DNA from: Liolophura sinensis
Taxonomy: Eukaryota; Mollusca; Polyplacophora; Chitonida; Chitonidae
Reading direction: 5' to 3'
Assembly: GCF_032854445.1 (NCBI RefSeq)
Contig: NC_088300.1
Coordinates: 28,873,608-28,937,607 of the forward strand
DNA length: 64,000 bases
Made by a program: the position numbers and the translations under genes. Under the pieces are notes generated by a model. That model was not told the DNA's origin. It saw nothing but the letters and a program-made list of their open reading frames with translations, and ran no database searches. Shown here piece by piece: positions 1 through 64,000 of the stretch (the stretch's first letter is position 1; every line of letters begins with the position of its first letter).

Positions 1-154
1 TATGATCATCCCACTGCGCTATAATGTTGGCATTAAAACTGGTTTAACCAGAGGAACTGATGTATAAACTACTGCTTGTATTCTCCTATCCATTTTTCTG
101 CTCAAGTTATTTACTAGTTCTGTAAAAGAGGTCACACATTCTTTTTGCTGACAG

Positions 155-3100
155 GCGTGTGAAGAATCTGCTGGGTTCGGGGACTGTGGCGTTTGGAGGA
201 GACCTGAAACCAGAGGAATTGTACATCTCGCCCACAGTCATTAAAGATGTCAAGTTAGATGATCCTGTCATGACCAATGAGGTTAGCATTAACGGCATGT
301 ATATGTGAAGATTTCTTCTTCTTTTTCTGGTGGAGGTTTTTTGCTTGTAAGGCTTAACGAGACACACAGTACCATGATTCTTCTAATTTTTTGAACAGGT
401 GAAAGTAGAATATTACATTTCTTTACCAGCCTTGTGTCGGCGAGACATACATTTGTGTTTGATTGTTTTAGACAGCCATCACTTTGTATTCTGTTGGTCA
501 CCTTTAAGAACTCACACGTTAAAGTGTCTGCTGTGATTGGCTGCCAAGTAAGACAAGTTGTTGGCCTTCACTTAATGGCTAGTTTTGCATTCTTTCTGAA
601 CGGGAAACTTTCAAACAAGCTGGCACTTATATAGCAAAGTTCTTTTTTAAGTAGTTCAGGCAAGTGAATTTGAAATTTAGTGCATATCTTGAACCTGTTA
701 AGTCATGTTATGAGTTTCACATTTTTGTTTAGTTTTAACAAAATTATGACCATCACAGAAGAAAATGTAGGAACAATATTTGCTCAATTCAGGAAGGAAC
801 ATGTTCCTACTTTACTAGAAAACATTTTTAAGTTCACAAAACACCTATTTGGTACCTGTAGAGTATTTCTTGTATAATTTGTAGATATTTGGGCCATTGT
901 TGCCGATTGTCACAGTGAAGAATGAAGATGAAGCAATTGACATCATCAATTCACGGTAATTGTATCACATACATATTGTAATTCTCAGAACCTGTTTAAA
1001 GTTTCATGTATGTTTTGTGGACAAATAACCAATTCAAACTCAGATTTATCTGATCGTTCTAACCAAATGCACAAGTATAACCACTTTTACCTACAACCTT
1101 GTTATTACCCTTCATTATGAACTTATCATTGGTAAATTATCACATTTCAAGGAGTTTCCTGTTTAGATCTTGGCCAAAACCTTCTTCAAGGTCTACAAGG
1201 TACATGTATCAAAATGATTCATCTGTTTAGATGTTCACTTCATTTTGTATGGAGAAATGCAGCTGAATATTATGTGTTGTTTGTCATTTTTGTTGTTGTA
1301 GTGAAAAACCATTGGCTTTGTATGTCTTTTCCACAAACAAGAATGTGGTGGACAAAATTGTGGAGCAGACCAGCAGTGGTGGATTTTGTGTGAATGATGT
1401 CATGGTACATGGAGGATGTAAGTACATTATACAAACATGAGATATCTGGAAAGTTGTGCACATATACATTTACCTTTGGGAGCTTGTTGCATTTCCCAGG
1501 TCACACAAGATGTCTGTTTAATCTCATTCTCTGAGATTCACATTCTTCTGTAGTACATAAGCTTGGCCAGGTATTTGTGGATAATTGTGCACTTAAAGGC
1601 AAAGAAAACACTAAAACCAAGTATATATCAGATGAAAGACCATGAAAAACTGTCCAGGAGAATAGCTGGATTTATTTTTGTTTTTAATTTGTTTAACCAA
1701 GTAAAACGCATTTGAATATTTTATTCTGTGGTGGCCTTTTCTGATCAAAGTGGTGCCAGTGATTTTAAGGTTTTTCCTACTTAATACATATTAGACTGCT
1801 ACATTTCATCATTCAGAATTCATAATTCATTCGCTAAATTGACCTTGAAGCGAATTATTTCAAGCAGAAATTATAGATATGACGTAACTGATACCTTGTG
1901 GATCACAGCAGGCCATCGTAGAATCTTATCTTTTAACACAATTTTACTTGGCTGGAAAAATTCTAAAAAAAAAAACGAAACAAAATCTAAGTGTTTTCTG
2001 GAACAGTTTTTAATGGTCTTTCATCTGATGTGTACTTCATTTTAGAGTGGTCTTTGCCTTTGACTATCACCAGTATGATATGTGACAATTTGTTGAGTTT
2101 GCCAGTAACTCACCAGACATCATTGGTGTGCTCTGGGCACCCTATTTAGCCACAGCCAATGGCCAAGGTATTGTTAAAATTTTGCTCAGTCTCTGATCTT
2201 GATTTTGTTGTGATGAGCGTATAGATGTAGAGCTTTCTGTTTTTCAGTGGAAACTTTGCCTTTTGGGGGAGTGGGTCATAGTGGAATGGGAAGCTACCAC
2301 GGACATCACACATTTGATACCTTCAGCCATAAGCGAGCCTGCTTGCTGAAGGATTTGAAAATGGACAATGTTAATCAGTGAGTAAATACTATAGGTATTG
2401 AAGATAAACATTGTTTTTTGGTCTTGTTAGTGCGATACAAATTAATGTGAAGTGACTGAATATTTCCTCCATTTAATAGTTGTTGTCTCAGGATCGAAAT
2501 ATGAGAAACATACCATTATGCTATTTTCAGCTGTGACTGTCAGCTATATATTGAAACTCACTCTGTCTGTCTATTCAGACAGGTGGGTCAGTCAAATTTT
2601 GCATGTACCCATCATTTAGCATTTGTGTGGCAACCTTGACTTTTTGCGGGAGGTCAGAGCTGCTGTGAATTTGTGCTTGCTACGTAAAACTATTAGATAG
2701 CACTTGTACTACTCTTAATTTCAGTGATTGTATACATGAGCTTGGTCTTGAATAAGTCCATCATTAAAAATATGTAACCCAACTCATCCTCTCAAAAATA
2801 TCTTATTCTATTTTTTTTCTTTATCTCTCAATTTTAAGAACTTTAAAACCTCCTGATGAAAACCTGATGAAAAATAAAATTTTCTGGCCCTATGTTTTTG
2901 GATTGGGTTTGGTGACCTCCAACAAAGAAGTTTTTAATGATGGCCTAAATATGTTTACTTGCTCATTTAAGTTGCAAAATCTATCAGTTGTGATGGAAAA
3001 TTTGCTTACTTTTGTCTTTGCATGATTTGTCAGGATCCGATACCCTCCATACACTGAGAAGAAGCTGAGCTGGATCACTTGGATAATGCAGAAGAAACCC

Positions 3101-3187
3101 AAGAGATCTGGAATCCTTTCTTTTGTTCCATTCCTCCTGTTAGGCACCATTTTTGCCGTGGTGTTTAAGGTACCGGTATGTCTCTGA
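155..3187 (+). CDS. ALDH3A2: Fatty aldehyde dehydrogenase (class 3 ALDH), 3' exons only
   Basis: The five visible exons are 155-281, 885-955, 1302-1417, 2248-2377 and 3034-3187. All have GT-AG borders and compatible phases. Readable blocks include [80 protein letters not shown] and [13 protein letters not shown]. These match the C-terminal third of the ALDH3 family, which oxidises long-chain aliphatic aldehydes to fatty acids with NAD+ at ER or peroxisome membranes. The last exon ends in a hydrophobic run ([20 protein letters not shown]), the tail anchor typical of ALDH3A2. It then either reads to a TGA at 3185-3187 or splices at a GT at 3170 or 3176; vertebrate ALDH3A2 has alternative C-termini at this place. 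The catalytic Cys and NAD-binding exons lie left of the window, so activity cannot be judged here. Family assignment is secure; the exact orthologue and the 3' end are less so. Confidence 0.9.
1594..2062. mobile_element. MITE family A, full copy in ALDH intron
   Basis: The roughly 470-base segment is bounded by long inverted repeats. The left arm (about 1594-1660) begins AAAGGCAAAGAAAACACTAA and contains ATCAGATGAAAGACCAT. The right arm (about 1988-2062) is its reverse complement, with ATGGTCTTTCATCTGAT and an end at CTTTGCCTTTGA. The interior has no coding potential, which fits a non-autonomous DNA transposon. It sits in the intron between exons 1302-1417 and 2248-2377. A related arm occurs at 54391-54442. 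The transposase that moved it is not in the window. Confidence 0.7.
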
Positions 3188-4239
3188 TTTCTGAGTGATT
3201 TAGCAACTTTATAAATTGTGGAAATATTGTGTAGGTTTTCCTCAGGCTGTTGGGTGTTTTACTCGTCCAGAAAACATGCTGCTGGTGAAGAGCCCAAGGT
3301 GGGCCTTTCAAAGGCCTAATGTACACCTTTCACAAAGACATTAATTCTGCTAATTTTTGGGACAGGTATTAGTAGTGGTGAAAGTAGAATATTACATTTC
3401 TTTACTAGCCGTTTGGAAAAGTAAAGATATGAGTATGTTGTTCAGTAAATTGTCTAACCATGTGAAAAAAGAAACTCAATACTCGTGCTACATTGACATA
3501 TTAAAAGTGCTAAAATGGCTAAAATGAACAGACCAAGTGTCCCAAAAATTAGAAGAAATAGGGTATACCCAGGTATATAAAACCTAGATGTAGCTGGGAA
3601 GGTGAGACATATACCTGCTGAGAACATAGTAAAGCTGTACATGTACATGTATGTGGAATTGGCCTGACATCACTGAGATATAAAGATACAGTAGGGGGGA
3701 GTTTAGAGTTTGAACTCTTTTGTTGCTAAAGGGCAATTCTTCTGTAACCTTATCACCTTTCTTACCATATTCAGAAGGATGAAATCACACTGCTTTCCTT
3801 CAGGAACTTGTTGAATTTTCAAATGTTCAGCTTCTCAGTTTTCTCCATCTTTCACATGCCCTAAGCAGCTTTTTGTGGAACTTTTTTCATGTGCCAGAGT
3901 TAAAGTAAATGTTATCATAAATAGTTGCCTAACATTTGTGACAGGTCACATAGTACAATAGGACATTCTTTGCCTTCAGTGATAAAAGAGCATAAACTCA
4001 AAACTCCTCTATTGGGATATGATGGATTTGGGTAAAATTCTTAAATGGAGATGTGTAAATGGATGTATGGATTGAAGGGTAGTGTAATAAATATGAATTT
4101 GACAGACTGTTTGTAGTACTTGGTGTAAAAATACCAAATGGGACCTATTTATACTAACAGTAGGTTCATGTGATGGGGATTTGTGGAAATGTATAAAGGA
4201 TATAGGTATATATGTACCTGTAGATGTCTAACAGGCATT

Positions 4240-4345
4240 ACAGTTTCCTCCCACTGTAATACAGGCCTCCGCCATGTGAATGAAATATTCTTGAGTATGG
4301 CATAAAACACCAATGAAATAAGTAAAATAAAATAAATAAATAAAT
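4240..4345 (-). repeat. SINE fragment (molluscan-style, TAAA/TTTA tail)
   Basis: Read on the minus strand it runs from a TTTA-rich tail through TGGTGTTTTATGCCATACTC and AAGAATATTTCATTCA, then a GGCGGAGGCC-like part and a GTGGGAGGAAAC motif. The same order is seen at about 5140, 16190, 38640 and 52150, so this is one dispersed family. Boundaries are approximate. Confidence 0.65.
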
Positions 4346-5139
4346 ACAGATAACAGATGTGTGGAATATGACAAGTTTATGAAGTTCAGCTTTGAATTGT
4401 CTTACAGCATGGTGTAATGAGGTCACCGTGATACATTGTACTTTTGAGAGACAATATTATTGGTGAGATAAATGTATATATATTTTTCTGAGAGGGAAAT
4501 GCAATGAAACACTCACCACCACTCCACCCCCACCTAACATTGTGTTTTGTTCATAAAGCATGGTTTGGGGGGTCTCGGCTGTGCATGTTCTTTTTTTGCG
4601 TGCTCCTTCTTGGAATGTCCTGATTTTACTCCAAACTGAACTACCGACAAGAGGTGCTGGATTGTTATGATTTTCTACTGCTTTAAGTATTTTCTGCTTT
4701 GGTATGAACTAATATAATATATATATATAAGGAGTTTTAAGGAGTAAAAATGGTCCTGTATGTAATTAAATTTTGCCGCCTTCTTGCAGTCAAGTGTCCA
4801 AATAATGATTCCTAGGATGATATGATCTTATTCTGAACACTGAATTTGTCTTGATTAATTCTGCCTCTCAAAATCTTCACATTATATGTGAGCCATCCAG
4901 CATGTTCTGAAGAATTGCCTGTTTAACATAAGCCAGGACACCTTCCTGGCTGTTTACAGGTTTATATTTGGCTTAACTCAGCCTTACTTTTTTGCTGTGT
5001 CACAGCCTCAAAAAAAAAAACATGGTTGTACATATAGAATTGTTACCGCAGTTGAATATATGTTCCTTGGAGTGCAGCATGTCACATTTCTGTGTATTAC
5101 AATTTTATTGTTACGCAATGCTCAGTTTTTTCATGAGGT

Positions 5140-5225
5140 TTATTTATTTATTTATTTGATTGGTGTTTTACACAGTACTCGAGAATATTTCACATATATG
5201 ACGCATGTCATGATGTCTTTGAGAA
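5140..5225 (+). repeat. SINE fragment, same family as 4240-4345
   Basis: A TTTATTTATTTATTTGATTGG tail-like start (in pieces) is followed by GTGTTTTACACAGTACTCGA and GAATATTTCACATATATGAC. This is the opposite orientation to the copy 900 bases upstream. It is truncated after about 85 bases. Confidence 0.65.
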
Positions 5226-7959
5226 TAGTCAGTCCTGTATCAGAACCTTTCTAAGCCATCTCGATATCTCTTGTATGGGAGATAACCTTCCTTTAACCTG
5301 TATTTTCCATGCCTAGATACCAGCTTCTACCTAAAAATATGGTGGGTGTCTATAGTACCAGAACCTTCCTACAACTCCTTTATATCTCCTGTATCCTGCT
5401 GATGGATATTAATTGTGAACAGGTTTTGTTTACTTTTACATTCTGTGAGTTTATTTTGTAAACTAAGGTTGTCAGTCCTCACTGTTAGTTTTTGTCCTAA
5501 TTATTTAAAAAGGCACAAAAAGAAGGCTGACAACACCATTTAGAAATAAAGATTCCATTATTTGTTATTTTTACTGCTTGTTTCAGATTCTTGGGATATA
5601 GAGCCTTCAGGTGACTGTTGATTTTTGGACCAGGATAAATTCAGGAAGATTGTCATTGGAACTCCCTTTTATGCTACATTGTGAAATTCATTATTAGTAG
5701 CTAGATTATAATACCATTCGAGCTGAAAGTAGAAGGTAACTTACCAATAACATAGTTTATGTCTATTTTTTTCAAGATGGACTGTTAAACTCAGGCAAAA
5801 TTTATCTGTAATTAAAAATGACGATTTAACATGGCATTGTGGTGTTTATTGGTTATGACTGTGCTTTGAACAGAATCCATTAAACAATCTGTCCAATTCA
5901 TGAGCTAGTATTAAATATCAAAGAAAAAAGGAAGAAAATTGTTTCAAGTGGTAAGTCAAGTGAAGAAATGTTTGTAGGCCTACATCTACATGTATCTTTT
6001 TGTAGATCACTTAAATTTTTTTAAGAATATATTTGTTTTCGTTAATTAAACAATTCCCTGTACTTTGATCTGGTTTAGATTTTTTTATACTACATATATA
6101 GTATGTGCATAGAATGTATGATACTAGATTTAGGTAGTTTGCTGTGTTGTTAATAAACTAATTACTTTACTTATGTGGCCAGCTGATCATCAGATCACCA
6201 GCTATTCTCTGGCTACAGTTGAACTATACTTAATAACCTCTGATTTCAGCCATGACTAACTTGCTCATTTTCTCTTATTCTTAGAGTTCTGTTGAGTTTA
6301 GAGTGCAAACTATTATTGGTTTATCATCCCATTTACTGAACAAGCATCTAAGAAATTTAGAATATTTGAATATCCTGAATATGCATCATATTCAGGGTAC
6401 TCAAAGTGATTAAAGTTAGAATATGTACTTGTTGTTATTTTTAGATTTCTTTTCTCTTTTCCATAAAGTGTCCGGTTATATTGTACCTTGATTTATCTGT
6501 TTACAATTCGTTACTGTAGAAGAGGTGCTGAAGTACTGGTGTAGTATTTGTGAGAATAGAATATGTCTGATCATTGTGTTGTCTCTGGTTATTAACAGTT
6601 GTGTGACATGAACCCTCTGTTTGTTATCAAGAAATGATAATGTAATGCATTCAAGGAAGTGAGTAAACAGGGATTGTTACTTGATGTTACATGTACATTA
6701 AACCTTTAAGTTTTTTTTAATGATACATGTGTCTTAAGATGCATTGATGTGTATATACATGTAGGTATATGTTAACAGGTGCTTGTATTGTTATATGTAA
6801 CGGTGACTTCATCAAAATAAATCTGATTAGTTTATTTATGATCTGATCTGAATGACATGTTTACTCCAATGAATTTATCGGAACAAACAAACCATGAGTC
6901 CACAATTGGTGTTAATATATTTTTCAAATTTTCAAGAAATTTAGTTTGGATGCCTGTCTTAATTTGTGTAAATTTCAGTACATTAGAATATATAAACGGG
7001 TCTCTCGGTGAAGTAGAAAATTCTTGGAATGTTAAGGACAGAAGATTACACATGCCCTCAGATTTCGGCAACATTTGGGACAAGGACAAACAATGTCATA
7101 CTCCTTTGTTGAGGTAGCCAAGCAAGAGCCATTGTCACAGCAATGCTGATATGACAAAGAAATTGATTAACTGCATCATTTATCCTCCTCAGGGATAGTG
7201 GTGACATCTGTGACCAGTTGTGTCTGAACACATTTATCTGTATAGTTGTAGTAGTTACAATACAGTTTGCCATGGTAACTGTGCATGCATATGGCTGCAT
7301 GCAGGCATTTTGTGAAAGTAGTTCGTCTGGTGGGCCTGGTCAGATTTTTGACCCGTCCTTTCCATGACATTCCTTTACAATCACAGTGCTGCAAATTTTT
7401 GTATTATGTTGGGTGAACAACTCCTAACTTTTGTAATTATCTGCTGTAATAAAATGTATTCTCTTTGTGCTAGTTTTGCTCTCTTGGTTAATTCATGTTT
7501 TGATATCAAATTGAATATGGTGTGAACAGGGGATATGTTTATTTTGAGAAAAAATAGACGACAACAACAATAAATTTTTCATTTTAATACACATCTACTT
7601 GACATTAAAACAGCACCAGTGGCTTACGGTACATGATACATGTATAGATCAAAGAGAGAGAGAGAGACAAAAAAAAAAAAATGGCCAGATTTTCAAGTCA
7701 CAAGAATAGGATATCCATTCAGATTACGAAGTGCAAGCTATTAGTGCTGAACATGCATGGCTAAATGTAGACCTATACAAGCTACTAATAATGTTGCTAA
7801 ATAGTGAGGCTATTGTTTGAGTATTCAACCACCAGCTATGGCAGTTGTTAGGGTGCATTTATGCCCACCACTGATTGATAATGTCAATCAAAGTGTACGT
7901 GCAGATATAATGGGTGTAAAGCTGGATATGTTCAAGACCGTTCTCAATTAAACATTTTG

Positions 7960-8060
7960 TAGATTAGAGGCACTTCAAGGCAGTAGGGCCAAGGGGGAAT
8001 GATTGAGGTGCTTGCCTTTCAATTGCTTTACGACATAAAAGGCTCAAACCCGGCCTTGGA
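7960..8060 (+). repeat. tRNA-derived SINE head
   Basis: The segment has an A-box-like start (GGGGGAATGATTGAGGTGCT) and a B-box-like GGCTCAAACCCGG about 45 bases further on, the spacing of a tRNA-type Pol III promoter. It lacks a credible acceptor stem, so it is read as a SINE relic rather than a tRNA gene. An AT-rich tail follows. Confidence 0.5.
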
Positions 8061-8929
8061 CAGAGGATTTATATATTCGTATATATATATTATATATATT
8101 ATTTTATATACTCTCACTGCCTGTAGGGACTTGATGACTGCAACAGCTGACAGTTTTTTGGTTTTTTTTTGGTTTTTACTTTTTTGGGTTCTGTTATAAT
8201 ATTTGATGTGGAATATTTTTCATTAAGATGAAATGTATGATTTCTTAAAGAAATATACATGTAAAGGTACATGTACACTGTAGCTAGGCAACATGCACAT
8301 GTAGTTGGCCTTTAAACCATATCATAGTGAGGGTGATCAGTCTTGGGCTGAACTCACTGTGCTCTTACAAAACTCACCCCCATGCATGTACAATTTATTG
8401 AGGTAAGACCATGGACACTACAGATTCCTTGTTCCCGTTCAGATTATTTTAGAAACAACTCTGCATATATACGTACCATATGTATGTAAATCTTGCACAC
8501 CTGTCTCTGTCTACCGAAAACCCCTAAAACGGTGGATCTGCAAATGATCTGGCCTAATTATTAAACACCTATGTGTTGAATTACACTTCTTAATCCTTCT
8601 ACTGATTACACAGAGCGAAAGTGGAACATATGGCCCTGTGTCTTAACATGCGTTAGCTGGTGCCTTCAAAATGTGCTTGGTATTAAACTTGTTTCCATAT
8701 TTTCCTTTTGTGTTAAACATGTTTGCTTATTTTACTTTTGTATACAGCAGTGAGAGAATAGCTAATGTTGGTTTTGATACATTTTCGGCTTTTTCACAAA
8801 TATAAGTCTTGTAAGATCTACTCTGCGACGGCAGACATGTGTGAAGGCCCCGAAGTCTGTCATGTCGCCTGTAGGCTACAGTTTACACTAGGCCCAACCG
8901 GCACATGCCTTAGCGATGACGTTTACGAG

Positions 8930-8950
8930 GAGCGAGCTTTAAACCAATCA
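8930..8950 (+). promoter_or_regulatory. CHR-like plus CCAAT motif upstream of MYB
   Basis: The bases read CTTTAAACCAATCA, which joins TTTAAA (one of the accepted CHR variants) at 8938-8943 to a CCAAT box at 8944-8948. A GC-rich GCGCGGAAA, loosely E2F-like, follows about 30 bases later. They lie about 200 bases 5' of the proposed MYB start. In vertebrates CHR and CCAAT pairs mark cell-cycle genes bound by DREAM/MuvB and NF-Y. The function here is inferred only from motif and place. Confidence 0.35.
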
Positions 8951-9113
8951 TCAGGCAGAATTGTGCATGTCATTATAGAAAGCGCGGAAATTCGACTGAA
9001 ACTCCGCCGCCATTTTTATTACTAGTGGGCTGGGTGTTATAATCTGTTTATTTATTTGACTAGTTTTGTTAGTCTTTGGCCTCCTTGTCTCTTGATCTGC
9101 ATCTGTTTGTGTG

Positions 9114-9164
9114 ATGGAAGTTGCTGAGAACCTTCCACCGTTCGACTGGGATGGCAGGCAATGA
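9114..9164 (+). other. Possible upstream ORF overlapping MYB start
   Basis: An ATG at 9114 opens a 16-codon frame that ends at a TGA at 9162-9164, overlapping the proposed MYB ATG at 9151 in a different frame. Both ATGs have G at -3 and +4. If this is the 5' leader, the short frame would reduce initiation at the MYB start. It depends on the unproven transcription start. Confidence 0.3.
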
Positions 9165-12100
9165 GTTTTGGGGGTAAGTCGGTAAATTTTGATCCAAGTA
9201 ACAATGACAGCTGGCGCGCGTTGTTGCAATTGTACTGATGATGTGGTCAGTTTTACATGTACATGCACTTTCACAACAGCTGGTGCACTCCAGAAATATC
9301 ATTTACACGTTGTTGATTGCTTAGCAGTTCGTTTGTGTTGTTTTGTGAGCTATCTTTAGAATATGGGGGTGCACGTGTCCTGTGTCGTTAGTAGCGATGC
9401 TTATTATGACTGATTTTATTCCATCGCTTCCGTAACAAAGAGCCACGATACACGTCAAACTTTCTATTGGGTTGATTGGCGTGGACAGCCGGACTGGGAC
9501 GCTGGGCCAAAATATTGACATACATTTCATGTTATTCAGTATTCGTGTAGATAAGGAATGAGAATTAAACTTCAAATGAGGTGAGCTAATAATGTGTTGG
9601 CTAATGTCATTGTTTTGTACTTTGACACATTTTTATGTCTTTTCTTATTCAGACTCCTGTACTCTTAGGGACGCATGATATTGTTTGCCAGGGGCAATGG
9701 TTACAAGCTAGTAAAACAACAAACAACATAAATCACTTGTTCATCATATTTATTCTCAGTTATCTTCACTTTCATTACTCACATGCAATTCTAAGGATAG
9801 CTTTAACAGTTTAGCCAAACATGGCTGTGGAAAGAAACATTCGAGCCTATTGTTTGGTGGTTATCTTCAGGATGCTTTCTAACGTGGTAGGCAATGACCA
9901 TATAACATGTGGGTTTTACTAAGAACTCATGTGGGAACACTCAGAGCATAAGTTTAATGTAGCTTTGCTCGCGTTTCATTGCCATATTGCCGTCAACCAG
10001 GCTTGGATTAAGATAGGTCAAAGTCTTTTAATCCCAGAAGATTGTAGGGCTAATCTGTTGTGCTATACTTTCATGTGCACATGACAAACTTGAAAATGAA
10101 AAGCCAAATAATTACATGTGGTCTTTTAATACTGGGAAAAGAAAGGATAGTCAGCAGTACAAGCCATATCATTAAAGGAGAAGAAAACTTAAAAAAATGA
10201 CACTATAGGCTGAAAAGAGCACATTTTTTTACTATCTGGTGGTGCCTGTTGGATAATTTTGTGATCTTTCCTTGCCACACACGTAAAGCCTGAAAACGGC
10301 AAAGCTGGCGTAAATCGCATCCTCCATCTTTAACACCCTGTAATTTATGCTGGGGGTATTTTGTCTCTCAGCCAATGAGAGTCGTTTAAACTGGCGGCTT
10401 GTTCATGTAAACTCAGAACCTACTTCCAACATTCCGGTTTCCCGACTGTCAGGCAGAAAACGAACTGTACTGTTTGCTACCTCCCCAGAACTGTACGAAC
10501 TGCACTTCGGAGGTTGTCCCGACAATAATTTCTCCTCCTAACACAGAAGACTTCAGGGGCTAGTTCTTAAGCAAAATGGAGTGGCCCACAGCGGATTTTG
10601 GCGCTGACTTTATTTATAATTTATCATATTGAGGTACATGTTAGAATTTTTTTTATGGCATTCACCCTGCGAGGAAATGCATACTCCTTTTGGTGGTAAT
10701 TGTTTGATATTTAAGTTTTCTTCTCCTTTAAATTAAGACAACCGGAAGTTTTGGCCAATTAATAATCACCAAAAATAACATGCCTTCAGTTCAATTAAAT
10801 TCAGATAGTACAGTATATTCTCTGGTGCTGACTAACAGATTAGCAGTGCCCAGGCCTGTACGATGGGTATCTTTCAACCACAGGCTGTGGTTGAGTTGTG
10901 AATAGAGTGTATGCCTTGTAAATGGTAGGTTTGGGGTTGAATCCTGATTTGAGTCATGCCTAAGACTTTTTAATATTGGTAATCTTCGTACTACCTCACT
11001 TGGTGCTAAACATAACAGGAATATCCCAAGCATAGGTCTGCCGAGTGTCTGCAGAATATGACTGATTGACCTGCAAGATGTCACATTTGGGGTCTTCACT
11101 CTTCACTTTCAGCATGGTGTTCCAGTGAGGCAGCACAATAAATGTATTGTCAAAGAGACTTCAAAGAGACACCGTGATGTGTCTGATGATAGTTTGATGT
11201 GATAAACATCATACATGTAGCATTATCTGATATCAATATGTATAATGTACTATTATTCTATAATGATGACACCATTTTTGGTAACATGTGTCATATGAAT
11301 CTGTTGACAGGGTACATGTTTTGGGTCAGGGTATACAAGGCCTCCAAACTGCTCAACCTGATGTGGCTTCCAGTGACGAGGACAGCGATGACACAGGTCA
11401 AAAGGACTCTGCTTACACTGATCTGAGATCATATGGTAGAAAGCTGATAAACAAAGGCAGATGGATAAGAGAAGAGGTAAGGTCTACAATGATAAATGTA
11501 CAGCAGGTGTTAATTGAGATTTTGAAAATGGGTAGTAGTGAGTATTCCTACATGAAATCTTGTTATTGGTTTAACTCATGTTTATTACTTGCAAGTAATT
11601 TTTTGATTTTGTTTTTTTCCCTGTATGTTGAATTATAGGATGAAAAGTTAAAAAAGATAGTGGAGAACCATGGTCAGCATGATTGGAAGCTCATATCAAG
11701 TTTTTTTCCTGATCGATCTGATATCCAGTGTCAGCATAGATGGTACAAAGTTCTTAATCCAGAACTGATCAAAGGTCCCTGGACAAAAGAGGGTATGTGT
11801 AATATTGGGCATGAGAATTTCAAAAGCAAAGCTATTTCACATTGCATTGTCTTTGAGAAATATTACTTATTCTAGTTAACATTTGTGTAAGAATTCATTA
11901 GTTAAAAACAAAAAATGAATATTGTAATTTGCTGAATTTTATTGTTAAAAAAAATGGAAGCTTTCAGTGAGGTTTTCAATATAAGTTTGCCTATTTTGTG
12001 AACAGGAAGATGAAAAGGTTGTGCACCTAGTTAAAGTTCATGGCCCCAAAAAGTGGACTTTGATTTCAAAGCATCTGAAAGGGAGGACAGGAAAGCAATG

Positions 12101-15100
12101 CAGAGAAAGGTTGGTTTACATGTTGATGTATGGTACATAAATAGTGTATGCTGAGGTGTGGGATATCAGGAATTGTCAGCTCCAGAGAAGTGATGTTCGT
12201 TGAGTGCTGATCACGATTTGAATATCACTTGTTGAGAGCTGACATTTTGTGATATCCCATCTCAAAGCATGTAGCAAATGTGTTTTATCATACAAAACAA
12301 AAAACAGTGTACCTGCTCCACTGGTACTTTTAACGGCTGAATATGTACATCAATTGCAGGAATAGCCACACGAGGGGAGATAACTCCAGTATAATAAACA
12401 CGTCATTGGTGGATATTAGCTTGTGAACATGGGGTATTCAGGGATGAGAATTTTGAGGAAAATGAGAAAGATTCTCGTACCTAAATATGACTTTGTAAGC
12501 ATGACATTTCTTTGCTTGACTTGTTATCATTATACATTATTTTTTACGCAACATCATGTGATTGTATTGCCCAATGGAAACCACAAATCCCTCTGTAAAG
12601 TATAATAATAGTCTTTGTGTGCAGTGAGACACCATTTCTTTTTCAGTTAAAACTTCCCGTGTTGTACTTGGGATGGTTTCACTGGTATGTCAGATTTTAG
12701 ATTTAAGCTGTTCTGTTTAATGCAAAGGAGGAAAGACTAGCAAATTTGATGGTTTACTTTAATGCAAATTATACATGCAAACTACTTTTGAAGATCTGAC
12801 AACACTTAGAGGTTGTCTGGTCTATACTAATAATTTGTATGTATTTAAAGAAGCATGAATGTCATTTAATCCAGGTTTGTTACCAGTGTTGTCTGTTTAT
12901 TAGTAAAAAGGAAACAGCAATGTTAGATAAAAGTATAATTTCTTATTTCATGTTCAGGTGGCATAATCATCTAAATCCTGCCATCAAGAAATCTGCATGG
13001 ACAGAAGAGGAGGATCGCTTAATTTATCAACTTCACAAGCGCATGGGAAACAGATGGGCAGAGATAGCTAAATACTTAACTGGACGGTACTTGTCAAATC
13101 TTATTCATTTCACTGTAGAGATCACATATATGATTTTATTTTTTTAGAGAATTGCAAAGCAGTTGATGTGTCAACAGTTAACGGTTAACAGATTGTTGAA
13201 AGTGCTATAATACTAGGACAGGTTCCTGACTTCGGAACATGTAATTTTGTGGATTTTAATTTTTTTCTTTTCAAAATTTTTAAATGGATAGATGATTCCT
13301 AAGAAGTCAGAAAATTTACTTTATAGAACCATTTGTCAGTTGTAATTAGAGCCAAGAGACTTTATAATGGGCCCAGGTGTTCATAGACTTCAACCTTCGC
13401 TAGCGTTTATGGGTAGTTAAGAGATTCAAAATACTTAGTATGGAGTTTAAAAAGCTCAAAAGTATGTTCATTACGTGTTCATGCCATGCTCTCCTGTCTA
13501 TTTGACAATCATCTCAAAACAATCTCTGCAGCCAGGTGGACATGAGCTACAGTGCTCTTTTTATTTCTCTGTAATCTGGGGAACGTCACCCTGCAGAAAG
13601 GTGTATGGGAGCCCCAAGCCTAGGTATTAACTTCTCTATCTGATTACAGAGAAGTTTACTACCACGTGCTTTACTCTCTTTTACATATATCCTCAATCCA
13701 TGTACAGATAGAGCGCACTAACATTTTACAAGCTATATGTTTTCTTCATTTAAAAAGTATCAGGTTTTATCCTATTTGAATGAAAAGTCGGTACAGAGAA
13801 TTGTCATATGTACTGTTTTTAATAATATTCTTTGATTGATTTTAACTTGGAAATAGTATTAATTAAAATATTAATCATCAAATTACATTTGATATTCTTT
13901 TGTTTATGTATTACATCACTCACATAAATAGTAGATTGCAACACCCTTCACATTTCGATGGCCGGCTTGAGCCAGACAGATGTATCGCACATATTTGCAT
14001 TGCAGTTTAGTTCTATACCTGCCGCTATCAGTGCTCAGAATGATAAACTTATCCTTCATTGGCCATAGGTAAAAGTTTGTTTATGAACGGTTTTCGCCTT
14101 CGTCAAGGTAACTTTTCAAACCTTGTGTGAGCACAAACTCCTCAGAGGTGTGGACATGTGCTTTATTTGGGATTGTGAAACAAGACATTTCATTGGCCAC
14201 GTAATTTTTATTGAGCCAATCACAGGTCGCATTAAATAGTAGTCTCACTCACTGATGCAAGCAGTTATTTTCATGTCTGTTACCAGTGTCGATGGTCAGT
14301 CATTTTCTGTTTAAACTGGCATTAAGGTCGAATGGATTTTATTCTAATTAAAATGAATACAGCTATCAACTGAAAGCACACTGAACTTGCCCATATATGA
14401 AATTACCGTTCTCCTGGAGTTGCATAGTGATTGAGAATTTATGTTTACATAGTTTAGGAGATCGATAGGGGATCAACCAGTTAAAATGGATGTATTCGAT
14501 GTTTTCAGTTTGATTTTTCAGAATCTGAAAAACATAGAAGTTAATATTATTTTGTCAGACAGTTCTGAAAAAAAAGTTGAAACCACCGTGAAAACAACTC
14601 ATTATTTCTGATAGGGTAGTTAACATTTTGACGTCTATGAACCCGTGTGGGCCATTTGACTTAAGAATGGGCAATGCTTGTGCTTTTTCACCAAGGACTG
14701 TAAGGAAATGGTTTTAATAGTAGTGCTCACCCAGTGCCGTTATACTGTGATTGGGCAAAGTGTCTTGTTTTGGTGTATTTTTGTACTCCCAGCTAATGTT
14801 GAAATGGGTTTAAAATTTCTAGGCAACAAGTACTAATTGATTTTAAGTGTTTTATTCTGTTGTAAATGCAGAATTAAGCCTGTGCCTTGGGTGTTTCACC
14901 TTTACATCAGAAAAGTTTGTACATTTTTATATTTGATTCTGTGCCGTGCAGGACAGATAACGCTATCAAAAATCACTGGAATTCAACAATGAGGAGGAAG
15001 TTTGAGGCAGAAGAAGAGCAAACTGCCCCCCAGGTGGTCACCAGTGCTTACACTCCCAGCTCGTCCAGTAATCTTCAACATGTCCATCCTGTCAAGCTCT

Positions 15101-18100
15101 TCAGAAGTGTATGTATTTAACTTCCAGTAATTACTATGTATCTCTATCCAGAAAGAAGTGTGAGCAAGTGAGTTTTAGCCATTGGTAAACTTTTGTCTTT
15201 GACTTACTTTCTGAGGTCAGCAGTTTAATACTTATGAACACAACATGCTAATGTCTACAAAATTTATGTGTAGGCTGCCTAATGGTATGCAGTTTTAGTC
15301 ATTTGGGCGCTGTTGTGATGGGATGCAGAGATGAGCATTTTGGGTTAGAGCAGCTTCATGTTTTTGCATGTTTTTGTAAAGTGGAACCGATTTAATTGTG
15401 ACCAGCAAAATGAAGGCCCAAGCACACACATGTGGCACTGTAGACCTTTAGGCACATAAAACTACACTAGAGCTGTGTGAGGAATAAAAACCCAGTAACG
15501 CAATTTCAGGGCATCTGTGTAGCATCTGGGGTCTAGGCAGCTCCTGGGCCCTGGCCTTTTGTGCTGGGATAGTCGACCGATGTCCGCACATCTTTTTAAA
15601 TTGTTTTCAATGCCACTGTTATGTATGTAAAAGTTATGAGATATTTTGAAATGAGTTAGACGTATACTCCAGTAAAACGTTCATGGCTTGAAACGTCCGA
15701 CATGTAATGCAAATCATGGTTTTCAGAATTATTTTATAAACAGAAACTTAATGTAATCTGATAGGCAACCAAATGTTTTTTCTTTGTGTAAAATGTAGGT
15801 CGATGTGTGGTGTTTTAATCATTCATGCCCACATGACACATAAGTCCTCATATTTTTTCCTTTCATAATTCACACTACTGTAATCCTTCAACCATTTTGC
15901 TTGTTTGCAAGGTGTTTTATTCATGAAGGCATTATTCAGTGCAAACTGATAAAATCATAGTTTTTGTGAAGCCCTGAACTTGGTTAATCCAGTCAGTGTA
16001 GTTTTGTCTCCAAAATCAAATTAAAAGTGTGCATAAATTGCATTGAATGTTGTTCCCAGCAGCATAGAATAAGAAAAGTTGCACTGATATAAAATGGAAT
16101 TTATCCATTTCTGCATTTTGTTTTGAGAATTTCATGGTGCTTGTAAAGGCCCTTTTCTGATTTAGCAATATTAGACTGGAAGATATCAGGGTAGGGTTGG
16201 CTTGTGTGACATTGGTTTCCTCCCACCATAATGCTGGCGGCCGTCTTGTAGGTGAAATATTCTTGAGCACAGCGTAAATCAGTCAAATAAATAAATTTGG
16301 GTACGTGCTCCATAAAGAGATTAATACTATGTGGTATGGAGACACATCCTAGTTGTTGTCAGTCATGTTTGTGGAACATGGCCAGGTCCGTTTACCAGCT
16401 GGTAGATAAGGTTGTTGAAAGTATTGAAAAGTTGTGTAATAGTTATACTTGTAGTGGATGAAATGACTTAGAGTCCTGTATTTTTTAAATGGACATGTTT
16501 CAAAGTGTTGAGAAGATTGAAACTTGCCTCTGCTGCTTCCTCTGTTTGCTTATGGTAATATTTTTCCTCTTTTGTTACAGATAAACTCTGAGTCATCAGG
16601 TAATTGTTCTTGTTTTTTTCTCAACTTGTACAAAAAAAAAAAAAAAACTTGTACAATATAAGCTGTGAAGGTACTTGAAAAGCTCCAAGATCGGCTGGCA
16701 ATGTTTCCAGCTATGAATCTTCACATTCACAAACCTGGAACTCCCCACTGTTGCATGCGCTGGCCTGAAAGTTTCAAAGCTGTTTCCCTCAATTTTAAAG
16801 TAATTTTGAATTCATAGAGCTGTATTATGCAGGAATTATGAAAACCATAAAGTTGATATTAACATAAATCTAACCAAAGCATAGACTCTGAAACACCGAA
16901 ACTTCACAATTGCCACTTTTAAATCACCTGCTTCAATTGCTAGGGGAGACTCGCCCCAAAATTAAGATCATTTTTTCACATTAGTTGCTCATGGTTACTT
17001 CTGTTCATTATTAAAACAAAATTTAATGTTGACATTGACCCTATTACTAAAATGGTGTAACCTTATTGGTTTCAATCCAAATGATCCAGGAGTTCATCTG
17101 TCTTGGATGAAGCCAACTTGAAAATGGCAGTTAGCAAGGTTTGGTTTGCTTTTGATGCAACAGGTGCATGTGTGTGTTAATTGTGACACCATGGTTATGA
17201 AACAACTGGTATAATTCAGTATATTTAAATATTGAGGGTTTAATATATTGTGAATGTTGTTCTTGTTTGATTGCCATTCTATATGAATCACAGGTATAGG
17301 TACATCACTTTTAACCAACAATCAGATGACAAATGCAGTGATACTGGACCAAAGAAATGAGGGCAAGTGCTGGACAGTTGTTGAAGCCCATGGAGTTATC
17401 TCCCCTGTCAGGTAATGTAATTAATCTTTTTATTGGACTGTTTGATTGTATTAAGAAATTTGAGCAGTGCTGTGTTCTCATATTATCTGACAAAGATATG
17501 GTTATGATTTGATTGCTATGGAATTACACATACTTAAGATTTTGGTACAGTTGTTAAGAAATGTGTGATATCTGATCGTATGAAATAAGTTAATATGCTC
17601 ATTACAGCAAAAGCACCCTCAATGCAGAAAGTTTTGTCAAACTGTCTTTTATTAAAAATAGCATAAGGTCAGTGTTACCTTCTTCAGGCTCTGGTGTATG
17701 GATCCAATGGTTTCCAAAAGGTTTGTTGTGTATTACATACAGATATTTGAAATTCTGATACTTTCAAACAGACTTGTATGTATATTTTATTTGAGTGAAA
17801 TCTCACAAAAGTTTTGTATTTCTTTTTTACATCTAGATCTAATGTCGCTGAAGCCTTGACGCAGAGCTCTGGTTTTGGAGAAATGTCTGCACTAGACTTG
17901 ATCAATGGTGTTGAAATTACACAGGGGTTGACTCCCCTTAAGTCATCTAGGCTCACCAGAAATGGAGTCAAAGGTTTGTGTGGAGTGACGAAGGTCTGAA
18001 ATATGGTTACAGAAGCTATTTTGTAGAGTAAACTCAGTGGGATTTTGTGATCAAATATTTCCATTCTTTCATCCATCAGTTACTGAGCGTGTTTATTTCT

Positions 18101-21000
18101 GCTTTAAATCCAGAAAGAAGTGGCACAAAATTAAAAGCAATACCAACAGTGTAGATATAATATTTATTGGTATTGCAGGAAGGCAATTAAAATTGGACAT
18201 TCTGGCACTCAGATTTGCTGGACCTCCTCTCATTTTGGCTGTTATGTCTACCCGGTAAGCTGGCGTTGTGGGAATCCAGTGTATTTGATATATTTTACAG
18301 TTTTACTGTGTTCCAAAAGTAGTGAAAGCAGGAGGTGTTTACATGTGTTCAAATAGATATCACACATATAAAGTGTAATACTTTTCATTTTGGCAGGCTA
18401 CAGGTTTGATGGCCGTGCAATAGGGAAGTTAAAGAGTCCAGGGGGTGGAGGGTTGATACCCTTCCCCTCCCCAGTTGCTTCTCGCCTTTCCACTCCACCA
18501 GCTATTCTAAGAAGAGGGCGACATCAGAAGCATGTATCCTTGTTTAATTTATACTATTATATTATTTATACTTGTGACATGGTTTGTCTTTTAGTGAAAC
18601 AAAACATGACATAGATTGTTAAAATGATTAATTGTAATCATTATGAATATAGACTTAATACTTTTTTTTTTTTTTTTACTCTTAATAGTTTATATCTGCC
18701 GTGGAAATTTGAGTTTCCTTAATCGTTGTAATCCTTAACACAATTATCAGAGAACTAGATGCCGCAGAATATTTGCATCGAAGCCTGAGAACACAACCAT
18801 GTCATCACTCAGTTCTGATGTTAAAACTGAGCAGTTTGTAAATGAATTAAAGGTGGAACCAGTGAGCATAAAGTCTGAGCCAGTGGAAATGTGTTCAGAA
18901 CCAGCTTCGGTACTATCAGGTCATGTAGACATTCCGTTCGCTGCCTACAGTCTTCCACCAGAGGTTTTAATAAAATCAGAATCAGATGATCCAAAAATTG
19001 ACATTGAAAATTTGGATCCTTACTACCCTGTAAAACAGGAAACCAAAACCCCAACAGGAACACCAATCAAGAACCTGCCCTTTTCACCATCACAGGTAAG
19101 ATTTGATTCCTCTGTCTGTCACAGGTCTGCTGTAGATAAGTCTTCATGTGAAGACATGCTAGGAGGAGCTCGTGAAACAAGCATCTTGTGTGGTGTATAT
19201 TGATTGAAAGGTATATAACCAATAAATCAGATTAGAGTTCATTGTAATAAATCTTCATAATTATGAGCACTTTTGCTGTGCGTAATGACAAAGATTTTTC
19301 CTGAAGAGCTCCATTGATTTCAAAATGGAATTTTTCCAAGTCAACATAGTATAACACGTCTTAGAAAACATGGATGTCCATATTTTTTTGAGTGTTGCTA
19401 ATTTTTTAACAAATTCATAGTTGTCTTACATTGTTATTTGAATGCTTTCAAGAAATTTATGGGAGTTTGTGTTTGTGGCTTGGAGCGAGTCAGCCTTGTT
19501 TTTGTGAAATGTCTGACGTGGCGGTGGAATTGTATTTCAGTTTCTGAACAGTCCTGGCCTGCCCTTTGGATTGCTGACGTCCACACCTGTAGCCTCTAAT
19601 CCTTGTGACACAAGTTCTTCTGTTTTGACGACACCCACCTGTGCTACTCTGGACACACTGGAGGAGTCAGGCAAAGTGCATGACAGGTTAGATAGTTTTC
19701 AAGTGGATAGATGTCAGGAAATGTTGGTTCATTTGATACAGACAGATCTTAGGCATGATGTTAGCTCCAAGCTGTAATCAGGTAGCTTGGAGATTTCACT
19801 GTAATTGATCAGTTGACATGAAATTAAAGTTGTAAGGAAGACTTCTATTTCTACTATTACAGTTGGCAATGTATTAGCCAATCCATTTATGGAGATAAGT
19901 TCCTTTCCCCTCATGTTAATTATTTGGTTATTGGGTGGATAACTTTACAGGAAATTTTTGTACAGGTTACTTTAGTGTAAAACTTAATGAAAAGAATAAG
20001 TTTAATATTTAGGAATTTCAGCCGTTGGAAATGTCAAATGTAATCAGAAACTTGAGTGACAGGTTTGATAAATATGATAGGAAGGTACCAGGCCTTTGTT
20101 TCTATGCTTACTCAGTTTGCATATTTCTGGTGGTCAGCAAGATGGGATGTCTGCTATCTGATAGAAATTCGGTTCAAATGAGGGCTTTTGATTTGGTCTA
20201 AAATTAGAGGAATGTGGAATTTTGTCTAATTATAGGCGAAATTCTCTACTTAATAACAAGGATATTGACTGAGTAAGAAGGAATATCAGATCAAACATTT
20301 CAACAAAGTTTTAATCAAAATAAACCAGATTTCAAATTTTTTAACTTCTAAATTGGCCTTTTTGGATCTCTGGCCCCAATTTCGGTATGAAAGATTGCTT
20401 GCTTTTCCCCGTGGAAATAGAATTAAGTAATATGATTGAGAAAAGAAGGATGTTATATATTAGATAGAGCTTTCTACATCCAAGCAATGTCTTATTGTTT
20501 CTACAATGTGTTTTGCAGTGGGTCTAATGATGAGAACAGGACTCCAGCAGTGAAGAGGTCTCTTCTGGAGACAGCCCCACAGACACCCACTCCTCTGAGA
20601 AATGCAATGAAGGCAATGACATTAGTACCGATGGTAAATGTTACAAGTACACATGGGCTACACAACCTCATTAGTCAGTCACCATGATACTGCATTTGCT
20701 GAAGTCATGCTAAGCCATGATCATTCATCCAGTTGTCAAGGGCTGATCAGCATTAGTCATATATGTTCTGACTAAATCATAATGAAGTATAATAACATTA
20801 AACACGGATATGTGCTGTTTTTATCCATATGTAGCAAAATCAACATGTGCTACCTTGTAGTGATTAAAAGAAGTATGTATTTGTGTGTGTGTGTGTGTGT
20901 ACATTTATATATATACACACACACACACACACATATACATACTTCGAATGTATATACCTTAAGAATATGTATATACCTTAATCAGTCATTGTGACTGAGG

Positions 21001-21050
<50 letters not shown>

Positions 21051-23428
21051 TATGTATATATGTAAATCACTACTTGCAAAATGATTGATCATGATGCATT
21101 TCTCTGATATTCACTGTTGAACTGATTGCACAGAGCCCAAGTACTGTGGATGTGTACCTGAATGATGTGATGCGAGAAGACACAGCCAGTGGGTATGAAG
21201 CCGACACCTCAACATTAGGTACCACGGATAACAGATCACACAGACAGGTGAGCATGCTTGTCTCTGATGCTATTGTGACTGAGGGATAATAGTAATTCTT
21301 AAGGTATAATTCCAATCAAAATATTGTTTGATGCGTTCAAAGATATTTGCCCCATAGTGATAAACTTTTGCGAAGTCATTAAGATGTCAAGGATTATTCT
21401 GTGGATTCAGTTGTGCTCTAATGAGCATGCTCAAGATTGAAATCAGTCAGATTTCTTCATCAGTGAATATGGGTGCATAGTGTGTGGGAAAATTTGTCAT
21501 TGCCAGTAGCCAGTGAGTCACTCTTGGCACTCCATTTTCCTGACCTCTGTCGTGTAAATGAGATATTTTTTAAACACAAATTACAAAAATAAACAAATAA
21601 TGTCAATATTATTTTGCAGAGCTCCACGTCGTCAAATCGTGTGAGGAAGTCCCTGGATAAGGACTGGTCTGTGATGGAAGCTGTAAATGCTTCAGACTTT
21701 TCAAGTGATGACCCCTTCACGAAACCAGAGACTCCAGTAAGTAATACAGTCAAACCTCACTATAATGTCCTCCAAGTTCTCCGACGTGATGGAAAATACT
21801 CTTTAAAACTGGAGATTGAAAAAGCTGATGATCTTGATAGCTGATGCAAGGTGAAAACTTAAACAAAATAATTCATTCGGTTGATTAAAACAATTTTATA
21901 TCCCATAAGAAAATAAAACATGCCTTCAGCTTCAGCTGTAGTTCCCTGTTGTAAGATTCTGAGGTTGAAGATAGTCTGTAATGCAATGATATGCCCATGT
22001 TCTCACAAATCAGTACTTGGGGCTAAACACCAGCACGTGGGGTTGTATTCTATGTTCAGATCGGGATCGTCATATGATATCTGTTAGCTCTTTTATTGTG
22101 TAAAACCATAAAAGGTAGATTAAACAATTTATAGCTTTTCATGATTACATTTTGGATTATGTCTTACACTTTATTGTACATAATATACAAATTGTACTGC
22201 TAATGTGGTGTCGGATCCAAACCTGTACAGCATTTCTGCCCATTTTCACACCTCATACTGAGCTTTGAGAGAGCAGATGCCCGGATGCACTCAGTCATTT
22301 GCTAACTTTTTTTTGGTGCCTATTTATTGACGTGTGTGATGTATAGATGACTGACAATTCCTTCATGCATTGATTTATTGTGTATAATTTTTGATATCAA
22401 GCAATAATTACATGTGTGGGCTTCATTTGTTTTTGTAGAGCAAGTCGCTAATAGGAGATGAGAGTGTATCCTTGTTTTCACCTCCATCAACCTTGAAAGA
22501 TGTATTTCCTGGGTTAGGAGGAGTGTTCGCATTGCCAGGTTCACCAGCTAAGGTAAGTCATAAATAAGGAGCAGTTCACAGTGGTCCTTGAAAGTACTTG
22601 ATTGTTCATTATCATATTGCATTACCTTGAAGTTCACTGATAAATAACTTCAAAATAGTATCCATTAATCCCCACATGAAGGTTTGTCCTTAAACTGAAT
22701 CATCCTGGGAAAGTCTGGACATCTGAGGATATTAGGTTCTTAAAAGTCATTGAAAAATATTTTTCAAGAAAGCTGTGTGATCTCTAGGAGTGGTTGATGA
22801 GTTATTTTCTTGTCTTGAAGTTTGTTTCGATTTGATGATTAGCTGGAATGAGCAAGGAGGTTGACCTTATAAAACTAACAAATGTTTTTTTTTTTTTTTT
22901 TTTTGCAGAAGAAGTCAAGTGAAAGGATTCCGTTTGAAGAAACCCCATCAAAACCAGTACAGAAGGTATAATTTTTTTTTTTAATTTTTTAAGTACTAAA
23001 ACCTTATTTTCATATTTCAGGCAGCAGATATTTGAACTTACTTAGTTTAATCCAATATCTGTGAAGCTCTTTTCTGTTGTAAATAATGCCCCAATTGTCA
23101 TTTTAGTATTGTGAAAGTTGAGCTAAAGGCTTCTGTGAGCATGTTTTCATAGGAGTAACATAATCATGTTCATGTAACATAATTTTAGGTCAGATATGGT
23201 ATGTCTATTAATGTCTTTATGAAAATAAACATTGCAGAATTTTTGCCTCACGGGTATTTTGCCCTGTCCATAGCCTAAATAATTTTAGCTGATTGTGATG
23301 ATTTGTATTTTCAGCTTGATGAGAAGTTTGAGATGTTTGCTTGTGGAAAGACTCCAGACCAAGTTGAACTGACAGAATTAGCTAGGAAGTACTTTGCCTC
23401 TCTTAGACCGCATGCTCTCAATCTTTGA
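9151..23428 (+). CDS. MYB: Animal Myb transcription factor (B-Myb type), R1R2R3
   Basis: The 18 coding exons are 9151-9173 (inferred first), 11311-11476, 11639-11792, 12010-12109, 12958-13086, 14952-15108, 16581-16599, 17294-17411, 17837-17973, 18397-18533, 18751-19095, 19541-19686, 20519-20633, 21134-21247, 21620-21736, 22439-22552, 22909-22965 and 23315-23428. They total 2,262 bases, in frame (753 residues). Residues from about 58 to 210 form three Myb repeats with the spaced Trp residues (GRWIREEDEKL, KGPWTKE, GRTGKQCRERWHNHLNP, WTEEEDRLI, GNRWAEIAKYL, GRTDNAIKNHWNSTMRRK), which bind AACNG sites. Downstream come the Cmyb_C-like blocks LLTSTPV and TPTPLRNAMKAM. A MuvB-binding-like stretch (VYLNDVMREDTASGYEAD) and the B-Myb-like end KTPDQVELTELARKYF follow. 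The protein is expected to be nuclear and to act with MuvB on G2/M genes. Exon 1 is the least certain part. It is chosen because ATG 9151 has a strong context, a GTAAGT donor and the right phase. The R2 junction at 11792/12010 is odd (see findings). Confidence 0.92.
10172..10732 (-). mobile_element. MITE family B, copy 1 (MYB intron 1)
   Basis: The 561-base element has near-perfect terminal inverted repeats: the left end is TTAAAGGAGAAGAAAACTTA and the right end is its reverse complement, TAAGTTTTCTTCTCCTTTAA. TTAA at both ends could be the target duplication. The inside has no transposase. Two further copies in the opposite orientation are at 45580-46146 and 54642-55197, sharing blocks such as GAACAGTACAGTTCG and CAAAATCCGCTGT. 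It is a non-autonomous DNA transposon. TTAA would suit a piggyBac-like mover, but this is not shown. Confidence 0.8.
10850..11090 (+). repeat. tRNA-derived SINE, degenerate
   Basis: The segment carries an A-box-like CAGGCTGTGGTTGAGTTGTG and a B-box-like TTTGGGGTTGAATCCTG about 40 bases later, then a non-tRNA body up to about 11090. The opposite strand happens to stay open for 102 codons, which is read as chance. Limits are approximate. Confidence 0.45.
16185..16300 (-). repeat. SINE fragment in MYB intron 6
   Basis: On the minus strand it reads from a TTTATTTATTTGACTGATTT tail through ACGCTGTGCTCAAGAATATT and TCACCTACAAGACGGCCGCC to ATTATGGTGGGAGGAAACCA. This is the best preserved short copy of the family seen at 4240 and 5140. 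Confidence 0.7.
20879..21060. repeat. Microsatellite cluster, (GT)n/(AC)n hairpin and (TA)n(CA)n
   Basis: At 20879-20932 a run of TG repeats is followed by an AT-rich spacer and then a run of AC repeats, so the two arms can pair as a hairpin. At 21000-21055 a (TA)n run passes into (CA)n. Both lie in the MYB intron between exons 20519-20633 and 21134-21247. Confidence 0.9.
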
Positions 23429-26400
23429 GTGGCTGACTATGCATGTTGTATATTATGGCAGTGCAATTCCACAATTAAACACCTTTATAGATTTTGTATG
23501 GCAATATTGATGAGCAGTGCTTCTGACGTTCTTTTAATATCAATTTTTAACACCTTGGCAATTTCCTACAAGGATTATTTCTAGTATTGTGGGCTACTCG
23601 ACAACCTGTAAAGCATTTCATATATATATTTGTAAATATTATGTACATGTGGATCTCCCAATATTTGTAAACATACAATAGTACATGTACGTTGCATGTG
23701 TAGCAACTAGATATATATTTACATTTTTGCAAGTATTTTGTACCCTAGATCTGAAGTATGTAAAGTCACTAAAGATATGATGTTTTCTAGTACCTTGATA
23801 GAAATCATCACCTATCTAAAGTTAAACACACTAGATCTTAGTGTTGTGAAGAGTGTGAGCAGTATATAATGCAGAGATGCCACATCACAAAACAAGTCAC
23901 GAAATTTGAAAATTTTCATTATCCGAGCATCCTTATGTGTAAATGTATGTACTTATGTAAGTATTATGTACGTTCTCACATCGGTGGATTTTGATTTTTT
24001 TGATATGTTAACCTGTTAGACATCTGGGCGACCTGTTTAAATGGCACAGTATTGGCCTTCTGACTTTGTCACGTTTTGTAGTAGAAGTCCTTAGTTATCT
24101 TCGAGGTTGGTTAGAGAAATGCTATAAGTTGTTGTTTTGAAATATCAACATGAAAATGTCAATGTGTTTTATTCCTCCGCACCTCCACCCAACAAACGCT
24201 GCATGATCAGTTTCAATTTCAGATTTTTGATCTGTTCACATCGTAATTCTTACATTTACATGAGAGGTTTGATTTGTCTTTGTCATCAGCAATTTGTCTT
24301 TTTATTTGTATATTTTCTTTCGTTCAGCAGCCTGTTGTGTTCTTTTAAATTCGTCATTGAATATTGTTGTTCTCATTTTGTTATGTAGTATTCTCTTAAA
24401 CAGCCGAACAGCTGCAATATTGTGATCGAAACCGATTGATTTCCAGAAGGCCTAATCCACGCGGGTTTAGTGTGGAATACAAATATTTTTAGAACTAAAA
24501 TGTTCTGAGAGGGAGAGAAAAAAAAAAGAAAGAAAATTTTTATCAAATTTTTTATTCCTGTATAGAGTGTGACATTTGGTAATATATAACTGAAAAGGTC
24601 TCGGACACTGAGCGGACTATTGTTGGCAATTTTGTTTTGTTGTAAATTTAGGGCTACTGTTAGCTAGAGGCCAATGTTATTGGCTTGAGGCATGTGCCGG
24701 GTTCCTGTTGTTTGTTGCTGTAGCTAGTGCTTTGTTCTTTATAGCATACATGTTCATCTGCACGCAACTCACATTGAGTTTATGTTCAAGACAACTAGAT
24801 ATTTACAGGTAAAACTAGGAGCGTTTCTAGTTAATAAAGAAAAACAGTTACACCATACATGGTAAAAGAATGCATAAAAAATGTACAAAAAATCCTTTCT
24901 TGATCGTAATGAATTTCTTGGATATTTAATATGTATATTTGTATTTATAGGTGAGCATGTTGTCAAGGTTTTTATATATGGCTAGTGAAACCTGCATAGT
25001 AGCACACTACCCCCCCCCCCCCAACACACACACACACACACACACACATGCGTAACATCAGTGCTTCTCGACGTCAATTGTGTCGGGTATTTGCGAGTTT
25101 GTGACTTAAACAATGCAGTGTTAAAATCCTTGAGCAGTCCGTACCTATCACTTTTTGTATGCTGTCTGATGTTAAATGTGTTTCTGTACTTTTTCAGGAC
25201 ATGTTTGTGGACATCGGGTTAAATTTTTATGTGAGGCTTTTTGGATAAACTGTTCATTTATTTTATTTATGGATAATATCGACACAATACAATAAAATTA
25301 CAACCATAAAAGCAACTGAAACACGCACATCCAACTTGTTCTTTTATGTAATTAAGTATTCGGTTTTCATTCGTTTTTGGTTGATTTACCGGAATCGATA
25401 ACAAGAGCTGTCTTACCACATTAAAGGCGAACTCATCGCGGTGAGCACTCCAGCTAATCGGCGGCATATCCTTTTGCATCATTTTGAGGCGATTGGTAAT
25501 TGGACGATCTTTGCACAGGAATCAATTCAATAAACCCGAAGTGCGGAGGTTGCTTTTGGGTCCTGCTGAATTTAGGAAGTGTGACAAAAGTACTACCATT
25601 CTGTAAGCTGAGGCAGTATTGACTAAGTTTTCATGTAAATGTGACTTCAGCGTCGGTGCATTTTATTTGGATATACGTGTGCATATTACTAATTGACTAA
25701 GCCCCCAGATAGGCCAAGCAATATACTTCAGTTGTATTTTTGGAGGCTATTTCTTCACTTATTGGAGGAAAGGTTGGAACACAGTTTCTCAGTATATGTA
25801 TCACCTGTTCGAGTCCATAGTAAACATGGACGCTTGAGTGTGGGCAATAGTTAAGCGTTATATCAATACTGGTATCGCCAAAAATCATCCGTGTGTTGGT
25901 ATTCAAGACACTTATGCAGGCTACAATACCAGCACATAACATTATGTTCATGGATATATTCGCTGTTATATATAGTGGGAGGAGTGAATGTCATTTGCAA
26001 GGTTCCTTTATGGAATCTTGTTTAAAGAACTTGCAAGGTTCCTTCATGGAATCTTGTTCAAGGAATTTGCATAGTTTTGAGAATACAGAACTGAGGACAA
26101 ACTTCTCCGTTTGCTATATACCTTGTGTTTCATGACGCACACCGATGTTGACTGAAATCTTAATTCAACGAGACGTAAAAAGAGTAAATCTATAGGTCTA
26201 TGACTATGCCGAAGGCGCTCACATGAGTTCCCCCTATTGTTAATAGTTCATGTACTAAGTCTAACTTTAAGATTGAGCTCACACTCGCAGGTGACTTTAA
26301 CACAAACCAAGAAGGTGTTGAATTCCGATCATCACAATACTGTTTATATACGACGCCCAAGAGTGTTGAGTTACAGGGTCATTATACTGTGGACAAGATA

Positions 26401-29400
26401 ATAGCGGACCTTCCTGAGAGCAATAATATCTTAACGACAGCGGGGTCGCTCGTCCCAAAGCGGAATGCCTACCTAAGCAAACATATATGCTCTCAGAGAA
26501 CAGCCACTTAGCAAAATAGCTACCGGGCTACCGCAAACGTGTTTACCTGTTGAATATACTACCAAACCATTATTTATTTATCCAATTGCAAGCAGCTATA
26601 TTTGTATTCATGTTAATGACAATTCTCTTGAGGGAATCCCTCTTGCAGTCAAACAGTACGTTCAACCGTTATAAGAGTGCTATTCCTGGGCTAAATCACT
26701 ATGTTTATGACAGTATAAATCATATAATAGGCTCCGCGTAGAGATCCGAGGGGTAGGCTGTGTAAAAGTTGTGGTATCCAGGACTGAAATATTTGAATCA
26801 CCTTGTATAGCACCTAAACCATGAAAGCGTCGCTCGTGTAAGGCCCAGCATGTAGAGCCATATAACCACGATGCCGACGCAATTACTGTGGACACCAGAC
26901 CTTTGAATTAAGATTTATACTGGGTTTGGGTTACCGTTTATCTATAGGGTCCAACAATGGTAAGTGACATTTGTTATACATTATTCAGTTCGAACCTCTG
27001 ACCAAATCGATCATTGTGGGCTGGCGCTAGTCTGACAGTCTACTGTTTACCAGCCAGACAAGTTGGAGTGACCACGATGTACAGTGTTCCTTATTATACT
27101 TTTGTAGGGTAGGGGTGGGTGTAAGCCTGGGAATAGAGTGGGGGGGGGGGGGGGGGGTACTTGCCTGATCGTACAAGGCTATGTATATAGATAGTCACTA
27201 CAGATAACCGCCGTCAATCCCGCGTTCACGCTTGATTTGTTTAATAGCGATTCTACTCAGAAATGTTGAAAGAAAACTTCTACAGATGTATTTTAACATT
27301 TTAACATTCTGTGTTGTACACTGAAGTTCTGCAATTCATGGGCTCGTGTGATTAGGACGTGCAAATGTGCAATCAGCATGTGCAAACTGATCATGCTATG
27401 TACTATGAAGACGGAGATGTCGAAAAAGGCGTGAGAGTAGCCTATGTGCATGTAAAATTTATAGATTGCCCAAGTCGATCTTAATTGTTTATTTCATTCT
27501 AAAAGATATGTCATCCACTGTAGGCGTATTTACCATACATACACAACATGTTTACTAACTGTAACTGTAAATGATTCTGAAAATTGGTCTTTTTATGAGT
27601 ACGGGCATACTTTCTTTCGTGGTTAACAAATGGTAGGCGCCATTATCTGAAAAAAAAAATGAATACATGTTTGGGGTTTAATCACAATTTCACAGCCCCC
27701 CCCCCCCCCACACACACACACAACACATACTTTCCTAATGAATCAATTCGAAAACAACATTACTTATATAAAGCCAACAGTTTGTGAGCAACGTATTATA
27801 ATGAATACTTAAAAAAATCTTTAATTAGATTTACTTATAGCATCGCTAGCGACGTTGAAAAATAATTGAGTCATCTGCACATTCAACGTCGGGCTGTGAA
27901 ATTCTAAACTTTCGGAAGTAAACTATGATATATAGATCACTTTGTATCTTTTAATATAGGCTTGATTCGGTCTCTCCCGCCTGCTAACTGGTCCGCTTTC
28001 TTATTGGAGAAATTTGCATAAGGATGAACACGACAATATGTATATTAACACAAGCAAATAATTTCAGGAATTCCACTTTTGCCTGATCACGGGTCTACCT
28101 ATCGCGTTAAGAGATGTATATAGACGTATTAAGCACATTTAACTATATACAAATGATGATAATTAAATAACAGTTCATAAATATCTATTGCCCTACCCCT
28201 GAGTGTTTAATACTGTGTAGCGGGACATATGATAATAGCCTGTCATTATGTACCCTTAACAGATTCTCAGGAAAACGGTTTCAAAGTGAGACCAAACTCG
28301 ACTTGTCCATGTATACCGAAAGTGGGTTTGGGAACAATCGTCCTTTTTACCAGCTGTCGCGAATGGCTTTCTTTCTTCCGTTTCCCCCCATCATTTCAAT
28401 CGTATGTGAAAATTGGCAAAGTGGAGAGCATGATTAAGTCAGAAACGTCACAACCTTTACAGAATAGCCTTCCAGTGTTTCATTATATACAGTCAGATTA
28501 ACTGCTGTTGTGGTGCTTTTGTATTGCGCTGAACGAACCGTGTTGTCATGCCATGCCGTGTATAGTTTCTGCTGGCGAGGCCGTCGTCAATACATGACGA
28601 AGTGCTGTTATCTATGGCCAGGCCATGCTCCGTTAGATATCAACAGACCTGTTAGTTTACCACATATAGCAGGCATACAGACAGTTATAGGTAAACTTGT
28701 TAGACATATCATTATATTTGCCAAGGAATATATGTGCAGTTTTGGCAGCCTGAGTAACCTGTCTCCATGGAACCGGAACAAGTGAGTATATATGCCGTAC
28801 GAATTAATCAAGGCATTTTAATTGGATTATAGAATACTTCTATATCACAGTAATAAATACACATATGACATTGGTTTGTATACGATGCAAAAATACGAAA
28901 TAGATCCGTACTAATTTGACAGGCTAGGAGCTATATAACGGAAAAGGTATATGCGTTTTTTTTTTGTTTTTGTTTTTTTTTTCGTTTTTTTTTTTTTAAG
29001 GAAGTGAGTGACAGGATAAACTAACTTACCAGATATGGTCCTAAAAGTCAAACTGCTATATTACCCCAACGTTTTAAGATGTGTGCCTTATGTCCTATGG
29101 GAATAGGCATTATTTCTGATAGTTATATTAAGTTCTAGTGTCTAAACAGTGATTATAAAGTGAGATATATCGTCTACACGGTAAAGTTTTGCCTATGCAA
29201 TACAGGAGAAATCAACCGACAATTTTCCATTATGACATGATTCATTTTTCTTTAATCCTGAAGACGATCTGAAGTGCATCATATTGATAGTATAAAAAAA
29301 ATGATGCCTGTTGCTAACAGATTAAAACCTATGCTTCAGCGGTTTCAGCAAATGTATTTACATGTAGGCGACAATTAGTATCAAGCTGTATAGCCTCTGG

Positions 29401-31508
29401 TCGACCGCAGATTGGTTTTGGTCACTTGTTTTCCTCAAGGATTGACTTTGAAACGAGACTCGCTTTTGGATTTTTTTTTCTGCATTATGTTTGAGGTACA
29501 TTTTAGGTAAGAACTATGCTAATCCAAAGACGTAGGCAGCATATTGTTTTGGCCTAACCATATTATGTTTCAAAGAACTGTATAATCGTTAAATAAGTTG
29601 TTGGATCGGATGTGAATGAATCAGAACAAAACAATCAGCATATCACCTTAAACTAAGCTTGTATGTCCTTGCCTAAAAACTATGAAAAAGAACAATGGCA
29701 GCAAAAAGCTTGCATTTTGTCATGTCTGCCCCCGCACTGAAAGTCTGCATTTCGCTAAAATACAACATCAGGTGCAAATGTACACATGTATGTACAAATG
29801 TATACACTTTACCTATACGAACAGTTGTAGATCAGGGCTCCTTAATCCTTTTTTTTGTCTGTAATCATTTATTATTACACTAGGTATTTTATACGTTAAA
29901 GATTTATAACATTAATTCTCCACTCTGTGCAGAAAAAAAAAACTATTTATGACATTTATAAGAGAGAGCAAGATCGAAGTAGTTCGACCATTTTACTAGG
30001 TGTCACATGTTTACAATGTAACATAAGCAATAAAGGCCTACCGTGTCTGTGTTACATAGTTCGCTTTGTTTAATGCCGGCGTTCCACTCTTGTATTCGTG
30101 TAGGCGAGCAAAACTTACAAGTTCGGTGACCTGTAAGTCTATATCAAGTCCTTTTATGATCTGGCAAAGAATCAGTACAGCAAGTTTTATGACGAGAAAT
30201 GAATAGTGTGGTACGCAACACATCACACTTTGGATCTTTATTGCACTCAGGCATGAACTTCTTTTGTAAACAGAAGTAGGGACATTATTAAGGACATAAA
30301 GCATCGAGGTACATAAATTACACTGGATATACTGATACCAGGCTCAGTTAGGCAATGATAAGCGTGCGTGTTACAGGATATTAAGCAAATATAGCTTGCT
30401 GACAGGAATTCAATCTCCAGTTTATACACACGCAAGTTTTTCCATTACAGCATTGGCTTGATATTTGATAATAATCTCTCAAGATCAACAATATATAGTT
30501 TCTATCTTGCACCCAGAATACGAGCTAGAGACCTTTTTGCTGTTGTCGATCTCACTCCAAAAGCCGTCTTCTTTGTAAAACATGTCGAAAAAAGAAACAT
30601 TTGATCGAAAGATTGTTCGTATGCACTTGACACTTTTTCGTTTTAAACACTTGAATATGGAATATGAAGTCGTTACCTATTGCATATGGAATTTTTGACA
30701 CTTGGACATTGAATATGGAACCTATGTGTGCTGGGTCTCACAAAGGTTAAAACGTTGAAAAAGCGCGTAAATTTGTTTCTTCAGAAAGTTCCCAGTTTTG
30801 GTTTGAAACTTCAAAGAAGTGTTATAGAAGGGATGGGGGTGTTGGGGTGGGGGAGGGGGGTGGTTTTGGGGGATTCCAAGGCCATGGCATTTGCGTTTCA
30901 TTTTGTACAACAGCATCCAGAAGAAAAAAGGCTAAAACTCCTAAAAATGATCAGGGTCTAGGGGATGTTTATTCATCGTGAATTAGATCGCCACGTTGGA
31001 TAGATGAACACTTCCAATCAAAGTGCAACTCTGATACATTTTCTTATCGACAATGTTATGCTACCATGGCACAATATTTGAATACCGATTTAACTTATTT
31101 GCCTTGAACACAACTTACTTTTTTCCACCATCATTGGAAACTGTTGACTGCTTCTCTTTGTATGATTCCGTCCAAATTTTGTCTTTTTATATACTTTCTT
31201 AGTTCTTTGGTGGTTTGTGTTAAACGTCATTTTTGAAATTGGGGTTGTGATTATCGGCCTAGAACGTTCATATTGGCTGATGGCTGGTATACGAATGTCT
31301 GTTTCAACACAAAGATGGCAGCTTCGTCGTGTTGGTATACAGTCCGATATGGTAGGAGGTAACCTTATATACTTCCACTATTTCTACATCATAGAGACAC
31401 GGTGAAAAAAGTTAAAAAAGGCATGTTAATATTTCGTTACATGTTCGGGTATTCCTTAGGCTCATTTGGAATCGCCCTATATATTGGCTATATTTTTGCC
31501 AATTTGGC

Positions 31509-31838
31509 ATGTCGGTTATTACACCGTTATGCGGTAAACAAATGAAATTGGTTAGACGAAATGTCTTTATGGTCGTCACCAGAATAGTCATTGGGGAAGT
31601 GAAGTATAATGACTTCCACGTGCTACATGTGCACAAAAGCGTCCAAATCGCAGTGAAACACGCCTTTTTCTGCCGTGACGCTTCAGTGGTTGTGTACTAC
31701 CTTTTTGAACAGGCATGCGCTGAACAAGATAAAGACAGTACTTTGGACCGATTTAATAAATTAACAGAACAATTGGACTGTATGTATTCTTTTGCCTTCC
31801 TTAGGCTAATTATTCGGTGGAATGATTTAAAGAAGTGA
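31509..31838 (+). CDS. Unrecognised 109-codon ORF
   Basis: This frame opens with a true ATG and runs 109 codons to a stop in AT-rich DNA. The product has mixed composition (two VVxR/VKxN-like basic stretches and several Cys), no clear signal peptide and no motif I recognise. No poly-A signal or flanking exon stands out. A frame this long can occur by chance in 64 kb, so it is listed only as a candidate and may equally be non-coding. Confidence 0.15.
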   Translation: MSVITPLCGKQMKLVRRNVFMVVTRIVIGEVKYNDFHVLHVHKSVQIAVKHAFFCRDASVVVYYLFEQACAEQDKDSTLDRFNKLTEQLDCMYSFAFLRLIIRWNDLKK

Positions 31839-32249
31839 CATTCCTAGTCATGACAGTACATTTTGTTAACTTCGTAAAATGTATAGACGAATAATCCTGA
31901 ATGACACATATATACAACTAGAAGTAATGGGTTCTCGCGTGCGATGACAATCATGTGACTAATTGGCTGTGGACGAAATAGGGTGGTCTGCATGGTTTTC
32001 GCCACAAAGAAAAGTGAACGCGGTTGTGCAAGTGAAATATTCTTGAATATCGTGTGCAACACAAATATAAATATACAAGATCACATCATGGAGAGTAAAA
32101 CCAGACAATGGTGATAGCTGACTACTGGTCATATAACCGATGAAATACAATGTCAGTTTATCTCGTTTAGGGTTTTACTCGAGCTGTTCATGTAAATGCT
32201 TACAAAGTAACAACTTAGACAGTCCTTAGAACCATGGCGTATAGAGCAA

Positions 32250-32390
32250 GATAAGTAAAAAAAAAATAAAACAACTAAAGAAAAAAACAATAAAAAAACA
32301 CAAAAACAAACAAACAAACAAAAAAAAACAAACAAAAAAAACAACAAAAACAACAACAAAAAACAAACTAACAAACAAAAAAACAGTAGA
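32250..32390. repeat. Low-complexity A/AAAC-rich tract
   Basis: About 140 bases consist almost only of A with spaced C, mostly AAAC and AAAAAC steps. It produces Phe/Val/Leu-rich open frames on the minus strand that are not genes. Slightly upstream and downstream are decayed SINE pieces. Confidence 0.9.
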
Positions 32391-32454
32391 ATAACTCATA
32401 ATGCTGTCCTTAGATTTAATAACAATCGCATAAAAACAATACATAAACCACAGA

Positions 32455-32545
32455 TCCTGGTCTAGAATAGAAATTTAACCCCCATGTATTGTGTGGCCTA
32501 CTGAATGAAATGCAAGCGCCTTAACCGCTCGGCCACAGCCTTCTT
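32455..32545 (-). repeat. tRNA-like SINE relic
   Basis: On the minus strand it reads GGCTGTGGCCGAGCGGTTAA then GGCGCTTGCA, a very good A-box/D-arm of the Leu/Ser tRNA type, followed by a weak B-box (GGGGTTAAATTTC). I cannot pair an acceptor stem or a clean anticodon arm, so a SINE head is more likely than a working tRNA. Confidence 0.5.
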
Positions 32546-33854
32546 CCCTCCGTGAAGTCGAAGTTCACAAGAACATGCAACATTCCAGACTTTAGCATGG
32601 GAACCATGGTTTTAATCTTTCGCAGATAACTACTTGGTTATAGTTACGCAACTATTCGTCGTTTGAAAAGTGGCCCTCTTGATATTACTAAAGTAGGTAT
32701 TTAGGGCACACGGTTGTTTAATAACCTACACTAATGAACTCTTTATGGTAACACAGTATCTTAATTATTTGATCAATGTTTTCTTAAATTATCGACAACG
32801 TAGGAATTTTTCTACGGGTTCAAAGAGCTCTTGTGCGAAAACTATTTATTGTCGTGGAGGCATGATGGAAGTTGAGCGAGTCCCATATGTATTTGCATGG
32901 AAGAGTTCATTTTGGTTATTGTTATTATAAATGCCCAAGGCATATTTATTGATTTTCAAAGAAGTACTGAGCTCAGTTCCTAGTACTTAAATTTTATCGA
33001 TTAATTTACAATTTCTAGATTTAATTATCAATAATATTTTAATATTACCACAACAAAAACTTATGCATATGTTTAATTTGTCATGCCATATAAAGATATA
33101 TCACAGACTCAAAGAAATGCGGAGAGCAGATTCCAATAATCCATTTTATATGTAAACTTGACCTTTAACACGTGGACTGAGCCTGTCCCTATAAAATCGA
33201 GTTGCGCCAGGAGACCACCGATATCTCCTGGTGTAACAATGGGTGCTGACAGGCAATTGTTCGATTATCACTTTTTCTTAACATCATATCAATTCGCTTG
33301 TATTTACGATCTTCATTCATAAACGAATCGCGTGCTTTGGGGACAAGTGAAACGGATTAATACAAAACTCAGCGATCAGTCTCAGGGGGCTTCAACGTGA
33401 GTCCACAGGTTTTGTGTGAGGCGTTTCGCCTGTTAATAACGAGCTTAAAAACGGAGTGTTTGACAATGGGGTCCACATCTCACCCATAACAATTCCCCCC
33501 AGTGAACTGTGCTATGACCTATGAGTTTATAGATACGCCCCAGACGGTCTGGTCGCCACATGGAGATATATCAAGTAGCATTCCCTGCCCCTGCTGTTAC
33601 ATGGCAATAACGGGGAGACAATGTTCTTGGAAGCAACAATTTTGGATACAGATAATGTGTAGATAAATCAGAGTGGAATTTAGATCTGTGAAGACACAAG
33701 CATAAGGTCTTATGCTTCAATCCGGGGTATATTGGTCACATAGGTTGTAACCCTTGATCCATCGTCTCGTTTAGTTTTGAACACGATTTCCCCTGGTGTT
33801 TTGGGATCTGTATGCGAAGATCTCTCTTACTCGTCGTTTTCTGTGTCCATAACG

Positions 33855-36800
33855 ATGAAGTTATGCAATGACACGGGGATTTACCTCCCCCCAATCCTCC
33901 CGAGGTTCGGACCAGTCAAAGAGTTCCATTACCCGGATGTACCCCTTAAACCTTTGCGAAAAGTGACGAATTTTCCGGAAAATTCGCCAGCAAAGGCAAA
34001 GCAACGCAACGTGAAATTTCACACGTATCCACCGACGCGAGAGAAGAGGTCAAAACGGTGGGTGAATGTTCACGAAACGAACGGACGAGTGATTCGCTTG
34101 ATGAAGGTAGGCAGTCACGAAACATCGAAACATCGACGACAACGAATCAGTCGAATGAATGAAGAAAATCTTGAACTGATAGAAAATAACTAAAACATCT
34201 GAGTTGTACAATTGAGCTAATTCATCTCACGAATTGTGAAAGACTCTTGCGAATTTTCCGATTAACCAAGTGAGTCAACAATATATAAACCAGATGAGTT
34301 TCATGACTAAGCTGATCTGGACATAAAAAAGTCAAATTTTTCAGTCAGTTAACCGAAGCTTTTCTCTCAGTATGTTCATTTAAGAGAGCAAAAAGAATTA
34401 TCAAGATTTTAAGAATGAGAATTTGACATCAGCTTCTTAAGCACCAGCAGGTCTTTCGTCAAAACATCAAAAAACATTAAAAAACACAAAAATTTGCTAT
34501 ATTCTTTTGATGTGTTCGATCATATGGACAGTTGCACTTCAAACTTATACTTGGCTGTAATATTCATTTCAGGCAATTTCATTTCAAATTACAAGGGATT
34601 CATCAATCCCTTGTAAACTACTGCACTGCCATATTTTTCATGACGTAGATTCGAGGCACGAGCCAAACCAATAACTATGAGATTTGCTATATTCTCTTGG
34701 GGAGTTTTTCAAAGTATACGCCACCTTCATGTCTAAATGTGTGGCAATGAAGAGCCTGAATTGCCAAACTAAATATCAACTCATACCTGCAGACAAAGTC
34801 ACCACTACTAGAATATATGGTCTGCCTGAAATAAAACTTCAAGTATGGAGTTTGTCGTACCTCAATTGTCTTGGTGACACTTTATTCTGCTTGACAATAA
34901 GATACTCACGACTGTTAAAATACTGACGACTTATTTTGAAATCAAATGAGCGACTACATTTTATTTTGCGATATAAAGAGATTTGTATTTAACATTGTCA
35001 ACGACTTGTTCCTGCTATATTTTGCTCTCGCCCTTTTTAACGCACATACCCGATCAACTATTGCATAAAAAATCTAAACTTCTCGGCTCAGGTAACGTAC
35101 TTTTACACGGCTCTCCTTTTGCACCTCATTTTTGCACAGGCCTAGCGACAGAAACATTGTACACGCGGATTTATTTGACGACCATTAAATCAAAGAGTGC
35201 TCGTGAAATAAAAGGAGTCTTACGCACGCTAATGGCTATTCGTCGGCTTAAAAGATAACCTTTTGACTTTAAAAGACTTAATAGTATTTTGCTGTCTTTA
35301 TTATCCCTGGTTACTGTAAATATTACCAAACATTTCTTCAGTAAGTGGAAATGTAGGAACTACTTTGAAGAAAAGTACATTTGCAACTACTGCGGTTCCA
35401 TTTGCGTAAATACAGGCCTAAGTTGATAAAATTGATGCTTACTTCATCCTGTTCCTTACAAATGTAAAACTAACTTGGTTGACCTCCAAAAAAAAAAAAA
35501 AAAACAAATAAAAAAAAAAAATTCATAGAATCAATGCCTTCCCGTGGCATATTGGTACATGTACGCTGAATTATATATACACATAGTTACATCAATACTT
35601 TTCGTACCGTACGACTACACATAGAGTGAAATATGATAAGTGAAATATTTATTTTCGCATCTTGTCTCAGACTTGGCCAGTATGGTATAGTATCCATAGG
35701 TTTTCTTACTCACCCAATATCAGTGAGTTGTCTTTATCTAACAGGCGTCCGACGATGGCCGTAAAAGGATACCAGTCCTCCCGCCTTTGCAGATGCGGTC
35801 GTCTGCTCACTCAAAGACCAGACGACGAATTGCAAAAGCCGTTCACACTTCCCTAGAAGCTGTAAGTTTCACGGTTAATAAGCAAGGGAGTAACTTCCTT
35901 TGCACTGCTTGCTTTTGGGTTTGTTTGTTTCACGCATATGTCCACAACATTAACAACTTATAAGAAGCCATAACCAGAGTCCGGTCATATGTAAAGCCTT
36001 TTCTACATTCAAATGGTTGTTTAACCGATCCATAAAGTCCGTAAGTAGCCTAATCTAAGACCGAGGAATGTAATGTTTCATGTAAGGATTATAAGTTGAT
36101 ATTCTACCTGCTTTCTTCCCCAAGGCCCAGTACAGCCACTGGCACAAACCATCCCGTCATCTCAGTTTGATGGTCGATCGTAAAGTCATCGCACATTTGC
36201 GGGTAAGTTTGCCTATTGCATTGTTTGATTTCAACCTCCTAAAGTGCATAAAGTAGTCATATTCACATGTATCGACTTATCTGTAAGATGATGTTTCACT
36301 TAAAGTCATAGTTCATATCTTTAAGTCTATCACACCTTAACAAAACTTGCTGTTACATGTATAACACCTTTCGATTTAATATAATGATGCTGGAAGGGGT
36401 AATATGGGATAAAATGTTAGAAACCAAAAAATTGTTAAAACATGACATAAAATGTATGCATTCAGATTCATTCGAGCATTTTCTAAAAATTATCCTTTTT
36501 TCAAGGCAATGTTGAAATGACCTTTCCCTCCTAAAGTAAATCGGGCTAAAGATGTGAGGTCTGTTGCTCACTTCTCTTCTCCGATGATGATTTATAAAGA
36601 GGACAATGGTCAGTCCGACGTGGACCCGATTCACAATTGCGCACCAAAAGTGACCCCATTCAGACAAATGAATGTTTCGAAACACTCTTTACGTTGCTAA
36701 ACTGTATATTTTTTTCGTTTCAGAGAAAGTTAATACGCCGTCTGGAACAGAGATTGTACAATCTAGACGAGGTCGAGAACCAGTTGGGTGTGAATTCACA

Positions 36801-39800
36801 GACCACTCCTCCAACATCAGCCGATCGAAAGGTGTGGTTTGGCCTTGTCATATCTGAAAGTTTAAAGATAACTAAACTTGAAATTCAGTTAGAAGGATAT
36901 ACATAAGCCAATGTACATCGAGTAAGAAAACTTTTCTTGCCTTGTATTTTGTGTCATCTTATAGACTAAGGCTTCAAATCAGTATTTGGACTGCTTGTTT
37001 TCCAGGTTTCCATGTTAAAATTTGGATGGGTAATATTTTATCGCAGGCTTCTCAAAATATTTATCTAATTAATCGAGATTTTGTTAAGTATGTGTATTTC
37101 AGGAGTGTTACACTGTCAGTTAACTCTTTTTAAAGGCTGTGAACCGGTTTTCAGTTCACAACTAAATAGATGATATGGACAGTCATGCTCAACATGGTCT
37201 TAATAAGCAACTGTACAATTGTGACGCTCAACCGTGCACACACACAAATTTACAATTATATTATTTTGCATACTTAAATCTTCATTGTTTGTTGTTTTTT
37301 TGTTCTTACTTGCAGTCAACCAAAACACCCACTGACATATTTGAGAAATATTCGGAGTTCGGAGAAAAACTGAATGGCGACATCTCTGAAACGCTTACAA
37401 GACTAAAACCACTGGATATGTCGGACAGTAAGCTTAGCTCCGCGATGAATGGGAAGAGTGACAGTTCGTCAGGGGCCCGTCGTTCAGAGGGCAATGTTAT
37501 GCCGCTGAATTCCAATACGCCCCTACCCGACATAGAGCACAGTAAAACACCTGTCTCCGAATCCACTAATGCTGTATTTGAGAATGGCAGAACAGAAAAA
37601 ATCGAGGACGCACAGAAAACACCAAAGTCTGATGAACTGCACATCCGGAGCGAGCACGGAGAAATTGAGAGAACAACCCCTGAAACACAGGCTGACTGCG
37701 ATGACCAGGCGGTTCACAGGGGACTCAACGCAGGCATTGAGAGAGAGGCCTCCTTGTTCACTCTGACCAAAGTTGTTGTCGACGAACAACCGGAACCGGA
37801 TATAAGCCCAGTGGCAACACCTGTCATGTTCCGCCCGATGACGCGAGAGGAGACGAGACTAAGCTTTAACGACCGGATGGAAAGGGTTCTAAAAGGTCAA
37901 GTTCACGTGACTTGTCCACCAGATGATAGAGCTTTGAAACTTTACGTCAGCTCGGGATTTTCAGGTAATGAATTCACGCATCTCGCGTCACAGATATTGA
38001 GCTTGACACGAAAATTTTCAAACCAGATGGCTGAAGTTTCATACAATGCTAAATTGATCATTTAGTAGCTACACAATGATATGTAATTTGAGACTATGTT
38101 GTGAGGGCGTATTGGGCGAATTTCAAATTGTTCGAAGAGAATTTGATACGAATTCTTTATACCAACATACAATCGCTAAAGCTTCTGATAGTGATAAATT
38201 GATGATATAATTTAAATTTATCCTGTGTCTATGCTGAGGAGGGGTAATGGGTGGATTTCATAATCATTGGAAAATAACATTTATATTCTATGTGATCGTT
38301 TATAAATTTATTTATTTAATTGGTGAGTAAGTGCTTGGGGTTTGATGTCGTACTTAACAATTTCAGTCGTCATATGACAACGAAGGAGTCCTTAGAGTGC
38401 ATGTAATGTGCCTCCTTGTTGCAGGACGGGTTTCTACCGCTCTTTTATCTAGTGATGTTTCACTGAGATGACTTACTGAAGCAAATAAGCCGCCCCGCCC
38501 GAGCCATTATACTGATACTGGTCAACTAGTCGTTGCACTATCCCCTTAAGGAAGTTACAACTTCCTCTTTTAAGGTCAAAGGTGACCCGACCCAATATTG
38601 ACCCTAGATCGCTCTACCAACTGTGCCGGATTTATTAAATTGGTGTTTTACTCTGTACTCAAGAATAGTTCACTTATACGCCAGCATTATGATGGGAGGG
38701 AACCGAGCAGAGCCTGAGTGAAGCCCACGATCATCCGCAGTTTGCAGGGGGGCCTTCCCATATACGGCCGGAGGGGAAGTCAGTATGGGCTGGACTTTAA
38801 CACTCGGCGAGCCTACTGGGCTCACGTCTCGTTCACAGATACAGTGATGCACGTCTTATGCTTATCGATACAGTATTACACGTACTATCTTTATAGACAC
38901 AGAAGTTGAGCGGAGTTTGCTGTTGGAAAGAGTATTCCCTTTACTAAGAGAAGCTGTATTAGGGAAAGGTTATGAGCTTGAGATATACGACCTTCACTGG
39001 GGTCTCAAGGACACCATCACTGACGATCATCGCATTCAGCAGCTTTGTATGGACATGGTGGTCAAGTCACGGGAAAGCCCCTTCGGCACAAGCTTCCTGG
39101 TAAATTACTGCTTAAGAGACTTAACCTGTGTGTGGCATAAATCACACTGGTACTTGATGATTCTCCCTGAACGGTTTTATTATAAAGATATAATTCAATA
39201 TTGATAACAGTTACTTGTGTGTGATTTGTTTATCTCCGATACACTTCAGCCAATCGCTGATTTCTCACGGGTTTCTATTATAAGTCCAAAGCATCTCTTC
39301 CTACCACTTCACACATGGTCCTTAAATAGGAATAAATTTGTTCTTTATTGACTTCTTTCCGAAGTGGACAAGTCAAGTGTGCAAGTCTTGCAGTTCAATG
39401 TATTTCTTAGCGATTCTGGTTGAGCAATGAGGCATTGAAGTGTAGCCAAGGACAGAAATATGTGTTAGCCAGATCTTCTATAATCAACTTCAGTCAATGG
39501 GTAACGAGCATTAAGCTTTAATCCAATAAGGTAATAGTTGTTTTATGGAACCAGATTTACACAGTAACAAAAGCGTAAACCATATACTGTTACAAAATAA
39601 GGAGTATTTTTCTCTCTCCTGCTCTAGTTATTTCTTGGAGAGAAGTATGGGCCCTACCTTCTACCAACGACCATCCCCGCGGAGGAGTACGACAAAATAT
39701 ACCGTGCGGCTAACACAGAGCTTGTACGTCAACAAAGGCTAATCGCCGAGCGCGCTGCTGCCATAGAGGCGGCTAAGGCGGAGGCACAACAACGACGTCA

Positions 39801-42800
39801 GGGAATGGAGGACAGCATTAATCTGGATATCAACGCGTTGACGGGCGGATCATCGCCTTCAACGTCTCTCTCCCCGGACCTCCCGGAGAGATCCGGCTCT
39901 AGCAGGCTCCGATACCACGCTGAGATGATTCGCAAAGAGGCCCAAATCATCCGGTTTATGCGCGAAGACCAGAATAAACTTCCGGAGAAAATCAATGATG
40001 TGATCGATGTGAATGTTTTGAGTACGTGGTACAAGCTGGACACCAATGTTGTCCCGTCCGTATATCGCCTGCAGAATATCAGGTAATCGTTACGTTCATA
40101 AAGAATGTATCGAACTTTAAAGAACAGGTTACTTATAGATAGTAATATCATTCACAAATTGCTGTAGACGTTTGGTTTGAAAGCGATGATTTCTAACAGT
40201 ATTGGTTTGAAAACGACATTAGAATCTATGTCAAAACGTCATCGACAATAACTGAACGAGTTTTGGTTATACATATGTAATGAGATCTAAGTATGTTACG
40301 CCAGCGTCTAGAGACCCCTGATTTATAAATTACAGAAACATTTTTTTAGCGCCTTTGAGTTTAAGTTGGCATAATATACTATTTTGTAGTATTTTGCTCT
40401 CATTTCTGCAGTAAATGGTTTCCTCGTGATTCAGTGGCGCTCTGGTCATTTTTGTCAGATGGTCCATTTGATAAGCTAGTCGGTTTTGTCAGTTAATAGT
40501 TTGGAGTCTATTGCTATAGATATCCTGTTATTGCTCTTGATACTAACCCGCAAGGAAAAATATGGCGAGACCAATGACGATAGCAGTTTTAACATCAGTA
40601 CATAAAGGGCACTCAATTTGTGTCGTGTGCATCAAACGTTAACATATATAATGATGATAAATGAAATCAAATCTTCATTTGAACTCCACTGGTGGAAAAC
40701 AGTAGACCGCCGGACATGTTCAAATATGTTGAATATCGGTTTTTATGTATATATTTGCCTGCAGCACACATGTGGCGGATTTCTTACGAGGTGAAGTTTC
40801 CAAACGCCTGCAGGCCAGGACAAACTGGTTGTCTACATCGAGGAGATTGTTGGGTATCCTTCAATCCATGGCCACCAAAGTTATCGAAGATCCAGCTGCA
40901 AGGAGGAAGTACTTCACTTCTCGTAAGTTGCTGAAATAAAGTTTGTAGACGCTGATTTTCTAATACTATATGTTGATTTACTTACGTGATGTACAGATGT
41001 GCATTTATGGAAGACAAGTGATCGGAACATGGATAAAATTACCAAATCGCTATGCATCGCTGGGTACTTGTTGGTTTGGACCTTGTTTTCGTGTTAAACC
41101 ATGTGTTGTGCTGGATATAGATTCTCTTGTTGTATAAAAAAAACTTTGTGTACTGTTAATTCCACGAAATGTAATTTGCCTGAAGACAAAGTTGAAAACT
41201 TCATCATATTGTTAAGTTTATGGTTTCAGATGTCCAAAATCATATATATTTGGCATAACACTTAATAAAGACGATGTCGTGAAATTAAGTTCAAAATCTT
41301 TGTTCAAAATTTTCAAATTGATAGGATCCTACAACTGTATATTAAACCTAATGTGGTGTTGAATCTGGACGTTATTGAGAAATATTAGCTTTTGTGTAGT
41401 GCTAGATATCGACTGTATTGATGTATTGACTTTTGTGTAGTCTTAGATCTGGACTGTATTGATTGTATTGACTTTTGTTTAGTGCCTGATCTGGACTGTA
41501 CTGATGTATTGACTTTTCTGTAGTGCCTGATCTGGACTGTATTGATTTTTGTGCATCTGGTGCCGGATCTGGATTGTATTGATGTGTTACTTTTGTCTAT
41601 TGGCAGATCTGGACTGTATTGATGTGTATTAACTTTTGTTTAGTGTTAGAACTAGACTGTATTGATGAGTAACTTTTGTGTATTGTCAGATCTGGAATGT
41701 GTTGGTGTATTAACTTTTGTGTAGTGTTAGATCTGGACTGTATTAATGTGTATTAAGTTTTGTTAACGTTGTACTTAACAATTTCAGTCGTCATATGACA
41801 ACGAAGGAGTCCTTAGAGTGCATGTAATGTGCCTCCTTGTTGCAGGACGGGTTTCCACCGCTCTTTTATCTAGTGATGTTTCACTGAGATGACTTACTGA
41901 AGCAAATAAGCCGGATCTGGATTGTATTGATGTGTTACTTTTGTCTATTGTCAGATCTGGACTGTATTGATGTGTATTAACTTTTGTTTAGTGTTAGAAC
42001 TGGACTGTATTGATGAGTAACTTTTGTGTATTGTCAGATCTGGAATGTGTTGGTGTATTAACTTTTGTGTAGTGTTAGATCTGGACTGTATTGATGTGTA
42101 TTAACGTTTGTGTAGTGTTAGATCTGGACTGTATTGATGTGTATTAACTTTTGTGTAGTGCTAGATCTGGACTGTATTGATGTGTATTAACTTTTGTGTA
42201 GTGCCTGATCTGGACTGTATTGATGTGTATTACCTTTTGTGTAGTGCTTGATCTGGACTGTATTGATGTGTATTAATTTTTGTGTAGTGTTGGATCTGGA
42301 AATTGAACAGGGCTTGGTTCAAGCGGACGACCCAAATGACCGATGCTTCGTCATGCAAAGAAATCTACAGCACATCAACCGGAATTTAGCCGAGGGAAAA
42401 GTTGCTGACTATCTGGATATTCGTCTGAAAGGGAAGAAACCAGAAATAGACGAAAAACTGGCAGACCGGATTGACGAAATTCGAGAATGTGTTGTACCAG
42501 AAAACGTGAGAATGAACTGTTACTATCCTGTTTTCCATGGAAATATCTGTTGTCATGTATTTTGCGAAGTTAATATTTTGAGCAAATACTGAAGTTTATA
42601 TCTTCAGGTTGACAGAATTAGAATTGGCGTTTGAAAATCTTGGTGTACATATCTGACATGTACATTGGGAACATGGATTGCTATATAACACACAACTGGC
42701 AATGATGCTGCAATAATTTAACAATAACCAAAAAGGGATAAAAATGCATAATAGTAAATTTCATTGGAAATTCTTCCATGTCTCTGAACTTGATTATAAC

Positions 42801-45800
42801 CCTTTGGATTATCTTCTCTGTCAGATTAATGCTGACCTCATACAGGAATTTCAAGTTGTCTGGAATTCTGGAGGAATCCTGCCTTCAGGCAACAGAGGCC
42901 ATCACATGTACCTAGAGAAAATGTCCCAGTCGTTGATGGACCATTTACTGAAAACCCTGACTCTAGACCCCAGAGACACTGACAACAACGCTGATTCTGA
43001 AAAGAAGGCTCTGTATGAAGAAGTGTCGCATCACGTCCGCTTCTGCCATTACAGGTATATGATCTGATACCGATACTAGTACCTGCATCGAAACGGCGTG
43101 ACAATAAACCAAGAAGTTGTAAATCCATATGCAATGCCTGGTCTAGGTATATCATCTGATTATGGTTGATCAAAACCTTCATTATAGCCCATTATGCCGT
43201 TTGTGCATACACTACGTGTAAAACTATGGTTGCTTAATTGTTCTGGCAGGGCTGCATTTGTGCTCCAAACAAATACAGGTGAAAGCATGGTTATTGTTCG
43301 TCAGTCTGTACCAGTGGATGGGGGCGCGGGGCAGAACTTTTAAACCTAGTCTGTCAGTCCGTCATGAAACAGTTTTCCGGACATTTTATTCATAGAATTG
43401 AATATGACTTCGCAATAAAAAGTTTGCTCCCTTTTCGACGAAAGTATTACCGTTTTTGTACTACTGAGGGTTTTGACTACTTTTATTCTAATGCTTTCAA
43501 CCCTTAGGGACCTTACATTGCAACCGCCCTTACATAAACTTTTTGTTTTTCAAGGGACATTACTCACTCGGTGTGTTTAGCATATTTCATTCTTACATCA
43601 GTTTTGTCTGTGCGGCTACTCTTTCCCTGTTTGGTCCAGTCACATTATACTGACACCGGCCAACCAGTTCCCGTTCCCAGCTCTGACTTCTCAGTGCTGA
43701 GCGCCAAACGAGACCATTTTTAGTCCTCTGTATTCCGGGCCTCCCGACCTCGAGGTCACAGGCCACACCATGAAGAAATAAGGATGCTTGTACTCGGAAA
43801 CCCGAATTCCGCAGTACACGATTGGAACCAAACCGGACTGTAGGGCAAATTCAATTATACAATAGCTGAATATTTAAATTGTGGAATTAGTCTGAAAACA
43901 TTCAATCATTCAAAATCATATGTTGTAGCTATCGACAGTTATAAGCAACGCTGATAAGAATTCCATTTTGACATAGAAATAGAATCGCCAACTATTTGAT
44001 GTATGTGTACATGTGAACAAATTAACAAATTTCCTGATGTTTGTTTACCATTGAAGTGCCATAAAGTTTCACGGTCGGAAGGATCTTCTGATGAGGGTGA
44101 AAGCGTACCTCAGATGCCCTGCCAACGTACCTCTGGTGGTACACGGGGCAGCCGGTACCGGAAAGACATCGCTTCTCTCAAAGGCGGCCAGGGAGGTACA
44201 CAAATGGTTCAAAGGGTAAGACTTTCAGTGGATTTGTGGGCGCACTGCAGTCCATTATTCTGTTGTGCAGTCCAAATTCGTAGAAATTTTTCTCCCTATA
44301 ATTTACATTAAAATCACGTTCAAAATGAAACAAATTTAATCAGTACGGAATCAATATATAAACAATTCAGGAGAACAGTGTGTTGAAAAGTTACGTGGAA
44401 TGGAAAAAAAAATAATTGAATAAATCGGTATAGAATCAGTAAGTCAGTAAACAGTAATCATGCAGTTTGACTGAATGGTGTTGAGACAAACATATCAACA
44501 CCTCAAAGACGTCTGAATGAAACTGACTATCGTGCGTTTGTATTTCAGGTCGGACATTTCGATACTATATCGCGCGATTGGGCTTAGTGATAAGTCTACA
44601 AACGTCCGTCTTCTCTTGTATAACATATGTCAGCAACTGTGTCACATCATGGATATGGAGGCTAAAGATCTTCCCCAGGTGAGAATGAGATGTCCCCTGA
44701 AAATGTGCGTGGGCAGCGGAGAGAGAGAGAGGGGGCGGGGGGGGGGGGGGTGTGAGGGTGAGATCGGATTTACGAGCTAGAATCATTAGGATATGTTAAT
44801 TCGAATTGTCAGAAAGTGTGTAATGGAGAAGAAATGTGGGTTTCTTCAAACTATGCCCAGTTTCCATGACCTCTAAATCTGTCATAAATTGAATATTCTG
44901 GAGAAAGCCCAAAGCCCACTGAAATAAATCTAATATTAGGATAGGTCAATGAATCTTTGACGAAAGAGAATGCTGTTTGGTCATTGACTTGGGACGTAAT
45001 GTAAGACTTAATGGGCATCGGGGTAAAATTGTTAAAAATTACAGGCTAGTTTTTATAGGTTTGACAAATCCACTCCTCTATAGGCGTAAGGTAACGCAGA
45101 AAAACTTTCCTGTCGGTTTATCTGAGAATAACAACTCTCTTCTAGTACAGTAACAGAAATATACGTACTAAATGACGCTCCTGCCAGCGTGAACAGTACA
45201 TTGACGGCCTCGTTGTTAGCAGGAAGGAAATAGATGGAATCAATGTTCTCATCAGTGAATCAGTCAGTAAATGTCGATAGGTGGATCGATCCACAACGCC
45301 GTTAGCTCATAGTTGATTCACCAGGTCTCTAAGTACAGGGTTGAGTACTGAAGACAACATGACATGTAATCACAAGCGTAATGTCAGCAATCTCGACAAC
45401 AGACTGCAGAGCACACACTAAACAAAGTTTATTGATCTGCACCAGATGTTAGGCAATAGCACGTAATTTCTAAGGAAGTATGTTACGTACGTGCATTTGT
45501 TTTAAAGAAAAAAGATTTTACCTGGCTGTTGACAAGGTGTGCATAGCTATTGTTGCAATCCACCGAAGCTGTTAGATTTTTAAGAGAGAAGAAAATTTAA
45601 ATATCAATCAAATACCATTGAAAAGAGTATGATTTTCCTCGCAGGTGCATGTCATAAAAAATTCGAATATGTACCTCAAGTTGATAATTTATAAATAGAA
45701 TCAGCGCCAAAATCCGCTGTTGACAATTCCATTTGCCTAAGAACTAGTCCTGAAGTCTTTTGTCTTAGGAGGAGAATTGCCGTCGGAAACCGCTGAAGTG

Positions 45801-48800
45801 CACTTCGTACATTTCCGGTAGAACTCTTCTTCCCAGGAGGTAGCGAACAGTACAGTTCGTTTTCCGCTGACGATCGGGAAACCCGAATGTTGGACGTAGG
45901 TTCCGAGTTTATACGAACAAGCCGGCAGTTTTAACAACTCTAATTGGCTGAGGGGCAACACCCCCCCAGCATAAATTACAGGGTGTTAAAGATGGAGAAT
46001 GCGATGGACTCAGCAATTTATGCCAGCTTTGCCGTTTTCAGGCTTTACGTGTATGGCCGGGAAAAATGGCAAAATTATACAGCAGATAGAAAAAAATGTG
46101 CTCTTTTCCGCCTAAAGTGTCATGTTTTTAAGTTTTCTTCCTTTAAATCTCCCAGTGTTTTGATCATGTCCGTGATTACAACATCAGTATATTAATTTAT
46201 AAATAAAATATGGAACAATCCCGATCTATTAAGAATTCAACTAATTGTCACCTGCATATTTAACACCTCTTGCTTTTTTTAAACAGGACACCAAAGGTAT
46301 AGTAAACGAATTCAGCACGTTGCTGTCTCACATACCCGAGGACAAACATGTTATTGTCTTTCTCGATGCACTGGACCGACTATCAGGTACATCTATTAGA
46401 TGTCGCAAGGTGATGGAAATCATGAGGGAAAGATATTTAAAAACATAAACATAATTTATTTTACCTGCTAAAGATAAATTCATTGGGATAATAAACATGT
46501 GTTTAAAATCGCGTTTTATGTGTAGAAATCAAGCACAGTTTTTGGAACTTTATAGTTTTATAGACTTTCAGATGCCATCTTAATGGTCTTAAAACACATT
46601 TATTTCTTTATTATCAGACCTATATTGGTTCGGAAAAACAACGTATGCAGTAACACAGCTTTGATAGTCTTGCCGATTATTTCTCGCATGGTTTATTTAT
46701 ACATGGGAAGGTGTAATAACTAAAACACATCCTTGGTGAATTTCAGATGAGAACGATGGTCGTAAGCTTCAATGGATGCCAAGAGAGCTGCCAGCGAATG
46801 TGCACCTAATAGTCTCTACCTTACCAGACGAGAAATACGGTTGTCTCAAGGCACTGCAGGGCCTGTACCCACAGAGTAACCATTACTACTTGATACTGGG
46901 ACAGATGGATGAACAGGACGCTATTTCTATAATGGACAAATGGTTCTTAGCCTCAAACCGACTTCTCACCGATTTCCAATATGACGTATTACTGGAAGCC
47001 TTCAAGAAATGTCCCACGCCTTTATTTCTTGATACAGCATTTCACGAAGCCATGTCTTGGCCATCCTACGTGGACACCGAACAAGTGAAGCTCGGGGAAA
47101 CCGTGAAGAAAATAGCTACCATAAAGTATGGGAAGATGGAGAAGACGTTCGGAGAGCCGCTGGTAAGGAGAGCTCTGGGTTACATTACAGCGTCGAGGGA
47201 GGGAGTGAGCAGCAATGAGATGGAGGACCTTCTATCTCTGGACGAAGTCGTCATGGAGGACGTCAAGCATCAGCTGTCGCCACCTAGACGACGAATTCCT
47301 TCCGTACTTTGGATCGGTCTCCGGGAAGAGCTGATGAAGTACCTCATGGTGTGCCGCGCAGGTGGCATCTGCACTCTTCGCTGGCGCCATGCGCAGTTTC
47401 ACGAGGCTGCAGAGGAGCGTTACCTACTAGCCCGGGATAAGGCTCCATCGTACCACAAAGCTATGGCTGAGTATTTCTCGGGAAAATGGTCATCAGTGCT
47501 GAAACCTTATCCTGGAAACGAGACCGGGTCCTTGCGATATATAGCCAATCAAAGCTTGTACATCGAGTCGTCTGATGCCAAGGGGAAACCTCAGAAGATC
47601 TTCAACATCCGGAGAATTAGAGAGTTGCCCCATCATCTTTTACATTCCCAGCAGACAGATTTATTGAAGTCGATGGTGCTTTGCAACTTTGAATACATTC
47701 TTGCAAAGTTGTGTGCTACCTCACTCCGCGCTCTTCTGGAGGAGTACCACATTGCTTTAAGCTTAGAACCCACGGACAAAGATCTAAAACTTTTAGCGGA
47801 CACTCTACAGTTGTCACAGAGGGCCTTGACCAAAGAGCCGAAACAGATAGGGGCCCAGATTGCTGGGCGACTAAATGGTATAGTTTCAAGAGATATCCCG
47901 GCAACGGCAGCCGACCCATGTAAGTACCCATACCTCAAGGAGTTGTTCGCCCAGATTCCCAAGTCATCAGTGCCTACCCTTATACCGTCGGTGTCTTGCT
48001 TGACAGAGCCTGGGGGTGTTTTGTTTGATCTTCTATGTGGACACAATGAGGCCATCACAGCCGCGACGCTGACTACGGACGGAATGAGAGCGCTAACGAC
48101 GGCCAACGACGATACGATGAAGCTGTGGGACCTGCGAAGTGGTCGTGTTGTTAGAACTATAGATGGTGTCGGTAAGGGTGTGTCGTTTGTCAAAACTGGC
48201 ATGAGCAACAGTCTCGCCATCACATCAGAAACAAGCTGTATACGCATCTGGAGTTTGCGCACTGGCGCGCACGTGCACACTCTTTCCGGTTACGATGATC
48301 CCGCTATTATAACGACTGCGAGTGAAGGGAGATTACTCGTGGCGGTGTTTGACGGAATTAACACTTTGCGGGTATGGGACTTGGAGAATAACTTCAACCT
48401 ACGTCACGAAATCGACATTAAACACACGGTTGTTCACCAGGATAACTCGGCAATAGTTGCAGGAAATCCGTTTGGAGATCACATTCTGTTCGGAGCTCGT
48501 GGCACAAAAATGGCCTATATGCAAAACGCCCGAACCGGCAGACAAATCCATGCTATAAAGTGTCATGACCCAACGTCGTTAATCTCATGTTTGGCAATCA
48601 CCAGAGACTATCTAGTCTTGGGTTGTAAACAGCCTTATATGAAGTTGCATGAGATTTTTACATTAGAGCTGTTTGACATTAAAAGGGGCCACTTTTTGCG
48701 GAATGTACGCGGATGTATTCATGACAATGTTCAGGAACTTCTTATCAACCAGATCGGCTCTCACGCTATCGCCGTGTGTGCGTCAGAGCAGAACAACATG

Positions 48801-50339
48801 TCGAACATCGCGCTGTGGAACTTGGAAACGGAAGATCACAAACACTTGGCACGACATGCAAACGTGTCTAAAATCTGCGTGTGTCTGGACTTCCGGTACT
48901 GTCTGACAGCAGCCGTCAACGACAAGACTTTACGGATCTGGAACATCAGCGGAAAGGTTAATTTGCCAGGGGCAAAAATGAAGAAATTCAATGGAGTTTG
49001 TGAGATAATACCCATGGTTGATAACCCCAGGTACGTGGTGGCTAAGGCAGTAAATAACGGACCACTGAGTGTGTGGAATGTAGCGAAAGCCAAGTGTCTT
49101 CAGGGTGCAGTCAGGATAGAAAGAGGGCTGGTAGATCCAAGCGATGTTCTCTTGGTCCGAAACACTAAGATTGTCATTCTGACGGATAGAGGGTTTTCCA
49201 GCGTCAGCGACGATTCAAAACCGGTTTTTCAAACTGTTCTCATATACAACCTGCAGACGAAGAAGTATGACAGAAAGCTGACAGGAGTCTTCATCACACC
49301 GTCTCCACCCAATGAGTATGTTTTGCTTGAGGACGACTTGCTAATGGGCCTTTCCAACGAAAGGAATCACTTCGTCATCTGGAGCTTACACACTGGTCAC
49401 GTAGTTCATAGGATTCGGACGAATTTCAAAGAGTTTGAACGACAGCGGCTTGAGCGCGGCGAACCTCCAAGAGAATATCCGATCATAAAGCGAGCGACTA
49501 CTGCCAAAATGCTGGCGTGGGACAGAAGATCGGAAACACACGATGCCCGACAAAGGCGCCGGGAGATGGAGTTAGACGAGGAAAGAAAGAAGATCGAAGA
49601 CATCAAAAAAGAGAAAGAGAATTCCATCGATCAGTACATTATTAGTGGAGACAGCAAAACGATAGTGGCCTCGTTTTTCGCTCACCACCTCTGTGTATTT
49701 GATATGCCGAGTCATGCACATAAATCTACCCTTGAGAATGAAAGTTCAATGCTGTTCCTGTACACTGCGGCCTTGACCTTTGACGGCAGTTACCTGGCTC
49801 AGGCTAATTATGACGAGAACAACAAAACTAGTTACGTTACTCTGTGGAACTGCAATACCGGTCAGGTGAAGCGACGCCTGAAGAACGAATCGGACGTGTG
49901 CGCTTTGGCCCTGGCAAACGACGGCGAACGAGTGGTGTTTGGAAAAAGCAACAACGAACTACGCATTTGGGACCCCATGAAACAGAACTCTGTTCGCAAA
50001 ATTAAAGGGTATGCCGGCTTTAACTTCGGTGTTGGTAGTAAAATATTCATCGTTGAAAACAATACCCGTGCCCTTGTCTTTGCTGGTGACATCTCGTTGT
50101 GGGACATAGCGGAAGCGTCGGTGCTGGCTATATTCAGCCCAGATATGACGATACAGTGTTGTAGCGTGAGTCTTGATGGGAAGGTCGTGGCTTTTGGTCT
50201 CCTAGAGAGCGCAGATGTGGTCGTACTCAAACTGGCCTCCCGGGACATCCAGCCTATCCAAGACAACCAGGGTGAGGACATTTTCGGTGAAACAACCGGC
50301 GATACCTCAGACGAAGACGATGAAAATGACGAGAGTTGA
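33855..50339 (+). CDS. NACHT and WD-repeat STAND protein (NWD1/NWD2-like)
   Basis: The 14 coding exons are 33855-34106, 35745-35861, 36125-36202, 36724-36831, 37316-37964, 38897-39099, 39628-40082, 40765-40922, 42288-42505, 42825-43054, 44057-44215, 44549-44678, 46287-46386 and 46747-50339. They total 6,450 bases, exactly in frame (2,149 residues). Residues 1-390 are a Lys/Arg-rich then acidic, low-complexity extension. Residues from about 391 form a DUF4062-like module (LYVSSGFSDTEVERSLLLER, LHWGLKD, LFLGEKYGP). The NACHT NTPase has Walker A GAAGTGKTS at 853-861 and Walker B VIVFLDALD at 941-949. A winged-helix/linker region follows. From about 1375 many degenerate WD40 units occur (TMKLWDLRSG, CIRIWSLRTG, LRIWNISG, ELRIWDP), with a charged helix inserted at about 1878-1912 and an acidic tail. 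Family members are cytosolic STAND ATPases that use the WD propeller as sensor or scaffold; the ligand here is unknown. The first exon joins by phase and donor only and is the weakest call. Confidence 0.9.
38322..38635 (-). repeat. Full-length SINE with tRNA-like head (intron 5 of NWD-like gene)
   Basis: On the minus strand the head reads GGCACAGTTGGTAGAGCGAT, an A-box, with a weak B-box-like part (TATTGGGTCGGGTCACC). A conserved body then includes ATAAAAGAGCGGTAGAAACC and CTAAGGACTCCTTCGTTGTC. It ends near a TTTATTTA stretch. Positions 38347-38492 of the body recur almost base for base at 41768-41913. A related fragment is at about 43615-43760. Confidence 0.7.
38636..38860 (+). repeat. SINE copy, TGGTGTTTTAC family
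   Basis: The copy starts at ATTGGTGTTTTACTCTGTAC and continues CAAGAATAGTTCACTTATAC, GCCAGCATTATGATGGGAGG and GCCCACGATCATCCGCAG. It is the longest copy of the family that also occurs at 4240, 5140, 16190 and 52150. It abuts the SINE on its left, so two families sit head to tail in the intron just before exon 38897. Confidence 0.7.
41353..42300 (+). repeat. Minisatellite spanning a 3' splice junction (NWD-like gene)
   Basis: About 19 degenerate copies of a roughly 43-base unit fill the end of the intron before exon 42288-42505. The unit reads TTAACTTTTGTGTAG, then TGTTAGATCTGGACTG, then TATTGATGTGTA. Its TTTTGTGTAG matches the real acceptor (AG at 42286-42287), and its TGTTAGATCTGGA matches the first 13 bases of the exon. 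The array is split by a 146-base SINE segment at 41768-41913. The flanking blocks 41563-41755 and 41911-42103 are near-identical duplicates. Confidence 0.9.
43615..43760 (-). repeat. SINE fragment related to 38322-38635
   Basis: Plus-strand blocks CACATTATACTGACACCGGC and CAACCAGTTCCCGTTCCC resemble the stretch ATTATACTGATACTGGTCAA in the SINE at 38500-38530, followed by TGCTGAGCGCCAAACGAGAC. It is diverged, and the limits are approximate. It lies in the intron between exons 42825-43054 and 44057-44215. Confidence 0.5.
45580..46146 (+). mobile_element. MITE family B, copy 2 (NWD-like gene intron)
   Basis: A left end TTAAGAGAGAAGAAAATTTA and right end TTTTTAAGTTTTCTTCCTTT are decayed versions of the inverted repeats at 10172-10732. 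The interior shares long blocks with that copy in reverse complement, and with 54642-55197 in the same orientation. It lies in the intron between exons 44549-44678 and 46287-46386. Confidence 0.8.
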
Positions 50340-51697
50340 TGGTGAGGCATCGCTTATCAAACATATTACAAATGGACAGGATTCGATATCCGTTATCGTC
50401 TATGACAATGCCTCAGTTGTATGGTACCGTCGGGGAACGTCGGCACAACAGACATTACATAAAAGACAGGATTTGGTAGCCGTTATGGCACATAGCAATG
50501 CTATAGCAGAGATATAGTCTAGTAGTACCCATTCAACACAAAACAAAACCCGTGTTGTCTTAATTGTATTAAGCTGAAGAAACCCGAATGCCGTCCATGG
50601 AGCCATGGTTTTGGAAATTTCATTCGTGAAAAAATTCAGACATAATTGTAGCATATAAGCTGTTGAATGCAAAGGGGAAGTATTTGACTGTCTATTGGGG
50701 GAAAAGGGGAAGTATTTGACTGTCTATTGGCGTTTCGAAAATTCATTCTCGTCCAACGTGGTTCAGTTGTTATATTCGTGAAACACGCGGAAGTGTACAT
50801 ATACCTTATATTTTTTCACCACCTAAGGTTACAATATTACAATTTTGCCTTGAATTTTTTAGTCAGATGCATCATCGAACATCAGTAATGCGTGCCCACA
50901 AGGCTATTTGTATAAGTTAAAAGAATGTGACATATCTTCTTAAAAGCCATTATTACATAACCAGTATTATAGCATGTCTGTGATAATAAAGACTGTCAAA
51001 CTGTCCCGATACAATATCAATAACGAATATATGTAGAGATTATAGGTATAGACCATATCAATTCTTGTTGTACAATATATTGTGTGTGAAACTAATGTAA
51101 ATAGAAATGCATTAAAGAAGGTTATTTATTATGACTGCGTTAGTAATTCATTCTCAATGTAAAGGCTGTTAATGGGTCACGAAGAATACAATCCAAATTA
51201 AAAAATCCTTCAAAAACACACGGAATAACACGAGTGTACTTTGTTAAGCTGTCATTATATTTTACTTGAGACAACGCACGACATATCCAAGGTGTCCAGT
51301 TTCTTGTATGTATACTGACAAACAAAGGCAAAGTCTCCAGTCGTCAGTGTTAACAGTAACAGCCCTACACATTTCCTTTCACCGCTATATTCTTCCCTCT
51401 TGGGGGAACTTGTTACAGTTACAAAACGTCTTTGTATCCTTCTTATTATCAATCAAACAAACATACAAATAAACAAACAAACTAAAAAAAGCTTTGAGCT
51501 AATCAAGGTTTAAATTGCATCAGTTAGTTTATTTGAGTTTGTTGAAGATAATTATGTTGTCCATTTGACTATGTTATGACACACGTAAATCATCCAAACC
51601 GGGAGACCTGAATGATACGTTGTTGTTTTGGGAATTTGTTGGACGGATTCTCAACTTCACGGGGAATGGAACTTTCTCTCCGGCTGAAGGAATCCGG
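50340..51697. other. Convergent 3' flanks of the NWD-like and Kazal-like genes
   Basis: AATAAA at 50985-50990 is the best poly-A signal for the plus-strand NWD-like gene, about 650 bases after its stop. TTTATT at 51528-51533 is an AATAAA on the minus strand, about 165 bases after the stop of the convergent gene. A tandem duplication of about 30 bases (GGGGAAGTATTTGACTGTCT) lies at 50674-50732. No other gene is seen. Confidence 0.6.
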
Positions 51698-54600
51698 CTA
51701 GTGCGAATGTATTACGGCCTGGAAGACAAAACAAAGTGTATTATCTATTATGTATGAATGACTGATATTGTTACATTTTCATATATTCGTTTATCTCGAC
51801 AAACCACCAAATTAATGTTTGATAATATAGTCTCACTGACCTGAACGCACAGCACGTGACTTCTAACTATTACAAAAGAAACAGCGATGTTTAGTCTTAA
51901 GCTGAATCACAGATAAGCTCACGAAGCTTAAGCTGAATTTCCCAGGAAATTTGTTTCATCGATGCACTTCCACAGGGATTTGTATGTCCTATCTATTAAT
52001 TTATGTGATTCGCGTAGACCGCCGTATCAAGAAACTTTCGCTCATACAACAGCGGTCAGGTTCATTTATTTATTTATTCCTTAGTTGTGTAAGTCAACAT
52101 ATTATTGAGTACGGCGTAAAATTGGAATGAGATAAATAAATAAAACGTTTTACGCTGTACTCAAAAATATTTCACATATACAACGGCGTTATGGTGGGAG
52201 AAAACCAAGCAGAGCCCAGCGGAAATCCACGGCCATCTGCAGGTTTCGTCAGGTTTATAGTGGGAGGCAAACCAAAGCGCCCGGAGTAAAACACAACCAT
52301 TCTCTATAAGTACCTGACAGACCTCCAGACATAACTCCGTAGCCGAATCATCCACAAATCCACGGCCGATTGGCAGAGGTGAGGACGTTGTGGCCAAATG
52401 AGCCAATGAGGGCCATCGACGTCAGTCACAGCCATCAGCCACTCTACAGTTCCAGATCTCACAAGTGAATCTTTGTGAATGGGGCGTGACTTGTATACTT
52501 ACCATTGTCTGGCAGTCACGTCTTTCCAGGCTGTCTCCATTCCCGACGGATGTGCGTTCAAAAATTTCATTCACCAGATAACACCTGCAACAATGCATAT
52601 ATAAGTGCAACAGCTTTATTGTGCTCACAGTCATATAATAATATAATATAATATAATATAATTATAATATAATATAATATAATATAATATAAATATAATA
52701 TAATATAATATAATATAATATAATATAATATAATATAATATAATATAATATAATATAATATAATATAATATAACATAACATAACATAACATAACATAACA
52801 TAACATAACATAACATAACATAACATAACATAATATAATAATTCAACAATCTGTGGAACAGGCTATTCATTATGAAGAATAGATGTCCCAGAGTGGATAA
52901 GTTTGGGCGTTCAGTGGACGCTTTATCGAAAATTGGCCTAAGGTACCATTTGGTGACTAATAAATCAGTGATGACTCATTTTACCACAATATTTCAGGCA
53001 CATGTATTTGCACTGATACGGAGTCACTGATACTCGGCAGATACTATGCTCGTCTTGTACCTTTATTGACGAAAGATAATAGAAATGACTACATTTATAG
53101 CTTATTGCAAATGGCTGTCTGTAACACTCCAAGAAATTTTCGAAAGTTCTTGGTTAAATCAGCTAAAATGCAACACGGATCCAACACATGACGCCCATCA
53201 ATAAACGCAAAAATTATAAAGTGAAAGTAAAGCAAAGTTATAAATGTGGTAAAATAACAACTCACATGTTTGGGAAATATTTAATTTCCTCCACAAGATG
53301 ATCAAAGGCGCACACCTGAACGTTGACGTTACGAGTACAGGTGAACGTTGAGGCTTCACATACCGGGTAACCCGTGGTGTTCAGTTTGCATATGGTAAAC
53401 TCCGGGCAGTGATGGTCACTGCATCTGTCTGAAAAGAACATGCCATGGTTAAGTTATTTTACATGTCTGCATGAAACAATATATCATAGGGTATTCATTA
53501 TATCTGTCTGAAAACAGTACAGCATCTGGTGATCATGACATCGGTCTGAAAACAATATACCATGAGGTCGTCACTACACTTGTCTGAAAACAATTTACTA
53601 TGGGGTATTCATGACATCTGTCTGAAAACAATATAGCATGGGGTCGTCATTACACTTGTCGGAAAACAAAGTGCCATTGTTGAATTTTGTCGTTCAACAA
53701 CGACAAAGAGAACTCTAAATATTAACATAGAGATTCCTAAAATAAGTCACAATTCTTGCGCAGTAAACTATTTTAAAGTTAAAGTAAGTTTTACATCTGT
53801 CTTGAAACAGGACAAAGGTCGGTTAATCCACACACCCGATGTACAAACTGAAGTAGGAAATATTTGCTCTTCAGTTTTAAGGATTTACAAAAACTGTGTA
53901 AAAGTAAAAGCAAACTGCCAATATGGTATTTTCTGCCCCCGCGTTTCGGCTTACCTCTGCATACCCCTTTTGTTTTGTCTGCATGGGTCTCAAAATGAAT
54001 AGGAGCCCCGCAGTAGGTTCCCACGGCGCACTCCTCTGTTGTCGAGCACAATTCTCCCCGGGCCTGTCAGAACAACAATAGCAACCACAAATGTAAAAGA
54101 CTGAATGGAAAGTGAGGAACCTTCCCGTCTAAAGTAATCCATACTAAGTTGTGTATTCCTGTGTAAATTGTTAACGTTTTACTCACGCATTGCAAAAGAA
54201 CAGTGGTCAGTAGGGCTTGGACCGGAATTACACGGGAATGTTAAACCATATAGAGGCACTTTAGCTATTTTTTCGATCCAAGATAAAAGCAACAATTCCT
54301 TTGTATTAGAATGAGACTGTTTCAAAGTGACCTAATTTTGAATATACTTTTGAACGTTGGCTGATGATGACTGAACACAGTTTGATTAGAGTCAAAGAAA
54401 ACACTAAAATGAAGTATATGTCTGACGAAAGGCCAATGGAGGGACAAAAACGGGGCGCAAAAAAAAGCATCTCAGTAGGGCAGATTCAAGTTCGAATTTT
54501 TTTATCGCTAAAGGTAAAAAAGTCCTAACCTGTCAAAAATATTAATCAACCATTTTTATATGTTTATATTTACTATAACATGGGCGTCTAAAAAACCTTT

Positions 54601-55638
54601 AACAAAGAGCTATTCAACTGATTAGCTGAACGTTTGTGAACTTAAATGAGAAAAAAATTTAAATATCAGTCAAATACCCTTGAAAAGAGTATCCTCTTCC
54701 TAGCTGGTCCATGCCATAAAAATTCTAATAAGTACCTCAAGTTGATAAATAATAAATAAAGTCAGAGCCAAAATCCGCTGTGGGCGACTCCATTTTGCCT
54801 AAGAACTAGTCCTGAAGTCTTCTGTTTTGGGAGGAGAATTGCCATCGGAAACTGCCGAAGTACAGTTCGTACATTTCTGGTAGCACTCTTCTTCCCAGGA
54901 GGTAGCGAACAGTACAATTCGTTTTCCGCTGACGATCGGGGAACCGGAATGTTGGACGTAGGTTCCGAGTTTACACGAACATGCCGGCAGTTTTAACTCA
55001 TTGGCTGAGAGGCCCCCCCCCCCCCCACCTTAAGCCTCAGCATAAATTACGGGGTGTTGAAGATGGAGGACGCGATTTTCAGGCTTTACGTGTATGCCGA
55101 GGAAAAATGGCAAAATTATTCAGCAGGCACCACCAGATAGAAAAAATGTGCTCTTTTCAGCCTATATTATAATGTTTTTAGGTCTTCTTCACCTATAAGG
55201 AAAGAGTTGTCTCCAGAAATCCTCCAAACTCAAGGAAACAGGTAAAGGGAAAATTAACAAAAGTTGTCTTAACATTTTTGACACGTCACCTGATATAGCG
55301 AGACTGCTTTTGCCTAAAGCGACCATAGGGTTCGAAATCGTAACTTTTCTATTCCTTTCGTTTTCTCCGTTCCCTTAGTGAAGTATAACCTACTGGACAC
55401 TCGTTCAGAGAGTAGCACTTACCGGTAGTCTTTTTAATAAACATAAGATAAATTTTACCTGACCACAAGGACAGTAACAAAAACTGTCGGAGTTGGCTTC
55501 GCCCACAGGACGGAGAGTTCCCAGAAGCTTGTTTGGTCGCAAACAGGTACATCGTGGATCGTTGTCCTCACACAGGTCAAAGCTTGAGGAACACTGACCG
55601 ACGACCAGTAAACTAGCCAGAACGCAAAACAACTTCAT
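51698..55638 (-). CDS. Secreted cysteine-rich protein, DKK-like plus follistatin/Kazal-like modules
   Basis: The five exons on the minus strand are 55638-55459, 54063-53955, 53428-53266, 52584-52503 and 51718-51698. They total 555 bases (184 residues), and all phases agree. The ATG starts a clear signal peptide (MKLFCVLASLLVVGQC). The mature chain has CEDNDPRCTCLRPN and FCYCPCGQ. Exon 2 encodes LCSTTEECAVGTYCG and GVC, the C-rich pattern of DKK or prokineticin-like modules. Exons 3-4 carry DRCSDHHCPEFTICKLN and GYPVCEAS like a follistatin N-unit, then QVCAFD, YFPNMCYLVNE and ERRDC like a Kazal fold. It is expected to be extracellular, perhaps a protease inhibitor or growth-factor binder; no inhibitory loop can be assigned. 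The last coding exon is only 21 bases and is the least certain. The intron before exon 3 holds a junction-spanning minisatellite. Confidence 0.75.
52060..52300. repeat. Pair of SINE copies in inverted order
   Basis: On the plus strand GTTTTACGCTGTACTCAAAA at about 52145 begins a forward copy that continues to ATCTGCAGG and beyond. Just left of it, ATTGAGTACGGCGTAAAATT with a TAAATAAATAAA tail is the reverse complement of the same start. The two tails meet head on, so the transcript could fold into a hairpin. The pair lies in the last intron of the minus-strand Kazal-like gene. Confidence 0.65.
52635..52842. repeat. Pentanucleotide satellite (AATAT)n to (AACAT)n
   Basis: About 200 bases of 5-base units read TAATA through most of the tract, with slips of one base near 52663 and 52693. 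They change abruptly to TAACA from about 52773 and back to TAATA at the end. It lies in the intron between exons 3 and 4 of the minus-strand gene. It creates open Tyr/Ile and Met/Cys frames that are artefacts. Confidence 0.95.
53421..53672 (-). repeat. Minisatellite spanning a 3' splice junction (Kazal-like gene)
   Basis: About seven degenerate units of roughly 38 bases carry GTCTGAAAACAATATA, which on the minus strand is TTTTCAGAC: the acceptor of exon 53428-53266 plus the first exon bases. Starts of the shared motif fall near 53427 (the true junction), 53465, 53515, 53544, 53583, 53620 and 53658. The exon-side bases ATGGTCACTGCATCT match the repeat bases GTCGTCACTACACTT. Confidence 0.8.
54391..54442. 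mobile_element. Arm of MITE family A
   Basis: The bases TCAAAGAAAACACTAAAATG and AAGTATATGTCTGACGAAAG match the long inverted repeat of the element at 1594-2062. I could not find the partner arm within a few hundred bases, so this is a solo or broken copy. It lies just left of MITE family B copy 3. Confidence 0.6.
54642..55197 (+). mobile_element. MITE family B, copy 3 (Kazal-like gene intron)
   Basis: The copy has the same internal order as 45580-46146, including CCTCAAGTTGATAA, CTAAGAACTAGTCCTGAAGT, CGTTTTCCGCTGACGATCGG and GGAATGTTGGACGTAGGTTC. A C-run of about 16 replaces the shorter one near 55014. The right inverted repeat is worn (GGTCTTCTTCACCTATAA). Confidence 0.8.
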
Positions 55639-57174
55639 CGTTCTCTGTCTGCGAGCACAAGGGAGAGAGATATACTCAGAGCTCGTGATTTTTGTCTGAT
55701 AGCAATGACCACCTCGGTGACTGTAATCAGGCCTTCTTTGATACTTACTGACGTATTGATTTCAAATTGATTTCGTTAAGAAGACTTAATCCTTAAAAAT
55801 CGACGTCCTACCTAAAACAGGTGTTAAGTATCAACTTTGAAAAATTACATCTTACGTTAAGCACGTTTATCGATGTCATCCGACACTTTGAAAACGTATT
55901 TATTTTTATCAGAAAGCCATATGTGGCTACTTTTAGCATCTTTAGCCAGCCACGTGGACGGACTATGTTAGTGTAGGATTCTTTCAATGGATAAGACATT
56001 TGAATTCAAATAAAAAACGCAATTTATTTTTAATAAGGAGAGATCTTTCAAATGAAAAAAAAACAAAAAACAAAACATTTAAAGGTATTAAAGCCATATA
56101 CTTTTCTCGTTAAATAGTTTTCTAAATATTTTGGTGAAAGACTTTTTGATCTCCACCAGATATATATTATGTACCTATATAACACCAATGCAGAAATTGT
56201 GTCCTGTATCTAATTCTATACTAGCGAGACGCATTCGTTTGGTATATTCTGTATGGGCAGATGAACTGGTTTGTGTGAACGTATTACAGCCAATACTTTA
56301 ACACAACTCAAGTTCCCAAAGCCATAAGTAACAGAAAATCCATGCATTAATTAAGACTGGTTAGACGTACCACATTACCATGACGAGGGGTGATTAAACC
56401 ATAATCATTCCATTCTTTACAAGATAACTGGGGAGGGGAGATAAATAATTATCAGTACTCCATTCCATGATGATGGGAACACAGACGATTCATATCAGGC
56501 ACATCGGATACTACATGTATATAGAGGCCCATCATCGCATACAGTTACGACAAACTGCCATCCGTCTTGCAAGAGTTTAATGGTCACTTTAAATGTGAGT
56601 GCAAAGAATTCCTTTGGGTAAATCGGCCGTGCTGTGACTGAGCCTTTACACAAAAATGTTACTTAATATAACCACATAAACAGAATATTGATTTCACATT
56701 ATTTATTACTTGTCAGAGCTTAGATATCAAAAAGACAGAACTTACACAATAATTTTACATCATGCGCTCCAAACATATCGTATAATGCAATGTTTGATAT
56801 TTTGACAAACGTGAAATTGACAACGGCTTCGTGGAATACGGATTATGTGCATCGGTGAGGGTATCACGCAGCCAACTCACTCATTATTTGATAGGTTTTT
56901 AACAAAATCATTTTTTGTATATGCAACGACGTTAAGCTTTTCTGTAAGGGGAGCCCAGAGTGCCTGGAATAAACCACCCTCATTCGCTCTAGGTTCTCGA
57001 GAAACCTCTCGCACCAGAACCACTCCATTCCAGTCTGTTTCGTCATTGGTCATGCATGGATGGGCTGCGGCGAGCATAAGGCCTTAGTCACGTGGCCCAT
57101 CGAGTCTTCCTGCTGATAGAGAATTGATTTTTTCCATCCTCAGCGGAGAACACATTTCAGAGGAATTATTAATT

Positions 57175-57187
57175 GATTGATTGTAGA

Positions 57188-57227
<40 letters not shown>

Positions 57228-57300
57228 GTTAAACGCCGCGCTCGAGAATTTTTCAGTCATATGATGGGGCCCAGGTTGATGAGTAAACCATCGCCCTCGG
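57175..57300 (+). repeat. (GATT)n microsatellite and SINE-like fragment
   Basis: A run of GATT units at about 57175-57226 leads into GTTGTTAAACGCCGCGCTCG and AGAATTTTTCAGTCATATGA, which resembles the start of the TGGTGTTTTACGCCGTACTC family but is clearly diverged. Confidence 0.6.
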
Positions 57301-57570
57301 GCACATGACTTAAGACCACAACCGTAACAGAGAGACCTGAAATCGTACATGCCCCCTGATTGGTTAAGTTACAGTTGTAGCGCGCCAACGCTTTAATCGT
57401 CTCGGCAACCCAGCTCCACCACAGCAAACTCTCAAGGTGCTATTGTGTTTACTATTCACCATTTTAGACAGCAATGTCTAAACTACAAGCAACTAGATAA
57501 CAATACACATTGATCTAGGCATTCTGTATGTTATTGTTTTATCCAAAGTCATACAAACGAGCACAAAGAC

Positions 57571-57654
57571 ATGAAAACGCTCACATTTTTTCTCTTTTTA
57601 TTCACACTGTGGCTGCTTGATGGTAGAAGTCAAATAACCTGTATGGATTTCTGA
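57571..57654 (+). CDS. Orphan signal-peptide-like mini-ORF
   Basis: The ATG opens a 27-codon frame reading MKTLTFFLFLFTLWLLDG then RSQITCMDF before a stop. The first 16 residues are a textbook leader with a basic n-region and a hydrophobic core. A GTAGAA at 57618 could serve as a donor right after the leader, as in many secreted-protein genes with a separate leader exon. I cannot find a matching downstream exon, so it may be a leader exon of a lost or unassembled gene, or chance. Confidence 0.25.
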   Translation: MKTLTFFLFLFTLWLLDGRSQITCMDF

Positions 57655-60365
57655 AAGAAAATTACACAAAGGCTGTGTCAGGCATTCGTCAGATGCGTGT
57701 GTTTCCTCTGGCATTGGATCATAAAAACAATACTTCAAACATATGAACTCTGTGTCGTATTTACACCATGCTTTTTACAGCGGACGGTTGCAAATGCTTT
57801 CGAATAAAGTAAACCATTACCTGAACAAGGTCACAAAAGAAAGTCTACAGTAATGACGTCATCCGAAACAATGGAGCTGAATCCAATAAGCAGGGATTAG
57901 CCGCCCGCAAGTAAGAAGTGCTGAAAGGAATTGGATTCTGACCTGGGGGATGTCATGAAGAGTCCAGACAAATGAAAAAGAAGGTACATAAAGGAGGTTC
58001 AATAATTGCGGAAGTGAAATTGCTTAGTCGGCGTTTTCCTTTATTTGAAGAAGTTGCTACAAAATGAAAACTTTCAAGTCAACTCTGATGATTTCCTGTC
58101 ATCCTTGTGTTTATGTGTTTCCATTCCGTTGCTAAGGTGCCAGTCAGTGCTATTGTCAAACATGCAGGGTATTACGCATATGCTCTACTCTAAAGGTACC
58201 TCCATTGGCGTCTGTCGGTGCAAGATAAGCACCTCATGTGAGCATGGGAGTAAAGCACGTAAACATCAAAGCTTTTTGGCTTCTCAGGGTCAAAAGCTTA
58301 GTATGGGACTGTACATCAATCAAGTATGATTATCAGCTCTGACGAATTCCAGACCACCTAAGAAGTGAGATGACACCAGAGAGATATCTCTGCAGAACTC
58401 TGTTATTCAGACTTACTTTGGTAAGTTTCAAAGAATTTATCCACTACTTTAATTCAGATCTTTAATTCAAATCAACTTTTAACAAGTACAGAAACATAAA
58501 TCGCACACATTTCTTTATTGGCAGACCCACGCAGATCTGGGGTTTTCTAAATCTGTCAGCGCAATTGTTTTGAGTAGTGTATTCTCTTGGCAATGGGTTG
58601 TTTCATAATGCTGTAACTATTAATGTAAGGTTTGATTACTTGCACTTTGGACATTATTGAGATAATTGTAACAATATTCCGATGGTAATATTGCACTATT
58701 ATTACTAACATCAGGGAATTGTTGTGTTACAGGCACTGTTTATCGGTTATGGACTATTTATAGGAAGGCAACAATCGGCTTGTAAGTGGCTCAGCAAGAT
58801 AATGTATGAACAGAAAATCTTTTAAATATCCTGTATCTATACCCGGCCTATATCCTTGTACGTGGAAATAAATTGCTTGGCATCATGTATGGAAACGCAT
58901 AAAAAATTGGTTCCAGGAAGTGTAATCCCAAATAAGGATAGCACAGTTACGTATGTGATGTGATCACTTTCCTGATTTTTCTAGATGACATTCACCAATC
59001 TGATTCCCTGGGCGTTAAAAATGAACGTTTACTTTAGTAATTGCTCTTTTTCAACTTTCTTTATGATTTTTTTTCACGTTTCCTATGTTTTTTTGGAGTC
59101 CAAGTGTAATTTAGTTTTTAATAGGCGGCAATCTGACATATACTTCTCGTTAGTGTTTCCTTTGCCTCTATGAGACACCACAAAAAGATAAACAAGAACA
59201 TGACAAAATATAAATACAAACATGAAGGGATCTACAGTAATATGGAGAGGAATACATCAGCTCAGTGCAAACGATTCTTTGCTGGCGGACAATCTAAGTT
59301 CTGAGTTCCGGTTCCTTTGTTTTTGTTGAATTGGCTTTTGTGAACAAAATAGTTCTCCCGTGGCTTGCTCTGTCAATAATTGTCATGTTGTATAATAGAC
59401 TTCTTACAAGATCTGCATCGTAAATATATCTCTAGATTGGGTAAGACATGGCTTGTCGTCAAGTACTTAAAAGGTTCGCAGTTTTGAAACCTAAGAACGT
59501 ACTTAGTTGGTTTCTCTGAATGAATTTTCTTCAAATTAGAGCTGCTTTACATCTGGGTAACTATAACCTGGTATACAAGGTTACTGTTGAAAGCTGGTCT
59601 TTAAATTCTTAACATTTCGGAGAGTTTTGCTGTATTGTATATCACAACTATTTTGATATTCCAGTATATAGAGTTCTTTTATATTTTTTTTATCAGTGTT
59701 GGAAGCGTCTTTTAATTTAGTCATATTCCGCCATAACATAATTATGTCTGAATTAGAATGCAGCATTCTTTCAGCATTAATCGACAAGGAACCGTTAGAT
59801 TCTACTTTCATTTTATGGACGACACACATTTGCTTATCAAGTCTGATCGAAGTTTAAAATATTCCATCAACAGTTAAAATCTATTATTGTTTCCTTGAAA
59901 AACTAATTCCGCAATTTAACACATTCTGGACAATTTACACAATTTTTCAGATACGGTTTTATAAATTTAGTCTAATCCAACGAGACAAAAAAATTTGTAT
60001 TTCCAAGTCTCTATTCACTTCAGCTTAAAATTAAAGATTATTCGTCTATTTGTAAATAAAGATTATTTAGCCTTAAATGGCCCGCGTTGCGTCAGTATGA
60101 ATGACAAAAATACAAATACATATTTGGATTTTGAAGAAAAAAGAAAACGTTTTTATTAAGATATTTGGAGAACTTATGGATGATATGTTAAAAACAACGA
60201 TACATAAACTAACAAGATATGTCAGATCAAATGTCAAATTAATTGAATTCAACCAAATTCTCTTGTAACCTTAAACAGTAAAAAACAGTTTTCAACATAA
60301 TGAAACAGTACCGAATGAGATCATTCTGCAAGCGTTCAGTTTGTTTTTAGACTATACGTTTGTAG

Positions 60366-60459
60366 GTTTCCAGCAAAGGGAGTAATATCATATGCACTTG
60401 GAACTAAAGACCTACGATGATGCTAAACTCTGTTGCCAACAGGAATATAACGGTCTCCA
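60366..60459 (+). pseudogene. Broken copy of the lectin exon
   Basis: About 94 bases match the real lectin exon at 62584-62679, including the intron-side AG and GTTTCCAG, CATATGCACTTGGAA, GCTAAACTCTGTTGCCAACA and GGAATATAACGGT. A three-base insertion brings an in-frame TAA (REG-like GAG TAA), and the similarity stops abruptly after AACGGT. It lies about 30 bases before the ATG of the intact gene, so it must sit in or near its 5' leader. Confidence 0.85.
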
Positions 60460-60486
60460 TACCCAGGCCAAGTTGATCCAATACAG

Positions 60487-63400
60487 ATGCAGTCAAGGAT
60501 CATCGTGAGCAAAACGGTGATGTTGTTGGTAGGCATTTTACGGTTAATGCAAAATTAAGAATTTAAGTTTTGTGAATAACTGCACTATTGCAAGTCGTTA
60601 GAAAAATGACAACCAAATCAGATTTGCTCTACTTAAAAAGAGGCTAAAAATTTCATAAAAACATATGAAATGAAGAATGATTTCAGTGCATGTTTGACTT
60701 CTCAGACTTTCTTGTTGATTAAAACACTAATCAATAACTATAGATAATATAATTAATAGAAATATTTAGAAGCTTGAATGGAAGAGAAACAAACAGATAA
60801 TTATAAACAAGTGAAAATGCTGAGTCATTTTGCAGCTGAATAGTCCTCTGTTTTTTTTACAGGTTACCATTTTTGTGGGCATTATTTCTGAAGAGTTGTG
60901 TCAAGGTAAGCCATAAGGTTTATCATAATCTAAGAGGCAACCAAAACAACAACAAGCTTTATGTTAAGTTAAATTTGAAATATTGTATAATGTCTAACGC
61001 TCTAAAATCAATCTAAACTCTGTTAAAAAAGAAACGCAACCCCTGTCCTCGGATATCAAAAATTCGTTTGAATAAAGTTATTGCTTCCAAACTAAATTTT
61101 AGCCAAATGTAATGAAATTATACACGTTTTTAATGAAGATTACCATCCAAACAACTGCCTTTTCTCTCCTAAGTGTATTTTATTGCTTATAACGTCACAA
61201 CGCATAGACTGACCCTGTTGACGTCGCACACAGAACCGTTCACATGCAAATCATGTCAATGGCAGTTATAGTGTGGGGGTGTATAAAAGCCCATGTGCTT
61301 TCGTATTTTATTCATTCATTCGTCGACGAAAGGCAGTCGGTAAAATGCCGCGACTGAGTGCTGCCGACCGAAATATCGCCATTGGTCGTCTTCAAGCCGG
61401 AGAAAGTTTTGGTACTATTGCACGACACCTAAATGTTCACAAAACAACGATATCCCGACTTTGGAGCCGTTACAACAACTTTAATTCGACCAACGATCGC
61501 CCGAGAAGTGGAAGGCCAAGAATCACGACCCCACTTCAAGATCGGTACATCCGGGACCTTCACCTGCGTAGTTGGCATGCCCTACCAACCGTGACTGCCA
61601 CACAAATACCAGGTTTGAGGAGAGTGTCGGCTCAAACGATTAGGAACCGTCTGAAAGAAGCGGGTTTACGTGCCTGTAGACCAGTTGTTGGACCTGTACT
61701 ACGCCCCTTACATCGACGCCTACGACTCAGGTGGTGCAACAACGTAAGGATATGGACTTTACAAAACTGGAGGCGCATCTGGTTTTCTGATGAATCCCGT
61801 TTTCTTTTGACACGTCACGACGGAAGACAGCGTGTGTATAGGAGACGTCATGAACGCTTTGCGCCCATCTGCGTCCGGCAGGTGGACAGATTTGGCGGAG
61901 GCAATGTTATGGTTTGGGGAGCCATCTCGTACAACCAGAAATCAGACTTGGTGATCGTTCCAGGGAACCTGACAGCCCAACGTTACATCAACCACGTGTT
62001 ACAGCCCCACCTTCTCCCGATTATTGACCGACAGACACAGCTTTTTCAACAGGACAACGCCAGGCGTCATACTGCACGTGTAACAATGAACTTTCTGCAG
62101 GATTCCAACGTCAATGTCTTGCCGTGGCCCTTTAAATCACCAGACCTCAACCCTATTAAACACCTGTGGGATACTCTGGACCGACACGTGCGTCAACGTC
62201 AGCCACCGCCACAGACGCTTCAACAGCTCGCCGTTACGTTACAGGAGGAGTGGAGGGCCATTCCCCAGGAGAGAATCCGGCGTCTTATCCGTTCTTGTCC
62301 AAGGAGATGCCGTGCAGTGATTGCAGCTCGTGGTGGTCATACGAGATACTGAGGAAGACGCCCCCTGGTGAGCAACTGGTGTCTGTGAGATGACTTTTGA
62401 AAAGACAGTTTTAAACATGACCATCTTGATTATTATTCTGCCAAATTTCTGTCTTCAATAAGAAAAAAGTTGTGCCGTCCTAAAACTAAATATTAAAATC
62501 TCTAAAATACAGGGGTCGCGTTTCTTTTTTGACAGAGTTTACAAACACAGAACCAGTAATACAGTCATTTTCTATATTTGCAGGTTTCCAGAAAAGAGAG
62601 TATCATATGCACTTGGAAAAAATGACCTACGAAAATGCTAAACTCTATTGCCAACAGGAATACAACGGTCACCTGTTGGATCTAAGACCACTACTGGCCG
62701 ACTCTTTGGTAAACCAATTACAAGGATACGTAGACCGAGGGTAACTAGCATGTCTTTATTTGAATTGTCGTACATTTTAATGTACATACAGCGACGACAT
62801 GAACGCAATGGGTTATATACCTTAAAAACTTGCAGAGGCGCTATAGCGCTATGGGTCTGTTTTGGCCGTGGACCATGGCTCAGTAGATTAATCGAATCAA
62901 GATAAAGGAGAAAAAAACAAAACAAAAAAAAAAGTAAAACAACAACAACAAAAAACAACAACAACAAAAACAACAACAAAACAAAAAACACAAAACGTTA
63001 CTATTATATTCCACTTATATGACTCTGGTCTGGTTTATGGCTGAAGGAAACTTGAGCGTCCCAAGTGACCCTCCCCAGGATACTGGCACACTTCTTGACC
63101 TAAAGCCGCAGCAGAAAGAAAGACAGCGGAATTCGAACACGTGACCTTATAGTTGCAGCGAGCTGCCAGTTTTATCATGTGAGCCAACGATGCCCCACGA
63201 TACACAGTGAAGGGCAAATGCCGTGTGAAATAAAAAAATCCTAGGTATAGATAATTCCGTCACACATTAAACGTAGATAAGACATAGCATTTTATAGTTC
63301 AGGCTTATGTGTTTACGACGTTAATTTTCATATAAATCTGACTTCTACTATTTTACGTCAATGAAAGAAAATGATTTTCATCCTTTTTTGCTTCCAGAGA

Positions 63401-63988
63401 CATTACCGGTACAGACTACTTCGGGACAGGCTTGACTCATCCGGTCGATACTGTGGTGTGGTTTGACGGAGAAATTTTTGACCAAGACACCATTCGCTTC
63501 ATATTGCCGTATATTGGGAATCTTAAACCGGGCAGATGTATATCCCTTAAGTGGAGTACACTAAACACTTTGTGGCTTGTGAAGGCCAGAGGCTGCACAC
63601 AGAACAATAGTTTTATATGTGACTATACTATAGGTAATATTTCAGTGATTTATTCACACCTCAACATCGAATCTTATAAAACTACGGAAATCTAGTGTTA
63701 AAGTGGTGTGAAGTCAGCCTTGTAGAATACTCTCTAATACACTTTTAAAAAGTCGACGAAACGATATGCATTCATCTTGTTTTAATTATTTTTTCATGCA
63801 GACGATTATTCTTTATCACGTGACCGAGCCCGTTGTTGTGAGCGACAATAATGAAGTGGACAAAAACAATAATCAGAAGTGAGTTAAAATAGAAGCCTTC
63901 GATAGCCATTTTTTGTTCATTAATTTCACAGAAGGCGAGTGCGGATATTGTCAACGCCCTGATACTGATTTCTCAACCGCAGAGATGA
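60487..63988 (+). CDS. Secreted C-type lectin-like protein (3' end uncertain)
   Basis: The exons are 60487-60528, 60863-60905, 62584-62740 and 63398-63633, then either 63802-63851 (stop TAA) or 63932-63988 (open, GTAAGT donor, running off the window). Phases agree for both ends. The first two exons encode the leader MQSRIIVSKTVMLL / VTIFVGIISEELCQ. The domain starts FQKREYHMHLEKMTYENAKL, with Cys at 51, 128, 147 and 155, the four-Cys core of a C-type lectin fold (YCQQEYNG, WFDGE, GRCISL, GCTQNNSFICDY). The calcium/sugar motifs EPN or QPD and WND are absent, so classical Ca-dependent sugar binding is not predicted. It is likely extracellular; such proteins are often immune or matrix components. 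A Tc1 element lies in the 1.7-kb second intron, in the same orientation. A broken sister exon lies upstream. Confidence 0.8.
61016..62539 (+). mobile_element. Tc1/mariner transposon in lectin intron 2
   Basis: The 1,524-base element has inverted repeats of about 31 bases that differ at two positions: the left begins AACTCTGTTAAAAAAGAAAC and the right ends in the reverse complement of AACTCTGTCAAAAAAGAAAC. It is flanked by TA on both sides (61014-61015, 62540-62541), the standard Tc1 target duplication. It carries one transposase frame. The two ends are close to identical, so the insertion is fairly young or conserved. Confidence 0.95.
61345..62352 (+). CDS. Tc1-type transposase, full length, catalytic Glu replaced
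   Basis: The frame from ATG 61345 gives 335 residues without a stop. Upstream in-frame codons lack an ATG, so this start is preferred. The N-terminal part has paired helix-turn-helix motifs (SFGTIARHLNVHKTTISRLW, RPRSGRPR) that bind the inverted repeats. The catalytic part has D149 (IWFSDESRF) and D237 (QQDNARRHTA). The third position, in SPDLNPIKHLWDTL, is K272, where the Tc1 family has Glu in NPIEHLW. The D237-K272 spacing is exactly that of DD34E. The enzyme therefore folds as a transposase but should lack cleavage activity. Only one base (GAA to AAA) separates it from the family consensus. Confidence 0.95.
   Translation: MPRLSAADRNIAIGRLQAGESFGTIARHLNVHKTTISRLWSRYNNFNSTNDRPRSGRPRITTPLQDRYIRDLHLRSWHALPTVTATQIPGLRRVSAQTIRNRLKEAGLRACRPVVGPVLRPLHRRLRLRWCNNVRIWTLQNWRRIWFSDESRFLLTRHDGRQRVYRRRHERFAPICVRQVDRFGGGNVMVWGAISYNQKSDLVIVPGNLTAQRYINHVLQPHLLPIIDRQTQLFQQDNARRHTARVTMNFLQDSNVNVLPWPFKSPDLNPIKHLWDTLDRHVRQRQPPPQTLQQLAVTLQEEWRAIPQERIRRLIRSCPRRCRAVIAARGGHTRY
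62905..62992. repeat. A-rich (AAC)n tract
   Basis: About 90 bases of A runs broken by single C, largely AAC steps, lie in the lectin intron between exons 62584-62740 and 63398-63633. The minus strand reads as Phe/Leu/Val-rich frames of no meaning. Confidence 0.9.
63095..63200 (-). repeat. tRNA-derived SINE head
   Basis: On the minus strand GGGGCATCGTTGGCTCACAT is an A-box-like start, and GTGTTCGAATTCC about 60 bases later is a near-perfect B-box. The arms do not form a tRNA cloverleaf that I can draw. It lies in the lectin intron before exon 63398. Confidence 0.55.
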
Positions 63989-64000
63989 GTAAGTCGTCGC

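Follow-up and report, generated by a model that had tools for sequence, protein, structure and literature searches.

On the minus strand of the window (the whole 64,000-nucleotide stretch of Liolophura sinensis DNA that was analysed, to whose first base all positions refer), the last ~240 bases of an intron are largely degenerate copies of a short stretch that takes in both the intron end and the first bases of the exon that follows, which starts at 53428. The core observation, i.e. that the repeat itself reaches into the exon, is confirmed, except that the sixth of the seven units is doubtful. Intron-exon borders that are duplicated in tandem have been described as ‘mirages’ in the lancelet globin genes BflGb6 and BflGb9 and in Adh3 (PMC3087553), and it is likely that the array described here (array B) is a degenerate minisatellite of this kind, which grew by duplication of the border stretch at the DNA level and for which no function of the array need be assumed. 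A second border-spanning array (array A) lies ~11 kb away; both are found at acceptors, in two genes.

Units of the array, exon homology and the gene

Array B is made up of five clear units of exactly 38 bases each, a doubtful sixth stretch of 41 bases and a partial unit at the border (Table 1). Every clear unit scores 33.0-38.2 bits against a profile made from those same five units, self-match peaks are found at 38, 76 and 114, and TRF reports a repeat at 53474-53669 (period 38, double period 76) that ends before the exon. Conservation among the five clear units is highest in TTTTCAGAC, of which 8 of the 9 columns are invariant; this string is found exactly in five of the seven units (the exon unit and units 2-5), whereas unit 1 carries TTTTCCGAC, and an AG stands at the acceptor position in six of the seven, counting the doubtful unit and the exon unit. 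Among themselves the clear units are identical at 26-34 of 38 bases (in the one haplotype that the data represent), compared to only 21-24 of 38 for the exon unit versus those five, which means that the border unit has been left out of homogenisation. In addition, the stretch that separates the exon unit from unit 5 measures 41 bases instead of the 38 of a full unit. The array has a GC content of 0.37 and a G skew of −0.02.

Table 1. Arrays at intron ends and exons of the gene carrying array B (positions in the window; on the minus strand a feature begins at its higher coordinate)
Feature	Position	Strand	Remarks
Array B unit 1	53629..53666	-	TTTTCCG variant, without AG at the acceptor position
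Array B unit 2	53591..53628	-	acceptor-like TTTTCAG
Array B unit 3	53553..53590	-	34 of 38 bases as in unit 1
Array B unit 4	53515..53552	-	
Array B unit 5	53477..53514	-	32 of 38 bases as in unit 2
Array B stretch 6 (doubtful)	53436..53476	-	41 bases, badly decayed; resembles a decayed unit in the multiple alignment
Array B partial last unit	53411..53435	-	TTTTCAG acceptor and 18 exon bases
Exon 1	55459..55638	-	180 bases from ATG; phase-consistent frame
Exon 2	53955..54063	-	109 bases, ends in phase 1; phase-consistent frame
Exon 3, coding part with stop	53262..53428	-	encodes DRCSDHHCPEFTIC...PNM*; FOLN-like start
Array A	41353..42300	+	~43-base units, up to acceptor 42288 and ~13 exon bases
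Array A insertion	41768..41910	+	143 bases; copy of 38347-38489 at 98.6%
Array A re-copied block	41910..42111	+	202 bases; 97.5% identical to 41562-41763

A preliminary description of this DNA had counted about seven units, of which the five clear ones and the partial one with exon bases stand, but the sixth is doubtful. This stretch carries TTTCATGCAGAC, and in a blastn comparison of the intron with the window alignments of 72-73% run from the clear units through it to 53422 and 53415. However, 170 of 5000 control 41-mers align equally well to the five units, and the stretch is absent from the nhmmer matches of at least 3 bits obtained with the five-unit profile in the window. A further unit upstream of unit 1 (53707-53667) finds no support, 3147 of 5000 controls being equally good.

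For the homology into the exon a profile of the five clear units was used, with its register set by TTTTCAG. The profile score climbs to approximately base 18-20 of the exon and then drops, i.e. the homology extends ~18-20 bases from 53428. Exon bases 1-20 score 16.95 bits in register, a value reached by none of the 127,364 control 20-mers of the window, while the score of bases 5-20 alone is reached by 13 of 127,364 controls and by none of the 658 controls that follow ACAG. When the whole window is searched with the five units by nhmmer, the top match outside them is 53435-53411 (15.6 bits, E 0.001; model positions 1-25 of 38), the runner-up scoring 5.5 bits. When exon bases 1-30 are aligned locally with the intron in a simple pairwise way, the result is not significant (642 of 2000 intron shuffles score as high); the exon start is shared only in part by any one unit, and the in-register profile and nhmmer took the place of this pairwise alignment.

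The exon in question belongs to a minus-strand gene of which three exons join in frame, giving 151 codons with many cysteines that end in PNM followed by TGA. The start of exon 1 reads, by eye, as a signal peptide. The intron before exon 3 ends at 53429, and the exon start at 53428 given in the preliminary description fits the frame; acceptor 53424, in another phase, was the choice of a home-made gene finder (which over-predicts) and was rejected, since it is 53428 that leaves the frame open after the phase-1 end of exon 2. The exon end at 53266 given in the same description did not hold up as well, in that it is a possible exon end but is directly followed by the in-frame TGA. Given this TGA and an AATAAA downstream at 53067, the gene probably ends with exon 3, so that no donor is required after 53266. 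Some 0.2 kb past the probable poly(A) signal of this gene, 52638-52840 is occupied by approximately 40 copies of ATAAT (97% match).

The gene had been called Kazal-like, a name that is not supported, as a search at E up to 0.5 with the three exon stretches and one at E up to 1 with the spliced protein list no Kazal family. The beginning of exon 3 (DRCSDHHCPEFTIC) instead aligns with the whole profile of FOLN, a follistatin-like EGF module (PF09289, positions 1-22), from its first cysteine, at E 0.03 and with 15 bits versus a Pfam cutoff of 21.1, which is not reached; the spliced 151-codon protein has no Pfam match at E up to 1, FOLN included. Furthermore, exon 3 aligns with 9pgb, a solved cysteine-rich eggshell membrane protein with four modules that begin with CSD or CND, at E 5.3e-6 when summed over the four modules (best single module 0.055), and the spliced protein does so at E 0.001. 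We read the modules of 9pgb as FOLN-like. SPARC/BM-40 matches exon 3 weakly (E 2.3-4). Following these matches, the exon bases within the repeat seem to descend from a protein-coding sequence in their own right. As they appear to encode a motif that is found in other proteins, the exon is the likelier source of array B. Rfam at gathering cutoffs and a tRNA search gave no match, and a bacterial promoter and terminator scan was set aside as having no bearing on an animal gene.

Array B, then, probably grew from the exon border. A border stretch of ~38 bases (pyrimidine tract, AG and the first ~20 exon bases) would have been tandemly duplicated at the DNA level, upon which the array would have expanded and turned over through ordinary tandem-repeat processes, i.e. 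unequal exchange, slippage or template-switch repair. Signs of turnover are seen in the likeness of unit 1 to unit 3 and of unit 2 to unit 5 (34 and 32 of 38 bases), as well as in the 76-base double period. Selection on splicing and on the protein would maintain the copy adjoining the exon, whereas the copies upstream would have become intron and would be free to drift, so that the array itself would not need to have a function. Points against this origin are the non-significant pairwise alignment, as well as the weakness of stretch 6, which should join array and exon, and its length of 41 rather than 38 bases.

A second array and possible recurrence at intron ends

Array A, on the plus strand, shows the same architecture at an acceptor, as the preliminary description had it, and, indeed, no relation is found between its consensus unit and that of array B (442 of 500 shuffles give an equally good alignment). 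TRF on array A reaches 42300, 13 bases past acceptor 42288, with an adjacent-copy score of 58; its GC content is 0.36 and its G skew +0.38. The exon at this acceptor is predicted from an open frame and phase-matched splice signals, and in a family search its reading frame gave only Adeno_E3A (E 0.057, below cutoff). A large exon with NWD-type matches lies 4.4 kb beyond, and the two would belong to one gene. The open stretch at 46740-50336 (1199 codons) has beta-propeller (NWD2_C, E 2e-14) and NWD1-type winged-helix matches.

Within array A there is an insertion copied from 3.4 kb upstream, followed by a block that repeats an earlier part of the array (Table 1), with GCCG common to source and target at the right junction. 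The simplest reading would be a template switch to the position 3.4 kb upstream and then back to an earlier unit, through which the array was lengthened. Of the growth processes, template switching is best supported, but for array A only; no such scar was seen in array B, where blastn of the intron against the window finds only the intron itself.

Whether two such arrays point to a recurrent process at acceptors is a matter separate from the origin of array B, and the two readings that follow are both compatible with growth of array B by duplication of its border. It is quite possible that the two arrays are independent, ordinary minisatellites that came to lie at acceptors by chance, with no common propensity. 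Border-spanning duplications would be tolerated since one copy keeps the splice site, and two events suffice. Strong adjacent copies are found at 2 of 27 acceptors versus 0 of 25 donors in the window, a difference that is not significant (Fisher P = 0.26; sites hand-picked from the gene-finder predictions listed, and all checked for AG or GT). The top acceptors have adjacent-copy scores of 58 and 42 and the next one 26, compared to 28 for the best donor, while 4 of 4000 random positions outside the arrays reach 42. Against chance stands the placement of the arrays: under uniform placement, at least two arrays at an acceptor are expected with a P of 0.0007-0.0044 (for 4-6 long-unit arrays and between 27 picked and 45 assumed acceptors), a value obtained after the fact for a case that had been picked as striking. 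Several lancelet genes reported to have such arrays also speak against it.

The opposite reading, in which a process linked to transcription or splicing (pauses, R-loops or breaks) seeds duplications at acceptors and the genome holds many of them, is unlikely. In its favour are the same placement, with two arrays within 12 kb among the six that have units of at least 20 bases (TRF, leaving out the A-rich runs 32257-32385 and 62911-62996), and the same 2 of 27 acceptors versus 0 of 25 donors. This contrast does not reach significance, however, and the finding was picked for being striking. Moreover, array B lacks the G skew that would make it prone to R-loops, with only a mild G bias remaining in array A, and four double units folded as DNA are ordinary (z −0.94, −0.75, +1.09 and +0.85). 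Hairpin-driven slippage was rejected on the same four folds. A recurrent process, as put forward in the preliminary description, is documented in lancelets (PMC3087553, PMC3902484), which supports the general idea without making it new, but a preference for acceptors is not shown here, and the suggested link to splicing or R-loops finds no support in the skew of both arrays or in the four folds. According to the mirage passages of PMC3087553 both 5′ and 3′ borders can be duplicated, and a preference for acceptors only is therefore not favoured.

A more specific version, which we regard as distinctly unlikely, is that intron ends in this genome are hot spots of template-switch repair, which repeatedly seeds border arrays and in this way provides raw material for new introns; the templated insertion and the re-copied block of array A would then be a footprint of that repair. 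With two border arrays in 12 kb, one of them with an apparent template-switch scar, a scan of the genome could ask how common such arrays are, as well as whether they have a preference for intron ends and which repair process makes them. A scan for TRF repeats that overlap exons would miss array B, for which TRF ends 46 bases short of the exon.

Splice signals and dispersed repeats

Most units of array B carry what looks like an acceptor, and one has to consider that they might function as alternative or decoy acceptors by which the splicing of the gene is tuned (e.g. through truncated products or intron retention). On a simple acceptor score (from base frequencies), units 2, 4, 5 and 6 reach 7.1, 6.4, 7.0 and 7.0, compared to 7.0 for the AG that is used, and TTTTCAGAC is the most strongly conserved part of the five units. 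Nevertheless, unit 3 scores 4.6 and unit 1 lacks an AG at this site, and a stop codon follows in frame from every one of the 14 AGs between 53714 and 53466, whereas the frame stays open to the end from the AG at 53428. Stops in the probable last exon (exon 3) would lead to truncation rather than to decay that depends on an exon junction, which also counts against decoy acceptors. In addition, regular splicing is said to be unaffected by the published mirages (PMC3087553, PMC3902484). Taken together, such a role for the array is improbable.

With acceptor scores that are similar for most units, local strength does not choose the last AG; the reading frame alone does, and we infer that splicing uses this AG (53428) exclusively. 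Between the AG of stretch 6 itself (53466) and the used AG there are 36 bases without AG, and the TTAAC within 53436..53476 may serve this acceptor as its branch point.

Although the window holds dispersed repeats and a Tc1-like transposase gene, it is highly improbable that array B belongs to a dispersed satellite or mobile element and ends at the exon by chance, given that the window has no second copy of the array B unit (nhmmer; next match 5.5 bits, E 1.7) and that the homology enters an exon whose start resembles a known module.

Elsewhere in the window (GC 38%), a dispersed repeat of ~260-320 bases is present in three copies (54740-55058, 45679-45987 and 10365-10626), of which the latter two are 80-85% identical to the first and the third is inverted. 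An open stretch of 376 codons at 61222-62349 has Tc1/mariner-type transposase matches (DDE_3, E 9.4e-15; HTH_Tnp_Tc3_2, E 7e-10).

Comparison with known border repeats

Besides the globin and Adh3 genes, mirages have been described in lancelet PGBD5 and TnC (PMC3902484). The mechanism that generates them was called unclear, and a route to intron gain was proposed (PMC3087553). Array B resembles them in that a minisatellite-like repeat lies over the intron end and the exon start, with many units bearing an AG, and in that the border unit escapes homogenisation (PMC3087553); by this analogy its pattern reads as that of a minisatellite of which the inner units exchange and the border unit does not, as in lancelet globin BflGb6. 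There are differences as well. The units of arrays B and A are 38 and ~43 bases long, compared to 10-72 bases in Adh3 and 150-160 in the globin genes (PMC3087553), and those of array B, which is known from genomic sequence alone, are more degenerate (26-34 of 38 bases identical) than those of BflGb6 (81-100%). The templated insertion of array A has no counterpart in the lancelet mirage passages of PMC3087553 and PMC3902484.

Similar repeats have been reported outside the lancelets. In human segmental duplications there are expanding minisatellites with a mean unit of 30 bases, some of them at exon-intron boundaries (PMC2812944), to which the arrays described here are alike in position and in being expanded minisatellites; the human boundary repeats, however, are tied to novel introns and alternative transcripts and vary between paralogues, whereas no new intron is evident here. 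The potato RdRp gene (PMC4974935) likewise has tandem copies that include the 3′ splice site, the pyrimidine tract and the exon start, but in the window no intron or exon gain is seen, and the copies described here stay within an existing intron. Among the papers listed, no title or abstract opening announces a genome-wide count of border-spanning arrays.

In both arrays the tandem unit covers the intron end and the exon start, and in array B a unit of minisatellite size is present in several copies, many of them with an AG. Border-spanning arrays of this type are already known in the form of the lancelet mirages, as far as the passages cited describe them, and arrays B and A are further members.
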